A stretch of DNA of 45,830 bases from NCBI GenBank assembly GCA_003153435.1, contig PLYR01000061.1, positions 1 through 45,830 of the forward strand, written 5' to 3'. Below the pieces are notes generated by a model. It was given only the letters and a program-made list of their open reading frames with translations. It was not told the DNA's origin and did no database searches. Source of the DNA: Bacteroidota bacterium. GTDB lineage: Bacteria > Bacteroidota > Bacteroidia > Palsa-965. This document shows positions 1 through 45,830 of the stretch, piece by piece. The translations under genes were made by a program, and so were the position numbers. Numbering within the stretch: position 1 is the first letter of the stretch; the number at the start of each line of letters is the position of its first letter.

Positions 1-3000
1 CAATCGGCAATCGACCTCAAGCAACCTTCGGCATGGTCAATTTCTTCGATTCCAAATGACCCAACCCTTTTTCCGGAAACATCGCTGATCGATACCATCG
101 CTGTTGGTTACAATCGTGCACGACTAGCATGGTATGCCATTGACCCGCTTTTCCTTCGTTTAGGAAACAGTATCACCCCAGGTAATATAAGTAAGACGGA
201 GATGTCCAATCACTTTACAAGAGAAATCTTTGAAGATGAGCTGTTCCCGAATAAAGAAAGCCCCACTGGACAGCCGATCCCTATTGCTGTACTCGATCTG
301 GCTTACTATCCTAACGAACGTGGGCCTTATAACTATGACGTATTACCCGATGCACACGCCCATTCTGCCGGACTGAATTCCGATGGAACACTTGCCAAAC
401 CATGGACACGCTGGGGAGGTATCATGCGTCAGATCCAGACAAATGATTTTGAAGCAGCAAATATTCAGTTTATTCAGTTCTGGATGATGGACCCCTTCGA
501 CCATGACGGAGTAGATCCTACCGATAACCTCAACCCGAACTCTACGGGCGACCTTTACTTCGACATCGGAAGTATTTCAGAGGACATTCTGAGAGATTCC
601 CGTAAAGAATATGAAAATGGTATTGTCATAGACCCTAATTCTGGTGCAGCTTCAGGCTATGATCCAACAATCTGGGGACGGGTAGCAAACGCACAGGTAA
701 TCGTCAATGCTTTTGCGAATGATAATCTTAGCCGTGTAAACCAGGACGTAGGATACGATGGAATGGGAGATGCCGATGAACGTGCATTCTTTTCTCAGAC
801 CCCGCTTAGCTATATTAATCGTGTGAATGCAGCTTTTCCTCCCGGAAGCGGAGCAAGAGACAGTGCTTTTGCTGATCCTTCAGCAGATGACTACCACTTC
901 TACCGAGGAACTGATTTCGATAATCAAGCCATTGGAACACTTGGCCGCTACAAGAAATTCAATGGGCCTGAAGGAAACTCCCTTCCATCCGGTGTAACAA
1001 ACCGTTGGGGATATAATGAAAGCTATGCCACTGAAGCATCCACCTTGCCGAATACAGAAGATGTGAATCATGATAATACACTGAATGAAACAGAAGCATA
1101 TTATGAGTACCGTGTAAGGCTCACAGAAAATGACATCAAAGAAACCAATGTAGGACACAACTATATCACCGATTACCATCAGAGCACAAAACAAACGATT
1201 GATGGACGTACCCGCACAGTAGACTGGTATCAATTCCGTATTCCGATTGCCGAGTATACCAAGAAAGTTGGTACGATCGACGATTTCAAATCCATCCGGT
1301 TCATTCGAATGTTCTTTAAGAATGTAGACAAACCCATCATCTGCCGGATGGCCAAACTGGAACTGGTAAGGGATGAGTGGAGAAGATATAATTATTCGCT
1401 GCTCTCTCCTGGCGAGTACATTCCGAACGATGACATCAACACCTCATTCAACCTCGCTGCAGTGAGTATCGAAGAAAACGGAAGCCGTTCACCGGTTAAC
1501 TATGTGCTTCCTCCCGGAATCCAGCGCCAACAGAGTGCGGCCACGGCCAACATCATTAAATTGAATGAGCAGTCTCTTTCCCTTAAGGTTTGTGGGCTGA
1601 AAGATGGAGATGCAAGGGCTGCTTATAAGACCATGAACATCGACGTACGTTCTTACAAAACAGTCAGGATGTTTATCCACTGTGAAGCCGGTCCCGACGG
1701 TGCTCCATTGAACAATAACGATGTAGAATGCTTCATTCGATTTGGTACAGATTTCACTGATAACTATTATGAATATGCCATTCCGCTTCAGGTAACGGCA
1801 CCGGGTGCTTATGGGCAAGATGATAATTCCTTGTTAAAAGTTTGGCCTGCCGCCAATGAAATGGTACTTCCTTTTGCAGAACTTCAGCAGGCTAAGCAAG
1901 ACAGGAACACAATGATTACGCAAGGCAAGGCATCACTTACCCGTCCGACCGAATTCAATCAAGGAGCAGGAAGATCGATTACCATTATGGGAAGCCCTAA
2001 CCTGGCTGCTCTGAAAACAATTATGATAGGCGTACGAAACCCCAAGAAGGTCGCTGGAGGTCTTCCAGATGATGGCTTATCCAAATGCACCGAAGTCTGG
2101 GTGGATGAGCTTCGTCTTACTGATTTTGATGAGACAGGAGGATGGGCAGCAGTAGGAAGGATGACAGCCAAACTTGCCGACTTCGGAACCTTAACTGTGG
2201 CAGGAAATTATAGCACACCGGGTTTTGGAGGCATCGAATCGAAGGTAAGCACCCGACAGAAAGAGACCGATAAGAGTATTGACATTTCCTCACAGCTGGA
2301 GCTGGGGAAATTCTTCCCCGCGAAATTCAGTATGAGGGTTCCGATGTATGTAGGGTTTTCTGAAACAATTGCTACACCTCAATACAATCCATTGGACCCC
2401 GACATCCTTGTTAAAAATTTATCTCCGACGGTTCAGGATCAAATCAAAAATGAGATTGAAACATTTACCCGCAGGCGGAGTCTTAATTTTACGAATGTTA
2501 AAAAAGAACGTTCAAAAGGCTCCACTAAGAAACCACGATTCTATGATCCGGAAAACGTAGCACTGAATTTTGCCTATTCGGAAATCACAAATCGCTCTCC
2601 GACTATTGATCATAATTATATCCGTAACTACCGGGGAGGTCTTTCTTATAACTTTAACAAACAACCGAAAAATATCAAACCTTTCGGAAAAAATGCATTC
2701 CTTAACAAATACAAATACCTTGCCCTCATCCGGGATCTCAATTTCAATACAACGATTACGAGTATGTCATTCTTGACAGATATCAATAGGACTTATAATG
2801 AACAGTTGACACGGAATACCACAGGAATTAGCGATATCCCTATTATTCCGACCTACAATAAGACCTTCAATATGACTCGTAATTATGATCTGAAGTATGA
2901 CCTCAGTAAATCATTGAAAATTGATTTTGCTGCTCTTAATGAAAGTCGGGTTTTAGAGCCTGATGGACCTATTGACACACAACAAAAGCGTGATACTTTA

Positions 3001-4797
3001 CTTAATAATGCGCTGGGCCTAGGGAAGAACACGCACTACCACCATGCACTCAATTTCAATTACACCATTCCGATTAACAAAATCCCTGCGCTTGATTTTA
3101 CAACCGGTACTGTTCGTTATGCAACAAGTTATGACTGGCTCCGATCCCCTTTCTCGGCAGACTCCATGGGTAACACTATCCAGAATTCATCTCAATGGAC
3201 TTGGAACGGTCAGGCCAATATGGTTACACTTTACAACAAAATTCCATATTTCAAAAAAATAAATGCAAAGAAACCACCAGGACAAACACCAAAAACACCA
3301 GTCAACACTGGCTCTAATCCGAATCAGCAATGGGTCAAAATGACCAAGCAGGATTCCATCAATAAAAAACTTGCTAAAGTCAAGAAGGACACCACTAAGC
3401 AAACGCAGGCGGATATTGTTGAATATCTGGCCAGGGCCGTGATGGCAATCAAAACTATATCAGTGAATTATACCACTACACGTGGAACGATATTGCCAGG
3501 ATATAACCGAGGAACAGACATTCTCGGTATGGATAACAATTTTCAGGGACCCGGTATGGGCTTTCTGGTTGGACAACAGGATCACTATGGAGGGGATCAA
3601 GCACATTATGGCATCTACGCCGCACAACATGACTGGCTTGTTCAGACCCATTCGTTATATAACCCCTTTGCCCGAACCCAGGTTCGAAACCTGAATGGAA
3701 GAGCTAATCTGGAGCCTTTCCCGGATTGCAAGGTGGAGTTAAACGCAAACCTGAACCGATCGGACAACCGGAATGAATATTTCCGTTGGAATCCGGTTAT
3801 TAAGGATTACACCAGTGAAACTCCATCGGAAAGCGGAAACTTCAGTATGTCCTACAGTATGCTACGGACAACCTTGGTCTCTGATAATAAGGACCACAGT
3901 TCTCCGTTGTTTGAACAGTTCCGAAATAATCGTTATGTAATGTCCCAGCGCCTGGGTGCACAGAGGCCTGGGCAACTGGGCACTTTAGGGACCGGATATG
4001 TAGATGGCTACAGCGCGAGTTCACAGGACGTGCTTATTCCGGCGTTTCTGGCTGCTTATAGTGGAAAAAATTCATCCACATTTACAACCAATCCTTTCAA
4101 TGTAATCCCTAAACCAAACTGGAGAATAGCGTATGACGGACTTTCGAAAAACGAAAAATTCAAGAAATATTTTAAATCCTTTACTCTCTCTCATGCCTAC
4201 CGTTCTACTTACAGTATCGGAAATTTCGGAAGCAATCTGGATTTTACGGATGATGGAAGTGGATTTTCCAGTGTGAGAAATCCGGCAGGTGATTTTATTT
4301 CCAAATACAATATCCCATCGGTGACTCTTTCCGAACAGTTCAGCCCTCTGATCAATGCCGATATGACCTGGCACAATGGTTTGCTGACAAAGGTGGAAAT
4401 AAAGAAAGATAGAACCCTGTCATTAAGCGTCACGAGTAATCAGGTTACAGAGCTGAATGGGAAGGAACTGGTAGTGGGACTGGGCTATGCGTTTAAGATG
4501 AAACCCCGCAAACTATTTCCGCAATATCTTAAGGAGCCGGTCAAGAGTGACCTAAAGGTGAGATGTGATGTATCGTTAAGGAATAACCAGACGGTGATTC
4601 GGAAGATTGATCCGGAATACAATCAATTGACGTCCGGACAGAATCTGATCTCCGTGAAAACTTCGGCCGACTACATACTTAGTCAGAAGCTTAGTATCCG
4701 CCTTTTCTGCGATTACATTAGAACCAACCCTCTCGTTTCTACTTCTTTCCTCACTTCAAATACCAATATTGGGATCTCACTTCGTCTGACTCTTTAA
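1..4797 (+). CDS. sprA: SprA, T9SS outer-membrane translocon (5' end outside window)
   Basis: SprA is the giant outer-membrane beta-barrel through which T9SS cargo leaves the cell; in gliding Bacteroidota it is also needed for motility. The reading frame is open from base 1 with no stop, so the gene enters from the left; the first ATG in the window (202) is internal, not a start. About 1598 residues are present, against roughly 2400 in full-length family members. Recognisable SprA segments are RFIRMFFKNVDKPIICRM and WVDELRLTDFDETGGWAAVG, followed by long alternating beta-strand sequence and a C-terminus ending in TNIGISLRLTL, typical of an outer-membrane barrel end. The several T9SS cargo proteins in the window fit the presence of this translocon. 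Recognition is by family memory, not a search. Confidence 0.92.
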   Translation, partial: QSAIDLKQPSAWSISSIPNDPTLFPETSLIDTIAVGYNRARLAWYAIDPLFLRLGNSITPGNISKTEMSNHFTREIFEDELFPNKESPTGQPIPIAVLDLAYYPNERGPYNYDVLPDAHAHSAGLNSDGTLAKPWTRWGGIMRQIQTNDFEAANIQFIQFWMMDPFDHDGVDPTDNLNPNSTGDLYFDIGSISEDILRDSRKEYENGIVIDPNSGAASGYDPTIWGRVANAQVIVNAFANDNLSRVNQDVGYDGMGDADERAFFSQTPLSYINRVNAAFPPGSGARDSAFADPSADDYHFYRGTDFDNQAIGTLGRYKKFNGPEGNSLPSGVTNRWGYNESYATEASTLPNTEDVNHDNTLNETEAYYEYRVRLTENDIKETNVGHNYITDYHQSTKQTIDGRTRTVDWYQFRIPIAEYTKKVGTIDDFKSIRFIRMFFKNVDKPIICRMAKLELVRDEWRRYNYSLLSPGEYIPNDDINTSFNLAAVSIEENGSRSPVNYVLPPGIQRQQSAATANIIKLNEQSLSLKVCGLKDGDARAAYKTMNIDVRSYKTVRMFIHCEAGPDGAPLNNNDVECFIRFGTDFTDNYYEYAIPLQVTAPGAYGQDDNSLLKVWPAANEMVLPFAELQQAKQDRNTMITQGKASLTRPTEFNQGAGRSITIMGSPNLAALKTIMIGVRNPKKVAGGLPDDGLSKCTEVWVDELRLTDFDETGGWAAVGRMTAKLADFGTLTVAGNYSTPGFGGIESKVSTRQKETDKSIDISSQLELGKFFPAKFSMRVPMYVGFSETIATPQYNPLDPDILVKNLSPTVQDQIKNEIETFTRRRSLNFTNVKKERSKGSTKKPRFYDPENVALNFAYSEITNRSPTIDHNYIRNYRGGLSYNFNKQPKNIKPFGKNAFLNKYKYLALIRDLNFNTTITSMSFLTDINRTYNEQLTRNTTGISDIPIIPTYNKTFNMTRNYDLKYDLSKSLKIDFAALNESRVLEPDGPIDTQQKRDTLLNNALGLGKNTHYHHALNFNYTIPINKIPALDFTTGTVRYATSYDWLRSPFSADSMGNTIQNSSQWTWNGQANMVTLYNKIPYFKKINAKKPPGQTPKTPVNTGSNPNQQWVKMTKQDSINKKLAKVKKDTTKQTQADIVEYLARAVMAIKTISVNYTTTRGTILPGYNRGTDILGMDNNFQGPGMGFLVGQQDHYGGDQAHYGIYAAQHDWLVQTHSLYNPFARTQVRNLNGRANLEPFPDCKVELNANLNRSDNRNEYFRWNPVIKDYTSETPSESGNFSMSYSMLRTTLVSDNKDHSSPLFEQFRNNRYVMSQRLGAQRPGQLGTLGTGYVDGYSASSQDVLIPAFLAAYSGKNSSTFTTNPFNVIPKPNWRIAYDGLSKNEKFKKYFKSFTLSHAYRSTYSIGNFGSNLDFTDDGSGFSSVRNPAGDFISKYNIPSVTLSEQFSPLINADMTWHNGLLTKVEIKKDRTLSLSVTSNQVTELNGKELVVGLGYAFKMKPRKLFPQYLKEPVKSDLKVRCDVSLRNNQTVIRKIDPEYNQLTSGQNLISVKTSADYILSQKLSIRLFCDYIRTNPLVSTSFLTSNTNIGISLRLTL

Positions 4798-4849
4798 TTC
4801 ATTTTAACAAAATATTGGCTGAATTATGATGCTGATTTTATTTATACCA

Positions 4850-4857
4850 TATCTTTG
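4850..4857 (+). promoter_or_regulatory. Putative Bacteroidota -7 element for gcvH
   Basis: TATCTTTG matches the TAnnTTTG -7 consensus and lies 31 bases before the gcvH ATG, giving a predicted leader of about 25 bases. No clear -33 TTG at the ideal distance was seen. Confidence 0.5.
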
Positions 4858-4888
4858 GGCCTGAATAAACAAGACAACCCTATCTGCT

Positions 4889-5269
4889 ATGAATTTTCCG
4901 GAAAATCTCAAGTACACCAAAGATCATGAATGGGTCCGAGTGGAAGGCAATATTGCAATAATTGGTATCACTGATTTTGCCCAGGGTGAACTTGGAGATA
5001 TTGTTTATGTTGAAATTGAAACCCAGGGTGAAGACCTTAAACATGAGGAGGTGTTTGGAACCGTAGAGGCAGTAAAAACGGTTTCTGATCTTTTCATGCC
5101 AGTCAGTGGAAAAGTCCTGGAAGTTAATCCCAAGCTTGTATCTAACCCAGAAGGTGTAAATAAAGATCCATACGGGAATGGCTGGATGATCAGGGTAGAA
5201 ATGTCGAATCCTTCTGAAGTTAAAAATCTTATGACTGTCGCCGACTACAAGGCGCTGATTGGTCACTAG
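4889..5269 (+). CDS. gcvH: Glycine cleavage system H protein
   Basis: GcvH is the lipoylated carrier that shuttles the aminomethyl group between the P, T and L proteins of the glycine cleavage complex. The 126-residue length is normal. The start of the protein ([13 protein letters not shown]) and the lipoyl-lysine motif VEAVKTVSD, with Lys63 as the modified residue, are diagnostic; the C-terminal GWMIRVEM segment is also typical. It is followed 17 bases later by the acetyltransferase gene, so the two may be cotranscribed. The other gcv genes are not in the window, which is common in Bacteroidota. Confidence 0.96.
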
Positions 5270-5286
5270 GCCTTTTTCCAATATCC

Positions 5287-5736
5287 ATGGAATTAAAATG
5301 GCTCTGCAGGCATTTTTCAGAATTAAATGCCATGGAGCTTCATGCCCTGCTTCATCTTCGCAGCGCTGTATTTGTGGTGGAACAAAACTGTCCTTATCAG
5401 GATCCAGATGAAAAGGATCTGAACTCCTTTCACTTACTCGGATTCGATGCACTGGGAAAGCTGGGAGCTTATTCCAGGATTCTCCCACCTGCTGTTTCCT
5501 TTTCAGAAGTATCTATAGGACGTGTATGCACTTCGGCGCTTCACCGAAGAGGTGGGCATGGAAAGGTATTGATGGAGCAATCTATCCGAATCATCCGTCA
5601 GAAATACGGCCCTGCTCCAGTCAGGATAGGAGCCCAGCTCTATCTTAAAAGTTTTTACGAAGGATTTGGCTTCAAGAAAGACAGTGAAGAGTATCTGGAA
5701 GATGGAATCCCTCACATAGAAATGCTGCTTAGCTAA
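5287..5736 (+). CDS. ElaA-like GNAT family N-acetyltransferase
   Basis: A 149-residue protein that matches the ElaA family of GNAT acetyltransferases: the N-terminal LRSAVFVVEQNCPYQDPDEK stretch and the GRVCTSALHRRGGHGKVLM acetyl-CoA loop are the family signatures (the latter stands in for the usual Q/RxxGxG/A motif). The substrate of ElaA proteins is not established. The gene follows gcvH closely. Its 3' end overlaps the 3' end of the convergent cysN by 8 bases. Family call is firm; function beyond acetyl transfer is unknown. Confidence 0.85.
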   Translation: MELKWLCRHFSELNAMELHALLHLRSAVFVVEQNCPYQDPDEKDLNSFHLLGFDALGKLGAYSRILPPAVSFSEVSIGRVCTSALHRRGGHGKVLMEQSIRIIRQKYGPAPVRIGAQLYLKSFYEGFGFKKDSEEYLEDGIPHIEMLLS

Positions 5737-7039
5737 TCATCCCTGCTCCTACTGTCACGTTGGTGCCTTCATCAATCAATATAAAACTTCCGGTGCTCCT
5801 GTTTTGATTATAGCTGTCAATAAACAGCGGTGCAGTAGTCTTAATGACAACACGTGCAATATCATTGAGACCTACTGTTTTGTTTTCAGGTTCATTTTCA
5901 AGGGTAGAGATATTTACTTTGTACGTGATTTCTTTGATCACACAGCGTACTTCTTTGGTGGCATGGCGAAGAAGATATTTACCCTGGAGTTCCAGCTTTT
6001 TCTCTGCCATCCAGCAGAGCATCACGTCAAGGTCTTGCGTCACCACCATAGGCTCGTCAGCTTTCACAATTATATCTCCTCTTGAAATATCAATATCATC
6101 TTCAAGTACTATGGATATACTCATGGGGGAGAAGGCTTTTTCGAGTTCTTCCTCTCCTAGAAATACTGCTTTGATTTTTGTCTTAAGACCTGAAGGAAGA
6201 ACACGAACGCTGTCCCCTTTGCTAAAGGTTCCTCCGGAAATGCGTCCTGCATAAGACCTAAAATCATGATAGGCCTCATTCATCGGACGGATCACGTACT
6301 GCACCGGAAAGCGAGCCGAACCTTTCTGATAATCATCGGAGATTGGAATTTCTTCAAGCATATGAAGCAGTGTGGGTCCCTTATACCAATTCATGTTCAG
6401 GGAAGCATCCACTACATTATCTCCTTTTAGAGCACTGATAGGGATAAAGTGGCGGTCGCTTCCCTCCAACCTTCCCGCAAACGTCTCATAATCTTTTCTG
6501 ATCTTCTCAAATACCTCTGCCTGAAATTTTACAAGGTCCATTTTGTTTATGCAAATGATAAGGTGCGGGATCCGCAGCAGTGATGCGATATAGGTATGTC
6601 GTTTGGTCTGCTCTATAACTCCTTTTCTTGCATCGATAAGAATGATAGCAACATTGGCAGTAGAGGCACCGGTAACCATGTTCCGGGTATATTGAATATG
6701 TCCCGGCGTATCGGCAATGATGAATTTACGTTTGGGAGTAGCGAAATAACGATAAGCCACATCTATGGTAATACCCTGCTCCCTTTCTGCCCGAAGTCCA
6801 TCAGTTAACAAGGCAAGGTTTACATAACCCTCCCCTCTTTTTTCGCTCGATGCCCTGATAGCTTCATACTGATCTTCAAAGATAGATTTACTGTCGTAAA
6901 GCAATCGTCCGATCAATGTGCTTTTTCCATCATCGACAGAACCAGCTGTGGTAAACCTCAGCAACTCCATATCGAGGTACCCTTCGGAAGAAAAATCATT
7001 CTTAACAGGTACTTTATTCTGATCAAAATCCTTATACAT
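5729..7039 (-). CDS. cysN: Sulfate adenylyltransferase subunit 1 (GTPase)
   Basis: CysN is the GTPase subunit of ATP sulfurylase and couples GTP hydrolysis to APS formation by CysD. GTPase motifs are clear: GSVDDGKST (about residues 33-41 from the chosen start), DTPGHIQYTRNMVTGAS and NKMDL, followed by EF-Tu-like barrel domains. The open frame extends upstream to 7159, but that would overlap cysD by about 95 bases; the ATG at 7039, 25 bases after the cysD stop, gives a 436-residue protein of normal size and is preferred. No APS kinase domain is fused; CysC is encoded separately two genes upstream. Last gene of a cysC-cysD-cysN operon. Confidence 0.94.
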   Translation of the reverse strand: MYKDFDQNKVPVKNDFSSEGYLDMELLRFTTAGSVDDGKSTLIGRLLYDSKSIFEDQYEAIRASSEKRGEGYVNLALLTDGLRAEREQGITIDVAYRYFATPKRKFIIADTPGHIQYTRNMVTGASTANVAIILIDARKGVIEQTKRHTYIASLLRIPHLIICINKMDLVKFQAEVFEKIRKDYETFAGRLEGSDRHFIPISALKGDNVVDASLNMNWYKGPTLLHMLEEIPISDDYQKGSARFPVQYVIRPMNEAYHDFRSYAGRISGGTFSKGDSVRVLPSGLKTKIKAVFLGEEELEKAFSPMSISIVLEDDIDISRGDIIVKADEPMVVTQDLDVMLCWMAEKKLELQGKYLLRHATKEVRCVIKEITYKVNISTLENEPENKTVGLNDIARVVIKTTAPLFIDSYNQNRSTGSFILIDEGTNVTVGAGMIS

Positions 7040-7064
7040 CTCTGCTGCTAATTTAATTCGGGTG

Positions 7065-7970
7065 TTAAAAATAACCTGCTTTTTTCCGGTCTTCCATTGC
7101 GGCTTCGGAGCGTTTATCATCGATTCTACTACCTCGTTCAGTAACACGAGTGGAGGCAACTTCGTTGATTACTTCCTCCAACGTGGAGGCTTCGGAGGTC
7201 ACTGCTCCTGTGCATGACATGTCTCCAATTGTTCGGAAACGCACGGTCCGTTTTTCTATTTTTTCGTTGGGTTTGAGTTGTACAAAAGGGGAATGGGCAT
7301 AGATTACACCGTCTCTTACAAAACAATCACGTTCATGGGTGAAGTAGATACTCGGAATTGGTATTTTCTCGCTCAGAATGTATTGCCAAACATCCATTTC
7401 AGTCCAATTACTGATTGGAAATACCCTGAAGTGTTCTCCCAGGCTTTTCCGCCCGTTCAGCAGATTCCACAATTCCGGTCTTTGGTTTTTGGGATCCCAT
7501 TGGCTGAACTCATCCCGGTGAGAAAAAAACCGTTCCTTGGCCCTTGCTTTTTCTTCATCTCTTCGTGCACCACCTATGGCCGCATCAAATTTAAGTTCCT
7601 GAATGGCATCAACAAGAGTAGTTGTCTGAAGGGCATTACGCGACGCATTCACTCCTTTTTCCTCTGCTATCCTACCCTGATCAATGGAATCCTGAACACT
7701 GCGCACAATAAGTTTTACTCCCAGTTGTTTGACCCACCAATCACGGTAAACAATGGTCTCCGTGAAATTATGTCCGGTATCGATATGCATGACCGGAAAT
7801 GGAATTTTAGCCGGCCAGAATGCTTTGCGTGCAAGCCAGCTTACTATAATGGAATCCTTACCTCCACTAAAGAGCAGTACTGGACTTTCAAATTGCGCAG
7901 CAACTTCCCGGAGGATAAAAATACTTTCCGCTTCAAGTTCCTTCAGGTGACTCAGTCTGTTTGAATTCAT
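7065..7970 (-). CDS. cysD: Sulfate adenylyltransferase subunit 2
   Basis: CysD is the catalytic subunit of ATP sulfurylase, making adenylylsulfate (APS) from ATP and sulfate. The protein is 301 residues, the expected length. The PP-loop SGGKDS lies near residue 35, and downstream CysD signatures include HIDTGHNFTETIVYRD, GGARRDEEKARAKERFFSHR and the C-terminal ERGSRIDDKRSEAAMEDRK segment. It starts 11 bases after the cysC stop and is followed by cysN, so the three genes form one transcription unit. No PAPS reductase (cysH) is seen in the window, so PAPS could serve assimilation elsewhere or sulfation. Confidence 0.96.
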   Translation of the reverse strand: MNSNRLSHLKELEAESIFILREVAAQFESPVLLFSGGKDSIIVSWLARKAFWPAKIPFPVMHIDTGHNFTETIVYRDWWVKQLGVKLIVRSVQDSIDQGRIAEEKGVNASRNALQTTTLVDAIQELKFDAAIGGARRDEEKARAKERFFSHRDEFSQWDPKNQRPELWNLLNGRKSLGEHFRVFPISNWTEMDVWQYILSEKIPIPSIYFTHERDCFVRDGVIYAHSPFVQLKPNEKIEKRTVRFRTIGDMSCTGAVTSEASTLEEVINEVASTRVTERGSRIDDKRSEAAMEDRKKAGYF

Positions 7971-7981
7971 TTGCTTTTTAT

Positions 7982-8560
7982 TTAGACAATTTTCTGGAGG
8001 ATTTCCTCAACACAAGCAGCAACCGGATTTTTATCCGTGAACAATTCAATATTGGGCGTATCCGGAGCTTCAAAAGGTGAATTAATACCTGTAAAATCGG
8101 CTATCTCACCTTTACGCGCTTTCGCATACAAACCCTTTACATCCCGTTGTTCACAGAGTTCAAGAGGGGTATTGACATATACTTCTACAAAATCAGATGC
8201 TCCAATTATCTCCTTTGCCTTAGAACGTATGATTTTTGTAGGGCTGACAAAACAACAGATGGTAACGACTCCACACTGAACGAACAGCTTAGCCACTTCT
8301 GCTATGCGTCTGATATTTTCCATCCGGTCGGGTTCTGAAAAACCAAGGTTATTATTAATTCCTCCTCTGATTCCGTCACCATCAAGAACTTGAGTAAGGA
8401 CTCCCTTCTCATGCAACGCCTTTTCAAGGGCGAGGGCAATAGTGGTCTTACCTGAACCGCTAAGTCCGGTCATCCAGATGGCTTTCCCTTGCTGGTTCAA
8501 CAATTTTTCCTTTGCAGAACGAGGCAGGGTATTTTCCGGTGGAAATAAATTTTTGCTCAT
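7982..8560 (-). CDS. cysC: Adenylylsulfate (APS) kinase
   Basis: CysC phosphorylates APS to PAPS. The P-loop GLSGSGKTT is near residues 32-40, followed by LDGDGIRGGINNNLGFS (APS/DxDxxR region) and CFVSPTK, the segment that carries the conserved active-site Ser. A frame extension begins at a TTG at 8587, but the ATG at 8560 gives 192 residues, close to the family norm of about 200, and is preferred. First gene of the cysCDN operon; the promoter should lie in the divergent region shared with deoC. Confidence 0.95.
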   Translation of the reverse strand: MSKNLFPPENTLPRSAKEKLLNQQGKAIWMTGLSGSGKTTIALALEKALHEKGVLTQVLDGDGIRGGINNNLGFSEPDRMENIRRIAEVAKLFVQCGVVTICCFVSPTKIIRSKAKEIIGASDFVEVYVNTPLELCEQRDVKGLYAKARKGEIADFTGINSPFEAPDTPNIELFTDKNPVAACVEEILQKIV

Positions 8561-8831
8561 GCCTTCCAAATAAAAAAGCCTCACCAAATCTGGAAAGGCC
8601 TTATCTTGTATGTATATATAAGTACAGGTCCTTCCGAATTCAAAAGCAACATCCCATACAACACTTGTAGGTGTCGGAAGAATGACTCAGGACCGGAAGA
8701 AGATTGTTTTTCATCACTACGAAAGTACATCTTTTTCCGAACCTGGCAATGCTAATAAGCTGTTTTTTCCGTTTTATTGCCTTAATTCCCTAGTCCGGAA
8801 TTCTTTTACCTTTGCTTATTCAACTAATCAA
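8561..8831. other. Divergent intergenic region between cysC and deoC
   Basis: About 270 bases that must hold promoters for both the cysCDN operon and deoC. A TAnnTTTG element for deoC is visible near its right end. On the minus strand only imperfect matches are seen. An in-frame ATG at 8682 could extend deoC by 50 residues, but that stretch does not resemble aldolase sequence. No riboswitch was recognised. Confidence 0.5.
8807..8814 (+). promoter_or_regulatory. Putative -7 element for deoC
   Basis: TACCTTTG matches the Bacteroidota TAnnTTTG element and lies 17 bases before the chosen deoC ATG, giving a leader of about 10 bases. It sits inside the alternative upstream extension, which argues against that longer start. 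Confidence 0.45.
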
Positions 8832-9740
8832 ATGACGACATTCAAAATTCCTGATTTCACAAAATCTCCTACCATAGATCAGGTTGGAATTGAAGAGCGG
8901 GTGGCAAGGTTCAACACACGAAGCATCAAGAAAGAAAGCAAAGTCAAGGGACTGAAGCTTATCTTGAACATGATCGATCTTACAACCCTGGAAGGAAAAG
9001 ATACCGAAGGTAAGGTAAAACAGATGTGCTACAAGGCAATGCACCTGCATGATATACTTCCTGACCTTCCGACTGTTGCAGCCGTTTGTGTGTACCCACC
9101 TATGGTGAGAGCCGCCAAGCAGGCTCTGTTGAACAGTAAAGTGAAAGTAGCCTCTGTAGCAACAGCTTTTCCAAGCGGGCAAAGCACCAGGCAGGTCAAG
9201 TTGCTGGATACACGGTATGCCGTGGAAGAAGGCGCGGATGAAATTGACATGGTGATTTCCAGAGGGGAATACCTAAAAGGAAATTATAATTTCGTTTTCG
9301 ATGAAATAGCTGCTGTAAAGCAAGCCTGCGGACCAGCAAGACTAAAGGTCATCTTCGAAACCGGAGAACTTTCCACGCTTGATAACATCCGCCGGATCAG
9401 CGACCTGGCCATGTATGCAGGAGCCGATTTCATCAAAACCTCCACTGGCAAAATTTCGCCAGCGGCTACAATGCCTGTAACCCTGGTCATGCTGGAAGCG
9501 ATCCGTGATTTTTATTTTACAACCGGGAAAATGATCGGCATGAAACCAGCTGGAGGAATTTCAACTGCTAAATCGGGCCTTCAGTATCTGGTGATGCTCC
9601 GGGAAACTCTGGGTAACGATTGGCTCTCGAACGAATGGTTCCGTTTTGGGGCAAGCAGTCTGGCCAATGATGTACTGATGCAACTGGTCAAGGAAAAAAC
9701 AGGAGTCTACCAGAGTAAAGATTACTTTTCAGCAGATTGA
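8832..9740 (+). CDS. deoC: Deoxyribose-phosphate aldolase
   Basis: DeoC splits 2-deoxy-D-ribose 5-phosphate into glyceraldehyde 3-phosphate and acetaldehyde. From the chosen ATG the protein is 302 residues, typical of the longer DERA subfamily. The Schiff-base lysine is Lys202 in DFIKTSTGK, the second conserved lysine is Lys238 in GMKPAGGIS, and EEGADEIDMVI is the family phosphate/active-site strand. The frame is open from an ATG at 8682 but the first 50 residues of that version look non-homologous. The next two genes are aldehyde dehydrogenase family members, suggesting that the acetaldehyde product is oxidised locally. Confidence 0.94.
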   Translation: MTTFKIPDFTKSPTIDQVGIEERVARFNTRSIKKESKVKGLKLILNMIDLTTLEGKDTEGKVKQMCYKAMHLHDILPDLPTVAAVCVYPPMVRAAKQALLNSKVKVASVATAFPSGQSTRQVKLLDTRYAVEEGADEIDMVISRGEYLKGNYNFVFDEIAAVKQACGPARLKVIFETGELSTLDNIRRISDLAMYAGADFIKTSTGKISPAATMPVTLVMLEAIRDFYFTTGKMIGMKPAGGISTAKSGLQYLVMLRETLGNDWLSNEWFRFGASSLANDVLMQLVKEKTGVYQSKDYFSAD

Positions 9741-9751
9741 TATTTATTACT

Positions 9752-11224
9752 ATGAAAAAAAACAAAACACCTAAGCCTCTGAATTTTTCTACCGGCTGGG
9801 ATTATGCACCAGCTCCGGAAAGCACGGATCATATTAAACTGGAGAAACAATATGATCTTTTCATCGGAGGTAAATTCGTTAAGCCTTCGGGAGGAAAATA
9901 TTTTGATACCATCAATCCTGCTACGGAAAAGAAACTGGCCTCTATTGCCATCGCAGAAACAAAGGATGTGGACAAAGCCGTTCAGGCTGCCAGAAAAGCT
10001 TATGATACCGTATGGGGCAAGATGCCCGGAGCTGAGCGTTCTAAATATATTTTCCGTATTGCCAGAATGATTCAGGAGCGAGCAAGAGAATTTTCTGTGA
10101 TTGAGTCTATGGATGGAGGTAAACCAATCCGTGAATCGCGGGATATTGATATACCATTAGCTGCAAATCATTTCTTTTATTATGCAGGATGGGCTGATAA
10201 ACTGAATTATGCTTTTCCGAATCGCAAGCCCTCTTCGCTTGGAGTTGCCGCGCAAATCATTCCTTGGAATTTCCCTTTACTGATGGCAGCCTGGAAAATT
10301 GCTCCTGCCCTTGCTACAGGCAATACAGTTGTTTTGAAACCAGCAGAAACAACACCGTTAACTGCTTTGAAACTTGCAGAACTCATACGCGACAGTGGAC
10401 TGCCTGATGGTGTTGTCAACATCATTACCGGTGCCGGTAATACAGGAGCTGCCATGGTGGGACATACCGGCGTTGATAAAATTGCATTCACCGGAAGTAC
10501 GGATGTAGGAAAGCTCATTCAGAAATCAATTGCTGGAACCAATAAAAAACTCACATTGGAGCTTGGAGGAAAAGCAGCTAATATCATTTTTGAAGATGCT
10601 CCTTTGGACCAAGCTGTTGAAGGCATCATCAACGGGATCTTTTTTAATCAAGGACATGTATGTTGTGCCGGTTCACGTTTGTTTATTCAGGAGAATGTAG
10701 CAGATATAGTGATTAGGAAACTGAAACAACGAATGGAAACCCTGATCATCGGCGATCCTCTTGATAAAAATACCGATATCGGTGCTATAAATTCGAAAGA
10801 ACAGCTCCAAACGATTCTCAAATATATTCAGATCGGGAAAAATGAAGGGGCTGATATTTACCAGAGCTCATGCAGTATGCCGGCTAAAGGATTTTTTTGC
10901 AAGCCAACATTGTTTCTCAATACTTCCCAGTCGCACAGAATAGTGCAGGAAGAAATATTCGGTCCCGTTCTCACGATTCAAACCTTCAGAACCATTGAAG
11001 AAGTGATTGAGAAAGCCAATAACATTCCTTATGGTTTATCCGCAGGTGTTTGGACAGACAAAGGTTCTAAAATATTTAATCTCACTTCGAGACTCCGCGC
11101 CGGTGTTGTTTGGGCAAATACCTATAACAAATTTGATCCTACTTCCCCATTTGGTGGATACAAGGAAAGCGGGTTTGGCAGGGAAGGTGGATTGCATGGA
11201 CTTATGCCTTACTTGAAATTTTAA
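9752..11224 (+). CDS. NAD(P)-dependent aldehyde dehydrogenase, ALDH16-like catalytic half
   Basis: A complete 490-residue aldehyde dehydrogenase. Visible family motifs are PWNFPLLMAAWKIAPALATG, the cofactor loop FTGSTDVGK, the general base in LELGGK (Glu270) and the catalytic cysteine in FNQGHVCCAGSR (Cys304 by alignment with GQCCCAGS). A possible upstream start at 9737 overlaps the deoC stop; the ATG at 9752 followed by MKKNK is preferred. It lies 11 bases after deoC, and 12 bases before a truncated paralogue. In the ALDH16 family a catalytic ALDH domain is fused to a truncated, non-catalytic one and the gene often neighbours deoC; this pair looks like a split version. Acetaldehyde from DeoC is the likely substrate (inference). 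Confidence 0.88.
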   Translation: MKKNKTPKPLNFSTGWDYAPAPESTDHIKLEKQYDLFIGGKFVKPSGGKYFDTINPATEKKLASIAIAETKDVDKAVQAARKAYDTVWGKMPGAERSKYIFRIARMIQERAREFSVIESMDGGKPIRESRDIDIPLAANHFFYYAGWADKLNYAFPNRKPSSLGVAAQIIPWNFPLLMAAWKIAPALATGNTVVLKPAETTPLTALKLAELIRDSGLPDGVVNIITGAGNTGAAMVGHTGVDKIAFTGSTDVGKLIQKSIAGTNKKLTLELGGKAANIIFEDAPLDQAVEGIINGIFFNQGHVCCAGSRLFIQENVADIVIRKLKQRMETLIIGDPLDKNTDIGAINSKEQLQTILKYIQIGKNEGADIYQSSCSMPAKGFFCKPTLFLNTSQSHRIVQEEIFGPVLTIQTFRTIEEVIEKANNIPYGLSAGVWTDKGSKIFNLTSRLRAGVVWANTYNKFDPTSPFGGYKESGFGREGGLHGLMPYLKF

Positions 11225-11236
11225 ATCTAAAAACTC

Positions 11237-12112
11237 ATGACGCGTTTGGATATTTTGAAAACATATAAGATTTACATCGGTGGGCAATTTCCCAGAACCG
11301 AATCAGGCAGGTACTACCCTCTTACCGGAAGAAACAAAGAATTATTGGCCAATGTCTGTTTGTCATCCCGTAAGGATTTCAGAAATGCTATTGTGGCGGC
11401 ACGAACTGCGTTCGCAGGCTGGAGTAGCAGATCGGGATTCAACCGTGGTCAGATTCTATACCGTATAGCAGAAATGCTCGAAGGAAGGAAAGAACAGTTT
11501 ATTGCCGAACTAATGATCCAGGGTTCTACGCCGAAAGCTGCTTCAGAAGAGGTATCCTGTTCAGTGGATCTGCTTGTGTATTATGCAGGATGGTGTGATA
11601 AATATCAGGCCTTGTTTAGTTCAGTAAACCCGGTAGCCAGCTCTCACTTTAACTTTTCCGTTCCGGAGGCCATGGGTGTTGTTTCCATCATTTCTTCAGA
11701 AGAAAGCTCCCTTTTAGGACTCGTCTCTTCTATTGCTCCTGTGATTACCGGAGGAAATACCTGCGTTGTACTTGCTTCCGAATCCAAACCGCTTTGCTCA
11801 GTTACCTTTGCTGAAGTATTAAACTCATCAGATGTTCCGGGTGGGGTCGTGAATATCCTCACAGGAAAATCCTCAGAACTCCATCAGCATTTTGCTTCCC
11901 ATATGGATGTGAATGCATTGAACTATCACCGGGAAGACAAAAAGGAAATCACCAACATTCGTGAACAAGCCTGTCTGAATGTAAAGCGTGTGTTCACGCA
12001 TTCCGCTTCAGATGTCACTTCCGGAAGTCCTTATCTCATCCTGGAGAACCAGGAAATTAAAACCACCTGGCACCCGGTAGAACAGATTGGCCCCGGCAAG
12101 GCCGGTTATTAG
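11237..12112 (+). CDS. Truncated aldehyde dehydrogenase-like pseudoenzyme, ALDH16-like C-terminal half
   Basis: A 291-residue protein related to the N-terminal cofactor-binding part of aldehyde dehydrogenases: YKIYIGGQFPRTESGRYYPL, FRNAIVAARTAFAGWSSR, YYAGWCDKYQ and DVPGGVVNILTG align with the neighbouring full-length enzyme. It lacks the LELGG glutamate region and the FNQGQxC cysteine region, so it cannot be a classical ALDH; the proline of the PWNFP motif is also gone (SSEESSLLG in its place). The frame is intact with a proper start and stop, which argues for a retained non-catalytic partner rather than a dead gene. Together the two genes (490 + 291 residues) match the size and order of fused ALDH16 proteins. 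Confidence 0.8.
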   Translation: MTRLDILKTYKIYIGGQFPRTESGRYYPLTGRNKELLANVCLSSRKDFRNAIVAARTAFAGWSSRSGFNRGQILYRIAEMLEGRKEQFIAELMIQGSTPKAASEEVSCSVDLLVYYAGWCDKYQALFSSVNPVASSHFNFSVPEAMGVVSIISSEESSLLGLVSSIAPVITGGNTCVVLASESKPLCSVTFAEVLNSSDVPGGVVNILTGKSSELHQHFASHMDVNALNYHREDKKEITNIREQACLNVKRVFTHSASDVTSGSPYLILENQEIKTTWHPVEQIGPGKAGY

Positions 12113-12121
12113 TCAAACGAA

Positions 12122-12955
12122 ATGTTACCAGAGTCCCTGCTTCTTCCTGCCATCCGGGCTTCCCTTCTCGCCGGAAGAAATATTATGGAGGTTTATTCCT
12201 CCGATTTCGATGTGGAGTTAAAGGATGATTTAAGCCCGCTTACTCTTGCGGACAAACAGGCCCATAATTCCATTGTGGAGGAGCTTGCTCATTTCGGAAT
12301 TCAGATTCTGAGTGAGGAAGGCAGCTCCATAGCTTATACCGAACGATCGGGGCTGCAACAGTTATGGATCGTTGACCCGCTTGACGGAACCAAGGAGTTT
12401 GTCAAAAAGAATGGGGAATTTACGGTTAACATTGCACTCATTGAATCTCAGATCCCGGTGTTGGGTGTGATTTACCAGCCCACGGAAAACTTGCTTTTCT
12501 TCGGTTGTGAAGGGAAGGGTTCTTACAGGCTCCGGAATTGTGGTTCAGGGTTTTCCCTTCCAGATACCCTTAGCGAATTTCTTGCATTATGTACCCGTCT
12601 CCCGGATACCCCCCCTCATTCCGATCTTCGGGTGGCGTGCAGCAGGTCTCATTTGAACACAGAAACCTCCCGTTATGTATCCAAACTGAAAAAGGGACAA
12701 AAGGAAGTTTCCTTTGTCCAGGCAGGTAGCTCGCTCAAGTTCTGCCTTGTGGCAGAAGGTTCTGCGGATGTTTATCCCCGTTTCGGTCCAACGATGGAAT
12801 GGGATACTGCTGCAGGCCAAGCCATTGCAGTAAATGCCGGGGGTCAGGTAATCAATCCGGATACCGGTCAAAGTCTGGTTTATAATCGGAAAGACCTCCT
12901 AAACGGTTCCTTTCTTGTAAAAGGACCGGGTTTATCGTCAGGAATGGAGTTTTGA
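12122..12955 (+). CDS. cysQ: 3'(2'),5'-bisphosphate nucleotidase CysQ
   Basis: CysQ removes the 3'-phosphate from PAP (and can act on PAPS), clearing the by-product of PAPS-using reactions. The 277-residue protein has the inositol monophosphatase-type metal sites: SEEG near residues 64-67, DPLDGTKEF near 85-93, and GPTMEWDTAAGQAI near the C-terminus. It starts 9 bases after the ALDH-like gene. Functionally it belongs with the divergent cysCDN operon about 3.5 kb away, so PAPS production and PAP removal are both encoded here. Confidence 0.93.
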   Translation: MLPESLLLPAIRASLLAGRNIMEVYSSDFDVELKDDLSPLTLADKQAHNSIVEELAHFGIQILSEEGSSIAYTERSGLQQLWIVDPLDGTKEFVKKNGEFTVNIALIESQIPVLGVIYQPTENLLFFGCEGKGSYRLRNCGSGFSLPDTLSEFLALCTRLPDTPPHSDLRVACSRSHLNTETSRYVSKLKKGQKEVSFVQAGSSLKFCLVAEGSADVYPRFGPTMEWDTAAGQAIAVNAGGQVINPDTGQSLVYNRKDLLNGSFLVKGPGLSSGMEF

Positions 12956-13005
12956 CCTGATTATCCGCAAAATCTTAGTAATATTGTACCTGAAAATTTG
13001 TCAAA

Positions 13006-14094
13006 ATGAACAAAGTAGCACTTATTACAGGAGTAACTGGACAAGATGGAGCCTACTTGGCTGAATTTCTATTGAACAAAGGATACATTGTTCATGGGGT
13101 AAAGAGGAGAAGTTCCATGTTCAATACCGACCGTATTGACCATTTGTATAAAGACACCCATGAAAACAAAGTGAACTTTTTCCTTCATTATGGGGACCTT
13201 ACTGATTCCACCAATCTAATCCGGATTATTCAGGAGGTTCAGCCTGATGAGATATATAATCTAGCTGCACAATCACATGTAAAAGTATCTTTCGAAACAC
13301 CGGAGTATACTGCCAATGCCGATGCCTTGGGCTCATTGCGAATTCTGGAGGCCATCCGGATTCTGCGTCTGGAAAAGAAAACCCGTTTTTACCAAGCTTC
13401 CACTTCGGAAATGTATGGACACGTGCAGGAAATTCCTCAAAAGGAAACAACTCCATTCTATCCCCGAAGCCCTTATGGTGTTGCAAAAGTTTATTCGTTC
13501 TGGATTACCAAGAATTATCGGGAAGCATATGATATTTTTGCCTGTAACGGAATCCTTTTCAACCATGAAAGTCCGGTAAGAGGTGAAACATTTGTTACTC
13601 GTAAGATAACTCGTGCTGTCTCCAAGATTCATCTGGGGTTACAGGAAAAAATGTATCTCGGAAATGTGGATGCAGAAAGGGACTGGGGCCACGCTAAAGA
13701 TTATGTAGAGGGGATGTGGCTTATGCTCCAGCAAAAGACAGCAGATGATTATGTGTTGGCAACTGGTAAAAAAGTTTCTGTTAAAAGATTTGTGGAAATG
13801 GCCTTTGCTGAAGTTGGCATTTCACTGGAATGGAAAGGAAAAGGTGTTGAAGAAAAGGCTTACAATAAAGCGAATGGCAAGATCCTCGTGGAAATTGACC
13901 CCCGGTATTTCCGTCCAACAGAGGTAGATCTGCTTATCGGAGATGCTTCTAAAGCCAAAAAAATTCTGGGCTGGACTCCCAAACATTCTCTCGAACAATT
14001 GGTTAAGGAAATGGTGGCCTCCGACATCAGACTTTTCGAAAAAGACAAATACCTGCTCGAAGGGGGGCATGAAATCAAAAATTTTCACGAATAA
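13006..14094 (+). CDS. gmd: GDP-mannose 4,6-dehydratase
   Basis: Gmd converts GDP-D-mannose to GDP-4-keto-6-deoxy-D-mannose, the first step towards GDP-L-fucose. The 362-residue length is standard. The NADP-binding GVTGQDG motif is at residues 9-15, with [18 protein letters not shown] following; the short-chain dehydrogenase catalytic set is Ser/Thr near 132-134 and Tyr157-x3-Lys161 (YGVAK). [16 protein letters not shown] is a Gmd signature. It is followed 53 bases later by fcl, completing the pathway. Confidence 0.97.
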
Positions 14095-14147
14095 GGTTTT
14101 AATCTAAAACCTTTGCAGGTGCCTTTCCCGGCATCCTTATTCCTAAG

Positions 14148-15092
14148 ATGCAGAAATCATCAAAAATATATATAGCCGGCCACCGAGGGATGGTTGGCTC
14201 TGCAATTATTCGTAGACTTCATAAGGAGGGCTATTCTAACATTGTATTCCGTAGTTCCAAAGAGCTTGATCTGAGAAACCAGAATGCCGTTGCCGGTTTT
14301 TTTGAATCTGAAAAACCTGAATATGTATTCCTTGCCGCGGCAAGGGTCGGAGGTATTGTGGCTAACAATACCTACCGTGCAGAGTTTCTCTATGACAATC
14401 TGATGATTCAGAACAATATCATTTATTCTTCCTGGAAGAATGAAGTAAAGAAGCTTATGTTCCTGGGATCATCCTGTATTTATCCGAAGTTTGCTCCTCA
14501 ACCCCTTAAGGAGGAATACCTTCTTACCGGCATACTTGAACACACCAATGAACCTTATGCCATTGCAAAGATTGCAGGAATAAAAATGTGTGATGCGTTC
14601 CGTGCGCAGTACGGATGTAATTTCATATCGGTGATGCCTACGAATCTGTATGGTCCGAATGATAATTATGACCTCCAGAATTCACACGTATTGCCGGCAT
14701 TACTCCGGAAATTTCACACAGCCAAAGAAGCGAACAGTCCCACAGTCGAAATCTGGGGAAGCGGAACACCTTTTCGGGAATTCCTCCATGTCGATGATCT
14801 CGCAGATGCCTGTTACTTTCTTTTCAGGAGCTATAATGAACCTGGGCTTGTGAATGTAGGAACAGGAGAGGATATAAGTATCCGCGACCTTGCTCTTCTG
14901 ATTAAAAAGATTGTTGGTTTTGAAGGAGAACTTTCCTGGGATAAAGCTAAACCCGATGGTACACCCCGTAAATTGATGGACGTAAGCAAGCTGCATTCCA
15001 TGGGATGGAAACACAGCATCAGCCTTGAACAAGGAATTGCCAGTGTATACAAAGAAGTTAAGGGCACCCTATTCACTACGCACGCAATCTGA
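14148..15092 (+). CDS. fcl: GDP-L-fucose synthase
   Basis: This bifunctional epimerase-reductase turns the Gmd product into GDP-L-fucose. The 314-residue protein has the NADP motif GHRGMVG at residues 11-17, the catalytic Tyr137-x3-Lys141 in [10 protein letters not shown], and the family segments [15 protein letters not shown] and [14 protein letters not shown]. It lies between gmd and a Wzi-like outer-membrane protein, which suggests that fucose goes into a surface polysaccharide or glycoprotein glycan. Confidence 0.96.
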
Positions 15093-15127
15093 GTTTTTCA
15101 GCTTAGCATACGCTGGAATTGTACCAA

Positions 15128-16825
15128 ATGAAAAAACACTATCTCGTCTTTTCTCTTTTCAGCCTGCTCACTGCTTTGCTTCCGGCACAGCAAAAGAACC
15201 TTCCATTGAACTCAGAATGGTTTTTAAGTACCGATTCATATCTGACCAAAGATACCGCAAGGCACTATCAATATTTTACTGCTGTCAAACCTCTTTTAGA
15301 ATCGCCTGAACTGGATGAGCAGCGATATGTTTACCTGAATTCCAAAACCCGGTCCGACTCTTCCAATTACAAGCCAAGTCTTCAGAACCCCGGAGCTCTC
15401 CTCTTCCTTCAAAAAAAACATTACACAAACTGGAAAGACAAACTGGAAGGAAAAGTTTTTCACGACCACCTTATCGTTATCGCCGATTCTGCCGATGAGT
15501 TTCTGGTTACTATAGATCCCCTTCTCAACTTCCAGATGGGTGAGGATAAAGATCATGTTTACTCCCATCGTCTTAGTATAAATACCAGAGGGGTAATGAT
15601 CCGGGGTGATATTGGGCCTAAGTTTTCGTTCGAAACTTCTTTTTATGAAAATCAGAGCTTTCAACCACAGTATATTGATTCTTTTGCCCGTGCAACGCAG
15701 GTGCTCCCAGGACAAGGGAGATGGAAAGATTTTAAGATTCATGGATTTGATTACTCCATGTCTTCCGCCTATATCTCCTATTCCCCCAACAGGCATTTTA
15801 ATTTTCAGGCAGGGACCGGCAAAAATTTCATAGGCGATGGCTATCGCTCTTTGCTCCTATCAGACAATGCCTTCAATTACCCTTACCTGAAAATAACGAC
15901 CACCTTCGGAAGGTTTCAATATACCAACCTCTATGCCTCCTTCATGAATCTTACTTTCAGCAAGGCGACTATTCCAGTGGGAACTGAACACCTTTACGAA
16001 AAAAAATCTGCAAGCTTCCAGTTTCTCAGCATCAATCTACATCCAAGAGTCCAGCTTGGATTATTTCAAGGATTGATAGCACAGGCAGCAGATAGCACAA
16101 ACCGACAGCACCTGGATTTTTATTATTTTCAACCGGTGATGGGTGTGAGTGCTTTGAAATACGGCCTAAACGACCCCAACCATATTCTGCTTGGTTCTAC
16201 ACTTAAGATAAAGGTTTGTAGGTATCTGAGCTTGTATGGTCAATACATGCTCGATGGGATTACTCAAAGCGGTCCCAATGGATCTCTATACAATCGCCAG
16301 GGCTTTCAGGCCGGTGCCAAGCTTTTTGATTTCTGCAAAATACCTAACCTCTACATTCAGGCCGAGTATAATCAGGTAAGGCCCTTTTCCTATACTTCTT
16401 CCGAGGCATCCCAGAGTTATACCCATTATGGACAGCCTTTAGCGGATCCTCTTGGAGCTAACTTCAGGGAAAGTATTCTGATCATTCATTATCGGTTCAG
16501 AAACATATTCATCCAGTTGAAATATAATCATGACATTATCGGTGCAGATTCCATAAACAGGAATTATGGTAACAATCTATTTAACCCTGATTATACGGCT
16601 TACATAGGTAATAGCCTGAACACACCGACCATGCTGCAGGGAGTGAAAACCACGGTAGACATCTATGATCTGAAGCTCGGTTACCTTGTTAATCCGGCTT
16701 ATAATTTAAATCTTGTATGTGGAGTAATGCTGAGAGATTACAAGAATAGCACTGGCAATGACAAAACAGAGTATATTTACATTGGACTTCAAACCTCGCT
16801 TTCGAATATTTATTACGATTTTTAA
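15128..16825 (+). CDS. Wzi-like capsule assembly family outer-membrane protein (copy 1)
   Basis: A 565-residue predicted outer-membrane beta-barrel with a signal peptide (MKKHYLVFSLFSLLTALLPAQ); the ATG at 15128 is preferred over an upstream in-frame start at 15119 because it gives a standard leader. The central region contains NRHFNFQAGTGKNFIGDGY and SLLLSDNAFNYPYLK, and there are many alternating strands ending in LQTSLSNIYYDF, a typical barrel terminus. This resembles Bacteroidota proteins assigned to the capsule-assembly Wzi family. The copy encoded at 17947 shares the same central motif and end. Likely role: surface attachment or export of polysaccharide made by the neighbouring glycan genes (inference). 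Confidence 0.7.
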   Translation: MKKHYLVFSLFSLLTALLPAQQKNLPLNSEWFLSTDSYLTKDTARHYQYFTAVKPLLESPELDEQRYVYLNSKTRSDSSNYKPSLQNPGALLFLQKKHYTNWKDKLEGKVFHDHLIVIADSADEFLVTIDPLLNFQMGEDKDHVYSHRLSINTRGVMIRGDIGPKFSFETSFYENQSFQPQYIDSFARATQVLPGQGRWKDFKIHGFDYSMSSAYISYSPNRHFNFQAGTGKNFIGDGYRSLLLSDNAFNYPYLKITTTFGRFQYTNLYASFMNLTFSKATIPVGTEHLYEKKSASFQFLSINLHPRVQLGLFQGLIAQAADSTNRQHLDFYYFQPVMGVSALKYGLNDPNHILLGSTLKIKVCRYLSLYGQYMLDGITQSGPNGSLYNRQGFQAGAKLFDFCKIPNLYIQAEYNQVRPFSYTSSEASQSYTHYGQPLADPLGANFRESILIIHYRFRNIFIQLKYNHDIIGADSINRNYGNNLFNPDYTAYIGNSLNTPTMLQGVKTTVDIYDLKLGYLVNPAYNLNLVCGVMLRDYKNSTGNDKTEYIYIGLQTSLSNIYYDF

Positions 16826-16861
16826 TTAGAATATTTTATTTTTTGATATAGCAACCTTTTT

Positions 16862-17950
16862 GTGGATATAATCATACTTACCTTCTTTACTGCCTTTTTT
16901 GTGGTTCTGCTTTCTACACCTGCCCTTATAAAGGTGGCGATATTGAAAAGGCTTTTTGATGAACCCGGGGATGAGCGTAAATTGCACAAACGGATGGTTC
17001 CCACCATCGGGGGTATTATCATTTTTGCAGGCACCTTGTTCTCCTTCGCACTCTGGTTTCCGTCCGACAAGGTGGACCTGAATTCACTCAGGGGTTCTGT
17101 AAGTGATTTCAAATACCTCGTCGCCACGGTGCTTATTCTCTTTTTTGTTGGAGTCAAGGATGACATCATTGGTACGGCACCTATCAAAAAATTGGTTGCT
17201 CACGTAATTGTAGGCATGATTTTGGTGCAGATGGCCCGGATCAAACTTACCAGCCTCCATGGAATTTTTGGAATCACTCAGCTTCCCGAATGGGGTTGTG
17301 TGTTTGTCTCCCTTTTTACATACATCGTTGTAGTAAATGCTTTCAACCTTATTGATGGAGTTGATGGTCTCGCCGCAGGCATAGGGGTTATATCTTCCCT
17401 GGCTTTCGCAACGTGGTTCTATATTTCCGGAGACCTTGTAATGGCTGCCCTGGCAGTTGCCCTCGCAGGATCATTGGTTTCATTCCTCATTTTCAATTTT
17501 AACCCGGCCAAGATCTTCATGGGTGACTCCGGCTCTCTTTCTATAGGACTCATCATATGTATATTGGCTATTAAAATGGTTCAGAGCGACCCTGTCAGTG
17601 CCATGATTCCTTCTCCGCTTTCCTATGTAAGCAAGCCTATTTTTGCCATGTGTGTGCTTGTATATCCTCTGGTGGATACACTCAGAATTTTTATCTTCCG
17701 TACAGTAAGAGGGGTCTCTCCTTTTTCAGCCGACCGTAACCACCTTCACCATTTGCTCATTGACGGAGGATGCTCTCATAAACAAACGGTGCTGATTATT
17801 TACTGCTTCAACGTTTTTATGATTACCCTTTGTATCCTGTTGAGAAATCTGGATCCTACCTGGGCATTTAGTATTATAGGTGCTACGGCCATCATTCTTG
17901 CTCAGATTCCACAATTTGTCAAGAAAAGATATCTGAAAAAGAAAGCATGA
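16862..17950 (+). CDS. WecA/MraY-family undecaprenyl-phosphate sugar-1-phosphate transferase
   Basis: An integral membrane polyprenyl-phosphate sugar-phosphate transferase that starts glycan assembly on undecaprenyl phosphate at the inner face of the inner membrane. The 362-residue protein has about ten or more hydrophobic segments and the family motifs VKDD (residues 98-101), NAFNLIDGVDGLAAG (159-173), FMGDSGS (219-225) and RNHLHHLL near the C-terminus. The start is GTG at 16862; an in-frame stop just upstream excludes a longer version. Its stop overlaps the next gene's ATG by four bases, implying translational coupling. The sugar donor is most likely UDP-GlcNAc or a related UDP-HexNAc (family knowledge). 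Confidence 0.9.
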   Translation: MDIIILTFFTAFFVVLLSTPALIKVAILKRLFDEPGDERKLHKRMVPTIGGIIIFAGTLFSFALWFPSDKVDLNSLRGSVSDFKYLVATVLILFFVGVKDDIIGTAPIKKLVAHVIVGMILVQMARIKLTSLHGIFGITQLPEWGCVFVSLFTYIVVVNAFNLIDGVDGLAAGIGVISSLAFATWFYISGDLVMAALAVALAGSLVSFLIFNFNPAKIFMGDSGSLSIGLIICILAIKMVQSDPVSAMIPSPLSYVSKPIFAMCVLVYPLVDTLRIFIFRTVRGVSPFSADRNHLHHLLIDGGCSHKQTVLIIYCFNVFMITLCILLRNLDPTWAFSIIGATAIILAQIPQFVKKRYLKKKA

Positions 17951-19563
17951 AGGTAGCATATACCCGAAAACGATCCTGCTATTTTTCTTTCAGACTGGTG
18001 CTGCTTTCCTTTCTATTTCTGAGTTTCAACTGTGAGTTCCGGGCACAACAGAATTTTCCACTCGACCGGGATGCTGTACTACCTTACGATCATATTCTGA
18101 ATTCCAAAAATTCCGACTTTCATACCGATGTAAAGCCCTTCCTGGTTAGTGAAATGCTTCCTTTTAATGATAGCGCTATTCACTTCAAGCATTATTCTGC
18201 ACGCCAGGTTCCCGATTCTGTATTGCGCAGGGCTACATGGAGAGTCGATTTCAGACCCCGTAACTGTGAAGTTTCCGGAGGCTATGATCTGAAAAACCAT
18301 AATTATTTGATGGATGTCTACGGAACCGCAGGGTTGAACCTGTACTACAAAACAAAGCTGGCGATTTCATTAAACTATATGGGGGGCGATGGAATTTTTC
18401 CTTCTTATGTTGATTCCTCCATCCGGTCAACAAGGGTTATTCCAGGAGTAGGAAGTGCATACCGGAGCGGGAACGCATATTCGTATCAGGATTATTTTGG
18501 TTATCTCTCCTACTCTCCGAACCGGGTATTTAATTTCCAGCTTGGAAAGGACAAGAACTTTTTTGGAGACGGATACCGGTCGATGTTTCTTTCAGACAAT
18601 GCAGCAAATTATCCCTTTTTTAAAATCCAGGTGCATGTCTGGAAAATAAAGTGGGTGAACCTCTTCACGAAAATGACTGATGCTTCCACCCCTACAGGGC
18701 TTCAGCAGGATTTCAGGAAGAAGTATGCCTCTATGCAGTATTTGAGTTGGAATGCAACAAAGAGAATAAGCCTGAGCCTTTTTGAAACAATCGTATGGCA
18801 AGGCAATGATACCAACCGGGTCAGGGGCTTTGATATTAATTACATGAACCCGGTGCTCTTTCTCAGGCCCACCGAATATTCCCTCGGCTCCCCCGACAAT
18901 GCATTGCTTGGCGGATCTTTCAAAGTGAAACTGCCTTTACAGCTTCAATTATATGGTCAGGTACTTTTTGATGAATTTGTGTTGAATGAATTAGAGGCAC
19001 ATAACGGCTGGTGGGGAAATAAATTTTCGGTTCAGGCGGGGCTCAAAGCGTTTGATCTCTTCGGCATCCGGAACTTATATATGCAAGGGGAGTTCAACTA
19101 TGTACGTCCCTATACCTATACCCATGGAAGTGTCCAGCAGAATTATGGGCATTATAACCAGGCGCTGGCTGACCCTTTCGGTGCCAATTTTGAGGAAGTC
19201 GTGGGTATACTTAATTACCGTACCGGACGTTTCATTGTTGAACTGAAGGGAGTAGGAGCTATGACAGGGCTGGATACCGGACGAAGTAATGTGGGCCAAA
19301 ACATTTTTCTTTCCTACCTCACCCGAACAGGAGGAAATGACCCAGCCCACGATTACGGACATCATATGGGTGACGGGCTGAAAACCTATATTGGAACTGC
19401 TGATTTCAGGTTAGCTTACCTTATCCTGCCTTCGATGAATCTGAAGGCTGAACTCGGTTTCACATACCATACTCAGATTTCAGTGGGTTATAAACCTGTT
19501 GATGCGATAATTTTTGAATTCGGAATAAAAACCTCTTTGTACAATACTTACCACGACTATTGA
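17947..19563 (+). CDS. Wzi-like capsule assembly family outer-membrane protein (copy 2)
   Basis: A 538-residue paralogue of the protein encoded at 15128. After a basic N-terminus (KVAYTRKRSCYF) comes a signal-type hydrophobic stretch ending near FRAQQ. The shared centre is NRVFNFQLGKDKNFFGDGY followed by FLSDNAANYPFFK, and later both proteins share LYMQGEFN/LYIQAEYN, the phrase HYxQxLADPxGANF, and a barrel-like end (IKTSLYNTYHDY). The four-base overlap with the WecA-type gene strongly suggests that its function is tied to the same glycan pathway. No catalytic motif was recognised. Confidence 0.7.
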   Translation: MKVAYTRKRSCYFSFRLVLLSFLFLSFNCEFRAQQNFPLDRDAVLPYDHILNSKNSDFHTDVKPFLVSEMLPFNDSAIHFKHYSARQVPDSVLRRATWRVDFRPRNCEVSGGYDLKNHNYLMDVYGTAGLNLYYKTKLAISLNYMGGDGIFPSYVDSSIRSTRVIPGVGSAYRSGNAYSYQDYFGYLSYSPNRVFNFQLGKDKNFFGDGYRSMFLSDNAANYPFFKIQVHVWKIKWVNLFTKMTDASTPTGLQQDFRKKYASMQYLSWNATKRISLSLFETIVWQGNDTNRVRGFDINYMNPVLFLRPTEYSLGSPDNALLGGSFKVKLPLQLQLYGQVLFDEFVLNELEAHNGWWGNKFSVQAGLKAFDLFGIRNLYMQGEFNYVRPYTYTHGSVQQNYGHYNQALADPFGANFEEVVGILNYRTGRFIVELKGVGAMTGLDTGRSNVGQNIFLSYLTRTGGNDPAHDYGHHMGDGLKTYIGTADFRLAYLILPSMNLKAELGFTYHTQISVGYKPVDAIIFEFGIKTSLYNTYHDY

Positions 19564-19661
19564 CCCTCCCATCATTGCCAGGCAGAGCTTGGTAATTTCT
19601 TAAACCTAGCACTTATGAGTTTTCGAATTTTTTTGTTAACCTTGTAAGAGAACTTTCGGAA

Positions 19662-20357
19662 ATGAAAAAACTGGTTGTCTTTACGGGTGCAGGGATCAGT
19701 GCGGAAAGCGGGATCAAGACTTTTCGGGATGCCGGAGGGCTGTGGGAAGAGTATGACATCCATGATGTAGCTACGCCGGAAGCCTGGGAAAAAGACAAAG
19801 AGCTGGTATTGGGCTTTTACAATGCACGCCGCAAACAGGTGCTGAATGCCAAACCTAACGAGGCACATCGGGCACTTGCAAAGCTGGAAGAAAAATTTGA
19901 AGTACATATTATCACCCAAAATATTGATGATCTTCATGAAAGAGCAGGCTCTACAAGGGTACTTCATCTTCATGGGGAGATCCTGAAAAGCAGAAGTACC
20001 ATTGATCCTTCTCTCGTTTATCAGGTTAAAGGCGGAAACGTAAAATTGGGTGACAAATGTGCAAAAGGCTCTCAGCTGAGACCCCATATTGTTTGGTTTG
20101 GGGAGATGGTTCCCAATATGGAACAGGCTTATGCCATAGCTTCCAAAGCAGATATCTTCCTGATTATTGGGACCTCCCTTAATGTTTACCCTGCAGCCGG
20201 GTTAGTTGAATATGCTCCTGCCGGTACTCCAAAATACCTGATTGATCCGAACGCAGTAAACAACAGTGCACAGTTGGAGAATGTTCACCTCATCAAAGAG
20301 AAAGCCGTGAAAGGCGTGGCGGAGCTGATAGCCAAATTAATGAGCTCACCAGTTTAA
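19662..20357 (+). CDS. cobB: Sirtuin NAD-dependent deacylase (CobB-like, class III)
   Basis: A 231-residue sirtuin that removes acyl groups from protein lysines using NAD. The NAD motif GAGISAESGI is at residues 9-18, QNIDDLHERAG begins at 86, and the catalytic His is His104 (HLHGE). FYNARRKQ holds the Tyr53/Arg56 pair (YxxR) that in SIRT5 and E. coli CobB binds succinyl or malonyl groups, so desuccinylase activity is likely. The zinc module is degenerate: only one cysteine (Cys133) remains where four are usual. The stop codon overlaps that of the convergent T9SS cargo gene. Confidence 0.92.
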   Translation: MKKLVVFTGAGISAESGIKTFRDAGGLWEEYDIHDVATPEAWEKDKELVLGFYNARRKQVLNAKPNEAHRALAKLEEKFEVHIITQNIDDLHERAGSTRVLHLHGEILKSRSTIDPSLVYQVKGGNVKLGDKCAKGSQLRPHIVWFGEMVPNMEQAYAIASKADIFLIIGTSLNVYPAAGLVEYAPAGTPKYLIDPNAVNNSAQLENVHLIKEKAVKGVAELIAKLMSSPV

Positions 20358-21085
20358 TGCCTGACAATAAATCGCTTGGTAGCAACCCCTTTACCATTGA
20401 GCTGAAGGGTGTAGAAATACATTCCGGATTCCAGATCGCTGACATCCATCTTCACAGTTCCGTTTGCCTCTGTCAGATCAACCGTCTTGACATGATTACC
20501 TAGTAGATTGTAGACCTCGATAGAGGAAGAAACAACCTTGTTGCTTACTTTGTAATCGAGGTTCAGAACAGAACCTGCCGGGTTTGGATAAGGCTCGCTA
20601 ATATTGAAATGCAGAGCATAGTTATTTATGCCCGCTGGAGAAGGGTTGTAGACGATTACAAAAGTAGCCGAATCGTTCAGATTATTACAGTTATAGACCG
20701 TATAACGTATGGTAGCGGCTGGGTTGGAATAGAGTGGGCCGAAAGTAAAGTCGGCAGTCATCAGCACAGATTTGCCGGCTGAATCATTTTTGCACGGCGA
20801 AACATACAGACCTGATCCGTAGCAGGTTCCTGCAAAACATATAGAGGATTGTCCAGCAGCCACATTGCTGATTTCTTCTTTCCGGAGTTTTGTCTGAACG
20901 CCTGTGGAGGTAGTATTTTTAACATAATAATTTCCGGAAAAGGAGGCATTGATGGTGTCATATATATTAACCGTGGTGCCGGTTACATCCATACCAAAAG
21001 GGTCCATAATTTTGAAGGACGACTGCGCCATAGAAAACAGGACCGTCATAGATGCAAGAAAAGTAGTGAGTATGGTTTTTTTCAT
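20354..21085 (-). CDS. Small secreted protein with T9SS type A sorting domain
   Basis: A 243-residue protein with a signal peptide (MKKTILTTFLASMTVLFSMAQ), a roughly 130-residue mature region of no recognised family, and a type A T9SS C-terminal domain: EPYPNPAGSVLNLDYKV, then IEVYNLLGNHVKTVDL, LESGMYFYTLQLNGK and the basic end ATKRFIVRH. It is predicted to be exported through SprA and anchored or released at the surface. The mature part has paired cysteines (SICFAGTCYGSGLYVSPCKND). Its stop codon overlaps that of the sirtuin gene. Function unknown. Confidence 0.82.
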   Translation of the reverse strand: MKKTILTTFLASMTVLFSMAQSSFKIMDPFGMDVTGTTVNIYDTINASFSGNYYVKNTTSTGVQTKLRKEEISNVAAGQSSICFAGTCYGSGLYVSPCKNDSAGKSVLMTADFTFGPLYSNPAATIRYTVYNCNNLNDSATFVIVYNPSPAGINNYALHFNISEPYPNPAGSVLNLDYKVSNKVVSSSIEVYNLLGNHVKTVDLTEANGTVKMDVSDLESGMYFYTLQLNGKGVATKRFIVRH

Positions 21086-21392
21086 GATACGGTATTAGCC
21101 ATTAGGTTTACAAGGAATAACAAAGCTACTCAATCGAGGCGGCATGTACAAGACAATCTTCTGCTTGTAAAATTCATGATTCGACCGCGAACGTGGTTAT
21201 ACGCGGATGTAATGGATTAAGTTTCAGATTTTGCTTAATTACCGGATAATTACTACATTGCATGCTATCGTTCTTTAAATTTTTCAGAAAAAGCAATGAC
21301 AAATCAGAAGCAGCAATATCGATCCATCCCCGGGCTCACCTGCCAATAGCTTTTGTTAAATAACCCTGTTTTAGTTTCAAGATTTAAATTAA
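21086..21392. other. Divergent intergenic region, 307 bases
   Basis: Separates the minus-strand T9SS cargo gene from the plus-strand helical protein. It holds a clear minus-strand -7 element near its left end. For the plus-strand gene only imperfect elements (around TAGCTTTTG near 21347) are seen. No small ORF with coding character was found. Confidence 0.4.
21121..21128 (-). promoter_or_regulatory. Putative -7 element for the T9SS cargo gene at 21085
   Basis: On the minus strand this reads TAGCTTTG, matching TAnnTTTG, about 35 bases upstream of the ATG. The same eight bases occur upstream of the sterol desaturase-type gene. Confidence 0.5.
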
Positions 21393-22964
21393 ATGACCAC
21401 CTCGGATAATATTTTTGAACTTATAAAATCCCTTAGTCCTTCCGAGAAGGGCTATATCAAGAAGCTGTCTTCCTTTCATCCCAGGGGAGGCCAGAATCAG
21501 TATGTAAAACTTCTTGATGCAATAGACCGCCAAACCATTTATGATGAGAAAGAACTGCTCAAGAAATTCAAAGGCGAATCATTCATCAATAATTTCTCCG
21601 TTGCAAAGAACTATCTCTATAACTATATTTTAAAAGGGCTTGAATCCTATCATAAAAATGTGCGTGCTGAAATCAGGAGCTACCTGAATCAGGTAGAGAT
21701 TCTTGAAAACAAAAACCTGAGTACACATTGCGAAAAGCTTCTTGAAAAATCAAAAAAGCTTGCTCTGAAATATGAGCTCTTCGAGCTTCTTGAAGAGATT
21801 GTGGAATGGGAAATACATCTGATTTCCCGAAGAACCCCGAATGAAAAAAATCACAAACAGATCATTGTCTGCTATGATGAACTTTTTGATATACTTCTGA
21901 AAAAAGACATTACTCTTCGTTATAAGAAAGTTTCCAGTCTGGTTTATTCCAAGATGCTCAATAAGGGGCAAATACGAAGCCTGGAGGAAACAAAGGAATA
22001 CCAGGAAATTATCGAACAGGGGCCTGGAGGAACAGAACATACTCTTCGCAATTTCAAAGCCAAATTATTCTGTCTCCTGGCAAATTCCAATTATTACCTC
22101 CATATCAATGAATATGAGAAGTCTTATCATTATACTTCCAGGATACTGAAGTTATGGGAAGATAACACTCACATGATTGAGACAAATCTTTTTAATTTCT
22201 TCGGATGCCTGATTAATAAAGGAGTCTGTGAACTAAAGTTTAAAAAGTACGGAGAATTGGATCAGACTCTGGATAAAATAAATGAATATTTTTTACGGTT
22301 TCATCCTGAAAATAATTACCTCCGCCTCAGTCTTTTCAACTTCAAATTTTACGTAAGCATATTCACCGGTCAACAGGAGAAAGGGCTGGAGATTGCAGGA
22401 GAAATCGAAAAGCACTTGGTTACTTCCCGTTTACAGGAGGAAGATAAAAAAGCAAGTCAGCTTTTTCACTTTGGCATGAGCTGCCTCTATATTGGAATTG
22501 GTGATTACAAATCGGCTAACAAGTATGTAAATATCGTTCTGAACGATTTTGAAAGTGATTTGAGGAGTGACCTTTATTGTTTTTCACATGTGCTCAGTAT
22601 CATTATCCATTTTGAACTGGGGAACAGGGAGTTACTTGAATACAGGGTTAAATCGACTTACAGACTGCTTCTCAAACGGAACAAGTTGTACAAAGTAGAA
22701 TCGCTTATCCTGAATTTCATCAAAGACACCATCGGAGTGATTCATACCGAAGAAGAACAGAGACAGGCATTTATCGAACTGCGTGATAAAATGGTTGAAG
22801 CAACTGTGGCCAATCGTTTCGAAGAAATTGCGCTGGACTATTTTGATTTCATTTCCTGGCTGGAAAGTAAAATTGAAAACAGGTCCTTCCGTGAAATCAA
22901 ACGCCGGAAATTTCTGGCTCATCTGGAACAAACACCCCCTGAATCGAGTCTGACTGAAAAATAG
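21393..22964 (+). CDS. Conserved Bacteroidota-type helical protein of unknown function
   Basis: A 523-residue soluble protein without signal peptide or membrane segment. The start, MTTSDNIFELIKSLSPSEKG, resembles a recurring Bacteroidota protein type that I know only as hypothetical. The sequence is rich in charged amphipathic helices with a TPR-like texture (for example NSNYYLHINEYEKSYHYTSR and LFHFGMSCLYIGIGDYKSAN), which suggests a helical-repeat scaffold. No catalytic motif is visible. The preceding gene is divergent and the next gene has its own promoter element, so it appears to be transcribed alone. Confidence 0.7.
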   Translation: MTTSDNIFELIKSLSPSEKGYIKKLSSFHPRGGQNQYVKLLDAIDRQTIYDEKELLKKFKGESFINNFSVAKNYLYNYILKGLESYHKNVRAEIRSYLNQVEILENKNLSTHCEKLLEKSKKLALKYELFELLEEIVEWEIHLISRRTPNEKNHKQIIVCYDELFDILLKKDITLRYKKVSSLVYSKMLNKGQIRSLEETKEYQEIIEQGPGGTEHTLRNFKAKLFCLLANSNYYLHINEYEKSYHYTSRILKLWEDNTHMIETNLFNFFGCLINKGVCELKFKKYGELDQTLDKINEYFLRFHPENNYLRLSLFNFKFYVSIFTGQQEKGLEIAGEIEKHLVTSRLQEEDKKASQLFHFGMSCLYIGIGDYKSANKYVNIVLNDFESDLRSDLYCFSHVLSIIIHFELGNRELLEYRVKSTYRLLLKRNKLYKVESLILNFIKDTIGVIHTEEEQRQAFIELRDKMVEATVANRFEEIALDYFDFISWLESKIENRSFREIKRRKFLAHLEQTPPESSLTEK

Positions 22965-23060
22965 CATATTGATCTGATTATTAGTATATTATTATATCCC
23001 TGAACGATTCCATTCCCAAGAATAAATGAAACATTGCAAGGATTTGACTATAATACGTCA

Positions 23061-23068
23061 TATCTTTG
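23061..23068 (+). promoter_or_regulatory. Putative -7 element for the Omp28/T9SS gene
   Basis: TATCTTTG matches TAnnTTTG and lies 37 bases before the preferred ATG at 23098. TTG triplets upstream at 23034 and 23044 are possible -33 elements but neither has ideal spacing. Confidence 0.5.
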
Positions 23069-23097
23069 GGTTTATCCAAAAACACAAAACAAAACAC

Positions 23098-25035
23098 ATG
23101 AAGAAAATTACCAGCATACTTGCGTTGGCTTGTTTCTCGACATTTGCCATTGCACAATCACAACGATTCGAGCTTTATGAAGAATTCTCCGGAGAAAACT
23201 GTGACCCTTGCGCAGCTACTAATCCTGGTTTTAATGCTGTTCTTCAGCAGTACAACAACGTCACAAAGATTGCAGCAATCAAGTATGAATCTCCAATCCC
23301 GTCCAGTGCCGGACCAGCTTCATTGTATGGACAGGACATGGCGGATGTAAATACACGCAATACATACTATGCCAATACTGCAGCTCCTGAGGGATGGTTT
23401 GATGGCTATTTTCAACCCGATACTTCCGGTCAGGCATATCAAGGATGGCCTGGAATACTTCAGCAATATAATATTGATACTGCCAGTAAAGTTAACTCCC
23501 CATTTACGTTTACCATCACTCATAGCTTCAGCCCTATGTATGACTCAGTGTTCGTTCATCTGGTGGTCACCGCGAGCATGAACTACACCGCAAACGGAGC
23601 ACTCTATCTGCGTCTTGCCCTGGTAGAAGCTCAGATTCACCTTGCGGCTCCAACCGGCAGTAATGGAGAAAAAGATTTCTATAACACCATGCGAAAGATG
23701 ATTCCAAGTGCACTTGGAACCGCTCTTGCAGGAACCTGGACCAACGGTCAGTCATCTACCTTTGACTTCGCAGTTAAAATACCCGCATACATATATGACA
23801 AAGAACAAATTGCTTTTGTCGGCTTTATCCAATCCGACGGAGACAAGGCTGTTCAGCAAGCAGCGCTCAGTTCACCTATTCCCATGGTTCTGGATGCCGG
23901 TGTTAAATCAGTCTACAATATTCCTTCTGTACAATGCAGCCTGAACTACACTGCAATGGATACCATTTATAATTTTGGTACTACGACCCTTACCTCCTGC
24001 ACCATCAACTATTCACTCGATGCCGGAACTACCATGACACAAGCCTGGACCGGATCTATTCCTGCAGGTGGAACAGCAGTTGTAACCTTACCTGTGGCCA
24101 CCACCGTTCCGGGGGCTCACAGCCTGAAAGTATGGACCACACTTCCTAACGGACTCACTGATTACAATCCTGGAAACGACGCTGCAAGTATCCGCTTTAC
24201 CGTTGAAGGAGCATCTGGTGTAGCTCCATTAGTTCAAGGCTTTGGAACCGCACCTTTCCCTCCAACAGGGTGGGCAATAGTAACTGATCCACCAAGCCCG
24301 AACGGCTGGACACGCAGCACTTCCTGCGGAAGTTTCGGTGTTGCCAGTGCCCTGGGTGCCGCAAAAGTTGACTTTAACGGATTAGGAAATGGTACCGTAA
24401 CCTACATGTACCTCCACAACCTGGATCTTAGTGGATCAGCAACAACCGCAGCCCTCACTTTCGATGTGGCCTACGCTCCGCTTGCCGCTAATCAGTATGA
24501 CCAGTTGGATGTGGAACTTTCCACCGATTGTGGGGTTAGCTGGAACAACGTGTATTCAAAAAGCGGATCAGGACTTGCTACTGCACCTGCAGACAACACA
24601 ACCTTCTTCGTACCTACTGCAGCTCAGTGGAGAACAGAAGCCGTGAACCTGAATACATTCGCCGGGCAAACAAATGTGTTGATGCGTTTTACCGGAACCA
24701 GCGGGCAGGGTAACAACCTATTCATTGACAATATTAACCTCAGCAATTCACAGCTTGGAATATCAGAGCATAATCTTCAGAACAATCTGAGCGTTTTCCC
24801 AAATCCGTTTACAGACAACGTACAGGTTGCATTTAACCTGCTTAAGGCTGATAATGTAAAGATGACCCTTTACAACATGATGGGACAAATGGTCTATTCT
24901 GCCGATCAGGGTCTGTTCCCTGCCGGAGCAAGCACCATCAACTTCAATGGTTCTCAGCTTTCCGGTGGTATGTATTTCATGACCATCACTTCCGGTGATT
25001 ATACCGTTAGCAGGAAAGTAACCGTCAGTAAATAA
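23098..25035 (+). CDS. Omp28-related, thioredoxin-like secreted protein with T9SS type A sorting domain
   Basis: A 645-residue exported protein. The ATG at 23098 gives a clean signal peptide (MKKITSILALACFSTFAIAQ); an upstream ATG at 23026 would add 24 non-signal residues and overlaps the promoter element. Residues 23-260 resemble the Omp28 family: FELYEEFSGENCDPCAATNP carries a CxxC (Cys35-Asp-Pro-Cys38) on a thioredoxin-like strand. A beta-rich middle follows, then a MAM-like region (about 400-560) starting VQGFGTAPFPPTGWAI, and a type A sorting domain (NLSVFPNPFTDNV, GGMYFMTITSGDYTVSRK). First of four genes with a thiol-redox theme; a strong terminator follows it. Confidence 0.85.
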   Translation: MKKITSILALACFSTFAIAQSQRFELYEEFSGENCDPCAATNPGFNAVLQQYNNVTKIAAIKYESPIPSSAGPASLYGQDMADVNTRNTYYANTAAPEGWFDGYFQPDTSGQAYQGWPGILQQYNIDTASKVNSPFTFTITHSFSPMYDSVFVHLVVTASMNYTANGALYLRLALVEAQIHLAAPTGSNGEKDFYNTMRKMIPSALGTALAGTWTNGQSSTFDFAVKIPAYIYDKEQIAFVGFIQSDGDKAVQQAALSSPIPMVLDAGVKSVYNIPSVQCSLNYTAMDTIYNFGTTTLTSCTINYSLDAGTTMTQAWTGSIPAGGTAVVTLPVATTVPGAHSLKVWTTLPNGLTDYNPGNDAASIRFTVEGASGVAPLVQGFGTAPFPPTGWAIVTDPPSPNGWTRSTSCGSFGVASALGAAKVDFNGLGNGTVTYMYLHNLDLSGSATTAALTFDVAYAPLAANQYDQLDVELSTDCGVSWNNVYSKSGSGLATAPADNTTFFVPTAAQWRTEAVNLNTFAGQTNVLMRFTGTSGQGNNLFIDNINLSNSQLGISEHNLQNNLSVFPNPFTDNVQVAFNLLKADNVKMTLYNMMGQMVYSADQGLFPAGASTINFNGSQLSGGMYFMTITSGDYTVSRKVTVSK

Positions 25036-25051
25036 AATTGCCCTCTTCATC

Positions 25052-25085
25052 ATCAGTCCCGCCAAAGGCGGGACTGATTTTTTTT
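25052..25085 (+). terminator. Intrinsic terminator after the Omp28/T9SS gene
   Basis: A perfect 12-bp stem, ATCAGTCCCGCC (25052-25063) and GGCGGGACTGAT (25067-25078), with an AAA loop, followed by eight T residues. It separates the upstream gene from tlpA, 45 bases before the tlpA ATG. Confidence 0.9.
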
Positions 25086-25130
25086 ATTACCTTCGATTTT
25101 CCTATTTGGTTTAAACAGAATAAACGGAAC

Positions 25131-25643
25131 ATGAAAAAGATTTTCTCCCTTTGCCTGATCCTACTCTTTGCCGGCGGAATTTATGCCCAGCAAAAACCAC
25201 AAAAAGTTCCTCCGGTTGATTTAAAAACAATGGATGGAAAAGCATTTAATACGAAGGACATCAAGAATGATGGAAAACCAATTGTGATCAGTTTTTGGGC
25301 TACCTGGTGCGGGCCCTGCAAAAAAGAACTGAATGAGATCTCCGAAAATTTTGATGACTGGGTGAAGCAGACCGGAGTGAAACTGTATGCCGTTTCTATC
25401 GACGATTCCAGGAACAGCAGTAAAGTTGCTCCTTATGTGAATGGTCAGGGATGGGACTATACCGTTCTTCTGGATGAAAATTCAGACCTGAAGAGGGCCA
25501 TGAACGTAAATAACGTACCTCATACTTTTGTACTCAATGCAGCCGGAGAAATTGTCTGGCAGAACAACAATTACACGGAAGGGAGTGAAGCAAAGCTTCT
25601 GGAGATCCTGAAGAAAGTGGCAAAAGGCGAAAAAATAGAGTGA
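25131..25643 (+). CDS. TlpA-family periplasmic thiol-disulfide oxidoreductase
   Basis: A 170-residue thioredoxin-fold protein exported by a signal peptide (MKKIFSLCLILLFAGGIYAQ). The active site WCGPC (Cys60 and Cys63) sits in ISFWATWCGPCKKEL, and the cis-Pro loop is VPHTF, as in TlpA/ResA proteins. The ATG at 25131 is preferred; an open frame to 25038 would run through the terminator. It is followed 19 bases later by the DUF6029 gene. A role in reducing or isomerising disulfides of envelope proteins, perhaps the CxxC Omp28 proteins nearby, is an inference. Confidence 0.92.
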   Translation: MKKIFSLCLILLFAGGIYAQQKPQKVPPVDLKTMDGKAFNTKDIKNDGKPIVISFWATWCGPCKKELNEISENFDDWVKQTGVKLYAVSIDDSRNSSKVAPYVNGQGWDYTVLLDENSDLKRAMNVNNVPHTFVLNAAGEIVWQNNNYTEGSEAKLLEILKKVAKGEKIE

Positions 25644-25662
25644 ACCTATAAAGAACTGTTTT

Positions 25663-27333
25663 GTGAGTATTCGGATACGTACCTTATCTCTTGTCTGTTT
25701 AATCTTTTTAGTACTGCTTTGTCTTCCACTCGGAAGAATGATTGCCCAGAATTCCGGCACCAACCTGGGCGAGATCCATGGGAATTTTCAGATGGACATG
25801 CAGTATTACAATCCCGATTCCACCATCAAAGCCCCGCCTGTTCCTGAGAAAACAGGCATGAACGGATTTCTCAATCTGAACTATACCCGTGATAAATTTT
25901 CTGCCGGACTCCGGTATGAATCCTATCTCAGCGCCCTTCAGGGTTTTGATCCCCGTTATAAAGGAAGCGGTATCCTCTATCGGTATGTAAGCTATACCTC
26001 TGATGAACTTCAGGTTACGGTAGGGAGTTTTTATGAGCAGTTTGGAAACGGTTTGATACTCCGCACTTACGAAGACCGAGGTCTGGGTTATGACAACGCC
26101 CTCGAAGGCCTTCGGGTGAAACTTCATCCTTACAAAGGAATTTACATCAAGGGTGTTTACGGGTTACAGCGTTCTTTTATGACGTACGGACCGGGAACAG
26201 TAAGAGGTGTTGATGCAGAAATAAATTTTAACGAACTGTTTGAGAAGCTTGCCAATAAAAAAACGAATGTTATTCTCGGTGGTGGATTCGTCAGTAAGTT
26301 TCAGGCTGATGCCGGAACAGGAGCTTATATCGTTCCGCAGAATGTCGGTGCCTGGGCGGAGCGGTTGAATATCCACAGAGGCAAAGTCAATATCCAGGCT
26401 GAGTATGCTTATAAAATCAATGACCCCTCTTTCACCAATGGCTATATCTACAAGCCGGGTGAAGCCCTCTTTGTAAGTGCCAGTTACAGTCAGAAAGGAT
26501 TCGGATTTTCCCTGAGTGGAAAACGAATTGATAATATGGATTTCCGCTCCGACCGTACCGCTTCTCTGAATAACCTGGAGATAAACTATCTTCCTTGTCT
26601 TACCCGCCAGTACACCTACAGTATGCTCACCTTCTATCCGGATGCTACGCAGAATGCCGGAGAGATAGGATACCAGGCCGAGATGACCTACAAGATTAAA
26701 AAAGGAACATTACTGGGAGGGGAATACGGAGCGAATGTGCTCATCAATTTTGCAACCGTTTCCGGTCTCGACACCAACCGCCTGAACCCGGCTCAGGATA
26801 GTTCGCGAAAGGGCTATTCGAATAAAAGCTATTTCGGTTTCGGGCAAAAATATTTTGAAGACTTCAATATTGAGATTGACAAAAAACTGAGTCAGCATTG
26901 CAAACTGATTGCGATCTATTCTTATCAGACTTATAATAAAGCAGTACTTCAAGGGGAACCCAGCGATCATACCATCTACTCACAGATTGGGGTAGCCGAT
27001 ATCGTTTACCGTTTTACAGATACCCTTTCCATACGATTCGAGCTTGAGCACCTCTATACCAAACAGGATCAGGGAGCCTGGGCTTCGGGGCTGGTAGAGT
27101 TTACGGTTGCACCGAAATGGTTTGTGGCAGCCAGCGATCAGTGGAATTATGGAAATGCAGATCCGACAGCCAGGATACATTATTATAACGGGACCATCGG
27201 TTACATCCGGAAAACAAACCGTTATCAGATCAGCTATGGAAAACAAAGGGCGGGCATTTACTGTGTAGGCGGAGTATGTCGTACAGTGCCTGCATCGAAT
27301 GGTTTAACGCTTACCTTAATCAGCAGTTTTTAA
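25663..27333 (+). CDS. DUF6029-type outer-membrane barrel protein
   Basis: A 556-residue predicted outer-membrane beta-barrel. It starts at GTG (25663); no in-frame ATG exists before the signal peptide, whose core is LSLVCLIFLVLLCLPLG. The mature start resembles DUF6029 proteins: GNFQMDMQYYNPDSTI, then GFLNLNYTRDKFSAGLRYES, GSFYEQFGNGLILRTYEDR and GLGYDNALEGLRV. The C-terminus (TVPASNGLTLTLISSF) ends in aromatic Phe, usual for outer-membrane barrels. It sits between tlpA and an Omp28 lipoprotein gene, with short gaps (19 and 12 bases), so a shared operon is likely. Function unknown. Confidence 0.75.
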   Translation: MSIRIRTLSLVCLIFLVLLCLPLGRMIAQNSGTNLGEIHGNFQMDMQYYNPDSTIKAPPVPEKTGMNGFLNLNYTRDKFSAGLRYESYLSALQGFDPRYKGSGILYRYVSYTSDELQVTVGSFYEQFGNGLILRTYEDRGLGYDNALEGLRVKLHPYKGIYIKGVYGLQRSFMTYGPGTVRGVDAEINFNELFEKLANKKTNVILGGGFVSKFQADAGTGAYIVPQNVGAWAERLNIHRGKVNIQAEYAYKINDPSFTNGYIYKPGEALFVSASYSQKGFGFSLSGKRIDNMDFRSDRTASLNNLEINYLPCLTRQYTYSMLTFYPDATQNAGEIGYQAEMTYKIKKGTLLGGEYGANVLINFATVSGLDTNRLNPAQDSSRKGYSNKSYFGFGQKYFEDFNIEIDKKLSQHCKLIAIYSYQTYNKAVLQGEPSDHTIYSQIGVADIVYRFTDTLSIRFELEHLYTKQDQGAWASGLVEFTVAPKWFVAASDQWNYGNADPTARIHYYNGTIGYIRKTNRYQISYGKQRAGIYCVGGVCRTVPASNGLTLTLISSF

Positions 27334-27345
27334 TTACCTTTAAGT

Positions 27346-28242
27346 ATGCAATTCCAAGGGATAAAACAGATAGGGATCATCATTTGTTTCGCAGCATTCG
27401 GCATGCTCCAGTCCTGCGATTACGTGAACACCCCTTATCCGAAAACAGGTATTGTTCATATTGCCCCACATGCCGTTGTCAAAAAAGTGTTGCTCGAAGA
27501 TTTTACCGCGTCCATGTGTGTAAATTGTCCGCTTGCTGCAACCGTTGCTGATAACCTGAGAAATAATAATCCTGGCAGGGTGATCACTATAGGTGTGCAC
27601 GCATGCTCACTCGCAGCTCCTTCGGGTACTGCATTCCCGTATGATTTCCGGACGACGGCCGGGAACTACTATAATACCACCTATATCGACGGTGACAATA
27701 CTGGTTTGCCCAACGGCATGGTAGATATGTATCCCTGGGATTCCACGGGCACCAATCCATTGCCACGCTCGGTAGGTGATTACAGTGCAAGCTGGACTAA
27801 AGATGTAAACCGGAGGCTTTCTATACCCGATTCTGTTTATCTGCAAATCGACAATGTATATACTGTTTCCACACGGGTACTGGCTTCCACAATCAAAATA
27901 AAATATCTGAAAACACTTCCCCATAGTTATAAGCTGGTGGTGCTGATGACGGAAGACAGTATTTCCAGTCCTCAGAAAACACCTTCCGCTACTATCAACA
28001 ATTATGTTCACCGTTATGTGTTGAGGGGGGCTATAGATGGTCAGCCTAATGGAACCGGTATCCCTATTACACTTGCACCAGCAGGTTCTGATTCCACCAC
28101 CTTACAGACTATTAACTACACTGTTCCAACTGCTTTTCCCGGTGCAATGAGCTGCAACGACAATCAGTGCTATATCGTTGCATTTCTTTACGATACCATT
28201 ACGGGGGATGTACTGGAAGTGGAAGAACAAAAGGTGCGGTAA
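27346..28242 (+). CDS. Omp28-related lipoprotein with a thioredoxin-like CxxC
   Basis: A 298-residue predicted lipoprotein: the hydrophobic leader ends in the lipobox LQSC (Cys24). The mature region carries VLLEDFTASMCVNCPLAAT with CVNC at residues 58-61, the thioredoxin-like site of the Omp28 family, followed by the expected NGMVDMYPWDST-type loop and a beta-rich C-terminus. It lies 12 bases after the DUF6029 gene. The related, larger Omp28 protein at 23098 is T9SS-exported instead of lipid-anchored. Biochemical function of the family is not established; a redox or redox-sensitive role is inferred from CxxC and the TlpA neighbour. Confidence 0.82.
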   Translation: MQFQGIKQIGIIICFAAFGMLQSCDYVNTPYPKTGIVHIAPHAVVKKVLLEDFTASMCVNCPLAATVADNLRNNNPGRVITIGVHACSLAAPSGTAFPYDFRTTAGNYYNTTYIDGDNTGLPNGMVDMYPWDSTGTNPLPRSVGDYSASWTKDVNRRLSIPDSVYLQIDNVYTVSTRVLASTIKIKYLKTLPHSYKLVVLMTEDSISSPQKTPSATINNYVHRYVLRGAIDGQPNGTGIPITLAPAGSDSTTLQTINYTVPTAFPGAMSCNDNQCYIVAFLYDTITGDVLEVEEQKVR

Positions 28243-28265
28243 GCTCAAGGTTCTGGTAAATCAAT

Positions 28266-28273
28266 TACTTTTG
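28266..28273 (+). promoter_or_regulatory. Putative -7 element for the DUF4271 gene
   Basis: TACTTTTG matches TAnnTTTG and lies 19 bases before the TTG start of the DUF4271 gene, implying a very short leader. Confidence 0.4.
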
Positions 28274-28292
28274 CAGCAAAACATTATCCCGA

Positions 28293-29072
28293 TTGCAAAG
28301 TCTCACTGCCAAAACCGATTCCCTGTCACTGCTTTCCCAGCAGAGCCTCTTTACATCGCAGGAACTCCCGGTTAAACATCACGGCACCCTCCTAGTTAAA
28401 CCGAGAGGATATGATGGACTACTGACACTGATCCTGTTTTTAGCCTTTACCTTATTTGTGATTGTGAAAGTTTACAGTCCCCGTAAACTGAACCAGATGT
28501 TCCTGGCATTCATAAAACCGGTAGCCATGAATCAGCTCATGCGGGAGGAATATACCTTTTCCAATAGGAGCTCCATTCTGCTCCTGCTTTTAGCCACACT
28601 CATTCTTCCTCTCTTTGCATTTCAGGTCATCGGTTTTTCTGGTTCTGTTTCCTTCCTGCATCAGTATGTCCTTGAAAAAGGGTTGAAGGCGTATGTCATT
28701 TTCACACTTTTTGCGTTGGGGGCTTATCTGGTCAAAATACTGACAATCAAATTCCTGGCGCTTACTTTCTCGGTTAAAGGGGCAGGGGCCGAGTATGTCT
28801 ATACTATCTTGCTTTTCAATAAGGTTGCAGGGATCGTTATGTTTCCCCTCGTTTTATTGATTGCCTTTGCTCATCAGCTTTCAACCGGCTTACCGCTGTA
28901 TACCGGGATAACCATACTTGCTATATTATTGGTATACAGAATGCTGCGTTTGGTCCAGATTGGCATTTCAACCTCCGGAGTTTCTCCCTTATATTTATTT
29001 TTATATCTTTGCACCCTCGAAATATTACCGTTTGTCGTCCTTATCAAATTATTCATGTTCAGTTTTTCATGA
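28293..29072 (+). CDS. DUF4271 polytopic membrane protein
   Basis: A 259-residue inner-membrane protein with about seven hydrophobic helices after a soluble stretch of some 40 residues (for example LILFLAFTLFVIVKVYS and LLLLLATLILPLFAF). Features typical of DUF4271 are SPRKLNQMFLAFIKP and MREEYTFSNRSS. The only reasonable start is TTG at 28293: an in-frame stop lies at 28257 and no ATG occurs between. It directly precedes hemD, an arrangement I recall as common in Bacteroidota. Function unknown. Confidence 0.78.
   Translation: MQSLTAKTDSLSLLSQQSLFTSQELPVKHHGTLLVKPRGYDGLLTLILFLAFTLFVIVKVYSPRKLNQMFLAFIKPVAMNQLMREEYTFSNRSSILLLLLATLILPLFAFQVIGFSGSVSFLHQYVLEKGLKAYVIFTLFALGAYLVKILTIKFLALTFSVKGAGAEYVYTILLFNKVAGIVMFPLVLLIAFAHQLSTGLPLYTGITILAILLVYRMLRLVQIGISTSGVSPLYLFLYLCTLEILPFVVLIKLFMFSFS
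29004..29011 (+). promoter_or_regulatory. Putative internal -7 element for hemD
   Basis: TATCTTTG followed by CA, a strong Bacteroidota -7 match in an AT-rich stretch, inside the 3' end of the DUF4271 gene and about 110 bases before the hemD start. It may give hemD and rnpA a promoter of their own. Confidence 0.4.
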
Positions 29073-29119
29073 TCGGTGTGAATCCGGAGTGATTTTTAAA
29101 ACTAAATAACAAGCATAAA

Positions 29120-29866
29120 TTGAAAGTAAAAAGCATTCTCGTTACGCAGCCTAAGCCCGAGACCGACAAATCACCTTATTTTGATCTTGCCAAAAAATAT
29201 TCGGTAAAGATTGATTTCCGAGAGTTTATTCATGTCGAGGGTATTCCCGCAAAAGACTTCCGTAAAGAGCGCGTAAACATCCTTGACCACGGGGCTGTGA
29301 TTATGACCAGCCGGAATGCAGTGGACCATTATTTCCGGATGTGTTCCGAAATGCGGGTTACGGTACCCGATACCATGAAATACTTTTGCATTTCTGAGTC
29401 AACTGCCTACTATCTTCAGAAATATGTTCAATACCGGAAGCGAAAAATTTTCCACGGCAAGCAGACCTTTAACGATCTGATTGATGTCATTAAGAAGCAT
29501 AAAGAAGAAAAGTTTTTATACCCCTGCACAGATATACACAAAGAAGATATTCCGGAGATCCTGGATAAGCACCATATCCAATACACAAAAGCTGTACTCT
29601 ACAAAACGGTATGCAGCGATCTGAGCGATCTGGATAATGTCACATACGATATAATCGTATTTTTCAGTCCTTCAGGCATCACCTCCCTGTTTAAAAACTT
29701 TCCAAAATTCAAGCAGAATAAAACCAGGCTGGCGGCTTTCGGACCGACTACAGCAAAAGCCATGATCGATGCCGGTCTTACCGTCAATATCCAGGCTCCG
29801 AAACCAGGTTGTCCTTCCATGACTATGGCTCTGGAAGAGTATATTAAAGAAGCCAATAAGAAGTAA
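29120..29866 (+). CDS. hemD: Uroporphyrinogen-III synthase
   Basis: HemD cyclises hydroxymethylbilane to uroporphyrinogen III in haem and sirohaem synthesis. The 248-residue protein shows the low-conservation family pattern: ILVTQPKPE at the start, VIMTSRNAVDHYF near residue 55, a second domain with DIIVFFSPSGITSLFKNF, and LAAFGPTTAKAMIDAGL near the C-terminus. The start must be TTG at 29120: the next upstream in-frame stop is at 29090 with no ATG or GTG in between. It is followed 31 bases later by rnpA. Confidence 0.88.
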   Translation: MKVKSILVTQPKPETDKSPYFDLAKKYSVKIDFREFIHVEGIPAKDFRKERVNILDHGAVIMTSRNAVDHYFRMCSEMRVTVPDTMKYFCISESTAYYLQKYVQYRKRKIFHGKQTFNDLIDVIKKHKEEKFLYPCTDIHKEDIPEILDKHHIQYTKAVLYKTVCSDLSDLDNVTYDIIVFFSPSGITSLFKNFPKFKQNKTRLAAFGPTTAKAMIDAGLTVNIQAPKPGCPSMTMALEEYIKEANKK

Positions 29867-29897
29867 GAGCTCTTACCCCTTCCCTATCTTTCAGAAC

Positions 29898-30320
29898 ATG
29901 CACAAACATTCCTTTACACGGGAGGAAAGGCTTCGGGGACGGAAAGTATTTACTGCCCTGTTTGCTGCAGGAAAATCATTTCATGCACCTCCGTTCAGAG
30001 TGACCTGGCAATGTACCGCTGCCACGAAAGATGGAAAAGAGAATGTGCAGGCTGCCTTTGTCGTTCCAAAAAGAAATTTCAAGAAAGCAACCGACCGTAA
30101 CCGGATCCGGAGAAGAATGAAAGAAGCCTACCGGATTCACAAAAATGAGCTCCGGAACCAGGCCTCTCATTCCGGCGTAACACTCTTGTTTGTATGCCTT
30201 TATACCGGAAAGGAAGAAAGTTCCTACCTGGAAATCGAGTCTAAAATAATCGTAACTTTACAACGTTTAGCAAAAGAGACCCAGATAGCCCGGGGCGCGG
30301 ACCCAAGCAAGGAATCATGA
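29898..30320 (+). CDS. rnpA: Ribonuclease P protein component
   Basis: RnpA is the protein subunit of RNase P, which matures tRNA 5' ends. The 140-residue basic protein contains the RNR signature RNRIRRRMKEAYR at residues 67-79 and the N-terminal SFTREERLRGRKVFTALFAAG segment typical of the family. Its stop overlaps the yidD start by four bases (ATGA). rpmH is not next to it, unlike the usual order outside Bacteroidota; here hemD precedes it. Confidence 0.95.
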   Translation: MHKHSFTREERLRGRKVFTALFAAGKSFHAPPFRVTWQCTAATKDGKENVQAAFVVPKRNFKKATDRNRIRRRMKEAYRIHKNELRNQASHSGVTLLFVCLYTGKEESSYLEIESKIIVTLQRLAKETQIARGADPSKES

Positions 30321-30547
30321 GACTGATCAGTACTTTCTTCCGGTTTATTCTTACTGCCCTGATCAGATTCTATCAGCGCGCTATTTCTCCTCATATGATG
30401 AAAGGTTGCCGGTATACTCCGAGTTGTTCGCAGTACAGTATTGATGCTATCGAAAAACACGGTGCTGCAAAGGGCAGCTTACTTGCCGTGAAACGGGTCT
30501 GTTCCTGTCACCCTTGGGGCGGGCATGGTTTCGATCCTGTTCCTTAA
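30317..30547 (+). CDS. yidD: Membrane protein insertion efficiency factor YidD
   Basis: A 76-residue protein with the complete YidD signature: RFYQRAISPHMMKGCRYTPS followed by CSQYSIDAIEKHGAAKG, and the conserved CHPWGGHGFDPVP end. YidD assists YidC-dependent insertion of inner-membrane proteins. It begins inside the rnpA stop (four-base overlap), the classic rnpA-yidD coupling, and is followed 10 bases later by an S41 protease gene. Confidence 0.96.
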   Translation: MRLISTFFRFILTALIRFYQRAISPHMMKGCRYTPSCSQYSIDAIEKHGAAKGSLLAVKRVCSCHPWGGHGFDPVP

Positions 30548-30557
30548 AATCACCTTC

Positions 30558-32267
30558 ATGGAAATACTCAGAAAAAATCTGAAACGATTACGTCTTTTCC
30601 TGGCTGTTATTGCAGTCTGTGGTTATGCCCTCGTTTCGTATAGCTTCGTTGACAATTACTTCGAAGTATCCAAAAACCTGGACATCTTCGCTACCATGTT
30701 CCGGGAGCTGAACATTTATTATGTAGATGAAATCAAACCAGGGGAACTCATGAAGAAAGGGATAGACAGCATGCTGGAATCCCTGGATCCTTACACAGAT
30801 TATATTCCTGAGTCGGAGATTGAAGATTACCGGTACATGACTACCGGTCAATATGGCGGTGTCGGAGCCCTGATCATTCAGCATGGAGATCATATTATGG
30901 TTTCAGAACCCTATGAAGGTTTTCCGGCCCAGAAGGCCGACCTGAGAGCAGGAGATGTATTGCTGGAGATAAATGGTATTTCTACCAAAGGGAAAAAAAC
31001 AGATGATATCAGCAAAATCCTGAAAGGCCAGCCAGGCACAGCGATCAAACTTCTGATCGAAAGAGAAGGTGAAAAAAAACCTTTGGAAAAAACACTCAAC
31101 CGGGAAGAGATAAAAATTAAAAGTGTTTCTTATTCCGGCATGCTCAATGAAACCGTTGGCTATATCAAGCTAACTGGCTTTACCGAAGATGCGGCCAAAG
31201 AAGTAAAAGATGCGTTACTCGAACTCAAGAAAAATCCGAAATTAAAATCATTGGTATTCGACCTGAGAGGAAACCCAGGAGGGTTGCTTAAAGAAGCGGT
31301 GGATATTGTGAATATTTTTGTGGATAAAGGACAAGAGATCGTAAGTACCCGGGGTAAGGTAAAAGAGTGGGACAAATCACACAAAGCCCTCAACCCACCG
31401 GTCGATCTTGATATTCCAATTGTGGTCTTGGTGAACAGGGGTTCTGCTTCCGCCTCCGAAATTGTTTCCGGCTCCTTGCAGGATTTAGACAGGGCTGTAA
31501 TCATCGGACAACGTTCTTATGGCAAAGGGCTTGTGCAGCAGACCCGGCCCCTTTCCTATAACTGTCAGCTCAAAGTAACGGTAGCCAAATACTATATCCC
31601 CAGCGGACGTTGCATACAGGCCCTCGATTACTCACACCGCGATGATGACGGAAAAGTTCATAAAGTAGCCGACTCCCTCATCACCGCTTTTAAAACGAAG
31701 AACGGAAGAACGGTATACGATGGCCTTGGAATCAGTCCCGATATACATATCAAGCCTGAAAAACCAAGTAACATTGCGTATAGCCTTCAAAACAAGAATC
31801 TGGTGTTCGACTATGCTTCCAAATACAAAAGCATCCACGAATCGCTACCGGTGGACGCTATGAAGTTCAGGCTCACCGATGCAGAGTATGATGATTTTGT
31901 GAAATATGTTTCGGATAAAGATTATGACTATACCACCCGGAGCGAAAAAAATCTGGAAGACCTCAAAGGCATTGCCGAAAAAGAAAAGTATTATGATGAT
32001 GTAAAAACAGAGTATGAAGCCCTGCTGAATAAAATAAAACATAATAAGAAGGATGATCTTACAAAGAATAAGGCCGAAATAAAAACCCTGCTGGAAGAAG
32101 AAATAGCAAGCCGCTATTATTATCAGAAAGGTCGTATCATGGCTGCATTGAAAGACGATCCCGAAATTATTTCAGCACTCGATGTACTCACCTCCGGCAC
32201 CAAATACAAAGAAATTCTGAGCAGCCTTTCACTGAAGGAAAAACCCAAGCAGGATAACGAAGACTAG
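30558..32267 (+). CDS. S41-family carboxyl-terminal processing protease
   Basis: A 569-residue periplasmic serine protease of the CtpA/Prc type. The chosen ATG (30558) gives an N-terminal membrane anchor (residues about 11-30). A PDZ domain follows (about 97-185, with GGVGALI and DLRAGDVLLEINGIS), then the peptidase domain with LVFDLRGNPGGLL, the catalytic Ser298 in GSASASEIVSG and Lys323 in GQRSYGKGLVQ; the 25-residue spacing matches E. coli Prc Ser430/Lys455. A charged helical C-terminal tail of roughly 150 residues is also present. It is followed without a gap by the O-antigen-ligase-like gene (TAG directly before ATG). Confidence 0.93.
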   Translation: MEILRKNLKRLRLFLAVIAVCGYALVSYSFVDNYFEVSKNLDIFATMFRELNIYYVDEIKPGELMKKGIDSMLESLDPYTDYIPESEIEDYRYMTTGQYGGVGALIIQHGDHIMVSEPYEGFPAQKADLRAGDVLLEINGISTKGKKTDDISKILKGQPGTAIKLLIEREGEKKPLEKTLNREEIKIKSVSYSGMLNETVGYIKLTGFTEDAAKEVKDALLELKKNPKLKSLVFDLRGNPGGLLKEAVDIVNIFVDKGQEIVSTRGKVKEWDKSHKALNPPVDLDIPIVVLVNRGSASASEIVSGSLQDLDRAVIIGQRSYGKGLVQQTRPLSYNCQLKVTVAKYYIPSGRCIQALDYSHRDDDGKVHKVADSLITAFKTKNGRTVYDGLGISPDIHIKPEKPSNIAYSLQNKNLVFDYASKYKSIHESLPVDAMKFRLTDAEYDDFVKYVSDKDYDYTTRSEKNLEDLKGIAEKEKYYDDVKTEYEALLNKIKHNKKDDLTKNKAEIKTLLEEEIASRYYYQKGRIMAALKDDPEIISALDVLTSGTKYKEILSSLSLKEKPKQDNED

Positions 32268-33833
32268 ATGACTCTTTCCGAGAGGGCAAACGTACACAGC
32301 CGGGTTTTCACTGCGGGGCTTATTTTCCTTTCGCTGGGCATGCTTTTTTCCGGGCCTGTAGCGAGCATCTCCATGCTTCTGTTAGGCATCAATTGGTTTG
32401 CAGAAGGAAATTACCCGGAACGCCTCCGTATCTTTTGGAAGAATAAACCTGCCGTTATCCTTTGTGCTTTCTTCCTGCTTCACTTCATCGGTTTAGCCTG
32501 GTCGTCCGACCTGGATTATGGACTCAGCGATGTACGTATTAAAGTACCGCTTTTTGTTCTTCCCTTTATCTTTTCCACCACGACCCGAATGAGCTCAGTC
32601 ACTTTCCGTCTCTTCTGCGGCATATTCGTGTTGGGAGTTATCGTTTCTACTTTAATAAGTCTTTGCATTCTTAAAGGTCTTCTTCCGATAGCGGTTCATG
32701 ATATCCGGGATATTTCTTTTTTCATTTCTCATATCCGGCTAAGCCTGATGATCTGTCTGAGCATTTTTATGCTTGTTTACTTTCTTCCCAGATACCCATC
32801 CACAGGCCTGAGGATTTTGTTCATTCTGTCTATCTTATGGTTGGTGGTGTTCCTTGGAATCATTGAATCGCTTACCGGATTAAGCATTCTCATGATCGTT
32901 TCTGTTATTCTGGGAGTAGCTTATTTCAATTCCCACCGCCCCCTGCTCGGAAGAATTTTGCTGGGAGGAGTTTTACTGATCCTTGGTCTAATGGTGTATC
33001 AGGTCTATTCCATCTCTCGTTCTTTCCGGGAAGTGAAAACGGTGAGACTTGCGTCGCTTCTCCCAGTCACCGCAGATGGAAATCTCTATATGAACGACAC
33101 TGCTTCATTGATGGTTGAGAATGGAACGTATGTCAGACTGGAAGTTTGCTGGACCGAATTAAAAACCGGGTGGGAGAAACGGAGTTCCATTCCTTTTGAT
33201 TCGAAAGATCGAAAAGGGAATATGCTTTCAAGCACACTCCTGCGTTATATGGCATCCAAAGGATTGTTCAAAAAAGATTCCAGGACCTTTGCCACACTAA
33301 GCAATGACGATATCCTTTCCATTGAAAACGGGATAACCAATTATAAATATCCCAACCTCAGCAGTCTGAATGCAAGAATTTATGAAACGATCTGGGAAAT
33401 GGATGTTTACCGGAAAGGTGAAAACCCCAGCGGGCATTCCATGACTATGCGTATCGAATTCTGGAGAGCAGGCTGGCATATCTTCAAACAGCACATGCTT
33501 TATGGAACCGGAACCGGTGACGTAAAGAATGCTTTTATCAAACAATACAAAACAGATCACAGTAAACTGGAGGAACGATGGCAGCTCCGGGGTCATAACC
33601 AATACCTGGCTATTGCCATTGCCTTTGGTTTACCGGGACTTCTATTCTTTCTTTTTTCGTTGATTTACCCCCTCGCTCAAGGCAACATGTACCGAAACTA
33701 TTTCTATGCGGTATTCTTTATAATTATGATGGTATCTATGATTACGGAGGATACTTTGGAAACCCAGGCCGGAGCAACCTTTTACGCCTTATTCAATTCG
33801 GTGTTTTTGTTTGTAATGCCAAAGGAAGTTTAG
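32268..33833 (+). CDS. O-antigen ligase/polymerase-like (Wzy_C type) membrane protein
   Basis: A 521-residue polytopic membrane protein with about ten hydrophobic helices and one large periplasmic loop (about residues 255-430). The loop ends in WRAGWHIFKQHMLYGTGTGD and LRGHNQYLAIAIAFGLPGL, the pattern of the Wzy_C family, where a conserved His/Arg loop joins polyprenyl-linked glycan to an acceptor or polymerises it. The ATG directly follows the stop of the protease gene. Whether it ligates O-antigen, polymerises another polymer or glycosylates proteins cannot be told from the sequence. Confidence 0.85.
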   Translation: MTLSERANVHSRVFTAGLIFLSLGMLFSGPVASISMLLLGINWFAEGNYPERLRIFWKNKPAVILCAFFLLHFIGLAWSSDLDYGLSDVRIKVPLFVLPFIFSTTTRMSSVTFRLFCGIFVLGVIVSTLISLCILKGLLPIAVHDIRDISFFISHIRLSLMICLSIFMLVYFLPRYPSTGLRILFILSILWLVVFLGIIESLTGLSILMIVSVILGVAYFNSHRPLLGRILLGGVLLILGLMVYQVYSISRSFREVKTVRLASLLPVTADGNLYMNDTASLMVENGTYVRLEVCWTELKTGWEKRSSIPFDSKDRKGNMLSSTLLRYMASKGLFKKDSRTFATLSNDDILSIENGITNYKYPNLSSLNARIYETIWEMDVYRKGENPSGHSMTMRIEFWRAGWHIFKQHMLYGTGTGDVKNAFIKQYKTDHSKLEERWQLRGHNQYLAIAIAFGLPGLLFFLFSLIYPLAQGNMYRNYFYAVFFIIMMVSMITEDTLETQAGATFYALFNSVFLFVMPKEV

Positions 33834-33855
33834 CCTCTCCCCTTGCTATAATTCC

Positions 33856-35079
33856 TTAGGCTGTGATCTCCTTTGGACCCAACCTCCGGTTCAGTAACAT
33901 CCAGGTAAGACATCCCAAGGTTAGAAGTACAGATCCTGCCAGGGTATACACTACATACTGTCTGTAATGAAAGAAATAACAGGAATTGTAAAGTGTCAGA
34001 AACGCAGCGAAGCGGATTATTTCAACCGGCATCACCCAGGATTTATTTTCCATAATCCCTCCGCAGTTTAAAGTAGTCAGTGCTATGAGGACAAAGAACG
34101 CAAGCTGGTAAAATAAGCTCAGTTCTTTAAAGTGCGACATGTAGGAAACCAGTGCAAAGAGCAATACAAAGAATTGAAAGGTTACATAGAGCTGCATATT
34201 CAGCGGCACCCGGGTCCGGAATTTTTCAGGAGTCTCTGCTGCACTTCCCTTCTGCCCTATCAACATCCCCAGGTATGCAGGGCCCCGGAAGGTTAGCAGG
34301 AACTTATCTTTAAACGACCCCATCTTTTTATATCCTTCTTTTAAATCTTCATAAAAATGAAGATTGGCCCATACTGGGTTAAAGCTGTTCAAAGGAGTCG
34401 TAATACCATAGTCAGGCTCTTCTTCCTCTTTGCAAAAAGTACCGAACATCCGGTCCCATATAATGAACACCGCAGCATAATTTTTATCCAGGTATTTATC
34501 ATTCACCCCATGATGTACCCGATGGTGGGAAGGAGAATTGAAGACCCATTCGAAAATTCCGATCGATTTGATATGTCGGGTATGAATCCAGAACTGATAC
34601 AGAGTGGCGAAGGCTGCTGCGCCAGCAAAGATTAAAGGATCGAATCCTAATAAAGGCAAAGGAAGAAAGATAACGAAACCGAGTGCCGTATGAAACCAGC
34701 TCTGGCGGAGGGCTACGGAAAGGTTGTACTCCTGACTCTGATGATGTACAATATGAGCGCCCCAGAAAATATTCATCTCATGGCCCCAGCGGTGCGCCCA
34801 ATAAAATGTAAAATCATAGGCTACCAGGCAGAGGAGAAAAGACCAGATGCTTGTACCCAGATGAAAGAAAGCAAAATGGTCATAGATAAAAACATAAAGA
34901 GTAAGCAACAGTGCTTTCAATAAAGCGTTGAAAGCCTGACTGCCGATACCGATATTAAGATTGGTAAGGGTGTCTTCGAAATTATAAAAATTGGTTCCTT
35001 TAAACCGGCCCCAGATAAATTCAAAAAGCATTCCAAGCAAAAAGAATGGAATAGCCAGGAGGATAAAGTTTGGGTTCAT
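33856..35079 (-). CDS. Sterol desaturase / fatty acid hydroxylase superfamily membrane protein
   Basis: A 407-residue membrane di-iron enzyme candidate. The three histidine clusters of the superfamily are present: HRWGH (residues 96-100), HIVHH (109-113) and HHRVHH (183-188), the last in NSPSHHRVHHGVNDKYLDKN, which is typical of bacterial members. Hydrophobic helices precede and separate them, and a C-terminal region of four to five helices (about 280-400) is longer than in minimal hydroxylases. Likely role: hydroxylation or desaturation of a lipid, such as a sphingolipid, hopanoid or fatty acid chain; the substrate is not determined. Confidence 0.85.
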   Translation of the reverse strand: MNPNFILLAIPFFLLGMLFEFIWGRFKGTNFYNFEDTLTNLNIGIGSQAFNALLKALLLTLYVFIYDHFAFFHLGTSIWSFLLCLVAYDFTFYWAHRWGHEMNIFWGAHIVHHQSQEYNLSVALRQSWFHTALGFVIFLPLPLLGFDPLIFAGAAAFATLYQFWIHTRHIKSIGIFEWVFNSPSHHRVHHGVNDKYLDKNYAAVFIIWDRMFGTFCKEEEEPDYGITTPLNSFNPVWANLHFYEDLKEGYKKMGSFKDKFLLTFRGPAYLGMLIGQKGSAAETPEKFRTRVPLNMQLYVTFQFFVLLFALVSYMSHFKELSLFYQLAFFVLIALTTLNCGGIMENKSWVMPVEIIRFAAFLTLYNSCYFFHYRQYVVYTLAGSVLLTLGCLTWMLLNRRLGPKEITA

Positions 35080-35126
35080 TGGAGAAGGATGCTTGAAATA
35101 GAATGCTGTTTTAGTAATTTAATATA

Positions 35127-35134
35127 CAAAGCTA
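35127..35134 (-). promoter_or_regulatory. Putative -7 element for the sterol desaturase-type gene
   Basis: Reads TAGCTTTG on the minus strand, matching TAnnTTTG, 48 bases upstream of the ATG. No good -33 TTG was found at the expected distance. Confidence 0.45.
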
Positions 35135-35241
35135 GTCTTTTACCATTGAAAATAAAGGGAAATTCGGATCTTGCATAGAACAGATACCGGAATTAATTCC
35201 TATTTTAGCCTTACTCAATCATCCAACCTAAACTCATCCGC

Positions 35242-37437
35242 ATGAAAAACATTTACGCACTGATTCTTGGAACGCTGTTGCTCGGAATGATTTCTCCGGA
35301 AGCTAAGGCCCAACTAGCTGCCTCCATCACAGGAACCACCAATGCTACCTGTTTCGGAGCCTGTAATGGAAACGCCACTGTTACGCCGACCGGCGGAACT
35401 CCTCCTTATACTTATTCCTGGTCACCCGGTGGTAATACCGCCGCAAAAGACTCAGGTCTGTGTGCGGGCACTTATACGGTAACTGTTACTGATGCACTGG
35501 CAGCGAATGTCAACCAGATTGCAACGATTAGTCAACCTACTTCAATTACGGTTAGCCCCACACAAGTCAATGTAGCATGTAGATATGCTTCCACCGGATC
35601 TGCCACTGGCCTTCCAGGGGGTGGAACTCCGCCTTATCTTTACTCATGGACAGGAGGAAGTATTGGCAGCGGACAAGGTACTCAGACTATAGGTGGGCTG
35701 GCCGCTGGAGGTTATACGTTAACTGTTACAGATAACATGGGTTGTACAAAACTACAGACCTACATCATAACACAACCTTCAAACCCTGATGTGCTTACAC
35801 CTTCTGTTAGCAATGAAACCTGTGGGGGAGGGAATGATGGAAGCGGTTATGTAACTGCCACCGGAAATGCTCCTTTTACTTATAACTGGACACCCACCGG
35901 AGGAACCGGGCCCGGCGCAACTTCCCTTATCGCAGGAACCTATACCTGTACAGTAACCGATAATTTTGCCTGTGCAACCCCGGTTGTAATGACCGTTTCC
36001 CAACCTCCTATCCTTACGCCAACGGTTACCTCCTACACCGATGTATTGTGTAACGGGGCTACGACAGGGGCTATTTCGGTTACTACTACTGGAGGTACAG
36101 GTACCACCATCCCCTATACCTATTCCTGGAATACAGCCCCTGTTCAATCCACTTCAAACGCAACTAACGTTCCAGCCGGAACTTATACTTGCACGGTAAC
36201 AGATTCTGTTGGATGTACTGCGACTGCGATACAGACCATTTCCCAGCCGGCAGTTCTGAATGTCACCCTTTCCGGAGCAAATGCCAGTTGTGGGGTCTGC
36301 GACGGTAGTGCAACAGCAAATGTGACGGGCGGTACTACACCTTACATTTATTCCTGGAGTCCGGGTGCACAGACCACTCAATCCACCAGCGCTCTCTGCG
36401 CAGGCACTTATAGCTGTCATGTAACAGATTCCTATGGCTGTATTCAGGTGGGCAATTTTACCATAACCCAGTTAGCATCACCTTATATTCATGGAACGGT
36501 TACGGCACAGGTATCCGGCGCTATCAACAGCGGAATGGTTTATCTTGTTAAATATGATACCGCCCTGCATCACCGTCAGGTCTTTCAGGATAGTACGGCT
36601 CTTACAGCCGGTGGGATGTATAGTTTTGCAAGCGAGCCTGCCGGTCAATATCTGGTGTATGCTGTTGCCAACAGTGCTACTTATCCGAACACCTTCAAAA
36701 CCTATTCCGGTCATACAACCGAATGGGATAGCGCAAACATTCAAAATCTGGTATGCCCAAGCAACGACACCGCTAATGTCGATATGTTCGAGTTGAATCC
36801 AACCGTCGGATCTGGATCCATCAGTGGTTATGTGAAACAGGGGATGGGTTATACCCCCCGTTACATAGGAACCGATCCGGGTACACTTGCTCCCGGTGAT
36901 CCTGTTCCGGGACTGGACGTAAACCTGGAACAACATCCCGGTGGAATCGTCGCTCATACTTCGACTGACGCAACCGGTAAATATCATTTTGGAACGCTCC
37001 CTCCCGGCACGTTTCAAGTCTACGTAGATATCCCTGGCCTCGGCATGACCGGAACCTATACCCGAACCATCACCACCAACGAGATGTTCCCGAATCTGGA
37101 TTACCATGTTGATTCCACTCATATTTATCCCGACTCTTCCGTTATAACCGGAATGGCCTCTCCGCAACAGGCAGTGAAGAGTCTGTCTCTTTCTCCAAAT
37201 CCTTTTAAGGAGCAGTTCCTCATCAACTATAGCCTTGGAAACCGTTCCGAAGTGAGCATGCAGCTCTTTGATGTACTTGGAAAAGAAGTAGGAGCATTGA
37301 TAAATAACCGACAGGAGGCCGGTGCTCACTCCTATTCATTCAGTGCAGCAGACTATGGACTTGCTCCCGGAATCTATATCCTGAAAGTGACTATGGAAGG
37401 AACAACCACTTCCAGAAAAATAGTGCATACCGAATAG
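35242..37437 (+). CDS. SprB-repeat surface protein with T9SS type A sorting domain
   Basis: A 731-residue exported protein with signal peptide (MKNIYALILGTLLLG, cleavage near AKAQ). Residues about 27-415 are five SprB-type repeats of roughly 75-85 residues, each running from a Cys-Asn/Asp-Gly motif through TPPYTYSWSPGG to AGTYTVTVTD and a closing ISQP. Then come two beta-sandwich regions with carboxypeptidase-regulatory-like features (YLVKYDTALHHRQVFQDST; GLDVNLEQHPGGIV with DATGKYHFGTLPPGTFQVYV) and a type A T9SS domain (LSLSPNPFKEQFLINYS, GIYILKVTMEGTTTSRK). SprB repeats occur in gliding adhesins. A hairpin terminator follows. Confidence 0.88.
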   Translation: MKNIYALILGTLLLGMISPEAKAQLAASITGTTNATCFGACNGNATVTPTGGTPPYTYSWSPGGNTAAKDSGLCAGTYTVTVTDALAANVNQIATISQPTSITVSPTQVNVACRYASTGSATGLPGGGTPPYLYSWTGGSIGSGQGTQTIGGLAAGGYTLTVTDNMGCTKLQTYIITQPSNPDVLTPSVSNETCGGGNDGSGYVTATGNAPFTYNWTPTGGTGPGATSLIAGTYTCTVTDNFACATPVVMTVSQPPILTPTVTSYTDVLCNGATTGAISVTTTGGTGTTIPYTYSWNTAPVQSTSNATNVPAGTYTCTVTDSVGCTATAIQTISQPAVLNVTLSGANASCGVCDGSATANVTGGTTPYIYSWSPGAQTTQSTSALCAGTYSCHVTDSYGCIQVGNFTITQLASPYIHGTVTAQVSGAINSGMVYLVKYDTALHHRQVFQDSTALTAGGMYSFASEPAGQYLVYAVANSATYPNTFKTYSGHTTEWDSANIQNLVCPSNDTANVDMFELNPTVGSGSISGYVKQGMGYTPRYIGTDPGTLAPGDPVPGLDVNLEQHPGGIVAHTSTDATGKYHFGTLPPGTFQVYVDIPGLGMTGTYTRTITTNEMFPNLDYHVDSTHIYPDSSVITGMASPQQAVKSLSLSPNPFKEQFLINYSLGNRSEVSMQLFDVLGKEVGALINNRQEAGAHSYSFSAADYGLAPGIYILKVTMEGTTTSRKIVHTE

Positions 37438-37458
37438 CAGTCGCCCGACTGTAAGCAC

Positions 37459-37497
37459 AAAGCCCGCTACCATAAAGGTGAGCGGGCTTTTATTTTT
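37459..37497. terminator. Intrinsic terminator between the SprB protein and carbonic anhydrase genes
   Basis: A 10-bp perfect stem, AAAGCCCGCT (37459-37468) and AGCGGGCTTT (37481-37490), is followed by TATTTTTT on the plus strand. It ends the plus-strand SprB gene and lies just beyond the 3' end of the convergent carbonic anhydrase gene. Confidence 0.85.
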
Positions 37498-37513
37498 TAA
37501 GAAAGTTTTGTTT

Positions 37514-38164
37514 TTAAAAATCAAATTTATAGATGTCTTCAATCGTAGATCCTTTGCTTTTGGAAACATGAAGATCATTGATCAATCCATTCGACACATC
37601 GTATACCCAACCATGAATCATCAATGGTTTATCCTGATCCCAGGCTTGCTGCACCGCTGAAGTCTTGCTCAGATTATAAACCTGCTCCGTCACATTCAGT
37701 TCCGTTAAACGATTTGCTTTGAGTTCCGGGTCCTTAATCAGATCCAGTTCTGCCTTATGCAAACGATGTACATCTTTGATATTACGGAGCCAGTTATCAA
37801 TCAGTCCAAACTGGGTTCTGCTTAGTGCTGCATTTATTCCTCCGCAATTATAATGTCCGCAAACAATCACATGCTGGACATTCAAAACAGTCAATGCATA
37901 ATCCAACACGCTGAGCATATTGATATCCGTATGCACCACCATGTTGGCAATATTGCGGTGTACAAACACTTCTCCAGGGCGGGTATTTGTGATTTCATTC
38001 GCCGGCACCCGACTGTCGGAACAACCGATCCACATCACCGGTGGGTTCTGACTTTTCGAAAGCTCTTTGAAAAATTCAGGGTTTTCCTCCAGGCGGTCGT
38101 TCACCCATTTCTTGTTTCCGTCGAGAAGGGATTGGTATAAGGATATCAGTTTCTCTGCACTCAT
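37514..38164 (-). CDS. Beta-class carbonic anhydrase
   Basis: A 216-residue cytoplasmic enzyme that interconverts carbon dioxide and bicarbonate. Zinc ligands are Cys48 (in GCSDSRVPAN), His104 and Cys107 (in HYNCGGI); the Asp50-Arg52 catalytic dyad is intact. The frame extends to a TTG at 38191 but the ATG at 38164 (MSAEKL) matches the family start. It resembles the E. coli Can type in its VHRNIANMV and GWVYDVSNGLINDL segments. Transcribed alone, convergent with the SprB gene. Confidence 0.95.
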   Translation of the reverse strand: MSAEKLISLYQSLLDGNKKWVNDRLEENPEFFKELSKSQNPPVMWIGCSDSRVPANEITNTRPGEVFVHRNIANMVVHTDINMLSVLDYALTVLNVQHVIVCGHYNCGGINAALSRTQFGLIDNWLRNIKDVHRLHKAELDLIKDPELKANRLTELNVTEQVYNLSKTSAVQQAWDQDKPLMIHGWVYDVSNGLINDLHVSKSKGSTIEDIYKFDF

Positions 38165-38483
38165 GAACCTCTTTTGAGTAAAAATAAACAATTATTATTT
38201 AGGGAGCGGAGTCTCCTCCGTTCTCCTTCTTTAACCCTTCCTGTGATTCATCAATATATTAATTACTAAAGAGTTACGACAATCATCAGCTATAAAGCCC
38301 CAGCCATAAAAAACAAGATAAGATGAAGATCTGGTTATTGTGCTTATATAATAATGAGGATTTTTAATACAGCAAAGGAGAACAGCATCCTTTAAAATCA
38401 CATTGAACCTGTTCCTTTTACCTGCATGGCGCAAAGACTTCAGCGCTTTGAAAGTTTTTAAGATGGATTTAAATCTTTAAAAA
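38165..38483. other. Divergent intergenic region, 319 bases
   Basis: Lies between the carbonic anhydrase start and the CHU_C protein start. AT-rich, with a small GC-rich inverted patch near 38201-38220 (GGAG/CTCC). No convincing TAnnTTTG element and no small ORF with coding character were seen. Confidence 0.4.
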
Positions 38484-41129
38484 ATGAACACCATGAAGAA
38501 ACATCTCCGTCTCCTGCTCATCCTCACTTTCTTCTCCGGTTTGCTTTCTGCACAAACCGAGATCCCGGCTCGCTACCTTTTCTTTCCGGCGGAGAGCCTG
38601 AAAGGTTTTGACTTTCACTTCTGCCTTCAGGAACTTGGAGCTTATCATGCTATTCATCACCTGAATGATGCCGAAAAAGATCAGTTCATAAAGACCCATG
38701 AAGAGTCATTCATCCGTGAAAAAACCCATTTGATGCCGGCTTCTAAAGGGGAACAGTTAACATACAAAAATGTTCCTGCAGCTAAACTTACGAAAATACA
38801 GTCAGCCGGTTGTCATAACCTCGACTTTGAAACCGGTGATTATACCGGATGGGCCGGGGATATCGGTTACAATATGAATTCCGGAATGCCACTCACCTTA
38901 TGGGGAAGCGGGATCACTTCCCTGGGCACTGACGCAGCGGAGTCTTCCTGTTCGTATCATACCCTGGTCGACGCTTCTTCCGGCTTTGATCCGTATGGGT
39001 TCTTTCCAATGCTGGATCCAGGAGGAGGAAGTTATGCGGTAAGACTGGGAGGGGAAAAAATCAATACCTATAATACCAATTGCAGTTCGGGCTACGCGGA
39101 TATGGGTGCCATGCAAAATTACAGCGGTGGAGAAATCCTGAAACAGACTTTTCTGGTCACTCCTGCCAATGATCTTTTTACCTATAACTATGCGGTCGTC
39201 CTTCAAGATGGTGGACATCCTACCGGGGATCAACCTTATTTTGAAGTGGATGTACTCGACGGAACCGGCACTCCTATTCCATGTCTTCAATACTATATGC
39301 AATGCACCCAGGGTGTGCCTCCTGCCGGCTTTCAGACCTCGTTTTTCAATTCCGGTGTCTTCTATTGCCCATGGCAAGGCAACAGCCTGAATCTGATTCC
39401 TTATCTAGGCCAGAATGTAACGGTAGTCATCACCGCAGCTGGTTGTAATCAGGGAGGACATTTTGGATATGCTTATGTAGATGCCAATTGCGGACCCGCC
39501 GTATTAACTACTTCCTCTCCTGCGGTTTGCGCAGGTTCAACGATGACAATCTCTGCTCCTCCCAGCAGTCCTGGAACCACTTTCCAGTGGATTGAAATTC
39601 CATCAGGTTCTGGTATTCTGGGATCTACCACCGGTCCAACCATCACCATTGACCAAAGCGGGCATTATGAAGTAACCGTTTCCTATGGTGCCTGCAGCTA
39701 CAGCCTGGACACCACTATTACATTTTATACCTATCCGATCCTCACCGCTTCCGGTTCGAATGTAAAATGTTTCGGACGGAATGATGGAGTCGTCAGTGTA
39801 TCTGCTTCCGGAACCGGTCCCTTTACCTATTCCTGGTTCCCGGCAGTGAGCACGAGTGCTACGGCATCCGGACTGAGTCCAGGCACTTATTCTATTTCCG
39901 TCCAGACTGCTGCGGGATGTTCTTCCTCACAGTCAGTGACCATCACACAGCCACCTCCTCTGCTAGCTTCCGGATCAACCGTGAGTGGAACCTGCAGTCA
40001 GGATAACGGTTCCGCCGGTATTATTGTTCAAGGTGGAACAGGGCATTGTACCTACGCATGGACACCCGCTCCTGCCAATACGCAGACCAATGCCATCGTA
40101 ACAAATCTCCCTCCGGGTATTTATACCTGTATGGCCACTGACTCCAATGGCTGCACCATTCAGGTCATGGATACCGTCATCAATGCAGGAACACCTCCTC
40201 ATCCAACTATTTCGGCCAGCGGAACCACTGCTTTATGTTCCCCAGATTCGGTGGTACTCACTGCTACCGGAGCAAGCACCTATTCCTGGAGCACCGGTTC
40301 AACTGCAAGTTCTATCACCGTTCACAATGCAGGAGTCTATATAGTCTATGCAACCAGCACCTGTGGGACTGATTCTGCTAAACAACCCGTCACCCTCTCT
40401 CAGAAACCAAATCTCGTACTTACGGGAGGTGGCACTATCTGTCAAGGAGACATTGCAACCTTGAATGCAACCGGAGGAGGTACCTACCTTTGGAGCACAG
40501 GATCCAATCAGAACTCCATTGCGGTGACAACTTCCGGAATCTATACCGTAATCAGTTCTAACATTTGCGGAAGTGATACCGCTTCGGCCACGGTAGATGT
40601 AAGCACTGTCCAGGCCAGTTTCACTCCCAGTGTTTCCAGCGGTCTTCCTCCACTGAATGTTATTTTTACAGATGCAAGTTCTCTGAATGTCAATTCGTGG
40701 GATTGGTCCTTCGGAAACGGAGATACTGCTGCCAGTAAAAATTCCTCATTTACCTTTCACAACCCAGGAACCTACACAGTACTCTTATCCGTTACTAACG
40801 CCATCGGTTGCAAAGCAACGCATGAAACCGTGATTGTAGTAAATGAGATTCCATCCTGGATTGTAACACCCAATGTCTTCACTCCTAACGGGGACGGAAA
40901 CAATGATTTCTTCTATTTCGATTCCAAAGGGATCAGCAATTTTCATGCAACCATTTTCGATCGTTGGGGGGTTATCTTAAGTGAGCTTCTTGCTCCGGAA
41001 CAAGGTTGGGATGGAAGGACTATTGCCGGAGAACCGGCTTCTGACGGGACTTATTACTACCTCGTTCATGCTACAGGTGATGATGGGAAGGTTTATGATT
41101 TGAAAGGGTTTGTGATGTTGATGAGGTGA
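38484..41129 (+). CDS. Multidomain surface protein with SprB repeats, PKD domain and CHU_C (T9SS type B-like) C-terminus
   Basis: An 881-residue exported protein with a signal peptide ending near LLSAQTE (either Met1 or Met4 may be the start). Residues about 105-340 form a beta-rich region starting NLDFETGDYTGWAGDIG, like a ligand-binding lectin-type sandwich. Immunoglobulin-like and SprB-type modules follow (NVKCFGRNDGVVSVSASGTG, AGTYS/PGIYTCMATD motifs), then repeated TYSWSTG/TYLWSTG units and a PKD domain with WDWSFGNGDTAASKN. The end (VTPNVFTPNGDGNNDFF, IFDRWGVILSE, GWDGRT, DGTYYYLVHA, KGFVMLMR) is a gliding-motility-associated CHU_C domain. Probable large adhesin secreted by T9SS. Confidence 0.88.
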   Translation: MNTMKKHLRLLLILTFFSGLLSAQTEIPARYLFFPAESLKGFDFHFCLQELGAYHAIHHLNDAEKDQFIKTHEESFIREKTHLMPASKGEQLTYKNVPAAKLTKIQSAGCHNLDFETGDYTGWAGDIGYNMNSGMPLTLWGSGITSLGTDAAESSCSYHTLVDASSGFDPYGFFPMLDPGGGSYAVRLGGEKINTYNTNCSSGYADMGAMQNYSGGEILKQTFLVTPANDLFTYNYAVVLQDGGHPTGDQPYFEVDVLDGTGTPIPCLQYYMQCTQGVPPAGFQTSFFNSGVFYCPWQGNSLNLIPYLGQNVTVVITAAGCNQGGHFGYAYVDANCGPAVLTTSSPAVCAGSTMTISAPPSSPGTTFQWIEIPSGSGILGSTTGPTITIDQSGHYEVTVSYGACSYSLDTTITFYTYPILTASGSNVKCFGRNDGVVSVSASGTGPFTYSWFPAVSTSATASGLSPGTYSISVQTAAGCSSSQSVTITQPPPLLASGSTVSGTCSQDNGSAGIIVQGGTGHCTYAWTPAPANTQTNAIVTNLPPGIYTCMATDSNGCTIQVMDTVINAGTPPHPTISASGTTALCSPDSVVLTATGASTYSWSTGSTASSITVHNAGVYIVYATSTCGTDSAKQPVTLSQKPNLVLTGGGTICQGDIATLNATGGGTYLWSTGSNQNSIAVTTSGIYTVISSNICGSDTASATVDVSTVQASFTPSVSSGLPPLNVIFTDASSLNVNSWDWSFGNGDTAASKNSSFTFHNPGTYTVLLSVTNAIGCKATHETVIVVNEIPSWIVTPNVFTPNGDGNNDFFYFDSKGISNFHATIFDRWGVILSELLAPEQGWDGRTIAGEPASDGTYYYLVHATGDDGKVYDLKGFVMLMR

Positions 41130-41152
41130 TTTGTTGCACATCGACCTCATCA
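41119..41152. repeat. Inverted repeat between convergent genes, possible weak terminator
   Basis: TGATGAGGT (41119-41127) and ACCTCATCA (41144-41152) form a perfect 9-bp stem with a 16-base loop, spanning the stop codon of the CHU_C gene and just beyond the 3' end of the dltA-like gene. No T tract follows on either strand, so a termination role is uncertain. Confidence 0.35.
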
Positions 41153-41164
41153 GGCACCCCGCAA

Positions 41165-42676
41165 CTAAGCCTTTGTTTGCTGAACTAAATAGTCCGAAAC
41201 TAATCTATTCTTATCCACCTTATGACTGATATTGTACGGAAACTCCGAAACAACAACAATATCACCAGGGATCATATAGGAGGGCAATTTCTTTTCAAGT
41301 AATAAGTAAAGTTCCTGTTTGATCGGTTCAGGATCTGCTTCTTTTGATAGGATCACAAAACTGATTATCTTTTTAACCTCTGAGTTTCTTTTGAGAGCAA
41401 CGGTTGAAGCATCTGCAATTCCGGGATAGTTAAGAATATGAGCGTTAATTTCATCAAGCTCTATCCGAAAACCATGCATTTTGACCTGATCATCATTTCT
41501 TCCCAGAAAGAAAAAAATACCCTCTTCCAGGTAAGCCTGATCTCCCGTACGAAAAGCGCGTTTGCCCTTATGAATAAAAAACTTCTTCGAATTCAGGCTT
41601 TCATTTTTCAGATAACCGATAGATACATGATCACCCGAAATAATCAGCTCTCCCTCTTTCTGACTAGGGTCACTTTTCTCAATATACAACTCACTCCCCG
41701 GCATAGCATAACCGATGGGCAATGAATTGTATTTTTCTATAATCTCATCCGTCAAAACCATAAGCGAGGTGGCCACTGTGGCTTCCGTGGGCCCGTAAGC
41801 ATTATATAACCGGGCTTGGGGAAACTTGGTACGAAGAAGACGTGCGGTGCGATTGGGGAACTCCTCCCCGATCAGTAAAAAGGTGTTGATTTGGCCCAGT
41901 ATTACTTCTGAAAAAGCAGGGTTTCGTAAATACAAATAGACAAATGAAGGAGTGGAATTCCAGATGCTGCATTGATAATCGGAGATGCGTTTGATAAACT
42001 GTTCCTGATCCCGGCAAACCTCAGCCGAATTCAATACGAGCGAACCGCCCAACGCAAACGCACCCAACAGGTCATAAAGAGAGATATCAAATGTAAATGG
42101 GGCCTGATTCATAAATACATCTTCCACCTTAAAACCATAATCCCTCAGCAACCAAGCTATGAATGTTTGCACAGCCTGAGTGGTAATCTGCACCCCTTTG
42201 GGCTCCCCGGTAGAACCGGAAGTAAATAGAATATACTGCAAGGGATCTTCCTTACTTCCATAAATCCGGCCCTCGTAATCCGGTTTGGTATAAATTCTGT
42301 GGGCTCCGTGGGGGTTAATCATTACCGGTAATTGAACCAGAGATTCTTCCTCACCACAGTGAATCATAACCTGAGAACCCGTAATGGAAGCAATTTTCCG
42401 AATCCGCTCTTCAGGATACATCGTGTCTACCGGCACATAAGGGATAGAAGCATGAATACAAGCAAGCATGGCGACTGGAAAGTATTTTTCCTTATGACCA
42501 TAAATAATGATTGAATGACCAGTGGGGATACTCAGCTTTTTAAAAACGGCAGAAAGCTCTTCTGTTTTCCGTTTTAAATCGGCCCAACTCAGATCTCCAT
42601 CACTTCCTGCTACGGCAAGCTTCCCGGGAAGGATCTGCATTTCAACAAACTGTTTATGTTCGAAATTGTACTTCAT
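41165..42676 (-). CDS. dltA: DltA-like adenylating ligase (amino acid to carrier protein)
   Basis: A 503-residue AMP-forming ligase, the same length as Gram-positive DltA, that should activate an amino acid with ATP and load it on the phosphopantetheine arm of the DltC-like carrier encoded in the same operon. Motifs: LFTSGSTGEPKGV (150-162), NQAPFTFDISLYDLLGA (190-206) with Asp197 at the position that binds the substrate amino group, YNAYGPTEAT (291-300), FRTGD, GRNDDQVKMHGFRIELDEI and the C-terminal lysine region ISHKVDKNRL. The Cys269 linked to D-Ala chiral selection in DltA is Ile269 here (LLIGEE). Last gene of the operon, 3 bases after the MBOAT gene. Substrate: an amino acid, D-Ala not certain. 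Confidence 0.85.
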   Translation of the reverse strand: MKYNFEHKQFVEMQILPGKLAVAGSDGDLSWADLKRKTEELSAVFKKLSIPTGHSIIIYGHKEKYFPVAMLACIHASIPYVPVDTMYPEERIRKIASITGSQVMIHCGEEESLVQLPVMINPHGAHRIYTKPDYEGRIYGSKEDPLQYILFTSGSTGEPKGVQITTQAVQTFIAWLLRDYGFKVEDVFMNQAPFTFDISLYDLLGAFALGGSLVLNSAEVCRDQEQFIKRISDYQCSIWNSTPSFVYLYLRNPAFSEVILGQINTFLLIGEEFPNRTARLLRTKFPQARLYNAYGPTEATVATSLMVLTDEIIEKYNSLPIGYAMPGSELYIEKSDPSQKEGELIISGDHVSIGYLKNESLNSKKFFIHKGKRAFRTGDQAYLEEGIFFFLGRNDDQVKMHGFRIELDEINAHILNYPGIADASTVALKRNSEVKKIISFVILSKEADPEPIKQELYLLLEKKLPSYMIPGDIVVVSEFPYNISHKVDKNRLVSDYLVQQTKA

Positions 42677-42679
42677 CGA

Positions 42680-43843
42680 TTACAACAAGGGGCAGCGTCC
42701 GCTGAAAATGTATAAAGCAAATGCCGCGAGGTTAATCATGATAAATATGCTCAGGTATTTTACGGTCAATTCATTCAGTTTCCCAAATACTACATCCCTC
42801 CCCTGTTTCCGGCAGTTGACCACATAGGTGTTATGAACCGCCGAAAAGATTCCAAATAACAAACCACTCAGGATAAAATTAATTTTGAAACCATTCCAGC
42901 AACCCATGAGCAGGAAGGTTAACACCAGGGCCGTATTCTGTCTCAACAACGGGTAGGCTTTCAGGCCTTTGCGCCGTGTGAAATACATATATAAAGGGGT
43001 GAAAAAATAATCCCTCAGCCATTCGCCCAGGGTGATATGGAATCGCCTCCAAAAATCCTGAGGATTGACTGAAACAAAAGGGTTCGTAAAATTAACAGGC
43101 ACTTCCATTCCCATCATCTCTGCCACCCCAATGGCCATGGAAGAATAACCGGCAAAATCAAAAAACAAGTACACGTAATAAGCATACATATCACTGGCCA
43201 TATGCAACAGGAGTTTGCTTTCAGGGGGATGTGTGTTAAGCCAATACCGGTCAACCACTTCGGCGAGTATATATTTGAAAACAATGCCCTTCACCACTTT
43301 GTTCCAGCCTGAAATAAATTTTTCACTGTTCATTTGCATGAATCCTTTTTCCTCCGAGGATTTGAAATGTGCATACCGGTCAATCGGGCCGATAAGCAAG
43401 GTGGGGGTAAATGCCAGAAAGTTAAAATACGTTATCGGGTTGGACATTGCATCACCAGGGGCTTTGTCCATATAATAACTCATAATCCGGAAACTCGCAT
43501 AAGATAACCCGGCAAAAGAAATCAAACTGTTTAATTCGAAGGGATAAAACTCAAAGCGTATATCTGCCTTCACCAGCAGCATGGGTAATAACAATAAAAG
43601 AATCCCCCAGATCTTTTTTTTGAATTTGAAAACATTCAAGGCTAGTGCCGTTGCGCCATAGGAAAAGATAATCAGAAACAGGAAATGCCAGGGCTTTGGA
43701 TAAACAAGAAATAGAAACAAAGCATTCAGAAAGAAAAGTGCATAATTGTAATGACGGGAAGCAAATATTTTCCTGACCACCGAAAGGAAGACCAGAAAGA
43801 TCAGGATGAAAAAGAAAAAATCAAAGGAACTGAATGGGAGCAT
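42680..43843 (-). CDS. dltB: DltB-like MBOAT membrane O-acyltransferase
   Basis: A 387-residue polytopic protein with about ten or more hydrophobic helices. DltB/MBOAT hallmarks: PTLLIGPIDRY (147-157), FFDFAGYSSMAIGVAEMMG (227-245) and DFWRRFHITLGEWLRDYFF (263-281) with His269 matching Streptococcus DltB His289. The second conserved position, His336 of DltB in the WHG motif, is Asn317 here (MGCWNG, codon AAT), a striking deviation. In Dlt systems this protein moves the acyl group from the carrier protein across the inner membrane. The gene starts 2 bases after the microprotein gene and ends 3 bases before the ligase gene. Confidence 0.85.
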   Translation of the reverse strand: MLPFSSFDFFFFILIFLVFLSVVRKIFASRHYNYALFFLNALFLFLVYPKPWHFLFLIIFSYGATALALNVFKFKKKIWGILLLLLPMLLVKADIRFEFYPFELNSLISFAGLSYASFRIMSYYMDKAPGDAMSNPITYFNFLAFTPTLLIGPIDRYAHFKSSEEKGFMQMNSEKFISGWNKVVKGIVFKYILAEVVDRYWLNTHPPESKLLLHMASDMYAYYVYLFFDFAGYSSMAIGVAEMMGMEVPVNFTNPFVSVNPQDFWRRFHITLGEWLRDYFFTPLYMYFTRRKGLKAYPLLRQNTALVLTFLLMGCWNGFKINFILSGLLFGIFSAVHNTYVVNCRKQGRDVVFGKLNELTVKYLSIFIMINLAAFALYIFSGRCPLL

Positions 43844-43845
43844 TC

Positions 43846-43989
43846 TTAAAACTGTTGGTAAACAAACTGAATGGCTGAATGAGTTTTGTTATTCGGATGC
43901 GTGTTGCCTGGTCCATATAATATGTATAAGGCTAATGCAATACCCGTATAAAGAATCAAGTTGCCAAAGAATCGTTTCAGGTCTTTCAT
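43846..43989 (-). CDS. dltX: DltX-like membrane microprotein (47 residues)
   Basis: A short ORF exactly filling the space between the DltD-like and DltB-like genes: ATG at 43989, one base after the upstream stop, and TAA at 43848-43846, two bases before the MBOAT ATG. The translation has a basic cytoplasmic start (MKDLKRFF), one hydrophobic helix (about residues 8-25, LILYTGIALALYILYG), a short polar stretch and the C-terminus AIQFVYQQF. The last six residues fit FxYxxF, the C-terminal motif of Gram-positive DltX, whose Tyr is reported to accept the acyl group on the outer side of the membrane. Length (DltX about 50 residues), predicted topology, operon position and motif all agree. Identified by reading, not by search. 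Confidence 0.85.
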   Translation of the reverse strand: MKDLKRFFGNLILYTGIALALYILYGPGNTHPNNKTHSAIQFVYQQF

Positions 43990-43990
43990 A

Positions 43991-45181
43991 TTATTCAATC
44001 AAATGATAATTTTTCGCAATAAAATGATCCACTTCATACCATCCGTAGTCGGCCATGTGCATAATATCCGCTAGCGAACTTTTTTCATATTTCGCAGGAT
44101 CTGAAACATATAGATTTAAGTAGGGGAATTTTAATTCTTTGATTTCCCCGGTGATAACATCAATGACTGGATCCAGTTCGGAAAGATTCTTGTAATACAA
44201 TGGATTCAAAGGGGAGATAATGAATGAGGCTCGTACATCTTTTTCTTTCAAAAGATGGAGCAACATTTTAAAGTCCTTCAGTTCCTGATTACAACTTACC
44301 GATACCGGAGCAATTTTGCCAGTACCTCCATGGATGTAGGTCCTGTAATAATCATCATTGATTCCCATAGTATTGGTAGTAGCCGCATTTGATGAGTGCT
44401 GTTTGGCCACACGGAACAGGCTATCCCAATTTAATGCAAAAGGTACTGGTATAATACTGCCTATATTAATTCTCTTATCCGAAGGTTGAGAGGAAATGGT
44501 TCGTCGAAGAAGAAGCATTTTTTCACCGATGAACAAAGGAAGGAAGCAAACTTTATGAACTGGGCTTTTGGAAGCTTTATACTCAAAATTCATGAGTTTA
44601 ATCGGAATGTTTGGAGCATTAAACTCCGAGTACATTCCTGATATCCGTTGTTCTTCATATGCCTTCAAATCTGAATCTATCGTATCGCAAACAATCTTGC
44701 TTAGGAAACGCTCAGAATTGAATTCCAAAAACACTTCCGAAGAGGTCCCGGCGCTGTTTTTTCCTTCAAACCAACCTGGAGAAATGATGATTACAACATC
44801 AGCATCATGGAGTCGTTCTTTATTCGCAAGCAATTGGCTATAGATTGAAAAACACTGATTACCGGCATGTCCTATGGCCCTCACCTGCGTATTGAAATAT
44901 TTTGAAATAAACCGATAGGGGATCGCTTCCGAAGGGGTACTCAATTCTGAAGATCCAAGGAGATAAATTACAGGACGGGAAGATCCGCTCCCTAAAAATT
45001 GATCTTCATATTCAACCCGGTCCTTGAAATAAGGGATGTAGTCAAAAGCAGGCTCAGGTGTCACAACAGAACTTCTCGAATGCCAGAGCAAGGAGCTAAA
45101 TTTTTCATTTGAACTGAGCCAGCTAATGGTAAGAAGCGCAATTACGAAAGGAAGTAGATAAACCAGAGCAATCTTCCTCAA
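43991..45181 (-). CDS. dltD: DltD-like SGNH-type periplasmic acyltransferase
   Basis: A 396-residue protein with one N-terminal membrane anchor (KIALVYLLPFVIALLTISWL) and a periplasmic domain. The block YLLGSSELSTPSEAIPYRF holds the DltD nucleophile motif (GSSE, Ser77/Ser78), ADVVIIISPGWF is the second DltD block, and the C-terminal DIMHMADYGW provides an Asp372-x-x-His375 pair, the spacing of the DltD catalytic Asp and His. In Gram-positives DltD makes the final transfer of D-Ala to lipoteichoic acid; here the acceptor must be a different envelope polymer or lipid. It starts 5 bases after the carrier gene and is followed one base later by the microprotein. Confidence 0.8.
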   Translation of the reverse strand: MRKIALVYLLPFVIALLTISWLSSNEKFSSLLWHSRSSVVTPEPAFDYIPYFKDRVEYEDQFLGSGSSRPVIYLLGSSELSTPSEAIPYRFISKYFNTQVRAIGHAGNQCFSIYSQLLANKERLHDADVVIIISPGWFEGKNSAGTSSEVFLEFNSERFLSKIVCDTIDSDLKAYEEQRISGMYSEFNAPNIPIKLMNFEYKASKSPVHKVCFLPLFIGEKMLLLRRTISSQPSDKRINIGSIIPVPFALNWDSLFRVAKQHSSNAATTNTMGINDDYYRTYIHGGTGKIAPVSVSCNQELKDFKMLLHLLKEKDVRASFIISPLNPLYYKNLSELDPVIDVITGEIKELKFPYLNLYVSDPAKYEKSSLADIMHMADYGWYEVDHFIAKNYHLIE

Positions 45182-45186
45182 GTAAA

Positions 45187-45414
45187 TTAGAGTGTTTGAA
45201 TGGTAGAAGTCATCAAATCGATCGTGTCCAGATGTTCCGGGTTGACAAGATGTTGAGGTATTTGTTTCCCGATTTTTTCTTCAATGGAGACAAGCAGGTC
45301 AACCACAATAATTGAATCCAGTAGCTTAGATTTGATTAGAGATTCATCGAAGCTGACCTTCTTGAATATCAAGCCTCCTATTTCCTGCTGAATGAATATC
45401 TTAAGTGCCTCCAT
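45187..45414 (-). CDS. dltC: DltC-like acyl carrier protein
   Basis: A 75-residue acidic helical carrier protein. The phosphopantetheine site is Ser34 in LLDSIIVVDLLVSIEEKIG, where the usual DSL is DSI. Size and the LLDS motif fit DltC-type carriers, which hold the amino acid activated by DltA and present it to DltB. It is the first gene of the five-gene operon, reversed relative to the Gram-positive order dltX-A-B-C-D (here C-D-X-B-A). A role as a general fatty acid ACP is unlikely given the context. Confidence 0.85.
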   Translation of the reverse strand: MEALKIFIQQEIGGLIFKKVSFDESLIKSKLLDSIIVVDLLVSIEEKIGKQIPQHLVNPEHLDTIDLMTSTIQTL

Positions 45415-45448
45415 AAAATATTCAACGTAATGTTACCAGGTAATATTA

Positions 45449-45456
45449 CAAATATT
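45449..45456 (-). promoter_or_regulatory. Possible -7 element for the dlt-like operon
   Basis: Reads AATATTTG on the minus strand, one mismatch from TAnnTTTG, 34 bases before the carrier-protein ATG, predicting a leader of about 27 bases. Confidence 0.3.
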
Positions 45457-45469
45457 TCGAATAATATTC

Positions 45470-45489
45470 AGTATAACTATTGTTATACT
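45470..45489. repeat. Perfect inverted repeat, possible operator
   Basis: AGTATAAC and GTTATACT (8 bp each) flank a TATT centre. The element lies about 13 bases upstream of the putative dlt -7 element on one side and 17 bases upstream of a plus-strand TACTTTTG on the other, so it would cover the -33 region of both. It could bind a regulator, or be an AT-rich hairpin. Confidence 0.45.
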
Positions 45490-45506
45490 ATTAATATTAT
45501 TTTTAC

Positions 45507-45514
45507 TACTTTTG
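45507..45514 (+). promoter_or_regulatory. Putative divergent -7 element
   Basis: TACTTTTG matches TAnnTTTG on the plus strand, pointing away from the dlt-like operon. No ORF follows except a 10-codon reading frame at 45530 (MKIPRFLLFS), so its transcript, if real, is unassigned. Confidence 0.35.
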
Positions 45515-45830
45515 TTAGTTTACTAAGAATGAAAATACCCAGATTTTTGTTGTTCAGCTAGCTTGCCAGGATCCTGATGCTGACCACATGGTGAGGATAT
45601 AACGCGTTGGGATGTGAAAAAATTGTTCTGGAGTAAAATCAATAAGAATAACTTTTTAAAATCATAAGCAATCCTATAAATCTGCTGCCAATCATGCAAT
45701 GCCGTCACGAGGTTAGCTACTTTGTCGTACTATTTCCTATTCTTGGGAATCAGCGCCCTCAAATTATGCAGCTTAGGTGGCATCCCTAATTTTCAATTAC
45801 GATCTTCCTCTCAAATACTAAACTTATCTA

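Follow-up and report, generated by a model that had tools for sequence, protein, structure and literature searches.

A Gram-negative Dlt-like operon whose MBOAT protein carries asparagine at the position of the invariant histidine

Known MBOAT systems and the operon in the window

In the Dlt system, D-alanine is moved by DltB from DltC to an invariant tyrosine of DltX (FxYxxF) and is then moved on by DltD (PMC12148441). The histidine of the MBOAT superfamily has been termed universally conserved and required, in DltB as well as in PatA; PatA is inactivated by its change to alanine, and DltB and further MBOATs are inactive once they lose it; the case for this histidine as the general base is built chiefly on loss-of-function mutants (PMC12148441). 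Function is likewise abolished by a His-to-Leu change in yeast Gup1, and mammalian HHATL, with leucine at this position, was reported as the only exception to the invariant histidine found to that date (PMC5831804). HHATL was also the only MBOAT protein without this residue that we found in the literature, of which our coverage was partial. Given that the histidine is required in DltB and PatA, its loss in an entire clade, as described here, is notable. Gram-negative dlt genes are known from Dickeya dadantii, which has dltBAC together with dltD and in which a dltB mutant loses polymyxin resistance (PMC3544676).

The window analyzed here, by which we mean the whole stretch of 45,830 nucleotides from a Bacteroidota bacterium (contig PLYR01000061.1), ends in an operon of five genes, all on the minus strand (Table 1). 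The initial annotation had proposed the gene order C-D-X-B-A and intact frames throughout; the coordinates of the five genes bear out the former, and every frame was found open. DltB, DltD, and DltA are the best NCBIfam families of the three large proteins, each with a score under the equivalog cut-off: the DltB-like protein matches TIGR04091 over its full length at 238 bits (E = 1.6e-70, cut-off 375), the DltD-like protein matches TIGR04092 at 112.7 bits (cut-off 150), and the DltA-like protein matches TIGR01734 at 406 bits (cut-off 560). The carrier protein also falls under the DltC equivalog cut-off, and together these scores point to a divergent, Dlt-like set. At the level of Pfam, the DltB-like protein reaches 55.6 bits against PF03062 (MBOAT, cut-off 27), and the DltA-like protein reaches 202 bits against PF00501 (AMP-binding), above the cut-off. 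The DltX-like microprotein has no Pfam or NCBIfam match despite its clear FVYQQF, and genes of this kind are easily overlooked in annotation. Convergent with the operon, positions 38484-41129 of the plus strand encode a large repeat-bearing protein whose C-terminal domain resembles secreted Bacteroidota surface proteins.

Table 1. Coordinates of the operon, of selected codons, and of the related plasmid operons (plasmid positions are those of the respective locus).
Feature	Coordinates	Strand	Remarks
DltC-like carrier protein	45187-45414	(-)	75 aa; Ser site LLDSI; weak matches to several carrier-protein families
DltD-like SGNH protein	43991-45181	(-)	TTG start as listed; PF04914 158 bits (cut-off 22.7); GSSE and DxxH motifs present
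DltX-like membrane microprotein	43846-43989	(-)	open frame, 47 aa from ATG; C-terminal FVYQQF
Putative acyl-shuttle Tyr codon of the DltX-like microprotein	43858-43860	(-)	
DltB-like MBOAT protein	42680-43843	(-)	387 aa; invariant His replaced by Asn
Codon 317 of the DltB-like gene	42893-42895	(-)	AAT = Asn; position of DltB His336
Codon 269 of the DltB-like gene	43037-43039	(-)	retained His = DltB His289
Codon 337 of the DltB-like gene	42833-42835	(-)	clade-specific His
Codon 330 of the DltB-like gene	42854-42856	(-)	Phe at DltB His349 ([YF]HG His)
DltA-like adenylating enzyme	41165-42676	(-)	503 aa; Ile where DltA has the FCGE Cys
Plasmid operon copies	L077:2460-6512, L110:3460-7512, L111:1-2243		last copy partial

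The closest described relative is the DltB of Streptococcus thermophilus (6bug/8jem), which was matched by phmmer against PDB sequences at E = 2e-31. The AlphaFold model of the DltB-like protein (mean pLDDT 74.6, lower in confidence at 255-273) adopts the DltB fold over 372-373 residues, with Z-scores of 32.7-32.9 to 6bug/8jem and of 24-27 to PORCN, HHAT, and MBOAT7. Besides the fold, Gram-positive DltBs share with it the C-terminal FSG (here YIFSGRCPLL, with FxYxxF on a separate open reading frame) and the first of the two conserved histidines, and the Gram-positive dltXABCD operon supplies the same set of partners, among them a DltX bearing FxYxxF. The window protein is, however, 23-24% identical to S. 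thermophilus DltB in the structural alignment, and its operon differs from dltXABCD in gene order and in belonging to a Gram-negative host. PatA and AlgI likewise combine an MBOAT protein, an SGNH enzyme, and a tyrosine shuttle motif (PMC12148441), but they draw on acetyl-CoA, bear the tyrosine motif at the C-terminus of the MBOAT protein itself, and have not lost the histidine; the operon described here instead has a carrier protein and places the motif on a microprotein of its own. HHATL resembles the window protein in being an MBOAT protein without the invariant histidine (PMC5831804), yet it is a lone eukaryotic protein that is believed not to be an acyltransferase, in contrast to an asparagine found within a complete bacterial acylation operon.

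Residue 317 in the relatives of the DltB-like protein

In the phmmer alignment to the PDB sequences, MGCWN(317)G stands opposite MGFWH(336)G of S. thermophilus DltB without a gap in the motif, and RFH(269) stands opposite RWH(289), which equates His269 with DltB His289. The W-H-G-type histidine that is invariant in the MBOAT superfamily is absent and Asn317 takes its place. The initial annotation had read the codon in the same manner, and its claim of an asparagine (AAT) at the conserved position is upheld by the codon itself and by the gapless alignment to His336; its further observation, that the other histidine is kept at a normal spacing (48 against 47), agrees with the alignment to 6bug/8jem.

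Across the sequences that were aligned, residue 317 is asparagine in all 23 members of the clade, which come from two phyla and range down to 33% identity to the window protein, and histidine in 61 of 61 other MBOATs (29 from the first searches and 32 further ones) and in 7 of 7 Gram-positive DltBs (five at first, with two more added for the tree). The first searches recovered 13 genome-contig loci, to which the relatives search added two, all with asparagine, while the 29 other MBOATs found by the same searches, including the two paralogues in the window genome (L002 and L003), all have histidine; the Gram-positive DltBs, from Niallia, lactobacilli, and Enterococcus, read WHG. As the search patterns for the genome contigs included MGCWNGFK, most of these matches were biased toward asparagine and were excluded as independent proof, and the survey was therefore repeated on the DltD family, which is blind to the residue in DltB. 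Twelve of 395 genomes chosen as relatives have DltD, spanning 10 families, and all 12 of these DltD-selected Bacteroidota operons show the order C-D-X-B-A, with a microprotein ending in F[VI]YQQF and an adjoining DltB-like gene with M-G-x-W-N-G. The conservation check that the initial annotation had proposed for homologues from C-D-X-B-A operons is thereby answered (asparagine in 12 of 12), and the close relatives, which it had allowed might all carry histidine, instead all carry asparagine.

The Bacteroidota proteins of the clade range from 69% down to 42% identity to the window protein. When 395 genomes were drawn evenly across the phylum, DltD was present in the window genome only, and the system is thus rare and scattered. 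No Asn-type relative was found in the viral contigs searched. Flanking genes vary among the loci (TMEM175, M23 peptidase, rhomboid, DUF4290, proline dehydrogenase, aldehyde dehydrogenase, and VWA), and no conserved neighbor gene that would reveal the acceptor polymer was found across the clade loci.

Outside Bacteroidota, a tblastn search of plasmids revealed an Asn-type operon in the order DltD-X-B-A-C on a Klebsiella electrica plasmid, whose DltB (MGAWNGL) is 33% identical to the window protein, whose microprotein ends in FEYQKF, and whose DltD has IGASEVS in place of GSSE. The DltB of an Enterobacter cloacae plasmid is identical to that of the K. electrica plasmid, and a K. pneumoniae plasmid record matches the operon partially, at the start of the record. 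IS elements adjoin the plasmid operon, which had no match in 20,395 E. coli records; among Proteobacteria, the search was confined to plasmids and these E. coli records.

A tree built with the residue-317 column left out recovers the Asn proteins as a single group (support 100/95) with the Gram-positive DltBs as its sister, the two being jointly separated from the other MBOATs (support 100/99), and a single change of residue 317 suffices on this tree; the placement of the Klebsiella row, which has a long branch, is less sure. The tree length within the Asn clade amounts to about 11.5 substitutions per site, over which the asparagine is never altered, and it is encoded by AAT in 14 members and by AAC in nine. 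For a close pair, dN was 0.061 and dS 0.73 (dN/dS ~0.08). Judged from these sequences, both the asparagine at residue 317 and the gene itself are maintained. Two short His-type MBOATs of Bacteroidota (L024, an open frame of 420 aa, and L058, one of 372 aa) branch beside the DltB group on long branches.

Linked changes, partner proteins, and possible mechanisms

The asparagine is accompanied by further changes in the MBOAT site, at positions 326, 330, 334, and 337. The histidine at DltB position 349 is shared by all five Gram-positive DltBs compared and by 13 of the 15 other MBOATs, but gives way to Phe330 in 21 of the 23 clade members; DltB Tyr345 is replaced by Ser326 in all 23; and a histidine absent from Gram-positive DltBs, His337, is present in 22, Klebsiella included. 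His269 is invariant in the Asn clade, the Gram-positive DltBs, and the other MBOATs alike. Changes at several positions indicate a site that was rebuilt rather than hit once. Among the partner proteins, DltC, DltD, and DltA are present in every complete clade operon, as is a DltX-like microprotein with FxYxxF at its C-terminus, which preserves the presumed acyl-accepting tyrosine. The carrier serine (DSI motif), the GSSE and DxxH motifs of DltD, and the core motifs of DltA are conserved in the clade, with the Klebsiella DltD departing from GSSE.

Taken together, the operon is likely a working Gram-negative Dlt-like machine in which the MBOAT step proceeds without the canonical histidine; with the remaining components intact and selection acting on them, the enzyme probably works in the absence of this residue. 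By homology, the DltA-like enzyme would charge the DltC-like carrier with an amino acid, which the MBOAT protein would pass via a membrane channel to the tyrosine of the DltX-like microprotein (the role of this tyrosine as acceptor being taken from PMC12148441), and which the DltD-like SGNH enzyme would then move to an envelope polymer; we infer the order and direction of these transfers by analogy with the Gram-positive system and PatA. In the MBOAT step, the part of Asn317 would probably be confined to positioning or polarizing either the thioester or the tyrosine hydroxyl, while the proton would pass to another group, for which His269, His337, the alpha-amine of the aminoacyl substrate, and water are candidates. 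A tyrosine hydroxyl and an aminoacyl thioester would make a relatively easy pair, either of which the asparagine could orient. We lean, with some reserve, toward the broader reading that the whole clade catalyzes transmembrane aminoacyl transfer to the tyrosine shuttle without the histidine, with Asn317 acting beside another proton acceptor, be it His269, the newly gained His337, or the amine of the substrate, which would make the histidine dispensable once the site has been rebuilt.

A non-catalytic role is nevertheless conceivable, given that loss of the histidine abolishes the activity of PatA, DltB, and other MBOATs and the function of Gup1. The MBOAT protein may now serve solely as a channel or scaffold, guiding the carrier arm to DltX or DltD, with transfer to the tyrosine or to the DltD serine taking place without MBOAT catalysis, which would fit the loss of both the catalytic and the second conserved histidine and the doubts about HHATL, the other named exception, as an acyltransferase (PMC5831804). 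We regard this as unlikely: apart from the asparagine the W-x-G loop is kept, His269 and the DltX tyrosine persist, and the fixation of one polar residue at an active-site position would be unexpected of a scaffold. The invariance of the asparagine itself in all 23 members likewise speaks against a pure conduit.

Somewhat more doubtful is that the change was driven by the substrate, an amino acid other than D-alanine, with asparagine as an adaptation to it rather than as a sign of a changed catalytic principle. In DltA structures, the FCGE cysteine of the Gram-positive enzymes contributes to the selection of D-alanine, and the clade DltAs fall into two kinds, one with this cysteine and one with Ile, Met, or Ala in its place; the latter kind is found in the window and in many relatives, L033, L035, and L036 among them, which would suit such an adaptation. 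Each kind occurs with Asn-type DltBs, however, and asparagine is independent of the DltA position, being present also beside the Cys-type enzymes of L034, L037, L040, L043, L103, L106, and L107; no link between Asn317 and the DltA pocket residue was found in the table of clade DltA motifs. Operons whose DltBs are close relatives can still differ in the kind of DltA they encode, which gives the impression that the adenylating gene was swapped within the operon.

An alignment slip, in which the real counterpart of His336 would be another histidine such as the conserved and clade-specific His337, is highly improbable, as M-G-x-W-[HN]-G is gapless in the PDB-sequence alignment and in the MAFFT sets of all classes, and His337 lies 20 residues downstream, well within the next predicted helix (321-347). 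Least credible of all is a recent loss of the histidine in the window genome or a sequencing error, for which one base change (CAT to AAT) would suffice: such a local event is ruled out by asparagine in 22 further sequences from independent assemblies, in two codons, together with purifying selection and intact frames. Of the two possibilities left by the initial annotation, a functional variant with a changed mechanism or an impaired locus, the clade-wide asparagine, the intact frames, and the purifying selection argue against the second, and the first is favored here as the probable reading. The remaining histidine, to which the initial annotation had looked for the changed mechanism, is one candidate among several, the loss of the second conserved histidine and the gain of His337 being changes that it did not mention.

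Significance for the MBOAT family

The Asn clade marks a Gram-negative type of Dlt system that occurs in two phyla and is carried by plasmids in Enterobacteriaceae. The human MBOATs (PORCN, HHAT, GOAT, and DGAT1) are reasoned about through the histidine, and a natural clade with asparagine in its place and an otherwise complete machine offers a ready-made test of the role of this residue.

Follow-up and report, generated by a model that had tools for sequence, protein, structure and literature searches.

A dlt-like operon and its small ORF

The window, that is, the whole 45,830-nucleotide stretch of Bacteroidota DNA analysed here (assembly GCA_003153435.1, contig PLYR01000061.1), carries homologues of DltA, DltB, DltC, and DltD, and encoded together with them is a small protein, designated X (Table 1). 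The X ORF occupies the 147-base gap between the stop codon of dltD (43991) and the start of dltB (43843); it opens with ATG, runs for 47 codons to a stop, and encodes the protein MKDLKRFFGNLILYTGIALALYILYGPGNTHPNNKTHSAIQFVYQQF, with Lys/Arg residues close to its N-terminus, a single hydrophobic helix, and the terminal hexapeptide FVYQQF. Only 1 base separates the ORF from the dltD stop and 2 from the dltB ATG, so that the three genes follow closely on one another in a head-to-tail arrangement. The initial annotation had described this gap-filling ORF, its basic N-terminus, helix, terminal motif and Tyr44 directly from the sequence, and the description stands. X has the features of a one-helix protein of about 40-65 aa with a basic N-terminus, the helix being that seen in AF2 models of its relatives.

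Table 1. Features of the operon, with their positions in the window.
Feature	Position	Strand	Evidence
DltA-like adenylation enzyme	41165..42676	minus	TIGR01734, phmmer
DltB-like MBOAT, 387 aa, without a C-terminal motif of its own	42680..43843	minus	TIGR04091, 6bug alignment
DltB Ser326, at S. thermophilus Tyr345	codon 42866-42868	minus	alignment to 6bug
DltB Asn317, at S. thermophilus His336	codon 42893-42895	minus	alignment to 6bug
DltB His269, equivalent to S. thermophilus His289	codon 43037-43039	minus	alignment to 6bug
Putative DltX-type microprotein X, 47 aa	43846..43989	minus	ORF and translation, conservation, dN/dS, profile match
Tyr44 codon of X	43858-43860	minus	
DltD-like SGNH transferase	43991..45181	minus	PF04914 158 bits, alignments
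DltC-like carrier, conserved D-S at the expected phosphopantetheine site	45187..45414	minus	weak carrier matches, synteny, alignment

The DltD-like protein possesses both the GSSEL nucleophile block and the D-x-x-H block (as DIMH) of an SGNH enzyme; the nucleophile Ser is kept in all of the aligned proteins, and the Asp-His pair wherever the alignment reaches, as well as in the Beta loci, which were read directly. The DltB-like protein scores 55.6 bits with the Pfam MBOAT model, above its cut-off of 27, and 238 bits with TIGR04091, below the equivalog cut-off of 375. With the DltA-like enzyme, the TIGR01734 score is 406 bits, below the cut-off of 560, and phmmer matches it to B. cereus DltA (3fcc) at an E of 2e-91. 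The equivalent of DltA Asp197 is kept in its relatives. Cys269 of the B. cereus enzyme favours D-Ala (PMC4176424). At the equivalent position the window enzyme has Ile, Bacteroidota enzymes have Met, Ile, Ala or Cys, and those of Enterobacterales frequently have Ile. Because this position varies, the acyl group is uncertain, and the window enzyme may activate an amino acid other than D-Ala.

An ORF as short as X, with no Pfam or NCBIfam model over its cut-off, could be supposed to be non-coding or to have arisen by chance in a short intergenic gap, but this is refuted by its conservation, its dN/dS values and the chance expectation. Of the small ORFs (25-120 codons) in the window, X alone ends in FxYxxF, and first-order Markov copies yield on average 0.08 such ORFs per window. 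Its dN/dS was 0.03-0.25 in all six pairs for which dS was computable (dS being saturated in two further pairs), with synonymous changes far outnumbering replacements. Every relative, moreover, has the same end at the same place. X is a real gene under purifying selection. It had initially been termed hidden, which is apt insofar as annotation pipelines leave the protein unnamed or miss it, so that a name is given to it here; the term does not hold everywhere, as PGAP calls the Enterobacter orthologue, listing it as an unnamed hypothetical protein.

Distribution and kinship of X

The ORF and its terminal motif were sought in orthologous gaps, a test that had been named in advance as able to refute the initial reading, and the reading survived it. 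A search with DltD of 395 genomes of the class gave 12 strong loci, the window included, and in 12 of 12 a separate ORF of 46-65 residues ending in F[VI]YQQF was present at the same place, the dltD-dltB gap. The order dltC-D-X-B-A was seen in eleven larger regions fetched from other class genomes, among them one (L030) in which the first search scored no DltC. The operon is patchy: among eight other genomes from the family only one has a strong DltD match, and three incomplete genomes from the genus have none.

A DltB-alignment scan of named genomes gave 80 loci, comprising three from Firmicutes and 77 from Gram-negative bacteria: Bacteroidota and one Chlorobiota MAG, Aliarcobacter, Sulfurovum, Achromobacter/Bordetella/Paralcaligenes, and Enterobacterales, the last including Dickeya, Pectobacterium, and Photorhabdus. 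The tail of X lies just 5' of dltB in 76 of the 77 Gram-negative loci, which is all 76 that are testable, the contig end cutting inside dltB at the other (L063); the count includes a contig (L064) that carries only the last nine codons of X. In three Photorhabdus loci, the tail reads KYEYQQF. X is instead found 5' of dltA in the three loci from Firmicutes, and annotated records of Enterococcus and Staphylococcus show the same arrangement. The gene order is thus C-D-X-B-A here, D-X-B-A-C in Enterobacterales, and X-A-B-C-D in Firmicutes, and the initial claim of the same terminal motif in a reordered operon of a distant phylum was borne out. Across 41 aligned X proteins, the motif Tyr and the final Phe are invariant; a helix Tyr and the motif's first Phe are each conserved in at least 90%.

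The assignment of X to a family depended on the method of comparison. Profile-profile alignment (hhalign) of X with five Firmicutes DltX proteins gave a probability of 89.3 and an E of 2.1e-6 over 34 columns, with both helix and motif aligned. With the Pfam DltX model (PF12459), the window protein scored 11 bits, below the cut-off of 25; the model reached 14 of the 41 X proteins at E <= 1 (best E 4.6e-4) and, over 15 whole genomes, its cut-off was passed in two Firmicutes only. NCBIfam models gave no match to X, and a direct search of P0001 against PDB sequences returned a chance match only. Given its operon company, the extreme C-terminal FxYxxF with invariant Tyr, and the profile-profile match, X is called here a putative DltX-type shuttle, as had been proposed, and homologous to DltX; it is kept outside PF12459 as that family is drawn, because it falls below the curated cut-off despite the profile-profile homology.

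Like X, the DltX of Firmicutes (PF12459) is a protein of about 50 aa encoded in the dlt operon, with a basic N-terminus, one helix, and an FxYxxF end. The two differ in that the Firmicutes gene precedes dltA whereas that of X lies between dltD and dltB, in the longer periplasmic linker of Bacteroidota X, in the tail (mostly xYQQF or xYQKF in X, FIYN- in Firmicutes), and in the Asn-type DltB with which X works. A DltX of the same topology and without sequence similarity was mentioned for Gram-negative species in 2017 (PMC5541007), a remark that the enterobacterial X proteins found here fit; the similarity not seen there is shown here by profile comparison. The available part of that paper names no member from Bacteroidota or Campylobacterota and draws no link to an altered DltB active site. 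The separate-microprotein form of the MBOAT/SGNH relay is hereby extended to both of these phyla.

Several individual loci deserve mention. A complete dltD-X-B-A-C operon (L187; NZ_CP071862.1, 137953-146071) resides in Enterobacter cloacae on a conjugative plasmid (IncFIB/IncHI1A), flanked by the IS elements IS1, IS5/IS903B, and IS26, and similar DltB genes occur on Klebsiella plasmids; the dlt operon is mobile in enterics. Complete E. coli genomes held no DNA similar to the enteric operon, and a scan of IMG/VR with DltD found no relative. A record titled Chryseobacterium sp. 18061 (L096) has an Enterobacterales-type operon, placed by the tree among those of Enterobacteriaceae, reflecting either a recent transfer or an assembly that is mislabelled or contaminated. 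On a Sulfurovum MAG contig (L067, 255-2875), two tandem DltD-like genes are followed by X and DltB, and at another locus (L054, 2361-5158) the order is dltD-C-X-B-A, the carrier gene standing between dltD and X while X still adjoins dltB.

The active site of Gram-negative DltB

The AF2 model of a Bacteroidota relative matches 6bug (Foldseek E 4.5e-18) and also aligns to 8jem. The window protein shares with the Firmicutes DltB of these structures (TIGR04091) its fold, a carrier-protein partner, the equivalent of His289, and the lack of a fused motif. The catalytic His of MBOATs, however, is missing from it. One paper describes this residue as universal among MBOAT proteins and as necessary in DltB (PMC12148441), and another gives His336 of S. 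thermophilus DltB as invariant (PMC11035591). At its column (StDltB His336, CjPatA His315), Asn was found in 89 of 89 Gram-negative DltB sequences, a set that includes some duplicates between collections, and His in 62 of 62 controls made up of Firmicutes DltB, other Firmicutes MBOATs, and motif-fused Bacteroidota MBOATs. The S. thermophilus Tyr345 is likewise replaced: Ser occupies this column in all 89 Gram-negative sequences, Tyr in seven of seven Firmicutes DltB, and mostly Trp elsewhere. A 90-row tree, calculated by a quick method without the His/Asn column and with SH-aLRT support only, shows a single change of state: the Asn branch (support 99) and Firmicutes DltB (99) are sister groups, which jointly separate from other MBOATs (100).

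The change from His to Asn, which the initial annotation passed over, is a more surprising feature than X itself. Since the relay had been published and a Gram-negative DltX had been mentioned (PMC5541007), X alone represents only a further branch of a known scheme, whereas the operons described here carry a natural and fixed replacement of His by Asn and of Tyr by Ser at an MBOAT active site. A paper of 2023 reportedly defined the acyl shuttle. In the open literature searched, whose scope did not extend to that paper (doi 10.1038/s41564-023-01411-0), no mention was found of the Asn/Ser change or of a Bacteroidota DltX.

With Asn at the catalytic position, the retained His269 or another route must serve as base, and the first transfer lacks a chemical explanation once the reportedly required His is gone. 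The likeliest base in the Asn branch would be the retained His (His269 in the window), the equivalent of which is invariant over the 89 sequences. Two other sources of compensation were considered and rejected. A relocated catalytic His could be sought at window His337 (His in 86 of 89, Tyr in three), but this residue is 20 positions past Asn317, in the next long helix; and within the hexapeptide of X, no residue cleanly separates the Asn branch, the Gln at Y+2 being common in fused MBOATs too.

ACAT1, DGAT1, and PORCN carry an Asn/His pair. On balance, the arrangement in the Asn branch would be its mirror image, with the His/Asn pair exchanged such that His sits at the helix tip and Asn in TMH7, Tyr345 replaced by Ser, and acyl-Tyr transfer proceeding without the supposedly universal His and always with a separate DltX that provides the acceptor Tyr; this reading is favoured with some reserve. 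Because recent papers treat the His as universal and catalytic, the Asn branch allows the identity of the base in MBOATs to be tested directly. In S. thermophilus DltB, the inhibitor m-AMSA lies between His289 and His336 and is bonded to Tyr345 (PMC11035591), contacts that would not carry over unchanged to the Gram-negative enzymes.

The same replacements could be taken to mean that the Asn-type DltB is a mere passage, with the carrier arm handing the acyl group straight to DltD and X persisting as a remnant: a residue reported as invariant and required (PMC11035591, PMC12148441) is Asn in every one of these sequences, and Tyr345 is gone with it. Such a loss of function is very improbable, as Asn317, His269, and Ser326 are each invariant over the 89 sequences, in the manner expected of a selected active site, purifying selection acts on X, and a dltB mutant of Dickeya dadantii has a phenotype, being more sensitive to polymyxin and surviving it less well (PMC3544676). 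In Bordetella pertussis, the dra locus reportedly adds D-alanine to a component of the outer membrane (PMC4448142). Both the Asn and X are present in the loci read here from Dickeya undicola and Bordetella, matched to those two studies by genus, and the Asn branch of DltB is probably functional.

A putative acyl-Tyr relay

In the Dlt system, DltX carries D-Ala between DltB and DltD on the Tyr of its C-terminal FXYXXF, and PatA acetylates itself at the Tyr of the motif fused to it (PMC12148441). An acyl-Tyr relay as a core part of MBOAT/SGNH pathways, which the initial annotation had also argued for, was already concluded in that work, where pathways of this kind other than Dlt were noted to have no DltX-like microprotein. 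Two other MBOATs of the same genome (L190, L191) have the motif WHG and a terminal IYLQF or FIYQQF of their own; DltB lacks both, the tail being provided by X. Fused-shuttle MBOATs (PatA, AlgI type; L190, L191) resemble X in ending in the same hexapeptide with Tyr, and in published systems they have SGNH partners. They differ from it in carrying the motif on two extra helices rather than on a separate protein, and from Gram-negative DltB in keeping the His (29 of 29 Bacteroidota examples) in place of Asn. PatA uses acetyl-CoA, and these fused pathways have no carrier protein (PMC12148441), whereas the dlt operon encodes a DltC-like carrier.

X is very probably the Gram-negative counterpart of DltX, an acyl shuttle relaying through Tyr44 in an Asn-type DltB. 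The acylation of Tyr and the order of transfers are proposed by analogy with the work on Gram-positive Dlt and PatA. The N-terminus of X would lie in the cytoplasm, as judged from charge only, and its single helix would cross the inner membrane to place FVYQQF at the mouth of DltB on the periplasmic side. The DltA-like enzyme would activate an amino acid and load it onto the DltC-like carrier, from which DltB would pass the acyl group through the membrane onto Tyr44, with His269 or another route as base in place of the catalytic His. The acyl-Tyr tail would then swing to the DltD serine, and DltD would esterify an envelope polymer.

In two AF2 runs, for which natural in-frame X-stop-DltB reads of relatives were used with the stops read as Gly (49 and 40 rows), DltB and the helix of X were modelled with confidence, and the motif and linker with pLDDT < 50. 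A well-modelled helix with a poorly modelled motif is also what might be seen if X were only a tether that joins DltB to DltD, its aromatic motif docking in DltB and its Tyr never acylated; nor, with Asn in DltB for the catalytic His, is acylation of the Tyr by the known chemistry assured. Tethering alone, however, gives no reason for the Tyr, which together with the final Phe is invariant in X while the rest of the protein drifts, and PatA is acylated on this same hexapeptide, which in DltX has been named the shuttle (PMC12148441). A role confined to tethering is accordingly considered unlikely, and an acyl shuttle is the preferred function of X.

The Gram-negative hosts of these operons are cells free of teichoic acids. 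A scan of the neighbouring genes for those of an acceptor polymer found none common to the loci, and the genes flanking the operon vary between genomes. In the window, the region is flanked by two large repeat-domain proteins (35242-37437 and 38484-41129), the C-terminal tails of which, by eye, resemble type IX secretion sorting signals.
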